Assembly: GCA_009833045.1 (NCBI GenBank)
Contig: WUUP01000001.1
Location: 923,586 to 987,585 of the forward strand
Origin: Saprospirales bacterium GYS_P2D
GTDB taxonomy: Bacteria; Bacteroidota; Bacteroidia; Chitinophagales; Saprospiraceae
Length of the DNA stretch: 64,000 nucleotides
Direction: 5' to 3'
Made by a program: the position numbers and the translations under genes. Positions 1 through 64,000 of this stretch are shown here, in pieces. Numbering within the stretch: the stretch's first letter is position 1; every line of letters begins with the position of its first letter. The notes under the pieces are model-generated. The model was not told the DNA's origin. It saw nothing but the letters and a program-made list of their open reading frames with translations, and did not search any database.

Positions 1-87
1 AATAAGAGATCTCGATCAAATCTGCCCGCCTGATGGATAGCTGTCTGACTCAGCAAAATCGCAATATCACAACGAATAATCATCACG

Positions 88-1251
88 ATGAAATCAATTT
101 TACTTTACGCTTTATTGATCCTATCTACGGCGGCATCCGCTCAGGGCATTGACTTTTTTCACGGCTCATGGGAGGATGCTAAAGAACTCGCCAGTAAAGA
201 GCAAAAACTCATATTCGTAGATGCCTATGCTAAGTGGTGTGGGCCGTGTAAGCGTATGGCCAGTCAAGTATTCACTAATCCATCTGTCGGCGAATACTAC
301 AATGACAACTTCATCAATCTCAAGATCGACATGGAAGAAGGCATGGGATTGACATTTCGCAGAGAGTATCCGGTATCGGCGTTCCCGACACTGTTTTACA
401 TCGATGAGAGTGGCGAGATCGTCAAAAAAGTCGTCGGAGGAAAATCAGCCAAGGATTTCATCGATTTAGGAAAATCTATCGTGGCCTCCTTTGACAGAAG
501 TGGAGACTATGCTGAGAAATATGATAAAGGAGATCGCAGCTATGATCTCGTGCTCAACTATGTCAAGGCACTCAATCAAGCTAATAAGTCATCTCTCAAA
601 ATCGCTAATGACTACCTCCGATCTAATCCAGATATGAGCAGCGAGCAGCGAGCTACCTTCCTATACGAATCATTGACGGCAGTCGACTCTCGTATATTCC
701 GAGTATATATAGATGAGCTCAGCAGCATCGAGCAGACACTCGGAAAAGTGGCTGCATATGACAAAATAGAAGCAGCAGCGTGGAATACTGTCTACAGTGC
801 CATAGGATTTGAGGTGGAGGATCTACTCAAAGAGGCGCAGCAAAAAGTCGCTAAGTATATCCCTAATAAGGCAGAAGCATTCAAAATCAAATCAGACTTT
901 GAATATGCTCAGGCCACAAATGATCTGAAAAATATGGCGTCTACCGCTATCCCTTATGCTAAGGAACTATTGAAAGATCAGCCAGAGGAGCAGTTTGCAC
1001 TGGTAGAGGAGCTGATGCTCTATCAAGATCTCTATCCGGCTATAGCCAATACTGCCGAAGAAATACTATCTGATGCTATCGATAAGAGCGACGACCCAGC
1101 TCATCGACTGCTCTATGCTAAGGTGCTCTTAGCGAATGATAAGAAAAAGAAAGCCTCAAAAGAGGCAAATAAAGCCATGAAAACAGTGACCGAAGAGGAC
1201 CAATGCTATGAGGAGCTGGAGCAATTCATACAGTCTCTGAAGGCCAAATAA
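88..1251 (+). CDS. Secreted thioredoxin-fold protein with long helical C-terminal region
   Basis: 387 residues. A signal peptide (residues 1 to about 19, ending ASAQG) sends it to the periplasm. A thioredoxin-like domain follows, with the redox motif WCGPC at residues 50-54 and the cis-proline segment SAFPTLF near residue 98. The remaining roughly 240 residues are charged and helical, of the TPR-like kind, and I do not recognise their role. The likely job is periplasmic disulfide reduction or oxidation; the substrate is unknown. The next gene (start 1268) encodes a similar protein 16 bases downstream, so the two probably form one transcript. A third relative lies at 57192-58637. The fold is certain, the function is not. 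Confidence 0.85.
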   Translation: MKSILLYALLILSTAASAQGIDFFHGSWEDAKELASKEQKLIFVDAYAKWCGPCKRMASQVFTNPSVGEYYNDNFINLKIDMEEGMGLTFRREYPVSAFPTLFYIDESGEIVKKVVGGKSAKDFIDLGKSIVASFDRSGDYAEKYDKGDRSYDLVLNYVKALNQANKSSLKIANDYLRSNPDMSSEQRATFLYESLTAVDSRIFRVYIDELSSIEQTLGKVAAYDKIEAAAWNTVYSAIGFEVEDLLKEAQQKVAKYIPNKAEAFKIKSDFEYAQATNDLKNMASTAIPYAKELLKDQPEEQFALVEELMLYQDLYPAIANTAEEILSDAIDKSDDPAHRLLYAKVLLANDKKKKASKEANKAMKTVTEEDQCYEELEQFIQSLKAK

Positions 1252-1267
1252 GCCCCCAAAAAACCCA

Positions 1268-2548
1268 ATGATCAACATCCTATTACTTCACATATTACTA
1301 TCAATGAGCTGGGCGACGAGCCCAGCAACGACGACTGCCACGGCAGAGGAATTTATTAGTTTTTATCGAGTAGACCTGGCCGAAGCTAAGCGCATAGCAC
1401 AGCGCCAGGACAAGCTGATTTTCATCGACACCTATGCCGTATGGTGCAAGCCCTGCAAGGAACTCGACAAAACCTTTAATGATCGAGAAGTAGCGAATTA
1501 TTTTAATACACATTTCGTCAATGTCAAAGTGGATATGGATGGAGCTATCGGTAAAAAGCTAGCTAAACAATATGATGTAGTATGGCTGCCTACGCTCCTG
1601 ATACTCGATCAAGATGGTAATGTAAGAAACAAGATAGACCGCCTCGTCGGCAAGTCCGAACTCCTGCAGATAGCTCGAGAAGCTATCAATACAGGTGCGG
1701 TATATACTGGTGAGCAGTTGAATAGTACTCCTTTTGGGTATAACGGTTCGGGGACCAAAGAAGTCAAAAAAGAAGCCAAGCTCATCACCGAGGACAATGC
1801 ACCTGTCATCTATGTACATGATGAGCGAGCCTCATCGGGTCGCCCCCACATCATGTATCACGAGGCCTATCTCCATATGCAGCTCATGGACGGTAAGCAG
1901 TATGACGTCGCTCGGAAGTATCTCTCTACACAGACCGACTGGGGGACCGAGAAAAACATCAAGTTCATATTTGACTTCATGCGTCAGGCCAACTCTAAGG
2001 AGTTTGAGTATATGATCTCTCACAAAGATGCCTTTGTCGATATGTTTGGGAGTGAACAGGTGAATAAGACCATCGAAATATTAGTACAAAAACGCTTGTT
2101 TAATGGGTTTCCAAGACCAGATCTTAATGAAGCGGTCAAGCTATATGAATATCTGAATCCATCTACAGCCAATGAAAGGGCCCACGCCTACTATCTCAAA
2201 CGTCTCAAGGACGAAGAACGAACTGTAGAATTTGAGCGAATAGCCAAAAAGTACCTGACACAGATCAATCCATATGATCATCAGATCATGTACCACTATG
2301 CACAGACCATCATCAAAAGCAGTAATGCGATGAATAAACTGGACGAAGCTAAAAAATGGATGGAAGAAGCGGTGATCTATGCTCCTGATCGACCGAGCTA
2401 TCAGCTCCTATTAGCTAATGTGTACTACCTAAAAGGTGATAAGACTCAAGCACTGAGCTACTGCGATCAAGCCAACGCCCTAGCCAGTGCACAGGGCCTA
2501 CCTACTACCGAGATCGATCGACTCAAAAGCAAAATCAGTTCTCTATAG
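1268..2548 (+). CDS. Secreted thioredoxin-fold protein, second of a tandem pair
   Basis: 426 residues with an N-terminal signal peptide (hydrophobic residues about 1-20). The thioredoxin-like domain carries WCKPC at residues 59-63, so the dipeptide between the cysteines differs from the upstream paralogue (GP there, KP here), which should shift the redox potential. The segment VVWLPTL holds the cis-proline. The C-terminal half is helical and ends in a TPR-like stretch (residues about 330-420). It lies 16 bases after the first thioredoxin-like gene and is probably co-transcribed with it. Its stop overlaps the convergent xth stop by six bases, so there is no room for a terminator between them. 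Confidence 0.85.
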   Translation: MINILLLHILLSMSWATSPATTTATAEEFISFYRVDLAEAKRIAQRQDKLIFIDTYAVWCKPCKELDKTFNDREVANYFNTHFVNVKVDMDGAIGKKLAKQYDVVWLPTLLILDQDGNVRNKIDRLVGKSELLQIAREAINTGAVYTGEQLNSTPFGYNGSGTKEVKKEAKLITEDNAPVIYVHDERASSGRPHIMYHEAYLHMQLMDGKQYDVARKYLSTQTDWGTEKNIKFIFDFMRQANSKEFEYMISHKDAFVDMFGSEQVNKTIEILVQKRLFNGFPRPDLNEAVKLYEYLNPSTANERAHAYYLKRLKDEERTVEFERIAKKYLTQINPYDHQIMYHYAQTIIKSSNAMNKLDEAKKWMEEAVIYAPDRPSYQLLLANVYYLKGDKTQALSYCDQANALASAQGLPTTEIDRLKSKISSL

Positions 2549-3310
2549 ATCCAATGTAGCAATAACCGGACAGTGGTCGGAGTGTTTCGCCTCTTTGTCC
2601 ATTCGGCACTCAGTGAGTAGCGGCTTGAGATCTTCAGTGATTGAGATATAGTCTATTCGCCAGCCTTTATCCTTAGCTCTGGCACCAGCTCGATAACTCC
2701 ACCAGCTATAGCTTTTCTCCACAGGATAAAGTGTCCTAAATGAATCGGTAAATCCTCCCGCATCAAACCACTCATCCAGCCAAGCTCTCTCATCAGGCTT
2801 ATAGCCAGATGGCTGATCTCGGCGCTCAGGATTATGGATGTCCAGCTCTTGGTGTACGATATTGTAATCACCGACTACGATGAGATTAGGAGATTCTTTT
2901 TTTAGCTCTTGGATCCATGGACCAAAGTCATTGACAAACTCCATCTTAAAGGCATGGCGCTCATCTCCGCTGGATCCAGAGGGGATGTAAACATTGACCA
3001 GTGACCAATTATCAAACTGTGTGGTGACGATGCGCCCCTCTATATCATATCGCTCAATCCCCATACCTGTACTTACCTTGTAGGGTTTCTCTTTTGTGAG
3101 AGTGAGGACACCACTATAGCCTTTTTTTTCAGCACTATGCCAGTAGGCATGGTAGCCCAGATTAGAGAATAAACTCTCATCTATCTGTTCGGGTTGACTC
3201 TTTGTCTCCTGAAAACATACCACATCAAGATCCGCATCCTCCAGCCAGTCCAGTAGTCCTTTTTTGATAGCTGCACGGATCCCATTCACATTATAACTTG
3301 CTAATCTCAC
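2543..3310 (-). CDS. xth: Exodeoxyribonuclease III (AP endonuclease, EEP family)
   Basis: 255 residues, the usual length for bacterial ExoIII/ExoA. It cleaves at abasic sites and removes 3'-blocking groups in base excision repair, with Mg2+. Visible motifs: N-terminal SYNVNGIRAA, the metal-binding Glu in CFQETKSQ, GDYNIVH in the middle and HSDHCPV at the C-terminus holding the catalytic Asp-His pair. The start codon is GTG (3308-3310), chosen because the family begins exactly at this M-R-L-A-S-Y-N-V-N position. It lies four bases downstream of the stop of the membrane-anchored gene ending at 3315, so the two are probably co-transcribed. Confidence 0.95.
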   Translation of the reverse strand: MRLASYNVNGIRAAIKKGLLDWLEDADLDVVCFQETKSQPEQIDESLFSNLGYHAYWHSAEKKGYSGVLTLTKEKPYKVSTGMGIERYDIEGRIVTTQFDNWSLVNVYIPSGSSGDERHAFKMEFVNDFGPWIQELKKESPNLIVVGDYNIVHQELDIHNPERRDQPSGYKPDERAWLDEWFDAGGFTDSFRTLYPVEKSYSWWSYRAGARAKDKGWRIDYISITEDLKPLLTECRMDKEAKHSDHCPVIATLDL

Positions 3311-3314
3311 GTAT

Positions 3315-4058
3315 TTACAGTTTTATTGGATTTTGGTCATAGCCGAGATCTGACCAGCGCTGACCGGACTTGATATTAGTCATCTCGATCTCCATATTTA
3401 CGAGATCGAGCATATGCTTAGTCGCCACTTTGGCATATCCCGCTAAGGTAGTCCAATCTGTCCAGCTCGCATAGACACCACCGATAGGGATGATCTTGAC
3501 CCACATTTTGTATCCTGTAGGCATCCCCTGATCATCATAGTACCAGAGGTACTGATCACCAGGTGTCACCCCTCCAGATGCATAGCTGATAAGGAGTCCT
3601 TCTTTACCATCTTTATCTACAGCAATATTTCGCTCCGTACCTGGATCAAATAGCTTGAACGGTGCTGAAAACCAGAAAGAATCATTGCACCAAAAGGACC
3701 AAGCCTTTTGTATAGCCTTGGATTTAGCGCCTTCAGACAGCTCCTCTCCATTTTGCCAGGCACGACCATCTACTTCGTCCATGTTGAGGTGCACCTCGTA
3801 GTCATCCCATTTGACCACTGCATTATTATTAGGTCGATCCCATATATAGCTATGTCCACGAGGAAATGTCCACTGCACATAGTTGAGCGTATCCCAGGCC
3901 GGCTTATCTACAGCTGACAGTATTTTTTGAGCTACCGCATCAGCATTGGCCCCTTCTTTGATCTCAGGCCTTGACTCATGTACAGTGAGTCTCACCACGA
4001 CCACTAATAATAGGACCAAAATCAAAAGACCTAATAGTATCCTCTTCAGTATTTTCAT
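3315..4058 (-). CDS. Membrane-anchored protein of unknown function
   Basis: 247 residues from the ATG at 4058; an upstream start at 4115 would add 19 polar residues ahead of the membrane segment and is less likely. One strongly hydrophobic helix (residues about 5-24) anchors it in the inner membrane, and the rest looks like a soluble, tryptophan-rich domain facing the periplasm. I recognise no catalytic motif. The xth gene follows four bases downstream. It resembles conserved Bacteroidota proteins with no assigned role. Confidence 0.75.
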   Translation of the reverse strand: MKILKRILLGLLILVLLLVVVVRLTVHESRPEIKEGANADAVAQKILSAVDKPAWDTLNYVQWTFPRGHSYIWDRPNNNAVVKWDDYEVHLNMDEVDGRAWQNGEELSEGAKSKAIQKAWSFWCNDSFWFSAPFKLFDPGTERNIAVDKDGKEGLLISYASGGVTPGDQYLWYYDDQGMPTGYKMWVKIIPIGGVYASWTDWTTLAGYAKVATKHMLDLVNMEIEMTNIKSGQRWSDLGYDQNPIKL

Positions 4059-4154
4059 TGTGTTTCGTTTTGTATGGCTATCTAATGATTCAGATAGATC
4101 ATTTGTTTTTGACAATATATAGGCTCATTAAGAATTTATTGACAGATCAGGCGA

Positions 4155-4823
4155 CTACCTCCTATGAGCTAGTAGGTATCGTACGAAGCCTTCTACGATG
4201 AGGATCTGAGCGATCACATAAGTCATCATCACTGTCCATCCACCTAAGTTCAGATCATCAACAAAAAGATTAATCGCTAATAAGCTATCGCTCAGTACAA
4301 AGAAAAGGGTGCCATACCAGACAGTGCTATATCCCACTCCCGTCAGATCACGAGTATAGGCCATATAGCTCATTATGGCTATAGCCAAAGTATAAACAAT
4401 GACAGGTATCCGCATGTCCCCAGTATGTGGCCAAAGAAAGACATTCATGATGCCGACAAAAAGAGCTAAAATGCCACCAAAGACCAATTCTCGTCGACCA
4501 TGATAATTATCCCCATCGGTGAAGCATACCGTGTAGACTACTTGCATCAGCATGAAGCTCAAAAGACCAAAGATGAACCAGTCGTCCCACATCAAAAATG
4601 TATCACCACCCAACGCAAATACTAAAGCAGCAATAAATAGCCACTTGGCTCGATGAGATACCCCCTCTGTCGATGCCCAAAAGTATCCCATGAGACTGAT
4701 CATGATCAGTGGCTTAGTATAGTATCGATACTCTGGGAAGTGCTGCATCACTACCAAATCAACTATACAAATCAATGCATAGACAGGAGTGAATCTATAG
4801 ATGTCGGTAGTCTGTGTGCTCAT
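4155..4823 (-). CDS. YhhN/TMEM86 family membrane protein (lysoplasmalogenase-like)
   Basis: 222 residues from the ATG at 4823; the longer reading from 4841 would use TTG and run into the terminator hairpin upstream. Nearly the whole protein is hydrophobic, with about eight membrane helices. The pattern KPLIM near the N-terminus and ALGGDTFLMW about 50 residues later matches the YhhN family, whose animal members hydrolyse the vinyl-ether bond of lysoplasmalogens. The substrate in this bacterium is unknown. It stands alone, between the terminator of the ompH gene and the unrelated xth pair. Confidence 0.8.
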   Translation of the reverse strand: MSTQTTDIYRFTPVYALICIVDLVVMQHFPEYRYYTKPLIMISLMGYFWASTEGVSHRAKWLFIAALVFALGGDTFLMWDDWFIFGLLSFMLMQVVYTVCFTDGDNYHGRRELVFGGILALFVGIMNVFLWPHTGDMRIPVIVYTLAIAIMSYMAYTRDLTGVGYSTVWYGTLFFVLSDSLLAINLFVDDLNLGGWTVMMTYVIAQILIVEGFVRYLLAHRR

Positions 4824-4840
4824 ACGCAGAGAAATATACA

Positions 4841-4875
4841 AAAAAGCGGTCGCTCACTCAGTGTGAACGACCGCT
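4841..4875 (-). terminator. Rho-independent terminator after the OmpH/Skp gene
   Basis: Arms 4845-4852 and 4868-4875 pair perfectly (8 bp). After one mismatch, four more pairs (4854-4857 with 4863-4866) close a five-base loop. On the minus strand a run of T residues follows at 4844-4841. It lies about 30 bases beyond the stop of the gene at 4908-5423. Confidence 0.75.
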
Positions 4876-4907
4876 ATATATTGTCGCTGTATCTCTATCA
4901 AAAGAAC

Positions 4908-5423
4908 TTACATGCCGATTTTCGCTTTGACTAATCCGCTGACATCTACACTCTCATCTGCATATAGTAGGATACCCATGCTTTGATCAAATATGTATGT
5001 ATAGCCATTTTCTTTAGCTACATCATCGATAGCTACTTGGATTTTATCACGGATAGGCTTGAGTAGAGACTCGCTCTTCTCATATAGTTTTTGCTGGATC
5101 TCTTGCTGAAATTTAGCGATCTCCATTTCTTCTTGCTTGAGAGCCTGAGCTTCTACCTCGAGCTGCTTAGGAGACAGCTCACCTTGTGCTTGCTTGCGCT
5201 CGAGAGCTTGGTACTTAGTCTGTAGAGACTGTACTTTATCTTGTCCTTGCTTCTCGTATTGCTTTTTGAGCGCTTCGAGTTCTGCATTCGCTTCTTTGAC
5301 CTGAGGGATCTGCTGGATCAACGCTTGAGAGTTGATATAGCCAAATTTTTGTGCACTCAGATTAGCTGTGATGAGCAGGCAGAATGCTAAAAATGTATAT
5401 GATACTAATCTTTTCATCATCAT
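4908..5423 (-). CDS. OmpH/Skp family periplasmic chaperone
   Basis: 171 residues: a signal peptide (about 1-24, ending LSAQ) followed by the Skp fold, whose central part is a long charged coiled coil (residues about 40-120) rich in Gln, Lys and Glu. The end, with IFDQSMGILLYADESVDVS, matches the C-terminal strand region of OmpH proteins. These chaperones hold unfolded outer-membrane proteins in the periplasm. Three ATG codons in a row (5423, 5420, 5417) leave the exact start open. A good promoter (TTG at 5517-5519, TATATTTG at 5491-5498) lies in the 81-base gap behind the second ompH-like gene. The two may therefore be transcribed both together and separately. Confidence 0.9.
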   Translation of the reverse strand: MMMKRLVSYTFLAFCLLITANLSAQKFGYINSQALIQQIPQVKEANAELEALKKQYEKQGQDKVQSLQTKYQALERKQAQGELSPKQLEVEAQALKQEEMEIAKFQQEIQQKLYEKSESLLKPIRDKIQVAIDDVAKENGYTYIFDQSMGILLYADESVDVSGLVKAKIGM

Positions 5424-5490
5424 AATTTTTGTAAGACTGTGTTTTGAAGTTGGTATTGTTATCTATTATTATTTGCTAAAAATGTGGCGG

Positions 5491-5519
5491 CAAATATAGC
5501 GCTATTATCTAATTCCCAA
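5491..5519 (-). promoter_or_regulatory. Bacteroidota-type promoter for the OmpH/Skp gene
   Basis: On the minus strand a TTG (-33 box, 5517-5519) is followed after 18 bases by TATATTTG (5491-5498), a perfect TANNTTTG -7 box. It overlaps the end of the upstream ompH-like gene and gives a leader of about 60 bases. Confidence 0.5.
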
Positions 5520-6026
5520 TCGTCTCTTGATGAGGTCAGTTTTGTCAAACTCATCACCTACGAATAGTACTCCTGCACTACCTGCTTTATCAAGTACGAT
5601 ATCATATCCCATGTCGAGCGCATAGGTCTCGATCGCTGCGAATACCTTCTCTTGTATAGGATTGATGATCTCCCTACGCTTTAAGAATAGTTCTCCTTCT
5701 GGGCCAAACTTTCTCTTTTGAAGATCACGTACTTCACGCTCTTTATTTTTGATTTCTTCTTCACGCTGAGCTCTGACCTCATCACTAAGTAGCACCTCTT
5801 CAGCCTGGTACTTGTTGTACATACTTTTCACTTTATCAAATTCGCCAGCGATCTCTTGATTCCAGTCTGCTGCTATGCGATCGATCTCCTGCTGTGCCTG
5901 TATGTACTCTGGCAGCTCAGCGAGTACAGCATTGATATCTATGACTGCTATCTTCTGAGCATGAGAGCTAAGCATTGCCCCTGCGACCAGTAGCATCGTG
6001 AATAGTGTAGTTTTAAATTTCTTCAT
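5505..6026 (-). CDS. OmpH/Skp family periplasmic chaperone, second copy
   Basis: 173 residues: signal peptide (about 1-23, ending SSHAQ), then the Skp-type fold with a charged coiled-coil arm (residues about 45-115) and a C-terminal segment DIVLDKAGSAGVLFVGDEFD typical of the family. It is a paralogue of the following gene rather than a close duplicate. Bacteroidota often carry two ompH-type genes next to bamA, but bamA is not in this window. Role inferred: holding outer-membrane proteins, such as SusC-type porins, during export. Confidence 0.9.
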   Translation of the reverse strand: MKKFKTTLFTMLLVAGAMLSSHAQKIAVIDINAVLAELPEYIQAQQEIDRIAADWNQEIAGEFDKVKSMYNKYQAEEVLLSDEVRAQREEEIKNKEREVRDLQKRKFGPEGELFLKRREIINPIQEKVFAAIETYALDMGYDIVLDKAGSAGVLFVGDEFDKTDLIKRRLGIR

Positions 6027-6144
6027 TTTAATAGTTTATCTATCGGATAAATGTATAGTGTTCTCAACTGTATAGACGCAGTCATCGATCATGTTGCATC
6101 TTCTTTAACTATTGTTTAACGGAAGATCCTCGAAATCAGTGATT

Positions 6145-6744
6145 TTACTTCTTTCGCATGACATAATTATCAATTCCAGCTCCCTTGAGGGCATCAGACG
6201 TACGCTGAGCGGCTCCACGACTATCATATCTACCCGCTAATACTGTATAGTATTGAGATAGGTCAAATACTACTTTCTCTGCGCTATATCCTCGTTGATT
6301 GAGCTTAGCGACCATTTCATCAGCATTGTTTTCTACCAGATAGTTGCCAGCGATGACTAAGAATGGAGCGCTGCTACTGCTATAGCTCTGAGTCTGCGTC
6401 GGTGTCTGATAGCTACTGCTACTCGTACTGCTCGATGGCGTAGAGCTCGTCGTAGGCGCAGCCGTATAGTCTACGCTACCTGGATCTTCTTTCGTCTCAT
6501 AGCTACTCGTCGTACTACCGGCATCATAGTCGGTGCCATCTCCATCATAGCTCTCATCTCCTTCTTCAAAAAATGACTCGGAAGTATGCTCATCTGCTAA
6601 ACTTTCGAGCTGATCATTTGCACTCTGCTCTTCTTCTTTTTTCTTGCCACAGCTCTGTACAGTGAGTGCTGTACCACAGAATACGACTGCTACAAAAAGA
6701 CTATAAAGTATAGTATACACTGGTTTTTTCATCTTGCTATCCAT
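6145..6744 (-). CDS. Lipoprotein with SPOR (peptidoglycan-binding) domain
   Basis: 199 residues (187 if the second ATG at 6732 is used). A lipoprotein signal ends at Cys32 (TVQSCG). A long low-complexity stretch rich in Ser, Thr, Asp, Tyr and Pro (residues about 40-125) acts as a spacer. The last 75 residues form a SPOR domain with the pattern FLVIAGNY, then KLNQRGY, then YYTVLAGRY. SPOR domains bind peptidoglycan with stripped side chains, so the protein probably ties an envelope to the septal wall. It starts 21 bases after the purF stop and could be co-transcribed with it, though the functions do not match. Confidence 0.85.
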   Translation of the reverse strand: MDSKMKKPVYTILYSLFVAVVFCGTALTVQSCGKKKEEEQSANDQLESLADEHTSESFFEEGDESYDGDGTDYDAGSTTSSYETKEDPGSVDYTAAPTTSSTPSSSTSSSSYQTPTQTQSYSSSSAPFLVIAGNYLVENNADEMVAKLNQRGYSAEKVVFDLSQYYTVLAGRYDSRGAAQRTSDALKGAGIDNYVMRKK

Positions 6745-6765
6745 TTGTTCACCTATGACAACGCA

Positions 6766-8658
6766 TTAATAGGCTCTTTCATTTTTATTTTCCATAAAGT
6801 TAATAAAAGAGCGATTCACCACACGGTTTCCTCCTTTGGTTGGATAGTTGCCAGAGAAATACCAATCTCCATTATTATTAGGACATGATTTTCTCAGATC
6901 TTCTATAGTTTGGAATATGATTTTCACCTCACAGTTGATATTCTTAGGTGTCAATATCTGACTGATACGGTCAGAGACTGCCTCATAAGAGTACATGTCG
7001 TAGAGCGCTTGTACCACGTTTGACTCACTCAGTCGCCCCTCTTCTTCCATTTTCTTAGCCTTGTCATAGGCCTTAGTGAGTTCTTCTTCTTTCCCATTTT
7101 CCTTGATCAGTGAGATCAATGCTTGGAAAGCAGCAAACTCACCCATCTTGGACATATCGATCCCGTAGCAGTCAGGATATCGGATCTGTGGCGCCGATGA
7201 GATTACTATGATTTTCTTTGGCCTCAGCCTGGATAAGATCTCGAGGATACTATCTCTGAGTGTAGATCCTCGGACGATAGAGTCGTCAAGCACCACTATA
7301 GTGTCTTGATCATTATTGACGATACCATAGGTGACATCATATACATGAGAGATCATCTCTCCTCTGGAGCTATCATCTGCGATGAATGTCCTCAGCTTTT
7401 CATCTTTGATGGCGAGCTTTTCCACTCTCGGACGGAAAGAGAGAATATCCTCTATTTCTGCTGTTGATAGCTTTCCGTTGCCATCATTGATGCGCTTAGC
7501 TTTTTCTTTATTGAGATACTCGTGTATCCCCTCTATGAATCCATAGAATGCTACTTCTGCGGTGTTCGGGATGAATGAGAAGATGGCATCGGACAGTTTA
7601 TGATTGAGCTCATCGAGTACTGCAGGCACGAGATACTTGCCCAGTTGCTTTCGCTCCTGATAGATATCTCTGTCTGTCCCTCGAGAAAAGTATATCCGCT
7701 CAAAACTACAAGCGGTACGATCCAGCTGATCCTTGCATGAGACGACGCTGACATGACCATTTTTCTTGACGATGAGAGAGTGTCCCCGCTCAAGCTCTTT
7801 AACCTCTCCTGCTAAGACATTGAAAGCTGTCTGAATCGCAGGTCGCTCTGAGGCCATGACTACGACCTCATCATCCTGATAATAAAATGCTGGACGTATA
7901 CCCGATGGATCTCTGAAGATGAAAGCATCTCCATGTCCTACGAGTCCTGCCATGACATATCCTCCGTCAAACTTGCGACTGGCTCGCTGTAGGATCCGCT
8001 GTAGATCCAGATGTTCTGCGATCAGCTCATTGATCTGCTCGATGCTGTAGTCCTCGGCCTTAAACCAATTGTACAATCGCTCTACCTCATCATCGAGGAA
8101 GTGACCGATTTTCTCCAGCACAGTGACCGTATCAGACTTCTCCTTCGGGTATTGTCCGAGAGCGATGAGCTCATTGAATAGCTCTTCGACATTTGTGAGA
8201 TTAAAATTACCTGCGAGCACGAGGTTTCTACTGATCCAGTTATTCTGTCGTAAGAATGGGTGGACCGTCTCGATGATATTCTTACCATGCGTCCCATATC
8301 TCAGGTGCCCGAGTAGTAGCTCTCCCGTATAGGGCTTATTTTCTTTGAGCCATGCCGGATCGTTGAGTTGCTCTGGAGTACAGTTTTCGAAGTGGGCAAA
8401 TGCCCCAGTGAAAAGCTCCTTGAGATACTGCGGACTATTACTCCTCCTGCGACTGATATAGCGCTTACCTGGCTGTGTGTCCAGCTTGATCGTAGCTAGT
8501 CCGGCACCATCTTGGCCTCGGTTTCGCTGTTTCTGTAGTAGGATTTGGAGTTTGTATAGACCGTATAGTGCAGTGCCATACTTTTCGTGATAATACTCGA
8601 GTGGCTTGAGGAGGCGGACCATCGCTAAGCCACATTCATGCTTTATAAATTCACTCAT
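6766..8658 (-). CDS. purF: Amidophosphoribosyltransferase (PurF type)
   Basis: 630 residues, longer than the usual 470-510. It makes phosphoribosylamine from PRPP and glutamine, the first step of purine synthesis. The N-terminal class II glutaminase domain has the nucleophile at Cys9 in HECGLAM; the first eight residues would need to be cut off, as in the B. subtilis enzyme. The arginine loop (HLRYGTHG) and the asparagine segment (GNFNL) are present. The phosphoribosyltransferase half shows the PRPP loop IVVLDDSIVRGST around residue 455. The extra length lies in inserts in the glutaminase half and at the C-terminus. A -7 box lies seven bases before the ATG. Confidence 0.9.
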   Translation of the reverse strand: MSEFIKHECGLAMVRLLKPLEYYHEKYGTALYGLYKLQILLQKQRNRGQDGAGLATIKLDTQPGKRYISRRRSNSPQYLKELFTGAFAHFENCTPEQLNDPAWLKENKPYTGELLLGHLRYGTHGKNIIETVHPFLRQNNWISRNLVLAGNFNLTNVEELFNELIALGQYPKEKSDTVTVLEKIGHFLDDEVERLYNWFKAEDYSIEQINELIAEHLDLQRILQRASRKFDGGYVMAGLVGHGDAFIFRDPSGIRPAFYYQDDEVVVMASERPAIQTAFNVLAGEVKELERGHSLIVKKNGHVSVVSCKDQLDRTACSFERIYFSRGTDRDIYQERKQLGKYLVPAVLDELNHKLSDAIFSFIPNTAEVAFYGFIEGIHEYLNKEKAKRINDGNGKLSTAEIEDILSFRPRVEKLAIKDEKLRTFIADDSSRGEMISHVYDVTYGIVNNDQDTIVVLDDSIVRGSTLRDSILEILSRLRPKKIIVISSAPQIRYPDCYGIDMSKMGEFAAFQALISLIKENGKEEELTKAYDKAKKMEEEGRLSESNVVQALYDMYSYEAVSDRISQILTPKNINCEVKIIFQTIEDLRKSCPNNNGDWYFSGNYPTKGGNRVVNRSFINFMENKNERAY

Positions 8659-8665
8659 GAGGCTG

Positions 8666-8698
8666 CAAAATTAAGCATTAATATCATCAGAAATGCAA
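8666..8698 (-). promoter_or_regulatory. Promoter of purF, near-leaderless
   Basis: Minus strand: TTG at 8696-8698, 22 bases, then TAATTTTG at 8666-8673 (perfect TANNTTTG). Only seven bases separate the box from the purF ATG at 8658, so the transcript would begin almost at the start codon. Confidence 0.45.
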
Positions 8699-8821
8699 GG
8701 GAGTTTCCCTCAAGTCATTCCCTAAAAGAGAATCCATAGAAATTACTGCGTTCAGTCATTCAAAAAAATCAAAAGAGCTCATACCTCCCGCTATCAGCTG
8801 AATGCATCTATGATAAAGACT

Positions 8822-8881
8822 CATCTCTGTAAGTAGTAAAGAGATGACATGAGCAGCATTTTCATAAATGATATATTTTTG
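8822..8881 (+). promoter_or_regulatory. Inverted repeat and -7 box ahead of the mutL block
   Basis: In the 243-base divergent gap between purF and the mutL block, CATCTCT (8822-8828) and AGAGATG (8840-8846) form a 7-bp inverted repeat with an 11-base spacer. A perfect -7 box TATTTTTG lies at 8874-8881, twenty bases before the ATG at 8902. No good -33 box is seen. The repeat could be an operator or chance; the rest of the gap shows nothing else except the purF promoter. Confidence 0.3.
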
Positions 8882-8901
8882 ATCAATAGAACAATTCACC
8901 T

Positions 8902-9216
8902 ATGGGATTTTTCCAATTCGGAAAACGTATAAAAAATCGACAGTTTGACTATATCCCTCGCTACTACGATGAGGAGAAAGAAGAGCTAAAGAGTCGTATA
9001 GCTAAGTATGATCGAGAGATAGATACTACTGAGCTATCTAAGCAGCGAATCAAAGGAAGCTTTCGCCGAAAATATCGGGTGGAGAGCGACTATGGCCGTA
9101 GTGCTACACGGCGATCAAACCGAATCCTGTTACTCACAATTGCAGCTCTGCTGTTAATTACTTTTTTCTTCATTACTGAATACTTGCCAAGGATTATTGC
9201 CAGTTTTGAGCAGTAA
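8902..9216 (+). CDS. Small tail-anchored membrane protein
   Basis: 104 residues: a highly charged N-terminal part (residues 1-70, rich in Arg, Lys, Glu and Tyr), then one hydrophobic helix (about 75-95), so it is anchored by its tail with the charged part in the cytoplasm. It lies 18 bases before mutL. Bacteroidota genomes often keep a small gene of this type directly ahead of mutL, sometimes labelled as a riboflavin synthase subunit, which nothing in this sequence supports. Function unknown. Confidence 0.75.
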   Translation: MGFFQFGKRIKNRQFDYIPRYYDEEKEELKSRIAKYDREIDTTELSKQRIKGSFRRKYRVESDYGRSATRRSNRILLLTIAALLLITFFFITEYLPRIIASFEQ

Positions 9217-9234
9217 AAGTGCGGATCGAGATCT

Positions 9235-11091
9235 ATGAGTGGAATCATTAATTTGTTGCCAGACTCTCTGGCGAACCAAATCGCTGCGGGTGAAGTCATC
9301 CAACGGCCTGCCTCTGCGGTCAAGGAGCTGCTGGAAAATGCGCTTGACGCAAAAGCCACATCCATACAGCTGATCATCCGTGATAGTGGAAAATCCCTCA
9401 TACAAGTAGTAGACAATGGTATCGGCATGTCGGAGATGGATGCACGCATGTGCTTTGAGCGGCATGCCACTTCTAAGATTCGCTCCTCGGACGACCTGTT
9501 TAATATTCGGTCATTTGGATTCAGGGGAGAGGCGATGGCATCGATCGCCGCAGTCGCACATGTCGAGCTCAAGACTAAGCGAGCAGAAGACGAGATCGGC
9601 AATACTATCCTCATAGAAGGAAGTAAAGTCAAAAAACATGAGCCCTGCCAGACTCATACGGGCACCTCTATCGCTGTCCGAAATTTATTTTTCAATGTGC
9701 CTGCTCGACGAAAATTTCTCAAGTCAGATCCTGTCGAGCTCAAGCATATCATCGAAGAATTTATCCGAGTAGCACTCCCAAATCCTGAAGTGCACTTCAC
9801 ACTACACCATAATGATAACGAGCTATACCACTTTCCGATCTCCAATCTGCGTCAACGCATAGCTAACTACTTTGGCAAAAATGCCAATGAAAAAATAGTG
9901 CCTGTCACAGAAGAGGCAGACTTCGTAGAGATCTCAGGATTCGTGGGTAAGCCTGACCTCATCAAGAAGTCACGAGGTGATCAATATCTATTCATCAATA
10001 GGAGATTCGTCAAGAGTAACTATCTGAATCATGCGATCAAGATGGCCTATGAGAATCTCATACCTCAGGATCATCATCCATTCTACGTGCTACTGCTGGA
10101 GATAGATCCGGCGATGATAGATGTCAATATCCATCCGACTAAGCAGGAAGTAAAATTTGAAAATGAGCGACTCATCTACAACTATATCCGAGTCGCTGTC
10201 AAGCATGCTCTCGGAAAATATAGTATCACACCGAGCTTAGACTTTGATAAGGTGAATCAAGATCCGATGGAGGCTATCAATCTAGAGACTACGCCATCTT
10301 CATTTAGCTCTCCACCGACTCGAGTCAGTGCTGCCTCAGCTCAGCCATCAGTATCACGAGGTCCGAGCCCTGCACCAACTAATCCCAGTAAGCAGGAGAC
10401 TCAGGAGTGGCTCAAGTTTTATGAAGAGCTCAATAACACTGCCTCGTCGGAGTCCAGTCCAGCGGCTATCACCCTCAGTAGTGACTGGTCTACAGACGAA
10501 GAAGACACAGAAATACAGCCAGAAGAAAACAAGAAACATAGCTTTCAGGTACATGACACCTATATCATCAGTCCTATCAAGTCGGGACTCATGGTCATAG
10601 ATCAGCAGGCTGCTCACGAGCGCATACTCTATGAAAAGTATCTGCGCAATCTAAAAGATCAAAAGATCCTCTCACAGAAAAGCTTATTTCCCGAGACGGT
10701 ACAGCTCGACCCTAAGCTGGTCAAAATCCTTGATGATATCATCGAAGAGCTACGCTACACGGGATTTGGGATAGAAAAAATAAGCTCCAATGCCTATGTG
10801 ATCAGCTCTATACCAAGTGTAGGCCTACTGGATGCTCCAGCACGGTTTATCACGGAGTTCGTCGAGACATATGCGGGAAATATCGAAATACAGCTTGGAA
10901 TCAAGGAGAACATAGCACGATCTATGGCGATACACAGTTCTATAAAGAAAGGTAAGAAACTCATGGAGGAAGAGTTAGTCACTTTGATTGATCAACTTTT
11001 TGCCTGCGAAATGCCTTATATGAGTCCGAGTGGCAAGAAGTGTTTTATCACTTATGGCCTCGACGAGTTACAAAATCGATTTAAAGCATAA
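9235..11091 (+). CDS. mutL: DNA mismatch repair protein MutL
   Basis: 618 residues. The N-terminal GHKL ATPase has its motifs in order: ELLENALDA, DNGIGM and FGFRGEAMASI. A transducer domain follows, then a variable Ser/Pro-rich linker (residues about 345-430) and the dimerisation domain. The metal-binding endonuclease motif DQHA(x2)E(x4)E is present as DQQAAHERILYE (10600-10635), with the His replaced by Gln, and the usual CPHGRP near the C-terminus reads SPSGKK. Nicking activity may therefore be altered, although this may be normal for the phylum. It sits in an apparent operon with the tail-anchored gene before it and two rhomboid genes after it (four bases to the next ATG). Confidence 0.95.
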   Translation: MSGIINLLPDSLANQIAAGEVIQRPASAVKELLENALDAKATSIQLIIRDSGKSLIQVVDNGIGMSEMDARMCFERHATSKIRSSDDLFNIRSFGFRGEAMASIAAVAHVELKTKRAEDEIGNTILIEGSKVKKHEPCQTHTGTSIAVRNLFFNVPARRKFLKSDPVELKHIIEEFIRVALPNPEVHFTLHHNDNELYHFPISNLRQRIANYFGKNANEKIVPVTEEADFVEISGFVGKPDLIKKSRGDQYLFINRRFVKSNYLNHAIKMAYENLIPQDHHPFYVLLLEIDPAMIDVNIHPTKQEVKFENERLIYNYIRVAVKHALGKYSITPSLDFDKVNQDPMEAINLETTPSSFSSPPTRVSAASAQPSVSRGPSPAPTNPSKQETQEWLKFYEELNNTASSESSPAAITLSSDWSTDEEDTEIQPEENKKHSFQVHDTYIISPIKSGLMVIDQQAAHERILYEKYLRNLKDQKILSQKSLFPETVQLDPKLVKILDDIIEELRYTGFGIEKISSNAYVISSIPSVGLLDAPARFITEFVETYAGNIEIQLGIKENIARSMAIHSSIKKGKKLMEEELVTLIDQLFACEMPYMSPSGKKCFITYGLDELQNRFKA

Positions 11092-11094
11092 CGA

Positions 11095-11673
11095 ATGAAT
11101 CAGCTCACGGAAGTAGTCAAACAGCTCATCATCATCAATGCGATCATATTCATAGGTACGAGCCTTCCTATGTTATCTCAGTTTAGGGATTACTTCATTC
11201 TTTTTCCACTAGACACGCCCTACTTCAAGCCCATACAGCTGGTGACGCATATGTTCATGCATGCTGATATGGGACACCTATTCTTTAATATGCTTGCTCT
11301 CTATTTCTTTGGGCCGATGGTAGAAAGAGTCTGGGGGCCTAAGAAGTTTTTATTCTTCTATCTATTCTGTGGATTTGGGGCTTTAGCTACCCACTTGCTC
11401 TTGAGTGGCAATTCGCCAATGCTTGGCGCCTCAGGAGCGATATCAGGAGTGGTACTTTCGTTTGCGATGCTTTTCCCTAATGCTCAGGTGATGCTACTCA
11501 TACCACCTATCCCTATGAAAGCTAAGCATATGGTAATGATCTTCTTAGCGATAGATTTATTTTTAGGAGTGAGCAGTGCTCATTCAGGGATTGCACACTT
11601 TGCACATTTAGGCGGCGCATTGTTTGGATTTTTGCTGATCCTCTTCTGGCGAAAATTTCCTTTTAACTTTTAA
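11095..11673 (+). CDS. Rhomboid-family intramembrane serine protease
   Basis: 192 residues, the minimal six-helix rhomboid core. The first-loop signature HLFFNMLALYFFG carries the conserved His-x-x-x-Asn, the catalytic Ser sits in LGASGAISG, and the catalytic His is in HFAHLGGALFG in the last helix. It cleaves membrane proteins within or near the bilayer; substrates are unknown. It starts four bases after the mutL stop and is followed 48 bases later by a second rhomboid gene. Confidence 0.9.
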   Translation: MNQLTEVVKQLIIINAIIFIGTSLPMLSQFRDYFILFPLDTPYFKPIQLVTHMFMHADMGHLFFNMLALYFFGPMVERVWGPKKFLFFYLFCGFGALATHLLLSGNSPMLGASGAISGVVLSFAMLFPNAQVMLLIPPIPMKAKHMVMIFLAIDLFLGVSSAHSGIAHFAHLGGALFGFLLILFWRKFPFNF

Positions 11674-11721
11674 TTTAATAACTTCTCCTCTCAATAGACG
11701 TTATGTCAATATAGCGAGATT

Positions 11722-12609
11722 ATGATTCAATCCATTATAGACGATATCAGAGGACAGTTCAGGTACGGCAATAAGGTCATGCAGCTGATTTTAGTGAATC
11801 TATTTGTCTTTTTGGGAATCATCATCATCCGAGCATTCACCCCAGGAGGAGCGGCCAGTGAGTTTTATCAGACATTCATCTCGTGGATAGCTCTACCCTC
11901 ACCGGTTCTATCTATGCTCAAGAAGCCCTGGACTCTATTCACACATATGTTTGTCCATCAAGGCGTCTGGCATCTGGGCTTTAATATGCTCTGGTTTTAT
12001 TGGTTTGGCCGCATCGTCGGAGATCTGATCGGAGATCGCAAGATATTGCCGCTTTACTTCATGGGAGGTCTATTCGGAGCATTTACCTATTTACTTTTTG
12101 CTACGTTATTTGGCTGGTCAGGTATTGCTTTTGGAGCGAGTGCTGCCGTGATGAGTTTTGTGGTAGCCGCTGGATTTTTAGCTCCAGAGTATGAGATGAG
12201 ATTATTACTTTTTGGCAATGTCAAACTAAAATATATCGCTCTCGCTGCCGTCCTTTTGGATCTCGTGATGCTATCTGATGGTAATAATACTGGTGGCCGT
12301 ATCGCCCATCTTGGTGGCGCAGTATTCGGAGGTCTGTATATCTATCTCTTGCGAGAAGGTAGAGATCTATTGGCACCATTCACTAATATCATGGAGCGAC
12401 CGCAGCCAAAGTACCAACCTCCCTCTCATATGGAAGTAGTCCATAGCGTTCGGCGAAAGCCAAAAACGAAAAGTAGCACTACACCTCCTGCACGAGATAT
12501 ACAGGCACAAGTAGATGCTATCCTAGACAAGATCAATAAATCAGGATATGACAGCCTGAGCAAAGAGGACAAAGAAATACTCTATCAGGCCAGCAAAAAC
12601 CAAAACTAA
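11722..12609 (+). CDS. Rhomboid-family intramembrane protease with cytoplasmic tail
   Basis: 295 residues. The six-helix core has HLGFNMLWFYWFG, the catalytic serine in FGASAAVMSF (GASA instead of the commoner GASG) and the histidine in IAHLGGAVFG. Unlike its neighbour it has a soluble C-terminal tail of about 80 residues ending in a Lys/Asp-rich helix, a feature common in Bacteroidota rhomboids. It stands between the first rhomboid gene and an EEP-family gene (18 bases to that ATG), as part of the mutL block. Confidence 0.9.
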   Translation: MIQSIIDDIRGQFRYGNKVMQLILVNLFVFLGIIIIRAFTPGGAASEFYQTFISWIALPSPVLSMLKKPWTLFTHMFVHQGVWHLGFNMLWFYWFGRIVGDLIGDRKILPLYFMGGLFGAFTYLLFATLFGWSGIAFGASAAVMSFVVAAGFLAPEYEMRLLLFGNVKLKYIALAAVLLDLVMLSDGNNTGGRIAHLGGAVFGGLYIYLLREGRDLLAPFTNIMERPQPKYQPPSHMEVVHSVRRKPKTKSSTTPPARDIQAQVDAILDKINKSGYDSLSKEDKEILYQASKNQN

Positions 12610-12627
12610 AATTCATTGATCAAGGGG

Positions 12628-13668
12628 ATGTTAAGAATCTGCACCATCCTACTCGCTCTCATGCTGGTAGGATCTATCGTATCCCAGTGGGTACGACCCG
12701 ACACGCAGCTGAATATCTCACCACTCGGTTTATTTTTCCCTTATTTATTTTTAGTAGCTGCGATATGGACGCTGATCATCGCCAGACACTTAAAAGGGCT
12801 ATCGGTCATGATGCTCGTCCTGCTCGTGTGGTCGGGATACTACTTCCTCTCCTATGTCAATGTCCAACCGAATGACAGCATATCCTCCTCTGATAAAGTA
12901 GTGACCGTCATGAGCTACAATGCCATGATGGGCGTACAGATGGTGAATAATAAGCATGTCATGAGCAAAGACAAAAAACAAGCATTCATCAATCTGATAG
13001 ACCGAGCACCGGTAGCTGATGTCATCTGTATACAAGAGGTCAATGAAGTAGTCGAGACCATGCTACACAATATATCCGCCGAATATCCACATCGCTATCA
13101 CCGATCTAATAAAGCAACAATGATCCTATCCAAATATCCGATCAGACAATCTGGAGATCTGGATTTTGGGAGTAAGGTCAACTCCTGCCTATGGGCGGAT
13201 ATAGGGGTGGATGGTGAGACCATACGGGTCTATAGTGCTCACCTCGAGTCCAATCGGCTCAGCGATGACTCACATCGTATGTTGACAGAACAAGAGGACT
13301 ATGAGCATGACAAGGCCGTCAGCGGCATCTGGGATATCGTGACTAAGTACTACCGCTACTCCTCCGTACGAGCAGATCAAGCAGACATGATCTATGAGCA
13401 TGCAAGCACCACAGAGCTACCAGTGATCATCTCTGGCGACTTCAATGATCCCCCAATGAGCTATGTCTATCGTCGATTCATGAGTGACTATACGGATAGC
13501 TTCAGAGCGAAGGGTGCTGGTATCGGGACCACTTGGAGTGGGCGCATCCCACTCCTCCGGATCGACTATATCCTGAGCAATCGTCTGCTGGAAGTCAAAT
13601 CTTTTGAGGTTTTAAAGAGCGGGCTATCAGATCATTATCCGATAAAGTCGGTCTTTGAGTTGAAATAG
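12628..13668 (+). CDS. Membrane-anchored endonuclease/exonuclease/phosphatase (EEP) family hydrolase
   Basis: 346 residues from the ATG at 12628; a TTG at 12616 would add four residues. Three hydrophobic helices (residues about 1-85) are followed by an EEP domain outside the membrane: VMSYNAMM, CIQEV with the metal Glu, SAHLES, SGDFNDPP and C-terminal RIDYILS and SDHYPI. The fold cleaves phosphodiesters in nucleic acids, lipids or inositol phosphates; the membrane anchor argues against DNA repair. It follows the second rhomboid gene closely, an order familiar from other Bacteroidota. Confidence 0.85.
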   Translation: MLRICTILLALMLVGSIVSQWVRPDTQLNISPLGLFFPYLFLVAAIWTLIIARHLKGLSVMMLVLLVWSGYYFLSYVNVQPNDSISSSDKVVTVMSYNAMMGVQMVNNKHVMSKDKKQAFINLIDRAPVADVICIQEVNEVVETMLHNISAEYPHRYHRSNKATMILSKYPIRQSGDLDFGSKVNSCLWADIGVDGETIRVYSAHLESNRLSDDSHRMLTEQEDYEHDKAVSGIWDIVTKYYRYSSVRADQADMIYEHASTTELPVIISGDFNDPPMSYVYRRFMSDYTDSFRAKGAGIGTTWSGRIPLLRIDYILSNRLLEVKSFEVLKSGLSDHYPIKSVFELK

Positions 13669-13670
13669 AA

Positions 13671-13678
13671 TATTTTTG
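13671..13678 (+). promoter_or_regulatory. -7 box upstream of cysS
   Basis: TATTTTTG, a perfect TANNTTTG, just after the stop of the EEP gene. No TTG at a good -33 distance is seen (TTTG at 13654-13657 is only 13 bases away). Confidence 0.35.
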
Positions 13679-13776
13679 CGAACGAATTTTATGAATGTAT
13701 GATCAAACATTGGATTAAAAAATGGTGGAACCGGCCAGATCATACGCATACCCATAAATCAAAGAAATCTAAATCG

Positions 13777-15276
13777 ATGTCAGGACTTCAGGTTTTCAAT
13801 AGCTTAAAGAAGGAAAAAGAAGTATTCGAACCGATCAACGAGGGTCTCGTCGGCATGTATGTATGTGGCCCTACTGTATATAGCGATGTCCATCTGGGCA
13901 ATATACGTACGTTCATATCATTTGATATCATCTATCGATATCTCAAATATCTCGGCTATAAGGTACGCTATGTGCGAAATATCACAGACGTAGGACACCT
14001 CGTCGGAGATCTCGATCAGGGCGAAGATAAAATCGCAGAAAGAGCAAAGCTCGAAAACCTCGAGCCTATGGAAGTCGTACAAAAATACTCGAATGGCTTT
14101 CATCAGATGATGGATACATTCAATGTGCTCCCTCCGAGCATAGAGCCTCGAGCCACCGGCCACATCATTGAGCAGATCGAGATGGTGCAGAAAATCCTCG
14201 ACAATAAACTCGCCTATGTCAAGAATGGATCTGTCTACTTTGACACGATCAAATTCAACAAAAAATATAAGTCCTACGGTCAGCTATCTGGGCGTGTGAT
14301 TGACGAGCTATTCTCGGAGACACGAGAGCTCAAAAATCAGAGCGAAAAGAAGCACCCTGCTGACTTTGCTATATGGATGAAGGCTGATGATCGCCATCTC
14401 ATGAAGTGGAACTCGCCATGGTCTGTGGGCTTCCCTGGCTGGCACCTCGAGTGCTCTGCGATGAGTACAAAGTATCTGGGAGAGAAGTTTGACATACATG
14501 GTGGAGGTAATGATCTGAAGTTTCCTCATCACGAAAATGAAGTCGCTCAAAACATGGGTGCCTGTGGATGTACTCCAGCTAACTACTGGCTACATACCAA
14601 TATGCTCCTCATGAATGGTCGCAAAATGTCAAAGAGTGATGGCAATACAATCACTCCTCTACAACTATTCACAGGAGAGAGTGAGCATATTACTAAGGGC
14701 TACAGTCCGATGGTCATCAAGTTTTTCATGCTACAGGCCCACTATAGGTCTACCATCGACCTAAGCGACGAAGCACTGAGCGCTGCGGAAAAAGGATATA
14801 AGAAAATCATGGAGGCTAATAAATTCCTCCAGTCCATCGAGCACACCGAGCCATCAGAGATCTCAGAAGTTGATGCAAAAATCACTGAAGGCATCAAGGG
14901 AGTCTTCACAGAACTCGACGATGACTTTAATACGCCAAAGACCCTTGCCCGACTATTTGAATTAGTCCCGATCATCAATAGCTATAAAGATGGTAAAGCA
15001 GAGTTCTTGCAAATCAAATCGGAGACAGTAGCCGCACTGCAAAAGTGTTTTCAAGATGTAATCTTTGACATCTTTGGCTTACAGGACGAATATGCAAGTG
15101 GTGGCAATACGCTATACGACAGTCTCGATGGTGTGATGAATCTCGTCATAGAGCTACGTCAAGAGGCACGATCTAAGAAAGATTGGGCAACAGCCGACAA
15201 AATCCGTGATACCCTCGCCAAAGAAAAAATCGTCATCAAAGACGGCAAAGAAGGGACCAGCTGGAATCTCAACTAA
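13777..15276 (+). CDS. cysS: Cysteinyl-tRNA synthetase
   Basis: 500 residues from the ATG at 13777, where the family's usual start (x-V-F-N-S-L) aligns. An in-frame ATG at 13699 would add 26 basic, His-rich residues. The class I synthetase motifs are present: HLGN (HIGH equivalent) inside CGPTVYSDVHLGN, and KMSKS in GRKMSKSDGN. Zinc ligands fit: Cys in CGPTV, Cys in WHLECSAM and the His-His-Glu of FPHHENE. It charges tRNA-Cys in the cytoplasm. An M28 peptidase follows 16 bases after the stop. Confidence 0.95.
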   Translation: MSGLQVFNSLKKEKEVFEPINEGLVGMYVCGPTVYSDVHLGNIRTFISFDIIYRYLKYLGYKVRYVRNITDVGHLVGDLDQGEDKIAERAKLENLEPMEVVQKYSNGFHQMMDTFNVLPPSIEPRATGHIIEQIEMVQKILDNKLAYVKNGSVYFDTIKFNKKYKSYGQLSGRVIDELFSETRELKNQSEKKHPADFAIWMKADDRHLMKWNSPWSVGFPGWHLECSAMSTKYLGEKFDIHGGGNDLKFPHHENEVAQNMGACGCTPANYWLHTNMLLMNGRKMSKSDGNTITPLQLFTGESEHITKGYSPMVIKFFMLQAHYRSTIDLSDEALSAAEKGYKKIMEANKFLQSIEHTEPSEISEVDAKITEGIKGVFTELDDDFNTPKTLARLFELVPIINSYKDGKAEFLQIKSETVAALQKCFQDVIFDIFGLQDEYASGGNTLYDSLDGVMNLVIELRQEARSKKDWATADKIRDTLAKEKIVIKDGKEGTSWNLN

Positions 15277-15292
15277 TCAAATAGACCCTATC

Positions 15293-16288
15293 ATGAAATC
15301 AACAATATACACCCTATTCCTCGCACTCAGCGTCCTGACCATCTATAGCTGCAAGGGAGATCCCGCTCCTGCTACTACCACCACATCTACTGAGAAAAAG
15401 AAGACGGTCAAGGTGCCAACATTCAACGCTGACAGTGCCTATACCTATGTGGAGCAGCAGTTAGCTTTTGGATATCGAGTGCCGGGTACAGATGATCACA
15501 AGGCCTGCGGTCAGTGGCTCATGGATAAACTCGAGTCATACGGCGGTAAGGTGTATAAACAAGATTTCAAATCCAACTTCCAAGGAAAAACGAATGTGCC
15601 GAGCTTCAACATCATCGCTCAGTACAATCCTGAACATACTAATCGTATCGCTATAGCTGCCCACTGGGATAGCCGCATCATCGCTGAGAAAGACGACGAG
15701 CGAAAAGATCAGCCTATACCAGGTGCCGACGATGGCGCAAGCGGAGTAGCCGTAGCTCTTGAGATAGCTCGTATCATCAGCGAGAATCCGATAGATATGG
15801 GTGTAGACATCATACTATTCGACGCAGAGGATCAGGGAGATAATGAGAGCAATGAATCATGGGCTCAAGGTGCTCAGTACTGGGCCTCTAATCTCGTACC
15901 TAAAGGCTACTCTCCAGAGTACGGCATTCTCCTCGACATGGTCGGGTCAGAGGGAGCTGTGTTTGGTCGTGAAGAGTTCAGCTACGTCAATGCTCGTGAG
16001 TACCAAGATCGCATCTGGGATCTCGCACAGCGCATGGGCTATTCTGACTTCTTCAGATCGGAGACTTCTGGAGCTGTGATGGATGATCATTATTGGGTGA
16101 TGAAAAATACCAACGGTAAGATCCGTATGATAGACATCATCAATCAATCAGCGGACGATCGCTCAAGCTTTGGCGCCTATCACCATACCCATGACGATGA
16201 TATCGATATCATCAGCAAGCGTACTCTACGTGTAGTCGGACAAGTAGTCACAGCTGCCCTCTACAATGAGTCAATAGGAGTGATATAG
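15293..16288 (+). CDS. M28-family zinc peptidase / glutaminyl-cyclase-like lipoprotein
   Basis: 331 residues from the ATG at 15293; the longer reading from 15206 overlaps cysS and hides the signal. A lipoprotein signal ends at Cys20 (IYSCKG). The M28 fold shows AHWDSR (first metal His), GADDGASGV (bridging Asp), LFDAEDQGD (Glu-Asp) and a late DDHYWV His. The arrangement is closest to the secreted QC-like branch of M28, so it is either an aminopeptidase or an N-terminal glutamine cyclase; sequence alone does not decide. It acts in the periplasm or on the cell surface. Confidence 0.85.
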   Translation: MKSTIYTLFLALSVLTIYSCKGDPAPATTTTSTEKKKTVKVPTFNADSAYTYVEQQLAFGYRVPGTDDHKACGQWLMDKLESYGGKVYKQDFKSNFQGKTNVPSFNIIAQYNPEHTNRIAIAAHWDSRIIAEKDDERKDQPIPGADDGASGVAVALEIARIISENPIDMGVDIILFDAEDQGDNESNESWAQGAQYWASNLVPKGYSPEYGILLDMVGSEGAVFGREEFSYVNAREYQDRIWDLAQRMGYSDFFRSETSGAVMDDHYWVMKNTNGKIRMIDIINQSADDRSSFGAYHHTHDDDIDIISKRTLRVVGQVVTAALYNESIGVI

Positions 16289-16431
16289 GTAGAAGTAGTG
16301 AGTGGAAAGTAGCGAGTATTGAGGCTTTTCACACTGCAATCCTAATGGATAGCCCGAGTCAAAGTATATCTCAGTCGTACCTCCTTCGATTTGACAAGGA
16401 AACTATGATTATTCCAAATTTCATAGTAAGT

Positions 16432-16758
16432 CTACTTAAAGAAGACCCCCTTGTAAGAATCATAGCCAGGCTTGACGCCAAGGTGCATCAGCGTCCGCTT
16501 ATAGGTAAACTCTCGGCTATCGATGATGAATACCTTAGAGGCGACCGCATCCGTAAACTCAGGATGCTCACGATACCATGACTGAGCGATCGTATATGCC
16601 GCCGCATCCATGCTTTTTCTCCATTTTGAGCGGACTTCTACTTCGAGGTAGATGATGCCGTGCTCGTACTTGATCAGTTTAGAGGAGAGACCTTTCCCCA
16701 CTCTGAACAACATGTCCGTCTTGATAAAGTGCTTCTTATTTATTTCCTCGATATTCAT
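16432..16758 (-). CDS. Small protein of unknown function at the downstream end of the pectin locus
   Basis: 108 residues, soluble, no signal peptide, basic overall, with a C-terminal segment TLMHLGVKPGYDSYKGVFF. I do not recognise it. It is encoded on the same strand as the pectin genes, 76 bases after the CE12 stop, so it could be the last gene of that transcript or stand alone. The 143 bases beyond it (16289-16431) hold only a weak inverted repeat (ACTATGA 16402-16408, TCATAGT 16421-16427). Confidence 0.5.
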   Translation of the reverse strand: MNIEEINKKHFIKTDMLFRVGKGLSSKLIKYEHGIIYLEVEVRSKWRKSMDAAAYTIAQSWYREHPEFTDAVASKVFIIDSREFTYKRTLMHLGVKPGYDSYKGVFFK

Positions 16759-16834
16759 ACCGCACAGAAATCCAAAACTGTGCCAGTGTGAATATCATAT
16801 GAGAGGTCTGGATAATGTGAGGAAGAGAAATCCT

Positions 16835-17590
16835 CTACTCTCTCAAATACTCCACCAAAGGCAATTCTTGACGTCGGATCTCATCTACTACGATACCAGC
16901 ATATCGTCGGGCACCATACAGCGATAGATGAGTATCATCTTCTTTACCCTCTTGGAGCGCAGGATATACTCCAGCTGGAATATGGAGATAGATGACCTTA
17001 GAGTCATCGGGGCCGAGATCTGCGACTATCTGCTCCGTCAGTAGCTGCATATCGACGAAAGGGACGTTCAACTCACGGGCTACCATACGAGCGACAGCAG
17101 GATAGGCCCCATGGGTATCGACGAGTGTACCATATTCATTAAATTTTCTACGGACGATAGAGGACAGCAGTATCGGGTGAGCTCCTTTTGATCGAGTGGC
17201 AGCCACATAGTACTCGAGATTAGCTCTGTAGGTCGACCAAGGATTGGTATATCGATCAGGGTCTTTGTATTTCTGATCATTGTGCCCAAACTGTATGAAG
17301 ACGTAATCCCCCGAGGATAAGGAGTCCATGACGCTTTGCCAGCGCCCCTCTCCTATGAAGCTCTTGGAGCTACGACCATTGACAGCGTGATTTCGCACTG
17401 TGGCTCTATCAGAGAAATACTCTGGTAACAACTGGCCCCAACCTCGTTCTGGATTCTCTGATGGGCTGCCAGGCTTATCAGCCATCGTCGAGTCTCCAAT
17501 CAAAAAAATACTCACGGAGCTACGCTGCTGTGCTGCGATCGTCAGCGACCACAGCGCAATTATGGATATGATTGTAGCTATTACTTTCAT
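16835..17590 (-). CDS. Rhamnogalacturonan acetylesterase (CE12, SGNH hydrolase)
   Basis: 251 residues with a signal peptide (about 1-20). SGNH blocks are all present: GDST with Ser34, Gly in NGRSS (71-75), Asn104 in FGHND, and the Asp219-x-His221 pair in DDTHLS. It removes acetyl groups from galacturonate residues of rhamnogalacturonan or homogalacturonan so that backbone enzymes can act. The ATG directly follows the stop of the upstream GH105 gene, so translation is probably coupled. It is the last recognisable enzyme gene of the pectin operon. Confidence 0.9.
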   Translation of the reverse strand: MKVIATIISIIALWSLTIAAQQRSSVSIFLIGDSTMADKPGSPSENPERGWGQLLPEYFSDRATVRNHAVNGRSSKSFIGEGRWQSVMDSLSSGDYVFIQFGHNDQKYKDPDRYTNPWSTYRANLEYYVAATRSKGAHPILLSSIVRRKFNEYGTLVDTHGAYPAVARMVARELNVPFVDMQLLTEQIVADLGPDDSKVIYLHIPAGVYPALQEGKEDDTHLSLYGARRYAGIVVDEIRRQELPLVEYLRE

Positions 17591-18862
17591 TTATGGATTT
17601 TCATTATTTCGCTTCTCCATTTCTATACTGGCCAAGATGAATGGACCGATACCTTTAGGATCATTGTCACGGATCGGTTCACCAATGTAGTACTCATACG
17701 AGCCATCTCGATAGGGATTGCCACCAAGACCCGCCACTGAGCAGCATTGAGTGAGGTGCACCTCGCCATCATCTGAGACTTTGATAAAAGTATCCAAAAT
17801 ACCCTGATAGCTCTCCTCTCCTGCGACTCCATACTTTGCATCCAGATAGCCTTCATTTACTCCTTTGAGCAGGGCATAGCTAAACATGACAGAGGCAGTA
17901 GACTCCAGATAGTTTCCTTCTTTGTGTGGAAGATCGAGTACTTGCCACCAAGTATTAGTATCTGGATCTCGTACTGCCAACACCGCATCGAGCGTGCGCT
18001 GTAGTATACTGATTAACTCTCCACGCTGCGGATGATCCTCGGGTAAGAACTCTAAAACATCGACTAACCCCATGCAGTACCAACCTACTGCTCTACCCCA
18101 AAAGTGACTGGACACGCCAGTCTCCGGATCTGACCAGCGCTGTACTCTACTCTCATCATAGCCATGATAGAGCAGGCCTGTCTCGGGATCTCGAGTATGT
18201 CGCTCAGCTAAAATGAACTGATCTGTAATATCATCAAACAAATCTGATCGATCAAATCTCGCAGCATACTCCGCCTGGAAAGGCTCTCCCATGAAGAGTC
18301 CATCAAGCCACATCTGCCATGGATATCTGAGCTTGTGCCAGTAGCCACCATCTGTGGTCGTGGGCTGCCACTTCAGTTGATATTTCAGCGTCTCTATCGC
18401 CAGTTTATACTTTTCATCGCCAGTATAATCGTACATCTGAAACAAGTATGGCCCTGGCGCAATATTGTCAATATTAAAGCTCGCTATATCATAGTTTTTT
18501 ATTTCGCCATCATCGCTAATCATCACATCTCCATATCCATTGGCGTAAGCCATATACTCTGGCTTATCATAGGCCTCTGACATCCGACATATACTATTGA
18601 GCACCAGGCCTATGGTATAGGTCCATGTATGCCGAGTCTGAAAATCATTTTGCCATGCCTCGGGAGCACGCTTCATGATAGAGAGTGCCATGCGCTCTGA
18701 CCATGGCAATGTGGTAGGTATAACCTCACTCTCCATTGACTCTGAAGAAGTGCTCCCCCGATCCATCATCGACTGCTGAGCTGTGCAGCTCATCATGACC
18801 ACTGACAAAAGAATACAGCCACTTAGAAGAATACTTTTTTTGAATTGCTTCATGATTATCAT
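17591..18862 (-). CDS. Unsaturated uronyl hydrolase, GH105 (YteR/RhiN-like) lipoprotein
   Basis: 423 residues. A lipoprotein signal ends at Cys26 (VMMSC). The (alpha/alpha)6 barrel carries the catalytic Asp at D187 in MWLDGLF, and the block GGNPYRDGSYEYYIGEP near the end matches GH105. GH105 enzymes hydrate and remove the 4,5-unsaturated uronic acid left at the non-reducing end by pectin or rhamnogalacturonan lyases. Its ATG overlaps the stop of the DUF4861 gene (ATGA), implying coupled translation. A related GH105 lies at 35684-36904; the ends of the two proteins are very alike while their middles differ, which suggests different substrates. Confidence 0.92.
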   Translation of the reverse strand: MIIMKQFKKSILLSGCILLSVVMMSCTAQQSMMDRGSTSSESMESEVIPTTLPWSERMALSIMKRAPEAWQNDFQTRHTWTYTIGLVLNSICRMSEAYDKPEYMAYANGYGDVMISDDGEIKNYDIASFNIDNIAPGPYLFQMYDYTGDEKYKLAIETLKYQLKWQPTTTDGGYWHKLRYPWQMWLDGLFMGEPFQAEYAARFDRSDLFDDITDQFILAERHTRDPETGLLYHGYDESRVQRWSDPETGVSSHFWGRAVGWYCMGLVDVLEFLPEDHPQRGELISILQRTLDAVLAVRDPDTNTWWQVLDLPHKEGNYLESTASVMFSYALLKGVNEGYLDAKYGVAGEESYQGILDTFIKVSDDGEVHLTQCCSVAGLGGNPYRDGSYEYYIGEPIRDNDPKGIGPFILASIEMEKRNNENP

Positions 18863-20085
18863 TTTACTGTCACTGGATTATTGAGCTCCTTTAATACATT
18901 ATCAAGATAAGTGCTGAATGCCTCTTCTGTAGCTATACCCCCAGCATCCTGCTCCCAAGTGGCGAGATATCTGTAGCTCAATTGATTTTGCGTTGGACGG
19001 AGGACCACTACATGACTATGCTCGTCTTCTGTATTTTCTATGAGATCAGCTGTCTGATAGAGTACTGCCATACCGAGCATATCCTCTGCCAGACTCTGCT
19101 TGCCCCATGTGGCTATATACGACCAGTCTCCAGCGCTCTTAGAGATCAATTTTCCTTCAGGATGCTTGACGATACCTGTACAAATATTAGGCAGTGGTGC
19201 GCTGAGCGATATATCTTGGACAGTCTGACGACTGCCAGCAGCGATAGATATATCAGAGGTCAGTGTCGCCTGCCCCAATCCAGTATCCCAGCCAAAATAT
19301 CTGGTCTGTATCTGGCTTTTGATAGGTCCATTGAGTAGGATACGGCAGTTGACAGAGTCTGTCTGCTCTACTCGGAGTGCTTTATCTCCTGTCCATATGC
19401 CGAAAGCACCGAGCCCCAGACTACTTCCTACTTTGAGGACGTCCATCCCCCAATCAGCTGGCTCATGATAGGAGTCAAATCCATCTTGACCAACATTTTG
19501 TAAAACCATGTCATCAGTCTTCTTTCCGAAAATATCTGTAGCATTTCGCCAGTCAAGGTAAAATCGATAGCCTACTAAGTCTGATTCCCAGCCAGGACCC
19601 TCATATCTGATGAACCATGAATGATCAGTATGCTCAGGTGGTACTCGCAGATAGTCGACATTTTTGAACTCTCCACCCATGTACTCTCTTTCTTTCCAGT
19701 CTCCATTGATTTTATGACTGATCTCTGCCTGCGTTCTCTTTGTAAATGACGGTGCTGTATCAGATGCTGATATACTGAGCTCAGTTGTCCCATTCGCTGG
19801 TAGATCGACCAAAACTACTAACTCGTCTACCTCTCCATCCATATCAAGGTCATTGAGCTGATAGGGAATAATCTGATCGCCAGACGATATAGTGACATGA
19901 TCCCCGAGAGAGCTGATCAATCCGGGATCAAGCGAGACCAGGACATCTGATCGATCCATATTAGATGGATTAGTCACGGATACCATCACAGAGTTAGAAG
20001 ACGATGTCTCTTCACCCGATGAGGATTTGCATGATATCATCACGCTCAGGGCAAATAGTGCAATAAGTAATTGAAGCTGTTTCAT
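18859..20085 (-). CDS. DUF4861-family lipoprotein, possible pectin-active enzyme
   Basis: 408 residues. A lipoprotein signal ends at Cys19 (MISCKS). The rest is rich in beta strands, Trp, Tyr and Asp, with the segments VDELVVLVDLPANG, HSWFIRYEGPGWESD and YHEPADWGMDVLKVG; this matches the DUF4861 family as I remember it, which is frequent in pectin loci and has no firm activity. It lies nine bases after the CE8 gene and overlaps the following GH105 gene by four bases, so its task is very likely on the same glycan. It could be a hydrolase, a lyase or a binding protein; I cannot choose. Confidence 0.75.
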   Translation of the reverse strand: MKQLQLLIALFALSVMISCKSSSGEETSSSNSVMVSVTNPSNMDRSDVLVSLDPGLISSLGDHVTISSGDQIIPYQLNDLDMDGEVDELVVLVDLPANGTTELSISASDTAPSFTKRTQAEISHKINGDWKEREYMGGEFKNVDYLRVPPEHTDHSWFIRYEGPGWESDLVGYRFYLDWRNATDIFGKKTDDMVLQNVGQDGFDSYHEPADWGMDVLKVGSSLGLGAFGIWTGDKALRVEQTDSVNCRILLNGPIKSQIQTRYFGWDTGLGQATLTSDISIAAGSRQTVQDISLSAPLPNICTGIVKHPEGKLISKSAGDWSYIATWGKQSLAEDMLGMAVLYQTADLIENTEDEHSHVVVLRPTQNQLSYRYLATWEQDAGGIATEEAFSTYLDNVLKELNNPVTVK

Positions 20086-20094
20086 ATTTAGTAT

Positions 20095-21054
20095 TTATTC
20101 AGGTTTGAATTCATTGATACGAAAAGATCCGAGGACCTTTTCTTTACTATATTTCTTATGCTTTCGTTTTGCTAATACTCGAGACCAAGACACTCTCTTA
20201 TCGGTTGCTGATCCCGGGCCATGGTTGTCGATTTCTAAATACATGACGGTTTTTTCATTGTTTGGATTTGACCAGTTGTCCCAGCCATCAGCTGCGATAT
20301 GATCACCCATATCACACTGCACATATGCTGTCTTCGCATAGGACCTCCATGGTCGTCCCAGATAGGCTTGGTCTACTGATGCGTCTGCCGTGAGTTGACA
20401 TTGATAAAAGACTAATCCATACTCTCGCCCTGATGGCGTACTGGCAGCCGTGATGTAAGAATTACTAAGACTGTGTATCACACAACGCTCAAAAAAAGCA
20501 GTCGCCTCTCCAAAAATGAAATCCGTAGTCCCCTCGATATAGCATTCGCTGTAGTACTGTCTCGAGTAGCTACCCGCCACATAGAGTGAGTCCTGATGAC
20601 CACGTATCCGACATCTATTGATGCGAGCACGATCACCCACTACGGCGAGTGCGATGGCTTGACCTACGGGTCCTGCCATATTCTCGATAGTGATATCGGT
20701 CAGTGTGACTTGATCCGCCTCTACTGAGACTGTAGCCGTGTGGAAAGTACTATTGCGACCTCTATCTATCTGCTTGAAATGGTCGTTCCATCGGATGATC
20801 GTTTTATCCGCACCAGCACCTCGGATCGTCAGCCGATTATTCCATGCTGGGATAGTGACTTTTTCTACATAGACACCTGCTGCTACATAAATCGTAATCG
20901 GCTGATCTGGGAATGATTTAGTCGCATCGACAGCACCCTGTATAGTCACATGATCTCCAGATCCATCAAGATTGACATGGATAGATGTCTTATACTGAGC
21001 AGTCAAGCTCAGTGATAACAATAATGCTAATATGACGATTTGTGCTACTCTCAT
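20095..21054 (-). CDS. Pectin methylesterase (CE8)
   Basis: 319 residues with a signal peptide (about 1-19). The right-handed beta-helix fold shows every CE8 landmark: Gln132 in GQAIAL, the acid Asp155 in GHQDSLY, the nucleophile Asp178 in TTDFIFG, and Arg234 with Trp236 in YLGRPW. It removes methyl esters from polygalacturonate, releasing methanol and exposing substrate for GH28. The ATG overlaps the stop of the GH43 gene (ATGA). It is exported; a T9SS tail is absent, so the periplasm is likely. Confidence 0.95.
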   Translation of the reverse strand: MRVAQIVILALLLSLSLTAQYKTSIHVNLDGSGDHVTIQGAVDATKSFPDQPITIYVAAGVYVEKVTIPAWNNRLTIRGAGADKTIIRWNDHFKQIDRGRNSTFHTATVSVEADQVTLTDITIENMAGPVGQAIALAVVGDRARINRCRIRGHQDSLYVAGSYSRQYYSECYIEGTTDFIFGEATAFFERCVIHSLSNSYITAASTPSGREYGLVFYQCQLTADASVDQAYLGRPWRSYAKTAYVQCDMGDHIAADGWDNWSNPNNEKTVMYLEIDNHGPGSATDKRVSWSRVLAKRKHKKYSKEKVLGSFRINEFKPE

Positions 21055-22676
21055 TCTATCCTAAACCAATCTACGTCCACATATCCACCATCATTTTGGT
21101 GCTTATCTCTTCTACAGAACAATCCCACTTTTGCTCCTATCCATTTGCCTTCTTTTGATTGAAATGGAGCTCCAATCGAAGTGAAAGAGACTCCATCAAT
21201 ACTATATGCAAACTGAACTTTACCACCCTCCAAAATCTCGGCTCTGAGATAGACAGTGTTGTTATTTATCCTTTCAGAGAATTCTATTTTTTCTTGGGCC
21301 CCATGCTGTCCATCATATGCAGTGACCTGCTGTATCATCAGCTGCTCATCTACTTGCTTGAGACCTATGTATGCGTAGTCTCTGCCCATCACTACGAGTC
21401 CTATCTGCTCACTATCATGGTGATGATGAAATGTTAGTTTGGCTGTAGCCAAAAACTCTTCAGCAGGCATTTTTTGTAGGAGCAGATTTGGGGCAGAATA
21501 CAGATTCTGATCAGGATCCATGATTACAGGATTCATCCGCAGATATCCCATATTGGTAGTGTATGCCCACTTTGCTTTGGGGTTACCATGCCATTGCCAC
21601 TGAAGACCCAAATCTATGCTATCAAATTCATCACTTGTCTGAGGTACTATCCACTTGTCAGCACTGGAGATTTTAGGTTTTGTCCATTGCTGTACAGGCT
21701 CTCCAGTGCCATCGCCATCATCATCCGTACCGATGACAAGCCAGTCATCCTGCCATATCGCTGGCTGCAGATGCACGATGCGCCCATAAGGCTGCTTTTC
21801 TTGAAAATGCACAAACCAATCAGTACCACTTGGCGTATCTATCCATGCTCCCTGATGTGGACCATTAATCTCTGTATCTCCTTGATGTAGTACAATTTTA
21901 TCCTCATAAGGCCCATAGATATTTTTAGATCGGAGGATCGTCTGCCATCCTTGGACGACACCACCTCCGGGAGCGAATATGTAGTAATGCCCATTTCGCT
22001 TGTACATTTTAGTGCCTTCGATAGTCGGGTGATCATCATGTCCATCAAACACCAAGACACCGTCATCAAGTAGCCTCTCACCGTCAGCAGACATCCGGTG
22101 CAGGACTACGATACTCTTGATACCCGCTCGACTCCCTGCGAAGGCATGTACCAAATAGGCTTGTCCGTCCTCGTCCCAAAATGGGCAAGGGTCAATCCAA
22201 CCTTTAGCTTCTCGGACCAAATGGGGAAGAGTCCACTCTCCGTACGGATCCTCCGTACGAGACATGAATATGCCAAAATCTGGATCCCCGTAGTATACAT
22301 AGTACCATCCATCATGATAGCGGATCGAGGGCGCCCATACTCCATCTCCATGTCGGGGCTGCTCAAAGTGATCCACCGGCGGCACCTCCGGCATGACGTG
22401 ATTGATGATCGTCCAATTAACCAAATCTCGAGAATGTAATACTGGCAAGGCTGGAGCACAGTTAAAACTGGAAGAAACCATGTAGTAGTCATCACCTACT
22501 CGCACTACGTCAGGATCTGAGTAGTCAGCATGAATGATAGGATTTTGATAGGTAGTATCATCTACATTGGGATTCCACAATTGGCCATATCCAACTGTCG
22601 AAAATCCAAGAATCATCAATCCGACCATCACATCAAGTCGGAGCGAATAGCAGATAGATACTGTTTTATTTTTCAT
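21051..22676 (-). CDS. Glycoside hydrolase family 43 with C-terminal beta-sandwich
   Basis: 541 residues with a signal peptide (about 1-31). The five-bladed propeller has the catalytic base Asp51 in HADYSDPD, the pKa-setting Asp162 in GWIDPCPF and the acid Glu220 in PTIEGTKMY. Residues about 345-541 form a GH43_C2-type (DUF1349-like) beta-sandwich. Family members cut arabinose, xylose or galactose side groups; in this locus it should trim pectin side chains, but the sugar cannot be read from sequence. It has its own candidate promoter in the 101-base gap upstream and appears to start a five-gene sub-operon (GH43, CE8, DUF4861, GH105, CE12). Confidence 0.9.
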   Translation of the reverse strand: MKNKTVSICYSLRLDVMVGLMILGFSTVGYGQLWNPNVDDTTYQNPIIHADYSDPDVVRVGDDYYMVSSSFNCAPALPVLHSRDLVNWTIINHVMPEVPPVDHFEQPRHGDGVWAPSIRYHDGWYYVYYGDPDFGIFMSRTEDPYGEWTLPHLVREAKGWIDPCPFWDEDGQAYLVHAFAGSRAGIKSIVVLHRMSADGERLLDDGVLVFDGHDDHPTIEGTKMYKRNGHYYIFAPGGGVVQGWQTILRSKNIYGPYEDKIVLHQGDTEINGPHQGAWIDTPSGTDWFVHFQEKQPYGRIVHLQPAIWQDDWLVIGTDDDGDGTGEPVQQWTKPKISSADKWIVPQTSDEFDSIDLGLQWQWHGNPKAKWAYTTNMGYLRMNPVIMDPDQNLYSAPNLLLQKMPAEEFLATAKLTFHHHHDSEQIGLVVMGRDYAYIGLKQVDEQLMIQQVTAYDGQHGAQEKIEFSERINNNTVYLRAEILEGGKVQFAYSIDGVSFTSIGAPFQSKEGKWIGAKVGLFCRRDKHQNDGGYVDVDWFRIE

Positions 22677-22690
22677 GTGTGGTAGTCTTT

Positions 22691-22739
22691 CAAATATAGC
22701 AGGCAGGCTACAGGTAGATCATTCAATATTTCACCTGTA
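22691..22739 (-). promoter_or_regulatory. Internal promoter with inverted repeat ahead of GH43
   Basis: Minus strand: perfect -7 box TATATTTG (22691-22698), TTG at 22724-22726 (25 bases away, rather far). An inverted repeat TACAGGT (22709-22715) / ACCTGTA (22733-22739), arms 24 bp centre to centre, spans the -33 region, a place suited to a regulator. The gap to the GH43 ATG is 14 bases from the -7 box. Confidence 0.4.
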
Positions 22740-22777
22740 CATAGCTCGATCTAACATATTAAGGTTGATAAATTCTT

Positions 22778-23707
22778 CTATTTCAGTGTTTTATTAAGGA
22801 AATTCAGGCTTTGAGCCAAAGTGGCATCGTACCATGGATCAAAAAACCAAAAGCAATGAGGTGCATCTGCATGCTCTACCGTGTCATGATAAATACCCTC
22901 ATCGTCCAGTCGTACTATCAGTTCATCACGGCCAGCGTGAAATCTGGGAAATGCGCTATTGACAAATAGGAATGGCCGAAGCGTATCATAAGCTAATGGA
23001 GATGCTGCCTCCCAAGTCTCATAAGAGTCATATGCACCCAACCAAGCATTCGCCGATCGGCCTATCCACTCTGGTGCCGCCTCTGGATGGACGAAGGATA
23101 CAATACCATCAATATTGAGCACGGCATCTATGTCGATCGAGACATCACTATACTCATGGGGTCTAAAGAGCTCCTCTCCCTGCGCCATAGTCACTAATGA
23201 AGCTAAATGCGCTCCTGCAGAGCATCCCATGACAGCGATACGAGCATCATCGACGAACCATCGATCGGCATGTCTGACCATGAAGGCTATTGCAGTATTA
23301 ATATCTCGTACCGCTGCTGGGAAGGTCGCTTCTCTAGATAATCGATACTCCATAACTACCGTGACGTAGCCGGCTTGCGCCAAATCCATAGCCAGTGGAT
23401 GCATGTTTTCTTTGACGCCACTCATCCATCCACCACCATGTATTAGTAGGACCAATGGCAGTTGTTCTTTACCCCTTTGTCGAAAGACGTCTAAAAAGAG
23501 ACTCCTATCTCCGATCTGGATATACTCAATATTCTGATCTATCTGTAGTCCCTCATCTGACACCCAATGGATGGATATTTGAGGATAATTTTTGATGAGC
23601 TTATCATAGCTGGTCTGTATAGTATAGCTACTGTCTCGAGGGATGTACTGCTGTAATGTAGCACATCCTGATATCCAAAGACATGTATATAGCCATACCC
23701 ATCTCAC
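22778..23707 (-). CDS. Alpha/beta-hydrolase esterase, lipoprotein
   Basis: 309 residues. A lipoprotein signal ends at Cys15 (WISGC). The oxyanion loop HGGGW (90-94), the nucleophile Ser163 in GCSAGAH and a late His in ADAPHCFWFF mark it as an esterase of the hormone-sensitive-lipase/carbohydrate-esterase type. In this locus it most likely removes acetyl, feruloyl or methyl groups from pectin. The start is GTG (23705-23707), overlapping the TAG stop of the upstream hydrolase by one base, so coupled translation is expected. Confidence 0.85.
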   Translation of the reverse strand: MRWVWLYTCLWISGCATLQQYIPRDSSYTIQTSYDKLIKNYPQISIHWVSDEGLQIDQNIEYIQIGDRSLFLDVFRQRGKEQLPLVLLIHGGGWMSGVKENMHPLAMDLAQAGYVTVVMEYRLSREATFPAAVRDINTAIAFMVRHADRWFVDDARIAVMGCSAGAHLASLVTMAQGEELFRPHEYSDVSIDIDAVLNIDGIVSFVHPEAAPEWIGRSANAWLGAYDSYETWEAASPLAYDTLRPFLFVNSAFPRFHAGRDELIVRLDDEGIYHDTVEHADAPHCFWFFDPWYDATLAQSLNFLNKTLK

Positions 23708-24609
23708 TAATCCAAAGAGCTAAGCCAATGAAAAAGATGATCTATCCACAGATCAGTCGTCGTCGGATTGTACAAGCCAAATCCATGCCCTCCGCCAGGA
23801 TATAAATGCATCTCAGCAGGTACTTCATGATGCAGACAAGCCTGATAGTAGGCCAGACTATTGCCCACGGGTACTGCCCTATCGTCTCCTGCATGTATCA
23901 GAAAAGCTGGTGGGGAGTCAGTGGTCACCTGCTGATCATTCGACCAAATGGATATTTGTGATGCTTTGGGATCTTCGCCTATGAGATTATTCCTCGATCC
24001 CATATGGGTGAGGCTATCCGTCATCGATATCACAGGATATATCAAGGCTACGAAATCTGGTTTGACAGAAGTCGTATCCTGATTGTTAGCATCAGCGATA
24101 TGATCAAAATGAGTCGCTGCCGAGGAGGCTAAATGCCCTCCTGCAGAGAATCCCATGATACCTATCTGATCTGGCTCAAGTTGATATCTACTTGCATTAT
24201 TTCGGACATATCGGATTGCCTGCTGAGCATCCTGTAGTGGAGCCAGTGACTTATCGATATTGGTCAGGTCTTGCGGGATACGATATTTGAGTACGAATGC
24301 AGTATATCCTTTTTCTATGAGCTCTTTCGCTACGAGAGTTTCTTCTTTGTCAAATGCTGTGTAGGCATAGCCACCACCTGGGCAGACAATGATAGCAGTG
24401 CCATTTGGCTCCTCTGGACGATGTATCGTAAGTGTTGGCACTGCCGTATCAGCGAATGCCCGATTGTTGGGTCCTCGATCTCTAATCTGTTCGGGATCGG
24501 GTACATTTCGAGCATTTGGGATTTGCCCTTGATACAGTCGTATCTCTTGCTGCGCAAAGAGACTGGTCATAGCCAGACACATCCATATGATCAAGAGCTC
24601 ATTCTTCAT
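23707..24609 (-). CDS. Alpha/beta-hydrolase, acetylesterase-like
   Basis: 300 residues with a signal peptide (about 1-20, ending LFAQQ). It has PGGGY in the oxyanion position (77-81), Ser155 in GFSAGGHL, the Asp in HAGDDRAVP and the His in GGGHGFG. This arrangement is shared with bacterial acetyl(xylan) esterases. Here it is probably a pectin or side-chain acetylesterase working in the periplasm. Its ATG overlaps the uxaB stop (ATGA), joining an exported esterase to the cytoplasmic pathway in one transcript. Confidence 0.85.
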   Translation of the reverse strand: MKNELLIIWMCLAMTSLFAQQEIRLYQGQIPNARNVPDPEQIRDRGPNNRAFADTAVPTLTIHRPEEPNGTAIIVCPGGGYAYTAFDKEETLVAKELIEKGYTAFVLKYRIPQDLTNIDKSLAPLQDAQQAIRYVRNNASRYQLEPDQIGIMGFSAGGHLASSAATHFDHIADANNQDTTSVKPDFVALIYPVISMTDSLTHMGSRNNLIGEDPKASQISIWSNDQQVTTDSPPAFLIHAGDDRAVPVGNSLAYYQACLHHEVPAEMHLYPGGGHGFGLYNPTTTDLWIDHLFHWLSSLD

Positions 24610-26060
24610 AGACTCATGAATTGTTCAAGGGCCTTTTTAGGACCCAGATCTACGATGGATGTCAAAGAAGAACTCAAGTAGGCTTGAAGTACTTTATGCT
24701 GTCTCAGATCCTGAGCCCAAGCATACTCCCATGAAAGCACTTCATCTATTATGTCATTTACCCCAATTTCTCCAGATGCATGTTTGCCCCAAAGATCACT
24801 CAGAAAGTCTATAGCTACAGGATCATCCTTTAAGACGATCTCCTCGTCTCCACGCCGTCCACGATAAAAGTATAGCAGTGCCGCCATACTGAAGATCAGA
24901 TGCTTCGGAGTACTACCTCTGTCAATATGCACCATGAGTGATGGGAGCACACGAGTCTTAAACTTTGAAATCGAATTGAGTGAAATACTGATCAGTCGAT
25001 GATGAATAAATGGATTCTTAAATCGATCCACTACATCTGCTGCAAACTGCTCCAACTCTGACTGTGGGAACTGCAAGGATGGCAATATCTCAGTATGTAG
25101 TGCTCTGTGTATAAAAGCTCCTGTAACCTCATCCTCCATACTCTCTCTCACAGCATCAAGCCCATAGAGATAAGCCACAGGCACCAATGTGGTATGTGTA
25201 CCATTGAGGATCCGAACCTTCAGCTGTCGATAGGGCGTGAGGTCATGGGTATATATGATGTTGAGCCCTATCTGATCGAGCGGCAGCTCATCTCTCACAG
25301 ACTGCGGTGCCTCAATAGCAAATAAGTGATATGGCTCACCCTGAGTGATCATCTGATCTTCGTACCCCACGGCCGCCCATGCATCCGCACGAGCATCAGG
25401 TGCCACGCCAGGTACGATCCTATCCACCAGGGTATTACAAAAAGTATTAGCCGAAGTGATCCAATCTATGAATCCCTCTCCCAGCTCCCAAGCCTCTGCA
25501 CAGCGGACGATAGTATCTCTGAGCAAGACACCATTGTCAATCAATAGCTCAGTCGGTATGATGATACAGCCTCGATCAGGATCTCCATCAAAATACTCAT
25601 ATCTGTGATATAGCCAGTGAGTCAGCTTAGCTGGAAACTCTCTCGGAGGGCTATCATCAAGACTATCCTCCTCGGCGTATCGGATGCCTGATTCTGTTGT
25701 ATTACTCACGATATAGCGGATATCACTCTGCTCTGCAGTAGCCAGATAAGCCGTCCAGTCATGATAGGGATGGATGATCCTGGAGATACAGCTGACCAAT
25801 CGACTTTCGTCAATAACCTCACCGTTCTTGAGGCCTTTCGTCAATATGTGATAGAGCCCATCCTGATCACGCCACTCCTGATAGTCACCCCGTTCTGTCG
25901 GTTTCACCACCACGACTCCCAGATCACTATTAGTTTTTTCATTGTACTCGTCGAGGATCCAATCCACAAATCCTCTCAGAAAATTGCCTCCACCAAACTG
26001 TAAGACTCGCTCCGTCGGATGAGTAGATACGCCAGCATTTTCTTTGTTTAGTCTTTTCAT
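24606..26060 (-). CDS. uxaB: Tagaturonate reductase (altronate oxidoreductase)
   Basis: 484 residues from the ATG at 26060. A longer reading to 26108 would begin with TTG and overlap uxaA. The Rossmann start VLQFGGGNFLRGF and the C-terminal domain of the polyol/mannitol dehydrogenase family are clear, with ILNGTHT in the middle. It reduces D-tagaturonate to D-altronate with NADH, step two of galacturonate breakdown in the cytoplasm. It lies between uxaA upstream and the esterase gene it overlaps. Confidence 0.92.
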   Translation of the reverse strand: MKRLNKENAGVSTHPTERVLQFGGGNFLRGFVDWILDEYNEKTNSDLGVVVVKPTERGDYQEWRDQDGLYHILTKGLKNGEVIDESRLVSCISRIIHPYHDWTAYLATAEQSDIRYIVSNTTESGIRYAEEDSLDDSPPREFPAKLTHWLYHRYEYFDGDPDRGCIIIPTELLIDNGVLLRDTIVRCAEAWELGEGFIDWITSANTFCNTLVDRIVPGVAPDARADAWAAVGYEDQMITQGEPYHLFAIEAPQSVRDELPLDQIGLNIIYTHDLTPYRQLKVRILNGTHTTLVPVAYLYGLDAVRESMEDEVTGAFIHRALHTEILPSLQFPQSELEQFAADVVDRFKNPFIHHRLISISLNSISKFKTRVLPSLMVHIDRGSTPKHLIFSMAALLYFYRGRRGDEEIVLKDDPVAIDFLSDLWGKHASGEIGVNDIIDEVLSWEYAWAQDLRQHKVLQAYLSSSLTSIVDLGPKKALEQFMSL

Positions 26061-26083
26061 AGTATCTAAAAGTTCTATGTTTC

Positions 26084-27733
26084 CTATAGGGATATCCCTC
26101 TTTTCCAAGGGATGAAGTCATCTTGACCTAATATTTCGGCTTTAGTCTGCTCTCCATTGGCTACCGATATAAGTAGCTCGAGTAGCTCTTCTCCTTTCGT
26201 CTGTATTGAGTCTTCGCCAGATATGATCGTGCCAGCATTGATATCTATGATATCTGACATACGCTCCGCCAGTTTGGTATTCGATGCCATTTTCAGGGTA
26301 GGTGTGATAGCATTGCCTGTAGGTGTACCGAGCCCAGTGGTGAATACGATCAGATTAGCTCCAGATCCAGCCAATCCTGTAGTACTCTCCACATCGTTGC
26401 CAGGAGTACATAGTAGATTTAATCCTGGAGATTCTGCCTGCTCTGTATAGTCCAGTACGGCCTTGACCGGTGAGGTTCCTCCTTTTTTAGCAGCACCAGC
26501 AGACTTCATCGCATCTGTGATTAGGCCATCTTTGATGTTTCCTGGTGAGGGGTTCATATGAAATCCCGAACCGGCGTCTTCTGCACGCTGTGCATAGCGA
26601 GACATGATAGTGGCAAATTTCTCAGCTTGATCATCCGTCTCACAGCGATTGATTAGCTCTTGCTCGACACCATTGAGCTCTGGAAACTCAGATAAAATCG
26701 CTTTGCCTCCTAAGGCCACTAACAAATCCGAAGTATATCCTAAAGCGGGATTTGCCGAAATACCGGAGAAACCATCAGATCCTCCACATTCCAGCCCCAA
26801 GGTAAGATGCTTGAGTGGCGCAGGTTTTCGTTCTATTTTATTGGCTATAGTGAGTCCTACGAAAGTCTTTTTCACAGCCTCAGCTAAAAAGTCTCGCTCT
26901 GAGACGCTCTGCTGTTGCTCCAGCATATAGACAGGCTTATCCATATCAGGAGCGATAGCCGCTAAGGCTCCTTCTAATATGGGTATTTGCGCATTTTGAC
27001 AGCCCAGACTGAGGACCGTCGCACCAGCAACATTTGGATGTGCTATATATCCTGCTAAGAGCCGACAGAGCACCTCAGAGTCTTGGCGTATGCCTCCGCA
27101 TCCACCTTGATGAACTAAAAACTTAATACCATCCACATTGCTAAATACTCGAGATGACTCCTCTGACCGACCATCTGTGATGACATCACTACTCAGTAAA
27201 GCATCAGTATCTGCTCCTTGCTGATAAGCATTGATCAGGGCATCTATATCAATGATCTGCTTTGGCTCAGGAGCGTATCCGAGCTTTGACAGCATGATCT
27301 CTTCTATCGTTTTGATATTGCGATTTTCGCAAAACACCAGCGGCACGACCAACCAATAGTTTCTCGTACCCACTGATCCGTCAGCCCTGTGATATCCGAA
27401 GAATGTGCGATCAGCGAATCTGCTAATATCAGGTCGAGTCCAATCGAGTTTGGCTTGGCGCTCCGCATATCCATCAGTCGAGTGCCCCACATTATCTATG
27501 GTAATTCGAGCACCTTGAGGTATAGCCTTTAGTGCTTTACCGATCGTCACACCATACATGACGATGCGATCACCTGTATCAAAATGCCTTTCGGCAAATT
27601 TGTGTTTGGTAGGGATATCTTCTGCTATGGTATAGGAGACCCCATCGAGGGTGACTGATTCTCCTTTCTTGAGATCAGCGATAGCTACGATGAGATTGTC
27701 CTCTGCCTGTACCTTGAGTATCTTCTGCTTCAT
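26084..27733 (-). CDS. uxaA: Altronate dehydratase
   Basis: 549 residues, the full-length form: an N-terminal SAF domain (residues about 1-95) joined to the D-galactarate dehydratase/altronate hydrolase body. Signatures include GTRNYW, HQGGCGG and GLECGGSDGFSGI. It dehydrates D-altronate to 2-keto-3-deoxy-D-gluconate, an iron-dependent reaction. The ATG lies 34 bases after the TRAP dctM stop. Confidence 0.95.
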   Translation of the reverse strand: MKQKILKVQAEDNLIVAIADLKKGESVTLDGVSYTIAEDIPTKHKFAERHFDTGDRIVMYGVTIGKALKAIPQGARITIDNVGHSTDGYAERQAKLDWTRPDISRFADRTFFGYHRADGSVGTRNYWLVVPLVFCENRNIKTIEEIMLSKLGYAPEPKQIIDIDALINAYQQGADTDALLSSDVITDGRSEESSRVFSNVDGIKFLVHQGGCGGIRQDSEVLCRLLAGYIAHPNVAGATVLSLGCQNAQIPILEGALAAIAPDMDKPVYMLEQQQSVSERDFLAEAVKKTFVGLTIANKIERKPAPLKHLTLGLECGGSDGFSGISANPALGYTSDLLVALGGKAILSEFPELNGVEQELINRCETDDQAEKFATIMSRYAQRAEDAGSGFHMNPSPGNIKDGLITDAMKSAGAAKKGGTSPVKAVLDYTEQAESPGLNLLCTPGNDVESTTGLAGSGANLIVFTTGLGTPTGNAITPTLKMASNTKLAERMSDIIDINAGTIISGEDSIQTKGEELLELLISVANGEQTKAEILGQDDFIPWKRGISL

Positions 27734-27767
27734 TTTTAGTAATCGATTATTGCTCAGTGCCTATACT

Positions 27768-29054
27768 CTAAAAGCCAAAGAGTCTCGGTAACCAAAGAGT
27801 CAACTCCGGTATGTAGGTCACTAACATCAAAGACACAATCATCGCAATGAACAGGGGTAATAATGGTCGGATGACCTTCTGTATGGTCGTCTCAGCTACT
27901 CCTACTCCGACAAACAAGACTGAGCCAACGGGTGGAGTACATAATCCGATACAAAGGTTGAGCACCATGATGATACCAAAATGTGTAGGATCCATGCCAA
28001 GATTAGTCACTACTGGCAAGAATATCGGCGTGAAAATCAAGACAGCTGGCGTCATATCCATGAAGATCCCAACAAATAGAAGCAGGAGATTGATGATGAA
28101 TAGGATCACTATCTTGTTATCACTGATGGATAGCATGAACTCTGTGATATTCTGAGGGATATTCTCATAGGCCATGATCCACGACATACTCATCGAGGTG
28201 CCGATGAGGAGCATTACTATAGCCGTCGTCGCTACCGCTCCTAAGAATATCTCAGGCAAATCACTCATCCCAATCTCTCTATAGATGAATGTCAATATCA
28301 AACAATAAAGTACTGCTACTGCTGATGCTTCTGTCGCTGTGAATATACCCGCTACGATACCTCCGATCACTACGATCAAAAGCAATAGACTCGGGAAAGC
28401 ATCGACAAAAGTCTTGATAATCGTGCGAAACTCAGTCCGCTCTCCTGCTGGAAAATTGCGATACTTTGACCAGATGGCTGCCGTGATCATCAGCATGAGA
28501 CCTGTCAACAGACCAGGGATATAGCCAGCCAAGAACAATGCCGCTATCGACACACCTCCACTCGCTAATGAGTATACGATCAAAATATTACTCGGGGGTA
28601 TAATGAGTCCAGTCGTCCCAGAGGTCACATTGACAGCCACCCCAAATTCTTTAGAATATCCGGCTTTCTCCATCTCTCCACCGAGCATCGTACCCAGTGC
28701 TGATACTGCGGCTACCGATGATCCCGATATAGCCCCAAAGAGCATCGCCGCTATGATATTGACATGAGCGAGACCTCCTGGCAGTGCTCCGACCAGCGAT
28801 TTTGCGAAAGCCACTAATCGCCTGGCAATGCCTCCTCGATTCATAATCTGACCTGCCAAAACAAAAAATGGTATCGCTAATAGTGAAAAACTATCTAATC
28901 CCGTAGCCATACGCTGAGCGACAGTAGTCAGAGCGGGTAGTGTCGGAATACTGACTAACATGGTACAGATACTACTGATCCCGATAGACCATGCGATCGG
29001 CACTCCTATAGCTATCAATAAGATGAAGGTTAATACTAATATCAGTACTTCCAT
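27768..29054 (-). CDS. dctM: TRAP transporter large permease (DctM)
   Basis: 428 residues, about 12 membrane helices. The family pattern is visible: start of helix 2 near AIPFFVLAGQIMNRGG, then GALPGGLAH, AISGSSVAAVSALG and LNLCIGLCTPPVG. It is the sodium-coupled translocation subunit. With DctQ two bases upstream and DctP before it, it forms one complete TRAP system in the middle of the uronate genes. Confidence 0.95.
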   Translation of the reverse strand: MEVLILVLTFILLIAIGVPIAWSIGISSICTMLVSIPTLPALTTVAQRMATGLDSFSLLAIPFFVLAGQIMNRGGIARRLVAFAKSLVGALPGGLAHVNIIAAMLFGAISGSSVAAVSALGTMLGGEMEKAGYSKEFGVAVNVTSGTTGLIIPPSNILIVYSLASGGVSIAALFLAGYIPGLLTGLMLMITAAIWSKYRNFPAGERTEFRTIIKTFVDAFPSLLLLIVVIGGIVAGIFTATEASAVAVLYCLILTFIYREIGMSDLPEIFLGAVATTAIVMLLIGTSMSMSWIMAYENIPQNITEFMLSISDNKIVILFIINLLLLFVGIFMDMTPAVLIFTPIFLPVVTNLGMDPTHFGIIMVLNLCIGLCTPPVGSVLFVGVGVAETTIQKVIRPLLPLFIAMIVSLMLVTYIPELTLWLPRLFGF

Positions 29055-29056
29055 AG

Positions 29057-29530
29057 CTATGAGGATTTAGATTGTGATAGACGTTGTGATAGTTCGTGCA
29101 GCTTATAGTACACGATGAGTATGCCGCTGATCGGCAGGATCATATAGACGAGTGACATCGGTATCCGTAGAGCTGCTGATAGCTGTCCCAGATTATTAGT
29201 CAGTATCATCAGCCGTGCCCCACCTACTATGAGTATCGCTGTAGCGAATAAAATGACGATCGCACTGATGAGTATGGTGAGTTTTCGCTGATTAGCAGGA
29301 GACAGCTTGGGCATCAATAGATCTATGGCTAAGTGCATACCTTGTCCCGAGGCATATGCTGCGCCCAATAGGCCTATCCAAATAAGTAAAAATCGAGCTA
29401 ACTCCTCAGACCAATCTGCCTGACTGCCAAAGGCATATCGAGTTAAGACGCCCCAGAGTACATCCAGGGTCATCAGGACCATCAGCACGACTAATACATG
29501 CCCTAAATATTTGTCTATAGTTGCTTTCAT
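29057..29530 (-). CDS. dctQ: TRAP transporter small permease (DctQ)
   Basis: 157 residues with four membrane helices and the family segment WSEELARFLLIWIGLLGAA in the second helix. It joins the large subunit in the inner-membrane complex. The gaps to dctP (12 bases) and dctM (2 bases) indicate one translation unit. Confidence 0.93.
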   Translation of the reverse strand: MKATIDKYLGHVLVVLMVLMTLDVLWGVLTRYAFGSQADWSEELARFLLIWIGLLGAAYASGQGMHLAIDLLMPKLSPANQRKLTILISAIVILFATAILIVGGARLMILTNNLGQLSAALRIPMSLVYMILPISGILIVYYKLHELSQRLSQSKSS

Positions 29531-29542
29531 ACTTCTTCTGAT

Positions 29543-30523
29543 TTATTCTACAGCCTGTATTTCTTTTATCAATTGGTACTTCTCCGGTTGATCTTTATAG
29601 TCTTCAAACATGGCTGCTGTCATCTCTGCGAATTTGGATTTGTCAGGGCGAGTCACCTTGACACCAGCGGCAGTGACTGCATCGAGCGCCTCCTGCTCGG
29701 CCTCTTTCCATAGTTTTCGTTGATAGATTTTAGCTGCATCGGCAGCATCCTGCACCCATTTTTTTTCCTGATCAGATAGACTATTCCACGCTTCTGTCCC
29801 TATGACTAATATATCTGGGACAGCAGTATGCTCATTGAGGCTGTAGTACTTGCACACTTCATAGTGGCGAGATAGATAAAAGCTGGGAGGATTATTTTCT
29901 GCTCCATCTACCACACCCTGCTGCAGAGCTGTGTATAGCTCACCCCAAGAGATAGGAGTCGGAGCACCTCCGAGTGATCGGACGAGATTCATCGCTGTGA
30001 CACTTTCTTGGACTCGAATTTTTTTACCATCGAGATCAGCTGGCTCATCGATAGGCTCCTTGGCATAAAATGATCGATATCCTGCATCAAAATAGGTCAA
30101 GCCTCTTAGCCTATACTTTTCACTTTGGATAAGTAGCTTTTTACCCACTTCTCCGTCTTGCACTTTATAGTTGTGATCACGATCTCTGAATATGTAGGGC
30201 AAGCTAAAGACTTGAATATTAGGTGCGAAGTTTTCCATGACGGCGGCAGAGACCTTTGTCATGGCAAGGCTCCCGATCTGTATGAGCTCGAGGCACTGTC
30301 TCTCAGTACCGAGCTGCTGACTGGGATAGATCTCTATCTGTAGCTTGCCTCCAGACTCTGCAGCCACCTGCTCCGCCATATACTCCATCCCGAGATGCAC
30401 AGGGTGCTTAGTGTCGAGACTGTGTGCCAGTTTGAGCACACGATTTCCTCCACTATTATCACATCCAGCGAGGATAGTGATCAGTAGGAGTATAGGCAGT
30501 AGTCGTAGATAGCTTTGAGTCAT
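29543..30523 (-). CDS. dctP: TRAP substrate-binding protein, lipoprotein form
   Basis: 326 residues. A lipoprotein signal ends at Cys21 (LAGCDN), so the protein is tethered instead of free in the periplasm. The DctP fold is clear: LAHSLDTKHPVH, GGKLQIEIYPSQQLG, and KIRVQES holding the Arg that grips the ligand's carboxylate, then GVVDGAENNP. Because uronate genes surround it, the ligand is probably galacturonate, its unsaturated form, or a short oligogalacturonide; this is inference. It starts five bases after the kdgA stop. Confidence 0.92.
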   Translation of the reverse strand: MTQSYLRLLPILLLITILAGCDNSGGNRVLKLAHSLDTKHPVHLGMEYMAEQVAAESGGKLQIEIYPSQQLGTERQCLELIQIGSLAMTKVSAAVMENFAPNIQVFSLPYIFRDRDHNYKVQDGEVGKKLLIQSEKYRLRGLTYFDAGYRSFYAKEPIDEPADLDGKKIRVQESVTAMNLVRSLGGAPTPISWGELYTALQQGVVDGAENNPPSFYLSRHYEVCKYYSLNEHTAVPDILVIGTEAWNSLSDQEKKWVQDAADAAKIYQRKLWKEAEQEALDAVTAAGVKVTRPDKSKFAEMTAAMFEDYKDQPEKYQLIKEIQAVE

Positions 30524-30528
30524 CGGGA

Positions 30529-31197
30529 TTATTTTTTCAGTGTGGCTATGAGAGCGAGGGTATCAGCTACTCGTTGTTTTAGCTTGTCAAAATCTTTATT
30601 ATCGAGGATATCTTTGGAGATCATCTGAGAGCCCATCCCTACACAGGTGACACCCGCATCAAACCATCCTTTGAGATTTTCCGCAGTAGGCGACACTCCT
30701 CCGGTAGGCATGATATTAGTCCATGGCTGCGGACCTTTGATCGCCTTGATAAATCCCGGGCCGTAGGTCCCTCCTGGGAATAGCTTAACTAACTCACATC
30801 CGAGCTCCTCCGCTCTGCAGATCTCTGTGAGTGATCCACATCCTGGCGACCAGAGCACTTTTCGGCGATTGCAAGCAAAAGCGATATCCTCTCTGAGTGC
30901 CGGAGTGACTACGAAATTAGCTCCCGTCTGCATGTATATACTTGCCGTGCCCGGATCTGTGATCGAGCCTACTCCGAGTATCATTTCTGGCAGCTCAGCT
31001 TCGCAGTATTTATTGAGCTCTGCGAATACTTCATGTGCGTAGTCTCCACGATTAGTAAATTCTAATAATCTTGCTCCGCCTTCATAGCAAGCTTTTAGTA
31101 CTTGCTTGCCGAGCTCTACATCTTTGTGGTAGAACAAGGGAACCATCCCTTGCTCTGCCATCTTATGAAAAACATCTATTCTATTAAATCTTGCCAT
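30529..31197 (-). CDS. kdgA: KDPG aldolase (2-keto-3-deoxy-6-phosphogluconate aldolase)
   Basis: 222 residues, class I aldolase. Glu46 lies in LLEFTNR and the Schiff-base lysine is Lys138 in LVKLFPGG; PTGGV binds phosphate. It splits KDPG into pyruvate and glyceraldehyde-3-phosphate, the final step where both uronate branches enter central metabolism. It is 21 bases downstream of kdgK. Confidence 0.94.
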   Translation of the reverse strand: MARFNRIDVFHKMAEQGMVPLFYHKDVELGKQVLKACYEGGARLLEFTNRGDYAHEVFAELNKYCEAELPEMILGVGSITDPGTASIYMQTGANFVVTPALREDIAFACNRRKVLWSPGCGSLTEICRAEELGCELVKLFPGGTYGPGFIKAIKGPQPWTNIMPTGGVSPTAENLKGWFDAGVTCVGMGSQMISKDILDNKDFDKLKQRVADTLALIATLKK

Positions 31198-31218
31198 TTT
31201 CTTTTTCTCTTCTTGAAT

Positions 31219-32256
31219 TTATCTACTCACACGACCACTGGCGTCTCCACTCATGAGTTTGAGTACTTCGTCTACTGTGGACAGATTAGCATCTCCATAG
31301 ATCGTATGCTTCAGACATGATGCCGCTACAGCGAAATCTAATGCCTTCTGATCATCCTCCGGCCATGTCAACAATCCATAGATCAATCCTCCCATGAAGC
31401 TATCTCCACCTCCGACTCGATCTACGATATGCGTGATCTGATAGGTCGGTGCCTCATATAGCGTCTCGCCATCGTAGAGTACTCCTGACCAAGAATTGTG
31501 CGAAGCACTGATCGATCCACGTAGAGTCGTGATTACTTTTTTTGCCCTCGGAAACATCTCCATCAGCTGCTTGAGCACAGAGAGATACGACTGGGCATCG
31601 ACAGAGTGCCCCTGTGTCACATCTACATTTTCTGGATGTAGTCCAAAGTGCTTTTCGGCATCTTCTTCATTACCGAGGATGATATCACAGCCTTCGACGA
31701 GTGCCGGCATGATCTCACCAGGCTCCTTGCCATATTTCCAAAGCTTCTTACGATAGTTGAGATCTGTGGATACGGTGACACCCATTTTATTCGCTGTCTG
31801 GATCGCCTCGAGGCATGCGTCCGCAGCGCCTTGAGATAGAGCAGGCGTGATACCTGTCCAATGAAACCAAGAAGCATCCTTGAAGACTTCCTCCCAGTCA
31901 ATCATACCGGCCTCGATGCTCTCCATACCGCTATGAGCTCTGTCATAGACCACCTTACTGCCTCTCGATACAGCACCGATCTCAAGGAAGTAGATACCTA
32001 ATCGCTCACCACCTCGGATGACATGCGAGGTGCCGACATTACGCTTGCGCATCTCCATGAGTGCACACTCTCCGATATCGTTTTGTGGGAGTCGAGTGAC
32101 GAATTCTGTGGGTAGGCCATAATTAGCTAATGAGACAGCTACATTACTCTCCCCACCTCCATATATGACATCAAATTGATTAGCCTGGCTAAAGCGCTTC
32201 CATCCTGGTGGTGTCAGCCTGAGCATGATCTCTCCGAATGTTACTATCTTTTTCAT
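31219..32256 (-). CDS. kdgK: 2-Keto-3-deoxygluconate kinase (PfkB family)
   Basis: 345 residues. The PfkB-family N-terminal GGGESNVAVSLANYG and the catalytic C-terminal DRVGGGDSFMGGLIYG are present. It phosphorylates KDG to KDPG with ATP. KDG is the shared product of UxaA and KduD, both encoded here, so this is the meeting point of the saturated and unsaturated uronate branches. Confidence 0.94.
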   Translation of the reverse strand: MKKIVTFGEIMLRLTPPGWKRFSQANQFDVIYGGGESNVAVSLANYGLPTEFVTRLPQNDIGECALMEMRKRNVGTSHVIRGGERLGIYFLEIGAVSRGSKVVYDRAHSGMESIEAGMIDWEEVFKDASWFHWTGITPALSQGAADACLEAIQTANKMGVTVSTDLNYRKKLWKYGKEPGEIMPALVEGCDIILGNEEDAEKHFGLHPENVDVTQGHSVDAQSYLSVLKQLMEMFPRAKKVITTLRGSISASHNSWSGVLYDGETLYEAPTYQITHIVDRVGGGDSFMGGLIYGLLTWPEDDQKALDFAVAASCLKHTIYGDANLSTVDEVLKLMSGDASGRVSR

Positions 32257-32298
32257 GAGTCCTTTTACTTTTTACTCTTTTGTTTGATTTGTTGAAAT

Positions 32299-33705
32299 TT
32301 AGAAATCGAAATAATTTTTAGCATTATAATAGCTGATATCTGCTACTACCTGACCCAGCCACTTTGTATCATTAGGTAGTTCTCCGTTGTGCACGTCACG
32401 ACCTATGAGATTGCAGAGGATTCTACGGAAGTATTCATGTCTTGGAAATGATAAGAAGCTACGACTATCTGTGAGCATCCCGATGAAGCAGCTCAGGACT
32501 CCCATATTAGAGAGCGCATTGATTTGCTTTTCCATTCCATCCTTCTGATCCAAAAACCACCATCCTGAGCCAAACTGCATTTTACCACGGATAGAGCCAT
32601 CATTATAGTTGCCTATCATGGTGGCGATTACTTCGTTGTCTCGAGGATTGAGGTTGTAGAGGATAGTCTTGGCCAGTTTGTTTTCATTGTCCAGTCGATT
32701 GAGTAGTCGAGATAGCGGCACTGCCTGCTCAAAATCTCCTATACTATCAAATCCCGTATCAGGACCGAGCTCTCTGAGCATTCGATCATTATTATTGCGT
32801 AAAGCACCTAAGTGAAACTGCTGCACCCAGCCTCGCTCAGCATAAGCCACTCCGAGTCGATAGAGCACCGCAGACTTATACTGCTCCATCTCATTAGCGG
32901 AGAGTCGTTCTCCTGCTATCTTTCGCTTGAATATGGCCTCCACCTCGTCAACAGTATAGGACTCAGCAGATATCTGATTGAGCCCATGATCTGAAAGTCG
33001 ACATCCATGTGCATGGAAGTAATCCATACGAGACAGCAGAGCCTCTATGAGCTCCTCAAAAGTGCTGATATCTGAGTCAGCCACAGCTCTCAGTTTATCT
33101 ATATATGCGTTATAAGTATCTCGCTCTATGAGGATAGCTGCATCTGGTCTAAATGCCATAGACATCTTCAGATCTGATACCCCTTCTGCCTGCATCTGCT
33201 CATGATATCTCAGATCGTCGGTAGGGTCATCAGTGGTACAGATCACCTCGACATTCATCATCCTGAGCAATCCTCTGGCGCTACCCTTTTTCGTAGCCAA
33301 AAATTCATTAGTCTGTTGATAAATCGATTGCGCAGAATGGCTATTTAAAATCGCATCAATACCAAAATATCTCTGTAATTCAAGATGGGTCCAGTGAAAC
33401 AATGGATTGCGTAAAGTGGACGGAACAGCTTCAGCCCAGCGCAAAAATTTTTCCTCATCAGAGGCATCACCTGTGATATATCGCTCATCAATACCGAGTG
33501 CTCGCATAGCTCTCCACTTATAATGATCACCATACAGCCAAGCCTGTGAGACGTTATCAAACCTTCGATCATTAGCGACCTCTGCAGGTGGTAGATGATT
33601 GTGATAATCTATGATCGGCTGAGGGGCTGCATACTCATGGTATAGGATCTCTGCAGTCTTATTTTCCAGCAAAAAATTGTCATCCAAAAATGGTTTCACA
33701 CTCAT
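32299..33705 (-). CDS. uxaC: Uronate isomerase
   Basis: 468 residues, the usual length. The amidohydrolase-fold signature DYHNHLPPAEVAND near the N-terminus carries the metal-binding His-x-His, and QFHLGALRNNN and DSRSFLSFPRHEYFRR also match the family. It converts D-galacturonate to D-tagaturonate (and glucuronate to fructuronate). It lies 42 bases before kdgK in the same transcript. Confidence 0.95.
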   Translation of the reverse strand: MSVKPFLDDNFLLENKTAEILYHEYAAPQPIIDYHNHLPPAEVANDRRFDNVSQAWLYGDHYKWRAMRALGIDERYITGDASDEEKFLRWAEAVPSTLRNPLFHWTHLELQRYFGIDAILNSHSAQSIYQQTNEFLATKKGSARGLLRMMNVEVICTTDDPTDDLRYHEQMQAEGVSDLKMSMAFRPDAAILIERDTYNAYIDKLRAVADSDISTFEELIEALLSRMDYFHAHGCRLSDHGLNQISAESYTVDEVEAIFKRKIAGERLSANEMEQYKSAVLYRLGVAYAERGWVQQFHLGALRNNNDRMLRELGPDTGFDSIGDFEQAVPLSRLLNRLDNENKLAKTILYNLNPRDNEVIATMIGNYNDGSIRGKMQFGSGWWFLDQKDGMEKQINALSNMGVLSCFIGMLTDSRSFLSFPRHEYFRRILCNLIGRDVHNGELPNDTKWLGQVVADISYYNAKNYFDF

Positions 33706-33756
33706 GTATTAGGTTCATTTGATTTAAGTAATACAGACTGAAAATACATAAGAATT

Positions 33757-34677
33757 TTACCATTCGTCTTGATAGCCAGGCTTGTTGTATATCTCCGCCC
33801 AGTCTCTATGTCCCTCCGTGAAGGATCCTAAGCACCAAGTAAACATAAAATCCACGCTTGGCGGGGCTATTGTATCGTGATATGTGGGTGTAACATTTAT
33901 TGCTACGTCATCGAAAATATGAGCATAGACATTCACTTTTTCTTCTGGCAAAGCACAGTTTTGGAGTACATAGGGCACATCTCCCTCTATATCACTCTCA
34001 CATCTGAAGTGATAGATTTCTTCCTTAGCATTATCTCCTAATCCATGAGGGCCATCAGGTCCATGAAAGTGTGGCGGATAGCTACCGACACCACCTCTAT
34101 TGGCCATATAGGTATCACCAAATAAGAGCCTATTGGCCTGTACATTTTGATCGACTAACTTAAATACTGTACGCTTTGACATAGGACGACGACTGCCCAG
34201 ATCAGCGGCCAGCTCTGTACCCTCGATATCGGTATGCTGTACGAGCTGTACTGGATACTTAGTATGACAGCTTACCGCTTTGAATTCGCTGACATCACAG
34301 TGATCAGCCGTTTCTATTTTAGCTTTGCTATCTACACCGACATATAGCACATCACCCTTATCCAAGATATATGTCTGCCCATTAGCGGTGATGACGACAG
34401 ACCCTCTATTGACATAGTATACGGCTTCTTCATTAGCGAGTTCTCTCTCTACGCTACCTGCTACAGAAAGAAAAATCCGTGACATCCGTAGAAAGGAGAA
34501 AGTAGAATTATCCCCAGTAATGATGTCTTGTACTCCTTCTGCAGGAGATGCATCGAAAGCTTCGACATTTCTGATCACCTTCTTGATAGGGACCATGACC
34601 TGTAGGTCATGTCGTCTACTCTCGGGCGTTTTTTGAGCTGCTTTTTGTGTGGGTCCTATTGTTTTAGGTTGTACCAT
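33757..34677 (-). CDS. IolB/KduI-family cupin isomerase, predicted 5-keto-4-deoxyuronate isomerase
   Basis: 306 residues, bicupin. The metal site PPHFHGPDGPHG (201-212), then EEIYHF (219-224) and His267 before VDFMFTW, follows the layout of 5-deoxyglucuronate isomerase IolB (PPHxH, LEExYY, then a late aromatic stretch) more than classical KduI (CHTH). The first 27 residues are a polar extension not seen in either family. Position between kduD and uxaC, with no inositol genes, points to the KduI reaction: 5-keto-4-deoxyuronate to 2,5-diketo-3-deoxygluconate. Substrate is inferred from context only. Confidence 0.8.
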   Translation of the reverse strand: MVQPKTIGPTQKAAQKTPESRRHDLQVMVPIKKVIRNVEAFDASPAEGVQDIITGDNSTFSFLRMSRIFLSVAGSVERELANEEAVYYVNRGSVVITANGQTYILDKGDVLYVGVDSKAKIETADHCDVSEFKAVSCHTKYPVQLVQHTDIEGTELAADLGSRRPMSKRTVFKLVDQNVQANRLLFGDTYMANRGGVGSYPPHFHGPDGPHGLGDNAKEEIYHFRCESDIEGDVPYVLQNCALPEEKVNVYAHIFDDVAINVTPTYHDTIAPPSVDFMFTWCLGSFTEGHRDWAEIYNKPGYQDEW

Positions 34678-34799
34678 TTTAGTTCTTTATAGGATTCTCT
34701 TAAAAAAAGGATTGTAATGATAGTGTAACAAGTCTCTATCCTACATTCCATTATTATCATTTAGATTTCAATTCTTAACAATGTAGAGAAAATGGCACA

Positions 34800-35561
34800 T
34801 TATCTGGCCATCCATCCTCCATCTACATTGATGATCGTACCATTGACGTAGTCACTCGCTGGAGATGCTAAGAATACTGCTACTCCTGCTAAATCAGCAG
34901 GATCTCCCCAGCGTCCCGCTGGTATTCGATTCGTGATAGCTTCATTGCGCACAGGGTCATCTTGTAGACGCTGCGTGTTATCCGTCTTGAAGTAACCCGG
35001 TGCTATCGCATTCACCTGTATATTATACTGCGCCCACTCATTGGCCAGTGCCTTAGTGACTCCTGCGATACCATGCTTACTGGCAGTATATGCCGGTACT
35101 GTGATCCCACCAGAGTAGGATAGCATAGATGCTGTATTGATGATCTTACCACCACCAGAGGCTATCATATCCTGCCCTACGAGCTGTGATAGATAAAATG
35201 CAGAAGACAGATTGACCTCGATCACTCTATCCCACTCATCCAATGGAAACTCCACCGCTGGGTATCTGGCGATCGTACCTCCATTATTGACTAAGATATC
35301 AAGTCCTCCAGATTCACTTTTGATAGCAGCATACATATCAGCGACTGCTTTTCGATCACTGAGGTCTGCAGCGACGTCCTTAGCTCGGCCACCGAGAGAC
35401 ACTATCTGCTCTACTGTACTGGCTGCACCGCCAGCTCTCGAGCTACTACAGTATACCATAGCACCAGCACCCGCCAGGGCTATAGCTATCGCCTGCCCCA
35501 GTCCTCTACTTGCTCCTGTCACTAATGCGATTTTCCCGTCAAGGGAGAAATTTGCTTTCAT
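34800..35561 (-). CDS. kduD: 2-Dehydro-3-deoxy-D-gluconate 5-dehydrogenase (KduD, SDR family)
   Basis: 253 residues. It is a short-chain dehydrogenase with TGASRGLG binding NAD(P), NNGGT, and the catalytic Tyr-x-x-x-Lys in AYTASKHG. C-terminal VNGTIINVDGGWMAR and PAGRWGDP agree with KduD. It reduces 2,5-diketo-3-deoxygluconate to KDG. The gaps of 122 bases on either side are long for this operon but show no perfect -7 box (TACCTTTC is the closest, upstream). Confidence 0.88.
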   Translation of the reverse strand: MKANFSLDGKIALVTGASRGLGQAIAIALAGAGAMVYCSSSRAGGAASTVEQIVSLGGRAKDVAADLSDRKAVADMYAAIKSESGGLDILVNNGGTIARYPAVEFPLDEWDRVIEVNLSSAFYLSQLVGQDMIASGGGKIINTASMLSYSGGITVPAYTASKHGIAGVTKALANEWAQYNIQVNAIAPGYFKTDNTQRLQDDPVRNEAITNRIPAGRWGDPADLAGVAVFLASPASDYVNGTIINVDGGWMAR

Positions 35562-35683
35562 ATATAGTTTTGTTATCGTCTATTCCTGTTATGACTACCT
35601 ATTATTTGTTCTATTAGCCATAGCGAGTCGCACCGAAAGGTATAAATATCTCTTTCAAGAACCGTTCTGCCCTGTAATACTTA

Positions 35684-36904
35684 TCAGATCTGCTCTCGCT
35701 CTATAGATGCCATGATGAATGGGCCAAGACCATGAAGATTGTCCGTCTTGATGGGCTCACTGATATAGTACTCGTAGCTCCCATCTCGATAGGGGTTGCC
35801 TCCGAGTCCAGCACTTTTGCAGATCTGTGTGACATGGACCAGTCCATTATCTTCTACATCTATGAGATGCTCCGTGATACCATCATAAGCTTTCTTCGCA
35901 TCCGCCTTATACCTCGCTGGTAGATATCCCTTTCTGACCCCTTTGAGCAGGGCATATACAAACATGCACGAAGACGAAGCCTCTAAATAATTTCCTTCAC
36001 TATCAGGACGATCAGGCACATTATACCATAGCCCTGTACTTGGATCTTGCACCTTGACGATGGCGACTGATAAATCATTGAGATAGCTGATCAGTCGCTG
36101 ATGTCCAGGGTGATCCGCTGGCAGATAGTCCAGTACATCTACGATCGCCATAGCGTACCAGCCCAGTGATCTTGCCCAAAATCCTGGGGACTGACCTGTG
36201 GTTTTATCTGCCCAGTCCATGGCTTTGCTCTCATCCCATGCGTGATATAGTAGCCCAGTAGGCTCATCTACATGATGTCGCTGTATCTCATCAAACTGAT
36301 GAACGATATCATCATAACCAGCACCATCTTCAAACTCCTGTGTATATCTCACATAAAAAGGCGTGCCCATATACAGTCCATCCAGCCACATTTGATAAGG
36401 ATATATCTTCTTATGCCAGAATCCCCCAGCATTCGTTCTTGGGTGGTTTTTTAGCTGCTCTCTCAGTGTCTGTATGACAGTCAGGTATCGCTCATCTCCC
36501 GTCTTTTCATAGAGCGTATGGACGAATTTTCCTGAATTAACCTTATCAATATTGTAAGTATTCATTTCATATCCAGTGACGACTCCATTTTCATCGATGA
36601 TTAGGTCAGCGTATCCCTTGATATAATCATGATATTTTTGCTTACCTGTATAATCATAGAGCTGCTCAAAAGCAGTCATAAGGAGGCCAATCTTATAGTT
36701 CCACTCAGGCTTGATGTCATTTTCTGTGGTCCAGACATCAGGATGCTGATGTATGACCGATAGAGCCAGCCGCTCTGACCAAGGCAGCTCACTGTCTACT
36801 ATCTGAGCATCTCCTGTCGTAGACGTATCATTTTTAGCGATAGTGGGAGTACAAGACCCCCAGAACATAGAGATACCTATGAAAAATAGTATACTATACT
36901 TCAT
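35684..36904 (-). CDS. Unsaturated uronyl hydrolase, GH105, lipoprotein
   Basis: 406 residues from the ATG at 36904; 36934 would need TTG. The lipoprotein signal ends at Cys18 (FWGSC). The catalytic Asp is D175 in MWLDGLY. Like the other GH105 gene of the locus (17591-18862), it should release unsaturated galacturonate from oligosaccharides made by a lyase, feeding KduI/KduD, whose genes follow directly. Its place next to SusCD suggests homogalacturonan oligomers, while the other copy beside CE12 may prefer rhamnogalacturonan; this split is a guess. A small hairpin (ATTGGC/GCCAAT around 36920) precedes the start. Confidence 0.92.
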   Translation of the reverse strand: MKYSILFFIGISMFWGSCTPTIAKNDTSTTGDAQIVDSELPWSERLALSVIHQHPDVWTTENDIKPEWNYKIGLLMTAFEQLYDYTGKQKYHDYIKGYADLIIDENGVVTGYEMNTYNIDKVNSGKFVHTLYEKTGDERYLTVIQTLREQLKNHPRTNAGGFWHKKIYPYQMWLDGLYMGTPFYVRYTQEFEDGAGYDDIVHQFDEIQRHHVDEPTGLLYHAWDESKAMDWADKTTGQSPGFWARSLGWYAMAIVDVLDYLPADHPGHQRLISYLNDLSVAIVKVQDPSTGLWYNVPDRPDSEGNYLEASSSCMFVYALLKGVRKGYLPARYKADAKKAYDGITEHLIDVEDNGLVHVTQICKSAGLGGNPYRDGSYEYYISEPIKTDNLHGLGPFIMASIEREQI

Positions 36905-37033
36905 AATATTCTTTGAGATTGGCCTATGAGCCAATGTTGAGAAAGAAAAAATGTACGGGAAACAGATAGGTACAACGATAATCTGCTCCCCGAGACATTT
37001 TTAAATATGGAGATTTAAAAAACTAAATGCGCT

Positions 37034-38641
37034 CTATTCGTAGGCTGGATTCTGAGGAAAGTCTCTATTCTGATTCAGATCCAATGCCGCCTGTGGTATA
37101 GGTCTTAATATCTTAAGATTACCTCCTGCTCCCATAAAATTAGACTCCTCGATGAGGTAGTGATGAGCAGAGGCTCTCTCTACTAATTTGCCCGTACGCT
37201 TCAGATCAAACCATCTGTGATACTCCCCGAATAACTCTCGAGCTCTCTCATCTAATATGTAGTCTATATCAAACTCTGCTGCTGTCGCAGGCGCTACACC
37301 TGCTCTCGCTCTCACAACATTGAGACGATCGAGCCCTGTGCTGGCACTACCACTCTGTAGATAGGCCTCAGCAGCTATGAGATATGACTCCGCTACACGA
37401 GCTAATACGATATCTCGAGTACTCGAGTTAGTTCCAAATGGTGCCGTAGGGTCATCAAATTTTTTCACTGCGATAGTCTGATAGTCACTACTCACCACCT
37501 GTGCGCTATGAGTACCATAGTCATGATACTGAGCCTCTGGATGCTCCGCTTTATAGGCCGCTTGATCTTCCTCAGTAAACCACTTTGGCTCATAAAAATG
37601 GAAGACATCTAATCCGCTCTTGTCATCTACATCATAGTAGTCAAAGTATCGATCATATATCGTCCACATGAATGTGGCGTAAGTTCTTTCATCATCCTGA
37701 TCAAAAAGCTCTAATGCAAAATCTGTAGGAATCAACGTATAGTTTCTACGAGGTGCGATACCTGCCACCTCTGTACCTCCCATATATGGGCCGTAATATT
37801 CTGCCTGACGATTGCCCAGGCGAGTAGGATCAGCGCTCACAGATGCTGCATCATACTGCACTGAGAATATAGTCTCTGCATTTCCATCATTGCTCGGTGA
37901 CCAGAGCTCCTCAAAAGGTATATCCAACCCTTGGCCTGCGATAGCTGCATCAGCATAGCTCGCTGCCTTAGAAAAATCATCTCCTGCTGCGAAAGACTCA
38001 TATCCACGAGTCAAGTGTACTTTTGACAATAAATGTCTCACTGCTCTCTTATTGACCCTACCTGTGTAGGCTCCATCACCCACAGATGCCAATGCATCCT
38101 CGAGATCAGATACAATAAGGTCATACACCTCTGACGCAGAATTGCGATCAAACTCGAGTACAGGCTCCTGTATATAGTCAGTCACGATAGCTACGCCACC
38201 ATATGTCTGTACTAATAAGAAGTAAGCATTAGCTCTCATGTACTTTACCTCACCTGCGAGCTGTGCTGCATTACTATTGCTCGTGAGATCTGCATAGTAC
38301 AATGCCTGATTAGCGATCTGTATAGCATTATAACACGTATTGTAGAGGTGTGATACTCCTCCAGAAGAAGAGTTGAGTGAGGTATATTGACTCAGCCCTT
38401 CTGGCTCTGATCCTCTACCTCTACCCTCTGCATAGAGATCTGTCCCAGCAGCGAATAGCCATGCCTCTCCTCCATAGATAGATCTCAACTGTGAATAATT
38501 AGCATTGATCAATGCATCATAACCATCTGAGGTCACGTAGAAGCTCTCAGCAGTTACATTTGATAAGTTTTCTTCCTCTAAGAAGTCACTGCACGATGTA
38601 GCCAGGACTGCCAAGAGTGTATATAATAGTATTCTTTTCAT
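37034..38641 (-). CDS. susD: SusD/RagB-family glycan-binding lipoprotein
   Basis: 535 residues. The lipoprotein signal ends at Cys17 (LATSCSD), followed by the acidic export stretch FLEEEN. The helical TPR core and the C-terminal segment ERARELFGEYHRWFDLKRTGK are typical of SusD. It covers the SusC channel on the cell surface and captures oligosaccharides, here probably oligogalacturonides. It lies ten bases after susC. Confidence 0.95.
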   Translation of the reverse strand: MKRILLYTLLAVLATSCSDFLEEENLSNVTAESFYVTSDGYDALINANYSQLRSIYGGEAWLFAAGTDLYAEGRGRGSEPEGLSQYTSLNSSSGGVSHLYNTCYNAIQIANQALYYADLTSNSNAAQLAGEVKYMRANAYFLLVQTYGGVAIVTDYIQEPVLEFDRNSASEVYDLIVSDLEDALASVGDGAYTGRVNKRAVRHLLSKVHLTRGYESFAAGDDFSKAASYADAAIAGQGLDIPFEELWSPSNDGNAETIFSVQYDAASVSADPTRLGNRQAEYYGPYMGGTEVAGIAPRRNYTLIPTDFALELFDQDDERTYATFMWTIYDRYFDYYDVDDKSGLDVFHFYEPKWFTEEDQAAYKAEHPEAQYHDYGTHSAQVVSSDYQTIAVKKFDDPTAPFGTNSSTRDIVLARVAESYLIAAEAYLQSGSASTGLDRLNVVRARAGVAPATAAEFDIDYILDERARELFGEYHRWFDLKRTGKLVERASAHHYLIEESNFMGAGGNLKILRPIPQAALDLNQNRDFPQNPAYE

Positions 38642-38651
38642 TGCTGTCTTT

Positions 38652-41600
38652 TTAGAAATTTACGTTTACACCAAATTGGTAAGTCACTGATCCTACACGT
38701 CCGATATTAAGGCTGGCTCCAGCCCACTCCGGATCATATCCTTCGTAATCTGAAAATACAAATGGATTCAACACATTCGCATATATGCGTAGTGATCCGA
38801 GACCCAGATTATCGACTGCTTTGTCATTGAGCGTATATCCGAGTGCGATATTCTTGACCTTCCAGAATGAGGCATCTCTATAGGCGCCTACATTGTTACT
38901 TCTCCAGAAAGTACCTTGATTTCTTGGCTGTGGATATTCATTGTCAAACTGTGCTTCTACTCCAGCACCATTTTCTGGCACATACCATCCGATATCGAGC
39001 TTTTGGCGACCTCTATCACGAGTATCTGTGAAGTTGTCAATGAATGGGCTAAAGACATGCACTCCACGATTACCGAATACTGAGATACCTAAATCAAAGT
39101 CGCCAACTCTCAAGCTGGAGAAAACACTACCTGACCATGATGGGTCCTCTGAGCCCAAGATCGTACGGTCATCATTTGGGCTGATCTTACCATCATTATT
39201 GATATCTACTACTTTTGCCTGACCTTCGAGCTGGCCATATGATGCTGCTGCATCTCTTTCATTTGCTTGCCAGATACCATCGAATACATAGTTGTAATTA
39301 GAGTTGATCGCTTCTCCTATGAACCATCCGTTTCCTACATCATCTACTTCGCTCTGACCATAGATTGATTCGATAGAGTTAGTATTCTTAGTGAATGTAA
39401 ATGTCGTCGACCATGAGATATTTGATCGCTGGACATTGCGAGTAGTGAGGAGTACCTCTACCCCTTTGTTGCTCACTGATCCTACGTTAGCACTGATCTC
39501 TCCTCCACCTGACTCGATCGGTAGATCCTGGCTCAGTAGTAGATCATCTGAGAGTCTGTCATAGATATCGAGTGATCCAGAGATTCGATCTTTGAGGAAT
39601 CCGAAATCAACACCAAAGTTGAGCTCTCTTGTCTTCTCCCATCCGAGAGCGGTATTAGCCAGACCCGATGGCAGCCATCCATTGGCCGTAGAGCCTCCAA
39701 AATCATAAAAAGTCTGACGGCTGAGACTATTAGTCGTAGAGTATGGACTGATGATATTATTACCAGTGAATCCATAGCTCACTCTCACCTTAAGATTAGA
39801 AAGATTGTCCGCATCAGCTAAGAATGCTTCGTTGCCAAGATTCCAAGCAACGGCACCAGAAGGGAAGAAGTCCCATCTATTGTCCTCAGAGAGTAGTGAT
39901 GACCCATCCCATCTATTAGACAATGTCACTAAGAATCTATCTTGGAATGAATAATTCGCTCTAAGCGCAAAAGAAGCCAATGTCTGCTTGACGAAAGAGG
40001 ATCCCAGATTGAATGTAGACTGATCACCTGATCCTATATTATAAAAATCAGTGTCAAAAGGAAGGTTTCTCGCACTGATAGTGCTACCCTCGGTCTGATC
40101 AGAGTAGATACTCTGGAGAGCTAATACACTCACTCTGTGATCTTCTCCGAGATCATAGTCAAAGTCAACCTGATTATCCCAAGTATAACTAAATCGCTGC
40201 GAGTTGGACAGATCTGCCGATGGGAGGTTATTATTTGAAATACCACGATTAGTCTGTGCTCCCCATGCTCTACCTCTACGAGTGTTAGTGAAGCTCGGAG
40301 AGAAGGTAGACTTAAATGTGATATTACCTGTGATAGAGTATCCAGCATATAGAGATGCTACTCCTCTCCACCTACGGCGCTCATCATCTGAGTTAGCGAT
40401 TTCTAATAATGGATTGTAAGTACTTGTCTTATTGACTATGAAGTCTCCATTTTCATCTCTCAACTTACCAGGCTGCGGCTCGAGTGTCTCTCCGTCGATA
40501 CCATATGGAGACAAGAATGGATTCAACCTAAAGGCCTCTCTCATCGCTACATCACTACCAAATTGATCTTTGCTCAGTGCTATGGTAGAGTTAAATCCAT
40601 AGGTAAACTTGTCACTCACCTTATGATTGATACCTGCTTTAAATGTGTACTTGTCTAAAGACTCGTTTTCGATATTTCCAGTCTCGTTTTGGTATCCAAA
40701 TCCAAGATTATATCCTAATGATCCTGAAGCCGTACCTGAAAAATTTAGGTATGTATTTTGCTGAAAACCATCCTGAAGTACGAGATCATACCAGTCCCAC
40801 GCCTCGAGATTGTCAAATCTTCTGCGGAGCTCAGTGTTCGCTGAGCCGATCACCTTTCCTTCGAGCTGCTCAGGAGTGATCGCCAGTGGATCATTGAGAT
40901 TAGTAGTGGCGAGATATGCCGATGTATGGTAGTAGGCCCACTTCTCAGGACTCATCATCTGCGGTAGTCGAGCTACTTTTTTTGTACCCACATAGGAGTC
41001 AAGAGAGATATTAAGCCCTGGTTTTGCGCTCGCACCATTCTTAGTAGTCACGATCACCACACCATTAGACCCTCTCGATCCGTAGATCGCTGTAGATGAG
41101 GCATCTTTGAGGATATCTATACGATCGATATCTTGAGGATTGAGGAAATCAATATTGTCTAATGGAACTCCATCCACCACGAAAAGTGGCGCAGAGTTAG
41201 GGTTGAGTGAGTTATTACCCCTGATGACGATATCAAATCCATCACCGATACGACCCGTGCTATTAGAGATCTGCACACCTGCGACATTTCCTTGTACCGC
41301 CTCGAGCGCATTAGTCATACCTCTCTCTGTGAGCGCCTCTGCTCCGAGACTACCGACTGCACCAGTGAGATCCGACTTTTTGATAGTCTTGTATCCGACC
41401 ACTACGACCTCATCGAGCGTCTCGGCATCTTCTTGTAGCGTCACATTGAGCGTCGACTGCCCATTGACCTCGACCTCCTGTGTAGCATATCCAGTGAAAC
41501 TGAATACTAATACGGCATCTCCACTGGCGACATCAAGTGAGAAATTACCATCCATGTCGGCGATTGTACCGTTGGAGGTTCCTTTTTCGATGATGTTGGC

Positions 41601-41756
41601 TCCGAGCAATCCGAGCTGCTCTGCCCCATCGATCACCTGTCCCGATACTCGAAACTGGCTCTGTGCGTACATCGGAGTGCTGAGTAGCACCGCCAGTACG
41701 AATAAAAGGGAGTAGCCTTGACCACCCAGCCTTTTAGAGTAAAATTTAATTTTCAT
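38652..41756 (-). CDS. susC: SusC/RagA-family TonB-dependent transporter
   Basis: 1034 residues from the ATG at 41756; a TTG at 41786 would give 1044. Signal peptide (about 1-32), carboxypeptidase-like beta-sandwich (about 35-115), then the plug with LDEVVVVGYK and the conserved SASxTAIYGSRGSNGVVIVTTK block, then the 22-strand barrel ending in an aromatic residue (Phe). It imports glycan pieces held by SusD through the outer membrane. The GH28 gene ends 36 bases upstream and there is no separate promoter, so the import pair depends on the GH28 promoter. Confidence 0.96.
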   Translation of the reverse strand: MKIKFYSKRLGGQGYSLLFVLAVLLSTPMYAQSQFRVSGQVIDGAEQLGLLGANIIEKGTSNGTIADMDGNFSLDVASGDAVLVFSFTGYATQEVEVNGQSTLNVTLQEDAETLDEVVVVGYKTIKKSDLTGAVGSLGAEALTERGMTNALEAVQGNVAGVQISNSTGRIGDGFDIVIRGNNSLNPNSAPLFVVDGVPLDNIDFLNPQDIDRIDILKDASSTAIYGSRGSNGVVIVTTKNGASAKPGLNISLDSYVGTKKVARLPQMMSPEKWAYYHTSAYLATTNLNDPLAITPEQLEGKVIGSANTELRRRFDNLEAWDWYDLVLQDGFQQNTYLNFSGTASGSLGYNLGFGYQNETGNIENESLDKYTFKAGINHKVSDKFTYGFNSTIALSKDQFGSDVAMREAFRLNPFLSPYGIDGETLEPQPGKLRDENGDFIVNKTSTYNPLLEIANSDDERRRWRGVASLYAGYSITGNITFKSTFSPSFTNTRRGRAWGAQTNRGISNNNLPSADLSNSQRFSYTWDNQVDFDYDLGEDHRVSVLALQSIYSDQTEGSTISARNLPFDTDFYNIGSGDQSTFNLGSSFVKQTLASFALRANYSFQDRFLVTLSNRWDGSSLLSEDNRWDFFPSGAVAWNLGNEAFLADADNLSNLKVRVSYGFTGNNIISPYSTTNSLSRQTFYDFGGSTANGWLPSGLANTALGWEKTRELNFGVDFGFLKDRISGSLDIYDRLSDDLLLSQDLPIESGGGEISANVGSVSNKGVEVLLTTRNVQRSNISWSTTFTFTKNTNSIESIYGQSEVDDVGNGWFIGEAINSNYNYVFDGIWQANERDAAASYGQLEGQAKVVDINNDGKISPNDDRTILGSEDPSWSGSVFSSLRVGDFDLGISVFGNRGVHVFSPFIDNFTDTRDRGRQKLDIGWYVPENGAGVEAQFDNEYPQPRNQGTFWRSNNVGAYRDASFWKVKNIALGYTLNDKAVDNLGLGSLRIYANVLNPFVFSDYEGYDPEWAGASLNIGRVGSVTYQFGVNVNF

Positions 41757-41792
41757 AAAACATTTTTTTAGATAGTTGTTGACCAAACATTT

Positions 41793-43220
41793 TTATGGAT
41801 TCTGCATGAGAGTGCCATTGATATAGGTGTCTATCAATTGCAGATTCTCCGTATGCTCTAATGAGAGTGCTTCATCCACCTTTTCGATAATTACATTTTT
41901 AAAAGTTATATTTCGTATAGGAGACTCCTCATAGCCTCTGGCCAGTATGCCATATTTGCCTCCGTTCTTTACTGTGATATTTTCTAATGTGATATTCTCT
42001 ACTGATGGGATATACTCTCCTACCTGATCACTATAGGTCGCATAGTACATATTGACCTTCAGTACGGCTTCCTTGACCTGCCCTACTTCGACATTTTTGA
42101 CATATACATCCCGAGCGTAGCCGCCCCGCTTAGAGTTAGTCTTGATACGGATCGCTCTATCCAGATTAGGACTACTCATCACACAGTCTCTGACGTAGAC
42201 ATCATTGACTCCTGCGGATATCTCACTACCCATGACCACCCCGCCATGTCCATCTATCATCTCACAGTCTCGTACGATGATCCGCTCACTATTGATAGCG
42301 ACTCTACGTCCGTCATGATTGCGACCGGACTTGATCGCTATGCAGTCATCTCCAGTGTTGAAAAAACAATTTTTAATCACTACATCTTTACAGTATTCTG
42401 GGTCACAGCCATCATTATTAGGACCATGACTCTCGACGGTGACACCATCGACTGTGATATAACGAGACTTGATAGGATGGATCACCCAAAATGGTGCATC
42501 AATGATCTTGACACCTTCGATCAGTATATTCTCGCACTCAAAAAACTCAATAAACGAAGGCCGCAGATAGTACCCCTCACCAAACGTGCGCTCAGCTATA
42601 GGTGTACCCATCTCTGCGAACTTCACTAATCGAGGACGATTGTCTTCCATCTTTTGATGAGGATCGCCCTCTTTCCAGCCGTATCTATTGCTTTTGCACC
42701 ATGGCCACCACGCTTCATTGCTGGCTTGACCATTAAGTGTTCCTTTTCCTGTGACTGCTATATTCTTTTTGCCATATGCATAGATGAGCGGTGAGTAGTT
42801 CATGAGCTCATTTCCCTCAAATGAGGTATGCACTGCGGGCAGATAGTCTTGTGGATCTATGCTAAATCTCAACTCCGACCCCTCTGCCAGATGTAGATTG
42901 ACATTGTCTAATAGATGGATGGCCCCTGTGATATATGAGCCCTCAGGGATGACCACCTGGCCTCCTCCCGCATCATGACATGCTTTGATAGCTTTTTTGA
43001 TGGCGGCCTTATTAGCATTGAGATCGTCTGGTGTAGCCCCGTAGTCTACTATATCATAACTGCGCTCAGCGAATACTGGCACCACTATGTTTTTTTCTAT
43101 CTGTGCAGCTCTGATCCATGGGTCAGGTGCAGTAGCCTCGCTCTGTGTAGAGACACTCTTGCAGGCGACAAAGCAGAGTAATAGACATAGCGTCTGAGAT
43201 AATAGAGTCAATAGTTTCAT
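41793..43220 (-). CDS. Polygalacturonase, GH28
   Basis: 475 residues; the likely lipoprotein signal ends at Cys20. The parallel beta-helix carries the full GH28 set: Asn-Asn-Asp 268-270, the Asp pair 291-292 in GDDCIAIKSG, His325 in GHGGVVMG and RIKT further on. It hydrolyses alpha-1,4 bonds of de-esterified polygalacturonate; whether endo or exo is not clear, though the long form with ESHGPNNDGCDP is common in exo-acting and rhamnogalacturonan-type members. It is the first gene of the pectin operon, divergent from the HTCS gene. Confidence 0.93.
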   Translation of the reverse strand: MKLLTLLSQTLCLLLCFVACKSVSTQSEATAPDPWIRAAQIEKNIVVPVFAERSYDIVDYGATPDDLNANKAAIKKAIKACHDAGGGQVVIPEGSYITGAIHLLDNVNLHLAEGSELRFSIDPQDYLPAVHTSFEGNELMNYSPLIYAYGKKNIAVTGKGTLNGQASNEAWWPWCKSNRYGWKEGDPHQKMEDNRPRLVKFAEMGTPIAERTFGEGYYLRPSFIEFFECENILIEGVKIIDAPFWVIHPIKSRYITVDGVTVESHGPNNDGCDPEYCKDVVIKNCFFNTGDDCIAIKSGRNHDGRRVAINSERIIVRDCEMIDGHGGVVMGSEISAGVNDVYVRDCVMSSPNLDRAIRIKTNSKRGGYARDVYVKNVEVGQVKEAVLKVNMYYATYSDQVGEYIPSVENITLENITVKNGGKYGILARGYEESPIRNITFKNVIIEKVDEALSLEHTENLQLIDTYINGTLMQNP

Positions 43221-43257
43221 ACGATAGTTAAGATAACTTTAGCCTTTTTGGCTGGGT

Positions 43258-43293
43258 CAAAACTATAGTTCATCTTCGCTTTCACGTATTCAA
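43258..43293 (-). promoter_or_regulatory. Main promoter of the pectin operon
   Basis: Minus strand: perfect -7 box TAGTTTTG (43258-43265) and TTG (43291-43293) 25 bases away, a wide spacing that would fit a promoter needing an activator. The leader to the GH28 ATG is about 30 bases. Confidence 0.5.
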
Positions 43294-43301
43294 TTATTAA
43301 C

Positions 43302-43343
43302 CGATGGGTAGCGATTTATAACAAAACGATGGATAATCGATGG
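43302..43343. promoter_or_regulatory. Candidate HTCS operator: three CGATGG direct repeats
   Basis: CGATGG occurs at 43302-43307, 43327-43332 and 43338-43343. The last two are 11 bp apart (CGATGGATAAT then CGATGGTATAA), one helical turn, as expected for an AraC-type two-HTH protein. The block lies roughly 40-80 bases upstream of the likely GH28 transcription start. Binding by the HTCS is inferred. Confidence 0.45.
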
Positions 43344-43377
43344 TATAATGTTCTACATATACGCCATATTCAGAATA

Positions 43378-43411
43378 TTGTGTCGTCGAATAACATGATT
43401 GAATATATTTG
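43378..43411 (+). promoter_or_regulatory. Candidate promoter of the HTCS gene, near-leaderless
   Basis: TTG at 43378-43380, 23 bases, then TATATTTG (43404-43411). The ATG at 43418 is only six bases after the box. Confidence 0.35.
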
Positions 43412-43417
43412 TTTGCT

Positions 43418-46400
43418 ATGCAAAACTTAACTGTCTATACTATCCTTTTCCTTTTGGGAATAGGGACGCTCTCTCATGCAGCTCAGCCCTATCAGCCTAA
43501 AGTGATCAATCCCTTGACAGAGTCTTGGCGGTGGACTCACTTCTCCGAAGTAGAGGGCAAGGGTATCCGAAACATCGTAGAAGACCAATCTAATACAATA
43601 TGGGTCAGCAGCAATGAAGGCTTACTCGAGTATGATGGATATCAGTGGAGTACTCATGAGCAGCTCAATGAGATCATATCGGCACCACCTGAAGAAATAC
43701 TGGTCGGCCGTGATCAGCATATCTATGTGACTACCACTCATGGTATATATATGTATGATCACGAGGAGTGGAGTCCCTACTATGAGCTACCTGACGAGGA
43801 GTCATTCGATTTCACTCAGATCAAACAGCTTAAAGATGGCACCCTCATAGCTTCATCAAATCATGGAGTCTTACACTTTAGGACGGACGGTACAGACTTT
43901 TATACCTCACCAGTCAAGAAAAAAATACTGGAGCAATATATCTCAGATGTCAACTGGATACTACTTCCTGACGAAAGTTTACTCGATGGTGATTTTATGA
44001 CTATCACTGATGTTTTATTAATTGACCAAAAATTTTGGTTTGCCATCACCCCAAAAACAGAGCATGGCAAGGTGCTCATATTTGACCCTACTGAGCATAG
44101 TCAGCAATACATAGCAGAGTATCACATACTGCACAATACTGATCAATACCCATTAGGCGAAAGCCAGAAAATCCTACTCTCCCAAAAAAACGAAGTATGG
44201 CTCATCAACTCTACGACCAACAAAGGCCTCTCAGTACTGACCAAAGAAGGCCAAATCAAAAAACAAATCAAGTTGAGCAAGATATTCGGTGGGGACGAGT
44301 ACATGTCGAGCATCAAGCAGACCCAAGATGGTACTATATGGATCAGCGGTATGGCTCGAGTATATACGCTAAAGGATCAAGAATGGAATATCTATAAAGC
44401 GCCCTCCTATCCTGTCCCTGCTAATCACATCATACTACAGCTCAGCAAAAATAATAAGCTATGGATAGCAGGCTATAAGTCTAAAATGCTCCTACTCGAC
44501 CTATCGAATGAAGAACAAGTATCATATACCGGTCTCAACTATCAATGTCAAGTCAGTCCTACAGAGCAGTGGTATGTCTCCATCGACGATAAGATCGTAC
44601 AGCATAAGGACGGTCAGTGGATATCCTATGATAGCAGCGATGGGCTCATGGATCAACCGACCAGTCTACTCCATACGAGTCAGGGGCAGCTATGGGCTAC
44701 TGGATCTCACCGAGGCAAAGCCGCCACAGCACTGTACACACCTGATGGATGGGAACTCACTGTACATCCCAGCCTATCCTGGGGTATAGACTACCGGACT
44801 CCTATAGAAGCCCGAGATGGCAGCATATGGTTTGGTGCTTCTGTAGATGCAGAGGTAGAGTTTGGCTACTATAGTGGTGTACTCCAGCTGGTTAATCCCA
44901 GCTCTCCAAATCGAGAATGGATACATCATCGCAACGAAGAAAATGGACTACTCCAAAGTAGCATATATGGCATCGGTGAGTCCCCAGATGGACGCATATG
45001 GATAGGAGGGATCCGGCTATCCGTCTATGATGGAGATCACTGGAGTGATGTACCCGATGAGCGACTCCAGCAATACGTGAACATCGTCACCAGTACAGAA
45101 GACCTTTTGTTAGTTGGGTCGAGATACTATGGCCTATTCATCTATGATGGTGAGAGCTGGACTAACTATAATACCACTCACGGCCTCTCGAGCAATACCA
45201 TCATCAGCATCGATGCCATATCTCGAGATCACATCTATGTCTCTACGGACAATGGTATCTGCAGATTTGATGGAGTATCCTGGACTCAGGATGTATTCCC
45301 AGAGCGATTTGATATGAATTTTGAAGGAGGTAGTATCCTACACACGGATGAGAGCTCCATATGGATCAATAAATCTCCCAGAGGATGGAAGCGCAGAGCC
45401 TATCAAGAAAATACAGAGCGCATAGATAAGAATGATTTTTTCACTACTCGGCTGCCATTAGATGATTTACCGCCAGAGACCTCCATCGATTTCTTTCTGG
45501 AGTCAGTATCTCGAGAAGGAAACAGTGTAATCAATTGGTCTGGATCAGACTACTACTATGGTACACCTAATAATAGACTCTCCTACTCTTATCGTCTTGA
45601 CGGAGGTGAGTGGTCGCCATTCTCGGAGGAAGAGCAGTACACTTTCACCAGTCTGGGTAGTGGTAAGCATACCCTCGAGGTGAGAGCCAGAGATCTGGAC
45701 TTCAATATCGATCCCACTCCGGCCGTAGTAGAGTTCAAAGTACTCCCACCACTATGGAAGCAAGCTTGGTTTTTACTACTGATAGGTGGATTTTTGACCA
45801 TTTTTGGCATCTATGAGTATAGGGTGCTATCTAAAAAACGAAAGCTCGAAATACTCAATGATGCACTCCAAAAGTCGAATGCTGACCTCATCGAAGGCCG
45901 CCAAAAAATCGAACAACAGAATAAAGAGATCCTCGAGCAACAGGAAAAAATACTACTACAGTCACATGCACTGGAGCAAAGCAACATTGACCTCGAGTCA
46001 AGAAATAAAGAAGTGCAACATCAAAAGGATCAGCTGGAAGAAATGGTGCTCAAAGTGGAAAATCTGTCTAAAGCTAAAGTCGGATTTTTCACGAATATAT
46101 CGCATGAGCTGCGTACTCCGCTCACGCTGATCCTCGGCCCTGCTCAGCAGCTCATGCATGCCGAATCCATCTCGCCCGATGATCGAAATCGACTCTACCG
46201 CACGATCCATAAGAATGCCTCTCGACTGCTCAAACTCATCAATCAACTACTCGAAATGAGACGTATCGAGCAGAGCTCTCTCGAGCTAAAACTATCGAAT
46301 ATTAATCTTGAGAAATTCAGTCAAGAGATCATTAGCATGTTTGAGACATTGGCTATCAGGAGAGACATATTTCTGTCACTGGACACGGATACTATCGCCC

Positions 46401-47680
46401 CTCAGATCGCTGTAGATACTGACAAAGTGGAAAAAATCATGGTCAATCTCCTATCCAATGCATTCAAAAATACGAGAGACGGAGGGAGCATATCACTCTC
46501 CCTGGATACAGTGTCTCATGGTGAGGAACAGCTGCCCCCATTTTATGAAGACTATGTCAAGATCACTATCGTGGACTCAGGTGTAGGTATGACTCAGGCA
46601 CAGATTGATCGTATTTTTGAGCGATACTATACTCAGAGCAATGAAAAGCATGAAGGTAATATCCAGCATACAGGGATAGGCCTATCATATGTACAGGATC
46701 TCGTCTATCTCATGCAGGGAGAGATCAGAGTCGCCAGCCAGCCTGAGCAGGGGACCACATTCTCAGTATATCTACCACTACTGAGCTCTGAGACTCACAT
46801 CAGTGAAGACCAGCCATCTCTGAAGACTGCTCAGCGAGAAGTATCAGCCCTGCTCAGTCATCTCAATGATGAGGAGTGGCAATCCCAACAGCAGAGCAAA
46901 CCTCAAGCCACTAAGATCCTGGTCGTGGATGACAATAGAGATATGAGACAGTTTCTCCAGTCAGTGCTCCGTAGCAAGTATGAGGTCATCACGGCTGAAA
47001 ATGGAGAAGCAGCTCTAAAAATCGCTAATAGTCAAAATCTCGACCTCATAGTGAGTGATGTGATCATGCCCGAGATAGATGGATACGCACTCTGTGAGCG
47101 AATCAAAAACAATATCAACACCAGTCATCTGCCAGTGATACTGCTGACTGCTAAGATCATGGAGGAAAATAAAAAAACAGGCTATCAGATGGGTGCCGAC
47201 GACTATATCACTAAACCTTTTAATCCTGAGCTGCTATTCATCCGCATAGAAAATCTACTAAATCAGCGAAAGCAACTGCGAGATAAATTCACCAAAGAAT
47301 TCATCCTCACACCTAATACAGAGACCATCGTCAGTCAAGATGAGATCCTCCTCCAGAAAATAGTAGACATGATGGAGACACATATCGGAGATGCGAGCTT
47401 CAATGTAGATAAGATGTGTAAAATGGTACACCTGAGTCACATGCACTTCATCCGTAAGGTCAAGCAGCTCACAGGTAAAAAACCGATCGATCTGCTCAAA
47501 TCCTATCGTATGAAAAAAGCAAAAGATCTACTCGAACAGCAAAAGATCAGTATTGCAGAAGTGGGATACAAAGTGGGATTTGACCTGCCGAATTCATTCA
47601 GCAGAGCCTTCAAGAAAGAATTTGGAATGTCACCGACGCAGTATGTCAATGCTCATAAGAAGAATACAGTATTAGCCTGA
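43418..47680 (+). CDS. Hybrid two-component system regulator (HTCS) of the pectin locus
   Basis: 1420 residues from the ATG at 43418; the longer reading begins with TTG at 43409. Order: signal peptide (about 1-22), a periplasmic two-propeller sensor of repeats with IWxS/IWIG patterns (about 30-690), a Y_Y_Y beta domain (about 700-775), one membrane helix (about 783-802), a coiled coil, histidine kinase with His896 in ISHELRTPL and an ATPase domain, receiver with Asp1214 in VSDVIMPE, and an AraC-type double HTH at the end. HTCS proteins bind a breakdown product in the periplasm and switch on the neighbouring locus. Being divergent from GH28, its ligand is probably a (possibly unsaturated) oligogalacturonide. 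Confidence 0.95.
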   Translation: MQNLTVYTILFLLGIGTLSHAAQPYQPKVINPLTESWRWTHFSEVEGKGIRNIVEDQSNTIWVSSNEGLLEYDGYQWSTHEQLNEIISAPPEEILVGRDQHIYVTTTHGIYMYDHEEWSPYYELPDEESFDFTQIKQLKDGTLIASSNHGVLHFRTDGTDFYTSPVKKKILEQYISDVNWILLPDESLLDGDFMTITDVLLIDQKFWFAITPKTEHGKVLIFDPTEHSQQYIAEYHILHNTDQYPLGESQKILLSQKNEVWLINSTTNKGLSVLTKEGQIKKQIKLSKIFGGDEYMSSIKQTQDGTIWISGMARVYTLKDQEWNIYKAPSYPVPANHIILQLSKNNKLWIAGYKSKMLLLDLSNEEQVSYTGLNYQCQVSPTEQWYVSIDDKIVQHKDGQWISYDSSDGLMDQPTSLLHTSQGQLWATGSHRGKAATALYTPDGWELTVHPSLSWGIDYRTPIEARDGSIWFGASVDAEVEFGYYSGVLQLVNPSSPNREWIHHRNEENGLLQSSIYGIGESPDGRIWIGGIRLSVYDGDHWSDVPDERLQQYVNIVTSTEDLLLVGSRYYGLFIYDGESWTNYNTTHGLSSNTIISIDAISRDHIYVSTDNGICRFDGVSWTQDVFPERFDMNFEGGSILHTDESSIWINKSPRGWKRRAYQENTERIDKNDFFTTRLPLDDLPPETSIDFFLESVSREGNSVINWSGSDYYYGTPNNRLSYSYRLDGGEWSPFSEEEQYTFTSLGSGKHTLEVRARDLDFNIDPTPAVVEFKVLPPLWKQAWFLLLIGGFLTIFGIYEYRVLSKKRKLEILNDALQKSNADLIEGRQKIEQQNKEILEQQEKILLQSHALEQSNIDLESRNKEVQHQKDQLEEMVLKVENLSKAKVGFFTNISHELRTPLTLILGPAQQLMHAESISPDDRNRLYRTIHKNASRLLKLINQLLEMRRIEQSSLELKLSNINLEKFSQEIISMFETLAIRRDIFLSLDTDTIAPQIAVDTDKVEKIMVNLLSNAFKNTRDGGSISLSLDTVSHGEEQLPPFYEDYVKITIVDSGVGMTQAQIDRIFERYYTQSNEKHEGNIQHTGIGLSYVQDLVYLMQGEIRVASQPEQGTTFSVYLPLLSSETHISEDQPSLKTAQREVSALLSHLNDEEWQSQQQSKPQATKILVVDDNRDMRQFLQSVLRSKYEVITAENGEAALKIANSQNLDLIVSDVIMPEIDGYALCERIKNNINTSHLPVILLTAKIMEENKKTGYQMGADDYITKPFNPELLFIRIENLLNQRKQLRDKFTKEFILTPNTETIVSQDEILLQKIVDMMETHIGDASFNVDKMCKMVHLSHMHFIRKVKQLTGKKPIDLLKSYRMKKAKDLLEQQKISIAEVGYKVGFDLPNSFSRAFKKEFGMSPTQYVNAHKKNTVLA

Positions 47681-47693
47681 TGGAAAAAAGAAT

Positions 47694-47715
47694 TGTAGGG
47701 GCCAATGCCCCTACA
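47694..47715. terminator. Bidirectional terminator between HTCS and folE
   Basis: Perfect 9-bp stem (47694-47702 with 47707-47715) and a four-base loop, between convergent stops at 47680 and 47725. T-rich stretches follow on both strands. Confidence 0.7.
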
Positions 47716-47724
47716 GCGTTTCTC

Positions 47725-48417
47725 TTACTTCTGACCATTGATATAAGACAAAAACTCACTACGGGTAGCTTCATTTTTGAACTTGCCATGAAACTGGGCT
47801 GTGACGGTACTGCTATTGACATCCTGTACGCCTCGTGATGATACGCAGAGGTGATCAGCATCTATCACTACAGCGACATCCTCCGTACCCATGATTTCTT
47901 TTAGTTCATTAGCGATCTGGACAGTGAGGCGCTCTTGTACCTGTGGTCGCTTAGCGTAGTACTGTACGATACGATTGATCTTACTGAGACCGATCACCTT
48001 ACCACTCGAGATATAGGCCACATGCGCTCGGCCGATGATCGGCACGAAGTGGTGCTCACAGTTAGAGTAAAAGGTAATGTCCTTCTCCACGAGCATCTCA
48101 TCGTACTGATACTTATTATCAAAGAGGGCGATCTTAGGTTTATTATCAGGATTGAGTCCGCTGAATATCTCTTTGATATACATCTTCGCTACTCTCCTCG
48201 GAGTGCCTGAGAGACTATCATCGGTCAGATCCAGCCCCATGATCTCCATGATATCTCTGAATTTGTCTTCGATCAGGGTCATCTTCAGCTCGTCATCCAT
48301 ATCGAATGCATCAGGCCTCATAGGCGTATCATAAGAGGTGCCGATATGCTCATCACCGATCTCCTCGATGGTCAGACTATTAAGCTGGGTACTCAACAAA
48401 GTTTCTGGGTGTCTCAT
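47725..48417 (-). CDS. folE: GTP cyclohydrolase I
   Basis: 230 residues. The zinc and catalytic site is seen in SNCEHHFVPIIGRAHVAYI, with the second Cys in DHLCVSSRG. It turns GTP into dihydroneopterin triphosphate for folate, queuosine or biopterin. The gene overlaps the end of the upstream PTPS-family gene by 38 bases, so the two products probably act in succession: FolE makes the substrate of the PTPS-type enzyme. Confidence 0.95.
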   Translation of the reverse strand: MRHPETLLSTQLNSLTIEEIGDEHIGTSYDTPMRPDAFDMDDELKMTLIEDKFRDIMEIMGLDLTDDSLSGTPRRVAKMYIKEIFSGLNPDNKPKIALFDNKYQYDEMLVEKDITFYSNCEHHFVPIIGRAHVAYISSGKVIGLSKINRIVQYYAKRPQVQERLTVQIANELKEIMGTEDVAVVIDADHLCVSSRGVQDVNSSTVTAQFHGKFKNEATRSEFLSYINGQK

Positions 48418-48787
48418 ATAGTGTAACTTTTAAGTCGTACTGTGATTCAATTTTGTCTCTTAGAATATTATAAATGACGATAGCGATATTCTCCGCTGTA
48501 GGATTCAGATTCTTGAATTCTGGCACATCCAGATTGAGATTTTTATGGTCAAATCTGTCCGTAATATGCTCTTTGATCAAGTCACTTAATACCTTCATAT
48601 CAATGACATAACCTGTCTCAGGATCAGGTTCACCAGCCACCTTGATGATCAGTTCATAGTTGTGACCATGATAATATTCATTGTTGCACTTACCGAATGT
48701 GGCCTCGTTTTCTTCTTTGGACCACTTTGGATTGTGCAGGCGATGAGCCGCATTAAAATGCTCTCTTCTAAATACTGCTACCTTCAT
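48380..48787 (-). CDS. 6-Pyruvoyltetrahydropterin synthase / QueD family protein
   Basis: 135 residues. Zinc histidines are in FNAAHRL and YYHGHNYEL; the catalytic Cys lies in GKCNNEYYHGH, and the end has LYETPRNF with the pterin-holding Glu. The long insert (KWSKEENEATFGKCNN) and FDHKNLNLDVPEF look more like 6-pyruvoyltetrahydropterin synthase than short QueD forms, which would point to biopterin; QueD in queuosine synthesis remains possible. It overlaps folE. Confidence 0.88.
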   Translation of the reverse strand: MKVAVFRREHFNAAHRLHNPKWSKEENEATFGKCNNEYYHGHNYELIIKVAGEPDPETGYVIDMKVLSDLIKEHITDRFDHKNLNLDVPEFKNLNPTAENIAIVIYNILRDKIESQYDLKVTLYETPRNFVEYPA

Positions 48788-48981
48788 AGATGACTATTTT
48801 TCATTTGAGTAAGAAGTTTGCTTACCACTTTTCTTCATCGCAAGACTAACTGTTGATTCATTCTTTTTGTTTAACAATTTTGATTTTATTGTTAGACAAA
48901 ATGTGTTTGAGCTCTTATAAAGAGTACTAAATGCACATAGATTCAGAAGAAAACTCAACAAATCGGAAAGAATATAAGAGT

Positions 48982-49016
48982 AAAAAAGCCTGCAAATCAA
49001 TGATTTACAGGCTTTT
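48982..49016 (-). terminator. Rho-independent terminator of the tRNA gene
   Basis: Arms 48984-48998 and 49002-49016 pair with a single C-A mismatch, giving a long GC-containing stem, and on the minus strand the following bases are a T run (48987-48982). It begins six bases past the tRNA 3' end. Confidence 0.8.
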
Positions 49017-49021
49017 CTTTG

Positions 49022-49095
49022 TGGTCCCACAAGGACTTGAACCTTGGACCACCTGATTATGAGTCAGGTGCTCTAACCAACTGAGCTATAGGACC
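49022..49095 (-). tRNA. tRNA with CAU anticodon, probably tRNA-Ile2 (lysidine type)
   Basis: 74 bases to the discriminator A; CCA is not encoded. Acceptor GGTCCTA pairs with TGGGACC (one U-G), D-arm TAGCTCAGTTGGTTAGAGC is normal, the anticodon loop is CTCATAA between CCTGA and TCAGG, and the T-arm has GGTTCAAGTCC. CAU could mean elongator Met or Ile2. The C4-G69 and C5-G68 pairs and the GGTTCAAGTCC arm resemble E. coli tRNA-Ile2, where they are read by the lysidine synthetase TilS, and differ from E. coli tRNA-Met. Not an initiator, because the anticodon stem lacks three G-C pairs. Confidence 0.9.
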
Positions 49096-49114
49096 TCCTC
49101 TTTAAAAAGGATCG

Positions 49115-49145
49115 CAAAATTAATTTTTGTTTCTACAAAAAACAA
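49115..49145 (-). promoter_or_regulatory. Promoter of the tRNA gene
   Basis: Minus strand: TTG (49143-49145), 20 bases, TAATTTTG (49115-49122), a perfect -7 box, 19 bases before the mature tRNA. Two TATCACAG copies 12 bp apart (49150-49157, 49162-49169) lie just upstream. Confidence 0.55.
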
Positions 49146-49301
49146 TATCTATCACAGAAATTATCACAGTCGCTGTCTACACAAAGTCAGATTAACACAA
49201 AATTACCCTGGGGAACTATCTACAAAGTCAAATTTGTTCTACCTCCGATCCAAACAGTAAGATTTTACTACATTTACGCCCATACAAAATCGCCTGATAC
49301 T

Positions 49302-50954
49302 ATGACTACTAAAGCATGGTGCGCCTTGGTCGCAGCTGTGATGATATCTGTAGTGTTCATACACTCGTGCTCTGGAGACAGAGATCTTGCCGCTCCGGCC
49401 CTTATCGAGGCCGACGATATCACTCCTCATATAGCTGAGCTTTCTTCTGATTCGTATTTCGGTCGGATGCCCTTTGGTCCTGGTGATCAAAAGACCGTCG
49501 ACTACCTCGTAGATGCCTGCCAGAAGATGGGCCTACAGCCTGGCAATGGTGATAGCTACACCCAGTCAGTACCGATGATCGAGATCACTTCGACGCCGAC
49601 CTCAGATATGGAGATCGTGACGCCTGCAGGTACTGAGACCTATGAGTTTGGTAGTGACTATGTCATCCACTGTCAGAAGGCGGTAGACGAAGTGCAGATC
49701 GAGGATGCTCAGTTGGTATTCTGCGGATATGGCATCGTAGATGATAAGATCAAGTGGAATGACTACGGCGATATCGACATGAGAGACAAGATCGCTGTGG
49801 TATTAGTCAATGATCCCGGATATGGCGGAGAAGACAGTACTTTCTTCAAAGGGGATATCATGACTTACTACGGCAGATGGACCTATAAGTATGAAGAGGC
49901 TGATCGCCAAGGGGCAAAAGGCCTCTTGATCATTCACGAGACTTCTTCTGCAGGTTATCCATGGTTTGTCGTGGAGAGTAGCTGGACAGGCGCACAGCTC
50001 GGACTGGAGAAAGAAAGTGTCCAAAATGGCGCAGATATCAAAGGCTGGATGCACCTCGATATGGCCAAAGATCTATTCGCTAAAAGCAATCTTGACCTCA
50101 GTCAACTCATCAAAGAGGCCAGAGAGCCCGGATTTGAGCCTGTACTCATGGACGCTACGGTCACCACCTCACTATCTAATAGCTATAAAAGAGACGAATC
50201 GGACAATGTCATCGCCGTGCTACCGGGCAAGACTAATCCCTCAGAATATATACTCTACAGTGCTCACTGGGACCATATCGGTATCGGCAAACTTGTAGAT
50301 GGTGACTCTATATACAATGGTGCTTTGGACAATGCCAGCGGTACTTCTTCCTTATTGGCTATAGCCGAAAACTTCATCGAGCAGGGCAGCAATGCGGACA
50401 GATCGATAGCATTCGTCTGGGTGACGGCAGAGGAGCAGGGACTACTTGGCTCTGAGTACTACGCACTACATCCGACTATCCCGATCAATGATATCGTAGC
50501 TAATATCAATATCGATGGCTGCAATCCTAATGGCCCTATGAAGGACTTTCAGATAGTAGGTATCGGTCATTCAGAGATGGATGACATCGCTACCGAGGAG
50601 CTGGCCAAGCAAGACAGATATGTGCTACCCGACCAGGAGCCAGAGAAAGGCTACTTCTTCCGATCAGATCATTTCAATTTTGCTAAAGTGGGTATCCCAG
50701 CACTATTCGGTGAGGGTGGATACGATCATGTCGAATATGGTAAAGAATACGGCAAGAAGAAAAAGGAGAAGTATACTGCTCAAAACTATCATGCCCCGAG
50801 TGACGAATATGACCCAGAGGCCTGGGACATGGGTGGTGTTATTCAGGATGCACAGTTGTACTATAATGTAGGATGGAGATTAGCTAATTCGCAAGAATGG
50901 CCTCAGTGGAAACCAACCAGCGAATTCAGAAGACAAAATACACTCAAGGATTAG
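49302..50954 (+). CDS. M28-family zinc aminopeptidase with PA domain, lipoprotein
   Basis: 550 residues. A probable lipoprotein signal ends at Cys23 (FIHSCSGD). A PA domain is inserted at residues about 125-260. The M28 metal ligands are all there: HWDHIG, DNASGT, the Glu pair in VTAEEQGLLGS, the Asp in INIDGCNP and the late His in FRSDHFNFAKVG. It removes N-terminal amino acids from peptides on the surface or in the periplasm. It stands alone, divergent from the tRNA. Confidence 0.92.
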   Translation: MTTKAWCALVAAVMISVVFIHSCSGDRDLAAPALIEADDITPHIAELSSDSYFGRMPFGPGDQKTVDYLVDACQKMGLQPGNGDSYTQSVPMIEITSTPTSDMEIVTPAGTETYEFGSDYVIHCQKAVDEVQIEDAQLVFCGYGIVDDKIKWNDYGDIDMRDKIAVVLVNDPGYGGEDSTFFKGDIMTYYGRWTYKYEEADRQGAKGLLIIHETSSAGYPWFVVESSWTGAQLGLEKESVQNGADIKGWMHLDMAKDLFAKSNLDLSQLIKEAREPGFEPVLMDATVTTSLSNSYKRDESDNVIAVLPGKTNPSEYILYSAHWDHIGIGKLVDGDSIYNGALDNASGTSSLLAIAENFIEQGSNADRSIAFVWVTAEEQGLLGSEYYALHPTIPINDIVANINIDGCNPNGPMKDFQIVGIGHSEMDDIATEELAKQDRYVLPDQEPEKGYFFRSDHFNFAKVGIPALFGEGGYDHVEYGKEYGKKKKEKYTAQNYHAPSDEYDPEAWDMGGVIQDAQLYYNVGWRLANSQEWPQWKPTSEFRRQNTLKD

Positions 50955-51227
50955 AGCATATTTTGTCATCAAGTAATGGGTGTTCACAGGATCATGATCC
51001 GAAAAATATTTCTTGGCTTAACGCAGTGATTTTTGATAACCCAAGTCTGACTTTTCGTATGGCCCAATAAGGCAAAGGTAGACTATATAGGAGGTAGACA
51101 CTACTCCATAGATCAAAACACGTATTTATACGCATTTTCACTTTTTAGATTTTCTACCCTTTCGCAGTTATGGTTTATATATGTTAAATTGAGTGGTTTA
51201 AGATCAACTTACTCAAACCAAAACGTT
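50955..51227. other. 273-base intergenic region ahead of the two-component unit
   Basis: No gene or perfect promoter box is seen. A direct repeat GGTAGAC (51077-51083 and 51093-51099, 16 bp apart) is the only pattern I noticed; it may be chance. It must hold the promoter of the unit starting at 51228. Confidence 0.3.
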
Positions 51228-51647
51228 ATGCACACCCTTATCAAAATCACCCTCATAGGTATATCGGCTGCATTTATGGCATGCAATACCTCCCCCTCTA
51301 TCCAAAAACCTGTAGACATCTGTGCCAAAGCACCCAGCACTAAGATCTCTCCTGAAGTAGCTCAGTCTGCGATCAAACTCTATGAACAATACTTTGAAAA
51401 TCCTGATGGGATCAAAGTGGTCAATCCTAAAATCAAATACTTCACTCTACCACCCTGTCAGATGACGGAGATCACCAGAGATTGGGGTCCTGATCCAAGT
51501 ATCGTAGGTCATATGGCGATCATGAAGGATACTATTAAGCTCGTCTGGGAGGTGAATGCCCGAAAACTAAAAGGCGCTAAATCTCTCTTCCAATCTGGAC
51601 CTGGATACTATGATATGGTGAATTCCTGTCCAAACAACTGTCAATAG
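51228..51647 (+). CDS. Small lipoprotein of unknown function in a two-component unit
   Basis: 139 residues from the ATG at 51228; an earlier start at 51189 would hide the signal. The lipoprotein signal ends at Cys19 (FMACNT). The mature part is about 120 residues with four further Cys (DICAK, PPCQM, NSCPNNC), which could form disulfides. I do not recognise a family. It starts a four-gene unit with a 7-TM protein (1-base gap), histidine kinase and response regulator, so it may help to sense the signal or be the regulated output. Confidence 0.7.
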   Translation: MHTLIKITLIGISAAFMACNTSPSIQKPVDICAKAPSTKISPEVAQSAIKLYEQYFENPDGIKVVNPKIKYFTLPPCQMTEITRDWGPDPSIVGHMAIMKDTIKLVWEVNARKLKGAKSLFQSGPGYYDMVNSCPNNCQ

Positions 51648-51648
51648 C

Positions 51649-52311
51649 GTGGATTTTCTCACTTCATCACACCTGCTGGGTATGCTGATTTGCATACTCA
51701 GTGCTTACTTTTTATTCTCCGGTAGTTTTCGTAAAAAATCTCCACTTGGAAATCTTCTATTGAGCTTTATAGTATTACAGATTGCTACAGAGCCTCTCAT
51801 CATGTGGTTGGCCAGTCAAGGTATGAATAACATATGGGTGATGGATATTTATAACTTTAGTGAGTTCATCATCTTCATGCTCATTTTTCGATATCTGTAC
51901 TCGACCATAGATGAAAAATATGTCAAATGGATAAATTGGTTCATTATTGCTGGACTCCTTTTTATGACATTTAATCTCATTTTCATAGAGGGACCATTCG
52001 TTTGGAGTAGAATTTCAATCACTTTCACACGCATTGTGTATATAGTTTTTTCAGCTGGCTATTTCATACTTCTCATGTCAAATCGAAATGGCAATGCTAT
52101 AGCTCCCTATGAGAAATACTACATACTTTTTATAGGAGGCATCTTCGTTTATTATGCTGGAGCACTATTTTACTTTCTGATGAATAATGTAGCCTTCTTA
52201 GGCAAAGAAAATATCACTAACATTCTGAGAAACTACAATATGGCCATGTTTACTCTCCTCAGAATTACTATCTTATGGATAGCATGGCGGACACGACGAG
52301 TACAGCTATAA
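51649..52311 (+). CDS. Seven-helix membrane protein paired with a histidine kinase
   Basis: 220 residues, start GTG at 51649 just after the lipoprotein stop. Seven hydrophobic stretches (about 8-25, 33-55, 63-86, 96-115, 125-147, 158-180, 196-215) make it a 7-TM protein with a short basic tail. No known family recognised; it recalls the membrane part of 7TM sensor kinases. The gene overlaps the kinase gene by 37 bases in another frame, so the two are translated together and may form one sensor. Confidence 0.75.
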   Translation: MDFLTSSHLLGMLICILSAYFLFSGSFRKKSPLGNLLLSFIVLQIATEPLIMWLASQGMNNIWVMDIYNFSEFIIFMLIFRYLYSTIDEKYVKWINWFIIAGLLFMTFNLIFIEGPFVWSRISITFTRIVYIVFSAGYFILLMSNRNGNAIAPYEKYYILFIGGIFVYYAGALFYFLMNNVAFLGKENITNILRNYNMAMFTLLRITILWIAWRTRRVQL

Positions 52312-53090
52312 GTCAGATGACTCTCTACATCATCGTAGGTACGATGGTGATATTGGTATTGGTAGCGCTTTTTATTATGCTATTTGGCATATCCCGAAAG
52401 CGCCTGCTACAGGCAGAGACCCAGCGTCAGAAGCTCATCATCCAGCATCAGTCAGCACTCATCCAAAACAACCTCCAGACCCAAGAAGAGGAGCGCAGAC
52501 GACTCGCTGCTAACCTCCACGATGACATCGGCTCCAAGCTCAATGTGATCAAGCTTTTTGCACATCAGTTCAGAAGTAGAGACATCACTAATGATCGAAG
52601 AGAGCAGCTCGCCAGAGAGATGATGTCGACCCTCCAAAAGACCATCGATACGACTCGCAGTATATCTCATCAGCTCTATCCTCCTACTTTAGAAAATTTT
52701 GGGCTCATCGCAGCGGTCAAAGAGCTCAGCGATGATATCAATGATAGCTCATCGCTGGATCTGGACTTTCAGTATCACTATGATGAGCAGCGAGTGGATA
52801 GCGTAGACGTCGAGCTCAATCTCCTACGAGTGCTCCAGGAGTGTATCCAAAATAGTATCAAATACGGAGCCTCCCTCATCGAACTCGTGATAGAATATAA
52901 AAATAAAACCATAGATATCCGCTATGTGGATAATGGCCCTGGCTATGATCCCACTACACCAGACAATCAAAAAGGTATGGGTATCCAAAACATCCACAAT
53001 CGTATCGCACTCATCAACGCCACTATCAAAAATCTGAGCGCTATAAATCAAGGTGCCAGATATCGTATCCACTTCAATCAAAAATCATGA
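52275..53090 (+). CDS. Sensor histidine kinase (HisKA_3, NarL-type) without sensor domain
   Basis: 271 residues: one membrane helix (about 16-38), a coiled coil, the dimerisation domain with His82 in ANLHDDIGSKL and an ATPase domain with DNGPGYDP and GMGIQNIHNR. No extracellular domain exists between the start and the helix, so a partner must do the sensing, most likely the 7-TM protein it overlaps. It should phosphorylate the response regulator whose ATG overlaps its stop. A second in-frame ATG at 52284 is possible. Confidence 0.92.
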   Translation: MDSMADTTSTAISQMTLYIIVGTMVILVLVALFIMLFGISRKRLLQAETQRQKLIIQHQSALIQNNLQTQEEERRRLAANLHDDIGSKLNVIKLFAHQFRSRDITNDRREQLAREMMSTLQKTIDTTRSISHQLYPPTLENFGLIAAVKELSDDINDSSSLDLDFQYHYDEQRVDSVDVELNLLRVLQECIQNSIKYGASLIELVIEYKNKTIDIRYVDNGPGYDPTTPDNQKGMGIQNIHNRIALINATIKNLSAINQGARYRIHFNQKS

Positions 53091-53746
53091 CACCAATCAA
53101 AATTGCTCTTGCTGACGACGAAGCCCTTTTTCGCCAAGGTCTCAAACTACTCATAGACTCTATCCCTGATATAGAGGTAGTACTGGAGGCTGGCGATGGT
53201 CAGGAGCTCCTCGACCTGCTCGCCGAGTGCACTGAGCTACCTGATATCCTACTGCTCGACCTCCAGATGCCAGTGCTGGATGGTGTCAAGACTACTCAGC
53301 AGCTACACAAAAAATTTCCATCTATCGACGTGATCGTCCTATCGACACATTTCACCCGTAGCTTTATCACTAATATGATCGACATGGGTGCCTGTAGCTA
53401 TGTAGCGAAGGACACCGACCCAAAAGACTTAGCCTATACGATCCGGGAGGTCTATCGCAATGGCTTCTATTATAGCAAGCCTGTCATAGAGTTTCTCAAT
53501 AAAAAATCACTGGCTAAGAATACTAAGTCTGGATTTAGTATCAGTCTGACCGCCCGAGAGATCGATGTCCTCGAGCTCATCTGCAATCAGATGACCACTG
53601 CCGAGATCGCAGAAGCTCTCTATATCAGTCCACGTACTGTCGAAGGACATCGTAAGAATATGCTCTCCAAACTCAACTGTAAGAATACTGCTGGACTGGT
53701 CGTCTATGCTCTGGAGAATAATCTCGTACAGCTCAAACTCGAGTAA
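53087..53746 (+). CDS. LuxR/NarL-family response regulator
   Basis: 219 residues: receiver domain with Asp58 in LLLDLQMP and the acidic ADDE near the start, then a LuxR-type HTH (about 150-215) with LTAREIDVLELICNQ and SPRTVEGHRKN. It is coupled to the kinase by an ATGA overlap. Target genes are not shown by the sequence; the lipoprotein at the head of the unit is a natural candidate. Confidence 0.95.
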   Translation: MTPIKIALADDEALFRQGLKLLIDSIPDIEVVLEAGDGQELLDLLAECTELPDILLLDLQMPVLDGVKTTQQLHKKFPSIDVIVLSTHFTRSFITNMIDMGACSYVAKDTDPKDLAYTIREVYRNGFYYSKPVIEFLNKKSLAKNTKSGFSISLTAREIDVLELICNQMTTAEIAEALYISPRTVEGHRKNMLSKLNCKNTAGLVVYALENNLVQLKLE

Positions 53747-53853
53747 TAGGCTTCATAATAGATCTGATATCTGGCTGTGACATCGATATGAGCTGGGGCA
53801 AATGGTGCGATTATCTATGTTAATTCGGATATTCGCAGCCTAATTTTTATGTG

Positions 53854-56800
53854 ATGTCAAAATATCGTGAATTTAAAGGCTTAGATCTACCAGCTATAGA
53901 TGCGGAGGTATTAGAGTTTTGGAATAAAGAGGAGATATTCAAAAAGAGTATCGAGGAGCGCTCTAAGGATAATTCATTTGTATTTTATGAAGGTCCACCA
54001 TCAGCTAATGGTAAACCTGGGATCCACCACGTGATGGCACGTACGGTCAAAGATCTATTCTGCCGCTATCACACGATGAAGGGGGAGCGAGTAGAGAGAA
54101 AAGGTGGCTGGGATACTCACGGCCTACCCGTAGAGCTCAAGGTAGAAAAAGAGCTCGGCATCACTAAAGACGATATCGGCACTAAGATCAGCATCGAAGA
54201 CTACAATAAAGAATGTCGTGCTGCGGTGATGAAATTCAAAGGGATGTGGGACGATCTCACTCGCAAGATGGGCTACTGGGCCGATCTGGACAATCCTTAC
54301 ATCACATTTGAAAATGAATACATCGAGTCTGTATGGAATCTCCTGAAGAATCTATACGACCAAGACCTGATCTATAAAGGCTATACGATACAGCCGTATT
54401 CGCCAGCAGCAGGTACTGGACTGAGTAGTCACGAGCTCAATATGCCAGGTGCCTACCAAGATGTCAAAGACACCTCTGCTGTGGCACAGTTTCAGCTCAT
54501 CCGCAATGAGCAGTCAGAGTTTCTTTATGCCGAAAAAGGAGAAGGAGAAGTATACATCATAGCATGGACGACGACTCCATGGACACTCCCATCTAATACC
54601 GCACTGGCAGTAGGCAAGAAGATCGACTATGTCAAGATCAAGACCTACAATCCATACACCAAACTGCCTGTTAATTTGATATTGGCTAAAGAGCTACTGG
54701 GCAAGTGGTTTAAGCTAGAGCAGGCCGAGCTCGACTTTGATAGCTACACACCCGAGGACAAACTCATCCCATATGTCATCCTCCAAGAGTGTAAAGGTGC
54801 AGACCTCGAGGGTATCCGCTACGAGCAACTGCTACCCTATGTACAGCCAGAGGATGGTGATGCATTCAGAGTGATCACGGGAGACTTCGTGAGTACCGCT
54901 GACGGTACGGGTATCGTACATATCGCTCCATCGTTTGGTGCTGATGATATGCGTGTAGGCAAGCAAAATGGAATCGGTAGCTTGACCCTCGTGGACAAGC
55001 AAGGAAAATTCGTAGATGAGGTGACGGACTTCGCTGGTAGATATGTCAAGGACTACCAAGACGAGGCTGACTATCGCAGCGTCGACATCGACATATCGAT
55101 CAAGCTCAAGGAAGAGAATAAAGCATTCAACGTACAGAAGTATCAGCACAACTATCCACACTGCTGGCGTACTGACAAGCCGATACTTTACTATCCGCTT
55201 GATAGTTGGTTTATCAAGGCATCAGACAAGCGTGAGCGCATGGTCGAGCTGAATAACACGATCAACTGGAAGCCATCTCATACAGGTGAGAAGAGATTTG
55301 GCAACTGGCTGGAGAATCTCCAAGACTGGAACCTCAGCCGTAGCCGCTACTGGGGTATCCCGCTCCCGATCTGGCGCACTGCAGGGGGAGATGCTCAGAT
55401 CTGTATTGGCTCTGTAGCTGAGCTATCTGCCGAGATCGAAAAAGCAAATAAAGCACTTGGCCTCAGCCAAAATACTCCAGAAGATCTACACAAACCTTAT
55501 ATCGATGATGTCATCCTCGTCTCTGAGGATGGTCGGGAGATGCGCCGTGAGGCAGATCTGATCGATGTATGGTTTGACTCAGGATCGATGCCATATGCGC
55601 AGTGGCACTATCCGATGGAGAACGAAGAAATCTTCAATAATAACTTCCCGGCAGACTTCATCTGTGAGGGTGTTGATCAGACGAGAGGATGGTTCTATTC
55701 GCTACATGCGATCGCCTCTATGGTCAAAGACAGCGTAGCCTACAAGAATGTAGTCTCGACAGGACTCGTACTCGACAAAAATGGCGTCAAGATGTCTAAG
55801 CGTCTTGGCAATGTGATCGATCCATTTGAGACATTAGCTAAGTATGGGGCAGATCCGACTCGCTGGTACATGATGACTAATGCGCAGCCTTGGGACAATC
55901 TCAAGTTTGACATAGCTGGTGTCGAGGAGGTCAAGCGTAAGTTCTTTGGTACACTTTATAATACCTACTCTTTCTTCTCGCTATATGCGAATATTGATGG
56001 TTTTGAGTACAAAGAAGATCGCATCCCACTATCGGAGCGTACTGAGATCGACAGATGGATCATCTCTCTACTCAATACGCTGATCCAAGAAGTGGATGCA
56101 GAATATGCTAACTACGAACCGACTAATGCAGGTCGTAAGATTCAGTCATTCGTAGAGGACCACCTGAGTAACTGGTATGTGCGCCTATGCCGTCGCCGAT
56201 TCTGGAAGGGTGACTATACACATGACAAGATAGCTGCCTATCAGACGCTCTATGAGTGTCTCAATACTGTCGCTAAGCTCATGTCACCTATAGCTCCATT
56301 CTTTGGAGACTGGCTCTATAAGAATCTCAATGAGGCTACTGGCCTCGAAGATCATGTGAGCGTGCACCTATCGCTACTCCCTGAGGTAGATGCCACCGCT
56401 ATCGACAAGGCACTCGAGCAGCGTATGGACTATGCACAGCGCATCTCCTCTCTCGTACTATCACTACGAAAGAAAGAAAAGCTACGTGTCCGTCAGCCAT
56501 TGCAAAAGGTACTATTGCCGATATTGGATGATAAGTTTCAGGAGCAGGTGGACCTCGTCAAAGATCTCATCCTCTCTGAGGTGAATATAAAGGAGATCGA
56601 GTACCTGACTGACGATGATGGATTCATCAAGAAGAAGATCAAGCCAAACTTCAAAACGCTCGGCCGTAAGCTGGGTAAAAATATGAAAGCAGCGGCCCAG
56701 CATATCAATGGTCTGGACCAAGCAGCTATCTCCGCTATCGAAAAGAACAATCAGTATACCCTCGAGATCAATGGCGAGAGCTATGAGCTCACGACGGAGG

Positions 56801-57150
56801 ACTTTGAGATCAGTGCGGATGAGATACCAGGATGGCAGGTAGCCAGTGATGGCGACATCACAGTGGCGCTCGACATCACGCTCACAGATGACCTCAAAAA
56901 TGAAGGCATCGCTCGAGAGCTCGTCAATCGTATCCAAAATATCCGTAAGTCAAGTGATTTTGATGTGACGGATCGCATCAAGGTGACCATAGAGTCTCAT
57001 GATGTGGTAGCTGCATCTCTGGCAGACTACCAAGACTATGTAGCTATGGAGGTACTCGCTGATAGCATCACGCAAGCTGCCACATCAGATGGAGAGTCAG
57101 TGGAGCTCGTAGATGGAGTATCTGTGCAGATCGCTGTAGCGAAAGCCTAA
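53854..57150 (+). CDS. ileS: Isoleucyl-tRNA synthetase, eukaryote-like class (IleS2) with GxHH motif
   Basis: 1098 residues from ATG 53854 (a GTG directly before it at 53851 would add one residue). It is longer than the 930-residue E. coli type and has the eukaryote-like C-terminal region. The KMSKR motif is normal (GVKMSKRLGN). The HIGH signature, expected as HxGH, reads GIHH at residues 56-59 in NGKPGIHHVMAR. This swapped GxHH form is known from some IleS2 enzymes that are extremely insensitive to mupirocin. The editing domain (WTTTPWTLPSNTALAV) is intact. It stands alone. Confidence 0.96.
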   Translation: MSKYREFKGLDLPAIDAEVLEFWNKEEIFKKSIEERSKDNSFVFYEGPPSANGKPGIHHVMARTVKDLFCRYHTMKGERVERKGGWDTHGLPVELKVEKELGITKDDIGTKISIEDYNKECRAAVMKFKGMWDDLTRKMGYWADLDNPYITFENEYIESVWNLLKNLYDQDLIYKGYTIQPYSPAAGTGLSSHELNMPGAYQDVKDTSAVAQFQLIRNEQSEFLYAEKGEGEVYIIAWTTTPWTLPSNTALAVGKKIDYVKIKTYNPYTKLPVNLILAKELLGKWFKLEQAELDFDSYTPEDKLIPYVILQECKGADLEGIRYEQLLPYVQPEDGDAFRVITGDFVSTADGTGIVHIAPSFGADDMRVGKQNGIGSLTLVDKQGKFVDEVTDFAGRYVKDYQDEADYRSVDIDISIKLKEENKAFNVQKYQHNYPHCWRTDKPILYYPLDSWFIKASDKRERMVELNNTINWKPSHTGEKRFGNWLENLQDWNLSRSRYWGIPLPIWRTAGGDAQICIGSVAELSAEIEKANKALGLSQNTPEDLHKPYIDDVILVSEDGREMRREADLIDVWFDSGSMPYAQWHYPMENEEIFNNNFPADFICEGVDQTRGWFYSLHAIASMVKDSVAYKNVVSTGLVLDKNGVKMSKRLGNVIDPFETLAKYGADPTRWYMMTNAQPWDNLKFDIAGVEEVKRKFFGTLYNTYSFFSLYANIDGFEYKEDRIPLSERTEIDRWIISLLNTLIQEVDAEYANYEPTNAGRKIQSFVEDHLSNWYVRLCRRRFWKGDYTHDKIAAYQTLYECLNTVAKLMSPIAPFFGDWLYKNLNEATGLEDHVSVHLSLLPEVDATAIDKALEQRMDYAQRISSLVLSLRKKEKLRVRQPLQKVLLPILDDKFQEQVDLVKDLILSEVNIKEIEYLTDDDGFIKKKIKPNFKTLGRKLGKNMKAAAQHINGLDQAAISAIEKNNQYTLEINGESYELTTEDFEISADEIPGWQVASDGDITVALDITLTDDLKNEGIARELVNRIQNIRKSSDFDVTDRIKVTIESHDVVAASLADYQDYVAMEVLADSITQAATSDGESVELVDGVSVQIAVAKA

Positions 57151-57165
57151 AAAAAATATCATATC

Positions 57166-57191
57166 AGCTATGCCTCAGTCGAGGCATAGCT
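57166..57191. terminator. Convergent terminator between ileS and the thioredoxin-fold gene
   Basis: Perfect 11-bp stem (57166-57176 with 57181-57191) with loop AGTC, filling the space between the two convergent stops. On the minus strand T-rich sequence follows within 10 bases. Confidence 0.65.
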
Positions 57192-58637
57192 CTAAAACTG
57201 ACCTAAAAAGTCGGACTGAGCCTGCTGTCTACGGACCTGCATCTCATCATACCAAGGCAGATTCTTATAGTAGGTGTCTATGGCATTGGCCTTATCCTCT
57301 TCACCCAGTGAGTAGAGGATAGTCTGATAGTTATCAAAATATTTGATGTCATAAGGATAGTATTCACAGGCAGCTTTGGCCCATTTTTCGGCCTTGCGCC
57401 AGTAGAGCTCCTCCTCATAAAATGCGAAGAAGTCACTGCTAATATCAAATAACTGATTGGCTATGTTTTCACTGATATTATATACCTGATCGATGCTATC
57501 GAGATAGGGTGTCTGAGATTGAGCGATGAGCTGGTCTGTCGCTCCAGTCACTCCGAGCACATTAGCTTCTTGCTGTGCCTCTACCTCGAGCAGTACACCT
57601 CGGCGACGACGATCTTCTTGACGGACTTTTTCTATAGGAGCGGCGAGTAGATACTTAGTCACCATATACTCGGCCTGAGTAGCATAGTGATGGAGATCAT
57701 TGCGACGATAGTACTTGAGATAAAATCGATCAATGTCCTTCTCATAGATATCGCCGAGCATCGAGTGGATACCTACGGCCTCCTCAAAATCTAAGAAACT
57801 CCCACTCTTAATACTGGCCTGCATCCTGCGATCCATGAGCGTCTTCATATCATTGCGCCACTTGATCTTCTTACGACCGATACGATCATTGATCACCAGA
57901 CTTGGTAAAAATCCTCCAATCATCGGGGCAATATGGTGCAATGTCTCCTTGTCAAATAAGGCCATCTGATCCATGGTCAGCTCGAGTGTCTCATCTGATA
58001 TAGGACTACTCTCCATGAGATATCTTTTGGCGAAAGCCACTTTATTCTCAAAAGGAAAACCTTTAGCTCGGACTAAGATGTCTTCTATCTCTGTGAGAGA
58101 ATATCTATCAGCATGATGTATATCTATCTGATCGAGAAAATCACGATTGTCCCAATAGCTCTTGAGATCCATCGCCTGATCAAGCAACTCCTGCGTAGAG
58201 AGCGCTCCTATCTGATTGACTAATACACTGCCATCCGTATCTATGAAATAAAGATTTGGGAAAGCCTTAGCGCCATATTGGCGGGCAAAATCTACTCCTT
58301 CTTTTTCGGCATTGATCTTATAGGAGATGAATGAATCATTAAAATATCCAGCCAGCTTAGCATCAGTAAATACATCTCGGTCCATCATCTTGCAGGGACC
58401 ACACCAGTCTGTATAGACATCGACAAAAATAATCTTCTGTTCAGTCTGTGCTCGCTGCAGGATATCCGACCAAGCCACATGCTGTACGAAGTCCACCTGC
58501 TGGGCCTGTAGACTCATCGTACTGAGCCACCATACGAGGCAAGTCGTCGATAGAAGAAATATTTTAGAAGAAAAGACCGTCCTGAATACCACTATATCTT
58601 TATTTTTCAAGCTGGGCGCACTCTTTAACGCTACCAA
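57192..58637 (-). CDS. Secreted thioredoxin-fold protein with long helical C-terminus
   Basis: Up to 481 residues; the start is uncertain because the longest reading begins with TTG at 58637, with another TTG nine codons on and a GTG at codon 16, and no ATG precedes the signal helix (about 22-45). WCGPC stands at residues 78-82 and the cis-proline in KAFPNLY. The remaining 330 residues are helical like those of the two proteins at the left end of the window, so all three form a family. Its substrate is unknown. Confidence 0.8.
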   Translation of the reverse strand: MVALKSAPSLKNKDIVVFRTVFSSKIFLLSTTCLVWWLSTMSLQAQQVDFVQHVAWSDILQRAQTEQKIIFVDVYTDWCGPCKMMDRDVFTDAKLAGYFNDSFISYKINAEKEGVDFARQYGAKAFPNLYFIDTDGSVLVNQIGALSTQELLDQAMDLKSYWDNRDFLDQIDIHHADRYSLTEIEDILVRAKGFPFENKVAFAKRYLMESSPISDETLELTMDQMALFDKETLHHIAPMIGGFLPSLVINDRIGRKKIKWRNDMKTLMDRRMQASIKSGSFLDFEEAVGIHSMLGDIYEKDIDRFYLKYYRRNDLHHYATQAEYMVTKYLLAAPIEKVRQEDRRRRGVLLEVEAQQEANVLGVTGATDQLIAQSQTPYLDSIDQVYNISENIANQLFDISSDFFAFYEEELYWRKAEKWAKAACEYYPYDIKYFDNYQTILYSLGEEDKANAIDTYYKNLPWYDEMQVRRQQAQSDFLGQF

Positions 58638-58661
58638 TCACATGATCCAATATAGGAATAA

Positions 58662-59201
58662 ATGAGTTTTTCTGACATCCACTTTACCAATGACCAAGTC
58701 GACATCGAACAACTGCCTGCAGTCGAACACCTGAGCTATCAGCATCTACACAAGGACTATCTCACTGTAGAGATGATCGCTACTGCCATCATTATGTCGA
58801 TCATATCGATCGCAATGCTGAGTTTCTTAGGCTTCAACGATCTTAGTATCCCAACATTTGTGCCATGGCTGATGATAGCAGTGTTAATCAGCTTTGTTTC
58901 CTTTGTGTTTTATGTGACATGGCGAGGATATAAGAATAAACAGTACGCTCTGCGACATCTGGATATCCACTATAAAGAAGGTATATGGTGGCGATCTAAT
59001 ACTGTCATCCCATACAATCGCATCCAGCACGTGGAAGTTCAGCAGGGGCCTATCGAGCGGATGTTTGACCTGTCTAAAATCAAGATCTATACAGCAGGAG
59101 GCAGCTCGAGTGATCTATCCATCGGCGGCATACAGATCGACGAGGCGCATCGTATCAAGCAGTACATCATCAATAAGACGGGACTGGATGAAGAAGAATA
59201 A
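58662..59201 (+). CDS. PH-domain (bPH2) membrane protein, YdbS-like
   Basis: 179 residues: two membrane helices (about 45-65 and 73-93) followed by a bacterial PH domain with IPYNRIQHVEVQQGPIER and the end ISINKTGL-type helix. It pairs with the larger YdbT-like gene starting one base after its stop. In other bacteria these two occur together; their role at the membrane is not well defined. Confidence 0.85.
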   Translation: MSFSDIHFTNDQVDIEQLPAVEHLSYQHLHKDYLTVEMIATAIIMSIISIAMLSFLGFNDLSIPTFVPWLMIAVLISFVSFVFYVTWRGYKNKQYALRHLDIHYKEGIWWRSNTVIPYNRIQHVEVQQGPIERMFDLSKIKIYTAGGSSSDLSIGGIQIDEAHRIKQYIINKTGLDEEE

Positions 59202-59202
59202 T

Positions 59203-60708
59203 ATGCAGGACTTCAGCATACCCCGTCGGCAGTCTCAGTGGGCCATTATATTCATCGTGCTCCGTTTTTTGTATAAACTGGCTAAGCAGCTATGGCCGCT
59301 GGGCGTAGCTATATTCCTCGGCAGGTCGGGCACCTCGAGTGGATTTGAGAGATATGAGCTCATCGCTTCAGGCATCGGTATATTCGGTATGATCTCATCG
59401 ATCATCGCCTACTTCAAGTACTACTATCACATCTCTGACGAAGAGCTGGTCATCCAAAAAGGTATTTTGAAAAAGACTAAACTCAATCTTCCTTTTGCCA
59501 GGATACAGTCGATCAACTTCTCTCAAAGCATCCTCCACCAAGCGCTCAATGTCACTGCTGTTGAGATAGAGTCTGCTGGCTCCGACCAAAAAGAACTCAA
59601 GATCGATGCCCTTACTATGGAGAATGCCGAAGCGCTACGAAGCTATCTCCTCGCTAAGAAACAAGCGGCGAAAGTAGAATACGTATCCATAGATGAAGGC
59701 GAAACTATAACCTCCAACTATGTAGAAGAAGAACGAGACCTCATACTACATCTATCTCCTCAGGAACTGGTCCGTGTGGGCCTCACTCAAAATCATCTCA
59801 AGCCTGTAGGCCTTATTTTTGGTCTCCTTGGATCATCTATAGGATATGGCTATACGATGGGTATGGACCCGATCGATATCATCCGCTCCTACTTCACTAA
59901 TATTGAAGATATAGTCTACAGCCAGCAGATCTGGTGGCTACTGGTATTAGTGCCAATCATGGTACTCTATAGCGTGGTGACGACCTATCTGAGGCATTAC
60001 AATCTCCAGTTCACCCGATCGGGTAAGCGATTTCACGTAGTGCAAGGACTGCTCAATAAACAGCAGTTTTCGGCACTGGATAGGAAAATCCAGATACTCT
60101 CTTGGAGTCAGAATCCGCTACAGCGTATTCTTGGGCTCTATCAGATATTCTTTCGTCAGGCAAAATCTGGAGACAAGGAAAAGGAGGTAGCCAGATTTTC
60201 GATACCTGGCTGTGAGCAGGATAAGGTCGAATATGTCAAAGAAAACTGGCTCGGTGAAGGTCGAGGACAGTTTGACAAGCACTATGGCGTATCTCATCAC
60301 TATTTTCAGCGATCAGCTATCTATCAGTCCGTCGTATATGGAGCATTACTGGCCATATTCATATACCTGAAGCTCCCAATACAGATGGGCCTCTTAGTCC
60401 TGTGGTGGATATTCAGCATCTACATGAGCTATAAGCAATACAAGAAAAAGTCCTATGCTCTCAATGAACGAGAGATCTACATCGGTGGAGGGATTTTGGG
60501 TTTTAAGCATTCGCTCCTACCACTCTACAAGGTGCAAAATGTAGCTATCAAGCAGAATCCCTATCAGCTCCGTCGTGATCTCTCGACGCTGTATATATAT
60601 ACTTCTGCAGGAGCCATAAGGATACCCTATATACCACTTTCCTCTGCTCAGCGTCTGCTGGACCTGATCCTCTATAGGGTAGAGACTTCTCGCAAGAGCT
60701 GGATATAG
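59203..60708 (+). CDS. PH-domain (bPH2) membrane protein, YdbT-like
   Basis: 501 residues from the ATG at 59203 (ATG at 59188 would add five). It holds bPH2 segments with LPFARIQSINFSQSILHQ, then DRKIQILSWSQNPLQRILG, then LPLYKVQNVAIKQNPYQLRR, alternating with pairs of membrane helices, the usual three-domain YdbT plan. It is co-transcribed with the YdbS-like gene. Function unknown. Confidence 0.87.
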   Translation: MQDFSIPRRQSQWAIIFIVLRFLYKLAKQLWPLGVAIFLGRSGTSSGFERYELIASGIGIFGMISSIIAYFKYYYHISDEELVIQKGILKKTKLNLPFARIQSINFSQSILHQALNVTAVEIESAGSDQKELKIDALTMENAEALRSYLLAKKQAAKVEYVSIDEGETITSNYVEEERDLILHLSPQELVRVGLTQNHLKPVGLIFGLLGSSIGYGYTMGMDPIDIIRSYFTNIEDIVYSQQIWWLLVLVPIMVLYSVVTTYLRHYNLQFTRSGKRFHVVQGLLNKQQFSALDRKIQILSWSQNPLQRILGLYQIFFRQAKSGDKEKEVARFSIPGCEQDKVEYVKENWLGEGRGQFDKHYGVSHHYFQRSAIYQSVVYGALLAIFIYLKLPIQMGLLVLWWIFSIYMSYKQYKKKSYALNEREIYIGGGILGFKHSLLPLYKVQNVAIKQNPYQLRRDLSTLYIYTSAGAIRIPYIPLSSAQRLLDLILYRVETSRKSWI

Positions 60709-60727
60709 CTGAGCCCAAAACCAAAAA

Positions 60728-60751
60728 GGGGAACGCATCGCTGCGTCCCCC
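60728..60751. terminator. Terminator between the PH-domain pair and the protease gene
   Basis: Ten-base arms (60728-60737 with 60742-60751) with one mismatch and loop TCGC between convergent stops at 60708 and 60773; an A run precedes it, giving T residues on the minus strand. Confidence 0.6.
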
Positions 60752-60772
60752 CTATGGAATCAATTGGAAATA

Positions 60773-63700
60773 TTACTTAATGATCTGTATTGCTTCTGTC
60801 TTAGTGAAGTTTTCAGATCTGACATTGACATAATACTGTCCTGTCGGTAGGTCATTTAGATTGATCTCAATGGTCTGAGAATATGCAGAGCTCTCAGCCG
60901 TATCGACTACTTTGATGAGTGCACCTGTGAAGTCCAAGATGCTGATCTGTGTGTCAGCACTTACGCCTTCAGCGAGGTTGATATTCAGATAGTCAGATGT
61001 TGGGTTGGGGTATACTGACATGCTGATAGCCTCATCAAATATTGGTTTTACTTCTGTATTGTTTTCTTCTGTTATATTATTCTCGATCTGTACGATCTCT
61101 TGAGTCTCCTCATCGTAGTACCAGTCTTTAGCTTCTTGAGATGCAGCTCCTGCATATGCTCCCGTCACGCCTGGATCGTATGCACACATAGCGAACTCTC
61201 CCTGAGTATTGCTACCCTGATCAGCTACTCTAATGTAGAGTACCTCTCCTGGTGCTCTATCTTCGAATACTAATTCTGACCCTTTGCTACCTCCAAACTG
61301 GTCGCAAGCAAACTGTACTAACTCGCTACAGTCTCCATAGTATGCTTCGAGGATCATATTATTACCGTTGAAAAGTAATGGTGCGCTGACTACGAGATTA
61401 CCACTGGCAGGTACTGTAGCGGTAAACCATACATCACTTGGCTTATATCCACTCGCTCCACATCCAAAGTATGGCTTCACTGCTGTTGAGTATGTAGCCC
61501 CTACATTGCTAAAGTACTGACGCTGACATGATGTCCCGACCGAAAGAGCGATCGCTCCCTCACAGTCATCATTTGGTAGACTTGCGTCAAGACATGAGTT
61601 TGGCGCCGTCCATAGACTGTATGACTTATAGAAGCTCTGCTGCCAGCATAGGTCATCTGAGCTATTGCCAATATTAGCAGTCACGTTGACCACTTTACCA
61701 TCTGCCTGTAGTTCAGTGAGTGTGATCAGCTGTGGACTACCAGTCACTCTGAATGGCTGATTATTCACATAGATATATTCATTCGCTCCAGCATTGCGAT
61801 AGTGTACTCTGATAGTCTGTGTATACATGTTGTCTGCACCTTGGCAGTCAGACTGTGATACTGTCTCGATGAGATTGATTCGACAGCTTGTCTGAGGTCC
61901 GCCATCATATGCACATAGTTTAAACTCTCCTTCATCTACAGATCCGTTGCCAAATATTCTGATCAAGATCTTTTCACCAGGAGTGCGATCAGTGATCTCT
62001 ACGAGTCCGTGTCTGTCATAGTTAGGATAGTATTCTTTGATACTGCTACATGCTATCGGAGTGATATCTCCACATGCTCCGGCGTATGCCTCCATGATGA
62101 TCTCATCTACACCACCATCCACTTTGAATGATTCTACATAGACATTTCCAGATCTTGGCACCTCTACCTCAAACCATATGTCTTTAGCATTGTCAGTACG
62201 TCCGCAGACAGCTTTGTTACTTGGATATCCTGATGCCGTAGCTCCGAAGTTATGATACACTTTAGCAGAGCAGTTAGTATTCACCGCTAATGGTACAGCT
62301 GTCGCACAAGTATTATTTTGTAAAGCCACTTGGCTCAAGCAAATCGTGAAGGTGCCCTCATCTTCTACTGCTTTATTAAACACTCTGAAATAAAGCTCCT
62401 CTCCTGGTATCAAGTCAGTCATCTCAAGTGTAGATGCTACTGTATTGTTAGCACATGTTAGTTTTCCATTTCTCATGTAGTATACCTCGATCACAGGATT
62501 AGCTGTAGCTCCTGATGTTCTGATCGCTTTGATCTCCATACCACTCTGCTCAGGAGCCATCGTCTTAAACCATACGTCCGCTCTCGTGCTGTAGTCTGAG
62601 CAGCTGAGGTAGCTTGCTTGATTAGCTGTAGCACTATTCAGTACATAGCTCTCTTCAAAACAGTCGATCCCGAAGCTTAAGTCAAATGCGCCTTCCATTT
62701 CATCGTTTTCTGGAGTCTCACATTTTCTGATGATAGACATCACTCTTCCTGCGAGTTGCTTTTCTGTGTAGACTTCTTGATATGGATCCCAGCACTGTAC
62801 ATATAGATTGTAGATGTCTACATCAGTATATCTACCAGAGTTGTGAGCTACTTGTCTCTTAGCCAGTTCATTTTTAGCGATTACTTCAGCAGTTTCACCT
62901 CTATTCTCCATTACCCAAGTGAATAGTGTCAATCCACCGCCTGATCCATCTGCACTGTAAGCCGATGGGTACCATTTAGTCTGATAGTCGAGGAAATTAA
63001 TCTCTCCGTGACAATCCATCACTGCGAACTCAAAAAGTGATGAGTTAGCCTCGAATGTTCTACATGTCGTATTATATAAGTCTCTGTCTTCATTACCTCT
63101 TTTGAATGAAGTACTGAGTCCTTTTCTTTCTGTTTCTAAGACTTTCTGCATAGTCATAGCCTGCTCCTCTGTGAACATCAACTTGGCACAGTCAGCAGAG
63201 TAGTCCATATAGTTAAAGATATTGTCCACTGATCCACAAGACTGTGGGATCTCAGCGCTACCACAAGAGTAAAAACGCTGATCAGACTGAGGATACGTAT
63301 CTGTGAACCCATCATCTGCACCACATCCACGGCCATTGATATCACCATTGACATGAGGTAGACCGAGCCAGTGACCGATCTCATGAGATAGTACGCTACC
63401 TCTGTTGTATAGAGAGTTAGGGTTTTTACCTGGGATCACGATGTTCCAGTTGATCGTCACTCCATCATCATCAGAGTTAGCTTGTCCATAAAGTGGTGGT
63501 ATGCTTGATGCTACACCGAGGTATCCAGACTTGAGATCTGTGATATAGATGTTTAGATAGTCATTAGGATCATTATCACTACCTACTCCTGATCCTCCAG
63601 GGAGGCACTGGTGCAAAGTGTTGTGCAGTGCTCCTTTATTCCAATAAGGACAGTCGTTTGTATTGATTCTATTGATTTTGCCGATAGCAAACTGGATACA

Positions 63701-64000
63701 TGTATGTCCAGACTCAAAAGAATTGAACTCTCCAGTGATCTGATCTTTAAGTGCAGAGTAGCCGCTGAAATCAGCGTTGAGTCTATCTACTACCATCCGA
63801 AGATCATCTCGAGAGAAGTTTTTGCCAGTACCAATAGCATCACCATTATGAAAGACATTGAATGCGATAGGTATGATAGTGAGACCATTAGGACATGTCT
63901 CATTGTCTCCAGCGCTTTTGCGAGCTTTGAGCGCTCTTACATTCTTAGCGATGAATGCATTATACTTAGTAAGCCTTTTGCTATACTCTTCAGGACTATT
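60773..64000 (-). CDS. Secreted metzincin metalloprotease (M43-like) with T9SS sorting domain, partial
   Basis: The reading frame is open through the right edge, so the N-terminus is missing; about 1075 residues are visible. The zinc motif HEIGHWLGLPH is the metzincin HExxHxxGxxH, and the later NIFNYMDYS supplies the Met-turn, as in pappalysin-like (M43) proteases. Three related beta repeats follow, each containing paired Cys and a segment such as DVWFTATVP or DIWFEVEVP and a TPGE/APGE turn; these resemble PPC-type domains. The last 75 residues (YPNPTSDYLNI to the end) are a type A T9SS sorting domain, so the protein is sent to the surface or released. It probably degrades external protein. 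Confidence 0.92.
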   Translation of the reverse strand, partial: NSPEEYSKRLTKYNAFIAKNVRALKARKSAGDNETCPNGLTIIPIAFNVFHNGDAIGTGKNFSRDDLRMVVDRLNADFSGYSALKDQITGEFNSFESGHTCIQFAIGKINRINTNDCPYWNKGALHNTLHQCLPGGSGVGSDNDPNDYLNIYITDLKSGYLGVASSIPPLYGQANSDDDGVTINWNIVIPGKNPNSLYNRGSVLSHEIGHWLGLPHVNGDINGRGCGADDGFTDTYPQSDQRFYSCGSAEIPQSCGSVDNIFNYMDYSADCAKLMFTEEQAMTMQKVLETERKGLSTSFKRGNEDRDLYNTTCRTFEANSSLFEFAVMDCHGEINFLDYQTKWYPSAYSADGSGGGLTLFTWVMENRGETAEVIAKNELAKRQVAHNSGRYTDVDIYNLYVQCWDPYQEVYTEKQLAGRVMSIIRKCETPENDEMEGAFDLSFGIDCFEESYVLNSATANQASYLSCSDYSTRADVWFKTMAPEQSGMEIKAIRTSGATANPVIEVYYMRNGKLTCANNTVASTLEMTDLIPGEELYFRVFNKAVEDEGTFTICLSQVALQNNTCATAVPLAVNTNCSAKVYHNFGATASGYPSNKAVCGRTDNAKDIWFEVEVPRSGNVYVESFKVDGGVDEIIMEAYAGACGDITPIACSSIKEYYPNYDRHGLVEITDRTPGEKILIRIFGNGSVDEGEFKLCAYDGGPQTSCRINLIETVSQSDCQGADNMYTQTIRVHYRNAGANEYIYVNNQPFRVTGSPQLITLTELQADGKVVNVTANIGNSSDDLCWQQSFYKSYSLWTAPNSCLDASLPNDDCEGAIALSVGTSCQRQYFSNVGATYSTAVKPYFGCGASGYKPSDVWFTATVPASGNLVVSAPLLFNGNNMILEAYYGDCSELVQFACDQFGGSKGSELVFEDRAPGEVLYIRVADQGSNTQGEFAMCAYDPGVTGAYAGAASQEAKDWYYDEETQEIVQIENNITEENNTEVKPIFDEAISMSVYPNPTSDYLNINLAEGVSADTQISILDFTGALIKVVDTAESSAYSQTIEINLNDLPTGQYYVNVRSENFTKTEAIQIIK

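Follow-up and report, generated by a model that had tools for sequence, protein, structure and literature searches.

A type 2 isoleucyl-tRNA synthetase with a GIHH signature motif in a Saprospirales bacterium, and its predicted insensitivity to mupirocin

In the 64,000-nucleotide stretch of the Saprospirales bacterium GYS_P2D genome analysed here (the window), the ileS gene encodes Gly-Ile-His-His at the place where class I synthetases have HxGH. An earlier note on this DNA had proposed that the organism should consequently be highly tolerant to mupirocin. The locus raises the question of whether such an enzyme serves as the housekeeping isoleucyl-tRNA synthetase (IleRS) of the cell, and what the swap of the first and third signature positions implies for its inhibition by mupirocin.

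The ileS gene and its active-site residues

Counted from the ATG at 53854, the ileS product has 1098 amino acids, the length given in the earlier note, and the frame closes with a TAA stop at 57148-57150. A GTG at 53851, one codon 5' of the ATG in the same open frame, is an alternative start. The NCBIfam model TIGR00392 (ileS) matches the protein far above its cut-off of 621.4 bits (Table 1), which places it in the ileS family, and Pfam searches identified the class I catalytic (PF00133), anticodon-binding (PF08264) and C-terminal DUF5915 (PF19302) domains. Reading of the codons put GIHH at exactly the coordinates and residue numbers previously assigned to it, within the sequence VFYEGPPSANGKPGIHHVMARTVKD. 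The KMSK loop is kept, as are the editing residues that we checked, namely Thr239-241, which we take to be the CP1 editing-site triad, and Asp365, presumably the conserved editing-site Asp.

Table 1. Coordinates in the window of ileS and of the residues and regions discussed in the text
Feature	Position	Strand	Evidence or remarks
ileS, type 2 isoleucyl-tRNA synthetase	53854..57150	+	TIGR00392 997.7 bits; PF00133, PF08264, PF19302; 8c8w/8c8v top solved matches
GIHH, residues 56-59, replacing HxGH	54019..54030	+	codons GGG ATC CAC CAC; GXHH in 148/148 phylum-sample sequences
Thr239-241, presumed CP1 editing site (TTTPWTLPSN)	54568..54576	+	148/148
Asp365 (GADD), presumed conserved editing-site Asp	54946..54948	+	148/148
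Leu638, aligned to mupirocin-stacking Phe of type 1 HGF motif	55765..55767	+	alignment by eye
KMSKR, residues 646-650, second class I signature	55789..55803	+	K646, M647, K649 in 148/148; S648 in 146
C-terminal DUF5915 region, residues 903-1097	56560..57144	+	PF19302 205.2 bits

The same residues were followed through the 148 sequences of our phylum sample (see below), the window protein included. G56, H58, H59, E605, K646, M647, K649, T239-241 and D365 were invariant. Position 57 was Ile in 107 sequences, Val in 40 and Met in one, giving GIHH, GVHH and GMHH, respectively; position 648 was Ser in 146 and Ala in 2 (KMSK versus KMAK), and position 650 was Ser in 104, Arg in 36 and Thr in 8. Position 50, equated with E. 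coli Tyr59, was Thr in 111 and Ser in 37. Position 638 was Leu in 111 sequences, as in the window protein, His in 36 and Met in one; in type 1 enzymes the residue aligned to it, the Phe of HGF, stacks on mupirocin (PMC10485003; PMC4861432).

A search with PF00133 returned further class I open reading frames (ORFs) from the genome, as expected, and three of these, read as ValS, LeuS and MetS by motif context, keep HxGH as HMGH, HVGH and HIGH. A CysS-like ORF at 13699-15276 of the window has HLGN rather than HxGH, with the usual KMSKS. Upstream of ileS, at 52275-53746, genes for a HisKA_3-type sensor kinase and a LuxR/GerE-type response regulator overlap by 4 bases and end about 107 bases 5' of ileS, with nothing seen that links them to it; on its 3' side (57192-58637) lies a convergent thioredoxin-like gene.

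A type 2 enzyme encoded by a single gene

To assign the protein to one of the two IleRS types we compared it with solved chains. The best match was 8c8w with 836.6 bits, followed by further Priestia (P.) megaterium IleRS2 entries at 830.1, 829.2 and 825.0 bits; the entry 1ile, which we take to be the Thermus (T.) thermophilus enzyme, matched query residues 8-874 with 716 bits, and the best type 1 solved entry, 8c9f, reached 321.4 bits. According to Brkic et al. 2023 (PMC10485003), 8C8W is the engineered mut-GVHH-PmIleRS2, 8C8V and 8C8U are the wild type, 8C9D is the W130Q variant and 8C9F is mut-GMHH-PmIleRS1. The HVGH entries 8c8v, 8c8u and 8c9d thus account for the scores of 825-830 bits against the window IleRS, and for both IleRS types the swapped mutant was the entry nearest to it, by a few bits. 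IleRS1 is marked by HxGH together with C-terminal zinc cysteines; the window protein has GIHH, and its whole 1098-residue translation contains no Cys past residue 850, so that the type 1 C-terminal zinc motif is absent. The earlier note had placed the protein in the eukaryote-like type 2 class, to which the scores against PmIleRS2 and PmIleRS1, the DUF5915 C-terminus and the lack of late cysteines all point. By its sequence it belongs to the type 2 IleRS enzymes of the G/AXHH form.

Among characterized enzymes, the IleRS2 of Streptomyces (S.) griseus and that of Deinococcus (D.) radiodurans, which has ALHH, are alike in being type 2 with the first and third signature positions swapped. The window protein differs from them in coming from Bacteroidota kin and in having Arg at the fifth KMSKS position; its Ser50 is Thr in 111 of the 148 phylum sequences and in the 52 others read. 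P. megaterium IleRS2 is the top solved sequence match (query residues 19-1085), its engineered GVHH version being the nearest, but the natural enzyme differs by having HVGH, a mupirocin Ki of 1.08 µM and His582 where the window IleRS has Leu638. T. thermophilus IleRS2 (1ile, 1jzs) is likewise of type 2 and differs by HVGH and a Ki of 0.20 µM; its HVGH has been read as a reversion within its clade (PMC10485003). The plasmid-encoded MupA and MupB are mupirocin-resistant IleRS enzymes, and their models give the window protein 808 and 770 bits against cut-offs of 1900 bits, which sets it well outside both families. The identity of MupA to the window protein is about 38-40% among the matches listed, and the window ileS is a sole copy, not an acquired second one.

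The genome itself (4.95 Mb, 28 contigs, 99.35% complete) contains one full-scoring ileS by both TIGR00392 and protein search. No second ileS was found in it with PF00133, TIGR00392 or the window protein as queries, all other TIGR00392 matches lying under the cut-off. TIGR00392 recovered ileS from each of 14 control genomes, among them E. coli, and would thus be expected to detect a type 1 copy. The claim that this is the only visible ileS was therefore upheld.

Distribution of the swapped motif

The nearest named relatives of the protein come from Saprospiraceae or Bacteroidetes metagenome-assembled genomes (MAGs), one at 83% identity and others at 74-78%, which points to Bacteroidota as the phylum. 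An ileS above the cut-off was present in 54 of 60 relatives, the other six giving three partial and three weaker synthetase-like matches; from these 54 genomes, the 30 loci that were read (29 relatives and the gene itself) all have GIHH. For the phylum we sampled 148 genomes, each at least 90% complete. All 148 contain an ileS above the cut-off and all 148 sequences carry GXHH, with no second ileS above the cut-off in any of them in a search that scored five candidates in each genome and listed matches above ~328 bits. GXHH is thus the rule in the phylum sample, and the swap is not special to the organism of the window.

Beyond the phylum, the window protein matched 80 loci, Bacteroidota included, of which 72 were readable; 62 of these have GXHH and 10 have HXGH, nine of the latter being in assemblies of Bacillota or clostridia and the tenth in a Thermoplasmata MAG. 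A second order, that of assembly G205, has 59 genomes with an ileS above the cut-off, and 30 of 30 loci read there have GIHH; the locus of G205 itself, titled Eubacteriaceae, was read besides those 30. As read from these loci, the swap is also common outside Bacteroidota. In a scan of 298 loci, not all of them from independent genomes, 272 showed GxHH and 13 HxGH, and no intermediate motif (HxHH or GxGH) was present; the 13 loci without a readable motif comprise 8 that lack the N-terminus and 5 that are not ileS. HPGH was observed in five assemblies of Bacillota or clostridia and in a Thermoplasmata MAG; proline is absent from the second-position residues listed in PMC10485003 (I, V, L, M and Y). 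The ileS of one relative (L167) contains an in-frame TAG, and at another locus (L245), where the motif reads GIHH, the frame is broken near the start.

We also built a quick tree of 57 chosen sequences (LG+G4), in which a single, very long ValS served as outgroup and the root is unsure. Its 27 Bacteroidota sequences form one clade (SH-aLRT 91), which argues that the motif change is old, and over the whole tree the motif state must have changed at least 2 times. In PMC10485003 the case is made for at least two acquisitions of the swap and one reversion, and because of the unsure root of our tree we leave the direction and number of origins to that study.

Predicted insensitivity to mupirocin, alternative readings and plasmid copies

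Both the GXHH motif and the resistance tied to it have been published before, and the motif itself is no discovery. Brkic et al. described 86 G/AXHH and 77 HXGH IleRS2 sequences, with no swap in IleRS1, and found by exchanging the motif that the swapped form can raise the mupirocin Ki as much as 10^3-fold (PMC10485003). Changing HxGH to the swapped form raised the Ki of TtIleRS2 from 0.20 to 35 µM and that of PmIleRS2 from 1.08 to 460 µM, and the D. radiodurans enzyme, with a Ki of 6.6 mM for its natural ALHH, fell to 8.1 µM when changed to HVGH. In the structures the nitrogen of the third His occupies the place of the first-His nitrogen, and in modelling the third His clashes with mupirocin (PMC10485003). 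The S. griseus IleRS2 has a Ki of 10 mM and is without tRNA-dependent pre-transfer editing, and across IleRS2 enzymes MIC and Ki values vary widely (PMC4861432). The statement in the earlier note that some GxHH enzymes are extremely insensitive to mupirocin accordingly finds backing in the millimolar Ki of the D. radiodurans and S. griseus enzymes, and in the shift of Ki in both directions upon motif exchange.

The sequence, type, single copy and conservation of the window IleRS are established by the results given above. The reading that best accounts for them, to which we give a probability of roughly nine in ten, is that ileS encodes the housekeeping isoleucyl-tRNA synthetase of the cell, seemingly its sole IleRS, which is of type 2 and has a non-canonical GXHH motif. 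The third-position His58 would then stand in for the absent first His in the transition state, as IleRS2 enzymes permit through the displacement of their helix alpha1 tip from the adenine. Owing to its bulk, His58 would also be expected to collide with mupirocin, and the Ki to be very high, so that the organism and, by our survey, probably the phylum should be insensitive at the level of the target. The mechanism and the Ki values were demonstrated on other enzymes and by analogy should both hold for the window IleRS, whose target-level insensitivity is predicted on the same basis. As Ki values for G/AXHH enzymes extend from 35 and 460 µM in the two engineered mutants to 6.6 and 10 mM, a millimolar Ki would be an expectation for the class and not a value for this protein. 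Amino acid activation we infer from its status as the sole ileS found, and the window IleRS is an ordinary, phylum-typical and probably functional member of the described class.

A tenable though less favoured view is that a normal housekeeping IleRS2 has kept the swap for catalysis or fidelity, mupirocin insensitivity being a by-product of an ancient change. The presence of the motif in every sequence of the phylum sample and in all 30 loci of the second order, and the single, old Bacteroidota clade, fit this view. However, the swap raised kcat/KM in no enzyme tested, and its introduction into two enzymes worsened kcat or KM by as much as 10-fold, although the kcat of natural ALHH DrIleRS2 is above that of its HVGH mutant (PMC10485003). 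The authors of that study presume antibiotic pressure; the conservation by itself is no guide to the cause. It is unlikely that the more encompassing form of this view holds in full, i.e. that the swap is fixed and phylum-defining in Bacteroidota IleRS, that the phylum is target-insensitive through its sole ileS and that this insensitivity is a by-product, but the half of it that concerns fixation and target insensitivity is supported by the survey. The high conservation of HxGH across class I synthetases (PMC10485003) could suggest that the GIHH protein is a paralogue, either degenerate or serving resistance alone, beside a different IleRS that carries the main load; this is nearly refuted by the failure to find a second ileS in the 99.35% complete genome, by a frame open over 1098 codons with KMSKR, editing residues and domains in place, and by the GXHH form being the ileS above the cut-off in each of 148 phylum genomes. 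A sequencing or assembly artefact is ruled out, since the residues recur in relatives that are 74-83% identical, and with G-X-H-H at the same place in 148 phylum-sample sequences and 30 loci of close kin the motif is no product of chance or misreading.

Turning again to the favoured reading of a housekeeping, mupirocin-insensitive IleRS2, our search of the literature for Bacteroidota with mupirocin, and for IleRS2 or the GXHH motif, showed no enzymology, kinetics, MIC or structure for a Bacteroidota IleRS among the papers listed. The main text of PMC10485003 contains no word starting with Bacteroid- or Flavobacter-, and its figure and supplements may include such sequences. The Ornithobacterium hominis genome paper has an IleRS as its mupirocin annotation (PMC10835994), the Flavobacterium spartansii genome paper reports predicted mupirocin genes (PMC5714932), Porphyromonas (P.) gingivalis cells were treated with mupirocin (PMC6994654) and mupirocin plates yielded mainly clostridia (PMC11064412). 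The flavobacterium Maribacter halichondriae is reported to withstand mupirocin at 200 units (PMC10942906), and mupirocin is predicted to raise the diversity of Bacteroidaceae on plates, with Enterobacteriaceae predicted to gain too (PMC13085705). The target need not be what lets a bacterium grow with mupirocin, given that Enterobacteriaceae are favoured although E. coli has IleRS1 (PMC10485003), and neither the M. halichondriae nor the Bacteroidaceae plate data separate target from permeability.

These results extend a described resistance mechanism to a large bacterial group in which we found no tested enzyme. If target insensitivity is true for Bacteroidota, mupirocin would be ill suited to depriving them of charged tRNA-Ile, for instance when a stringent response is to be triggered, and growth on mupirocin-selective media would be expected. 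The phylum also supplies many natural GXHH enzymes with which the fidelity cost or benefit of the swap could be tested. The residual interest of the locus lies in the apparent phylum-wide fixation of the swapped form as the only ileS seen and in its possible consequence for fidelity, which may interest specialists.

Finally, 206 plasmid records matched the window protein at E values up to 1e-30, and 142 of them are named Staphylococcus. The motif was read in three records, two from Riemerella, which have GIHH, and one from Paenibacillus, which has HIGH; the best 60 of the 206 were listed and include one Prevotella, and other Bacteroidota are present among the further 146, outside the motif reading, so that a mobile GXHH gene may exist among them. 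The Riemerella anatipestifer records (NZ_CP072187.1 and NZ_CP081932.1) are circular 'plasmids' of ~100 kb in which ileS lies amid further housekeeping genes, near lepA and, in the stretch from the second, also sufB, so that they have the look of chromosome segments, perhaps mis-assembled, or of a chromid. Where the window has the convergent thioredoxin-like gene after ileS, both Riemerella records have a TraR/DksA-type gene and next to it a signal peptidase II gene, and genes of these two kinds also lie near and downstream of ileS in the Paenibacillus record.
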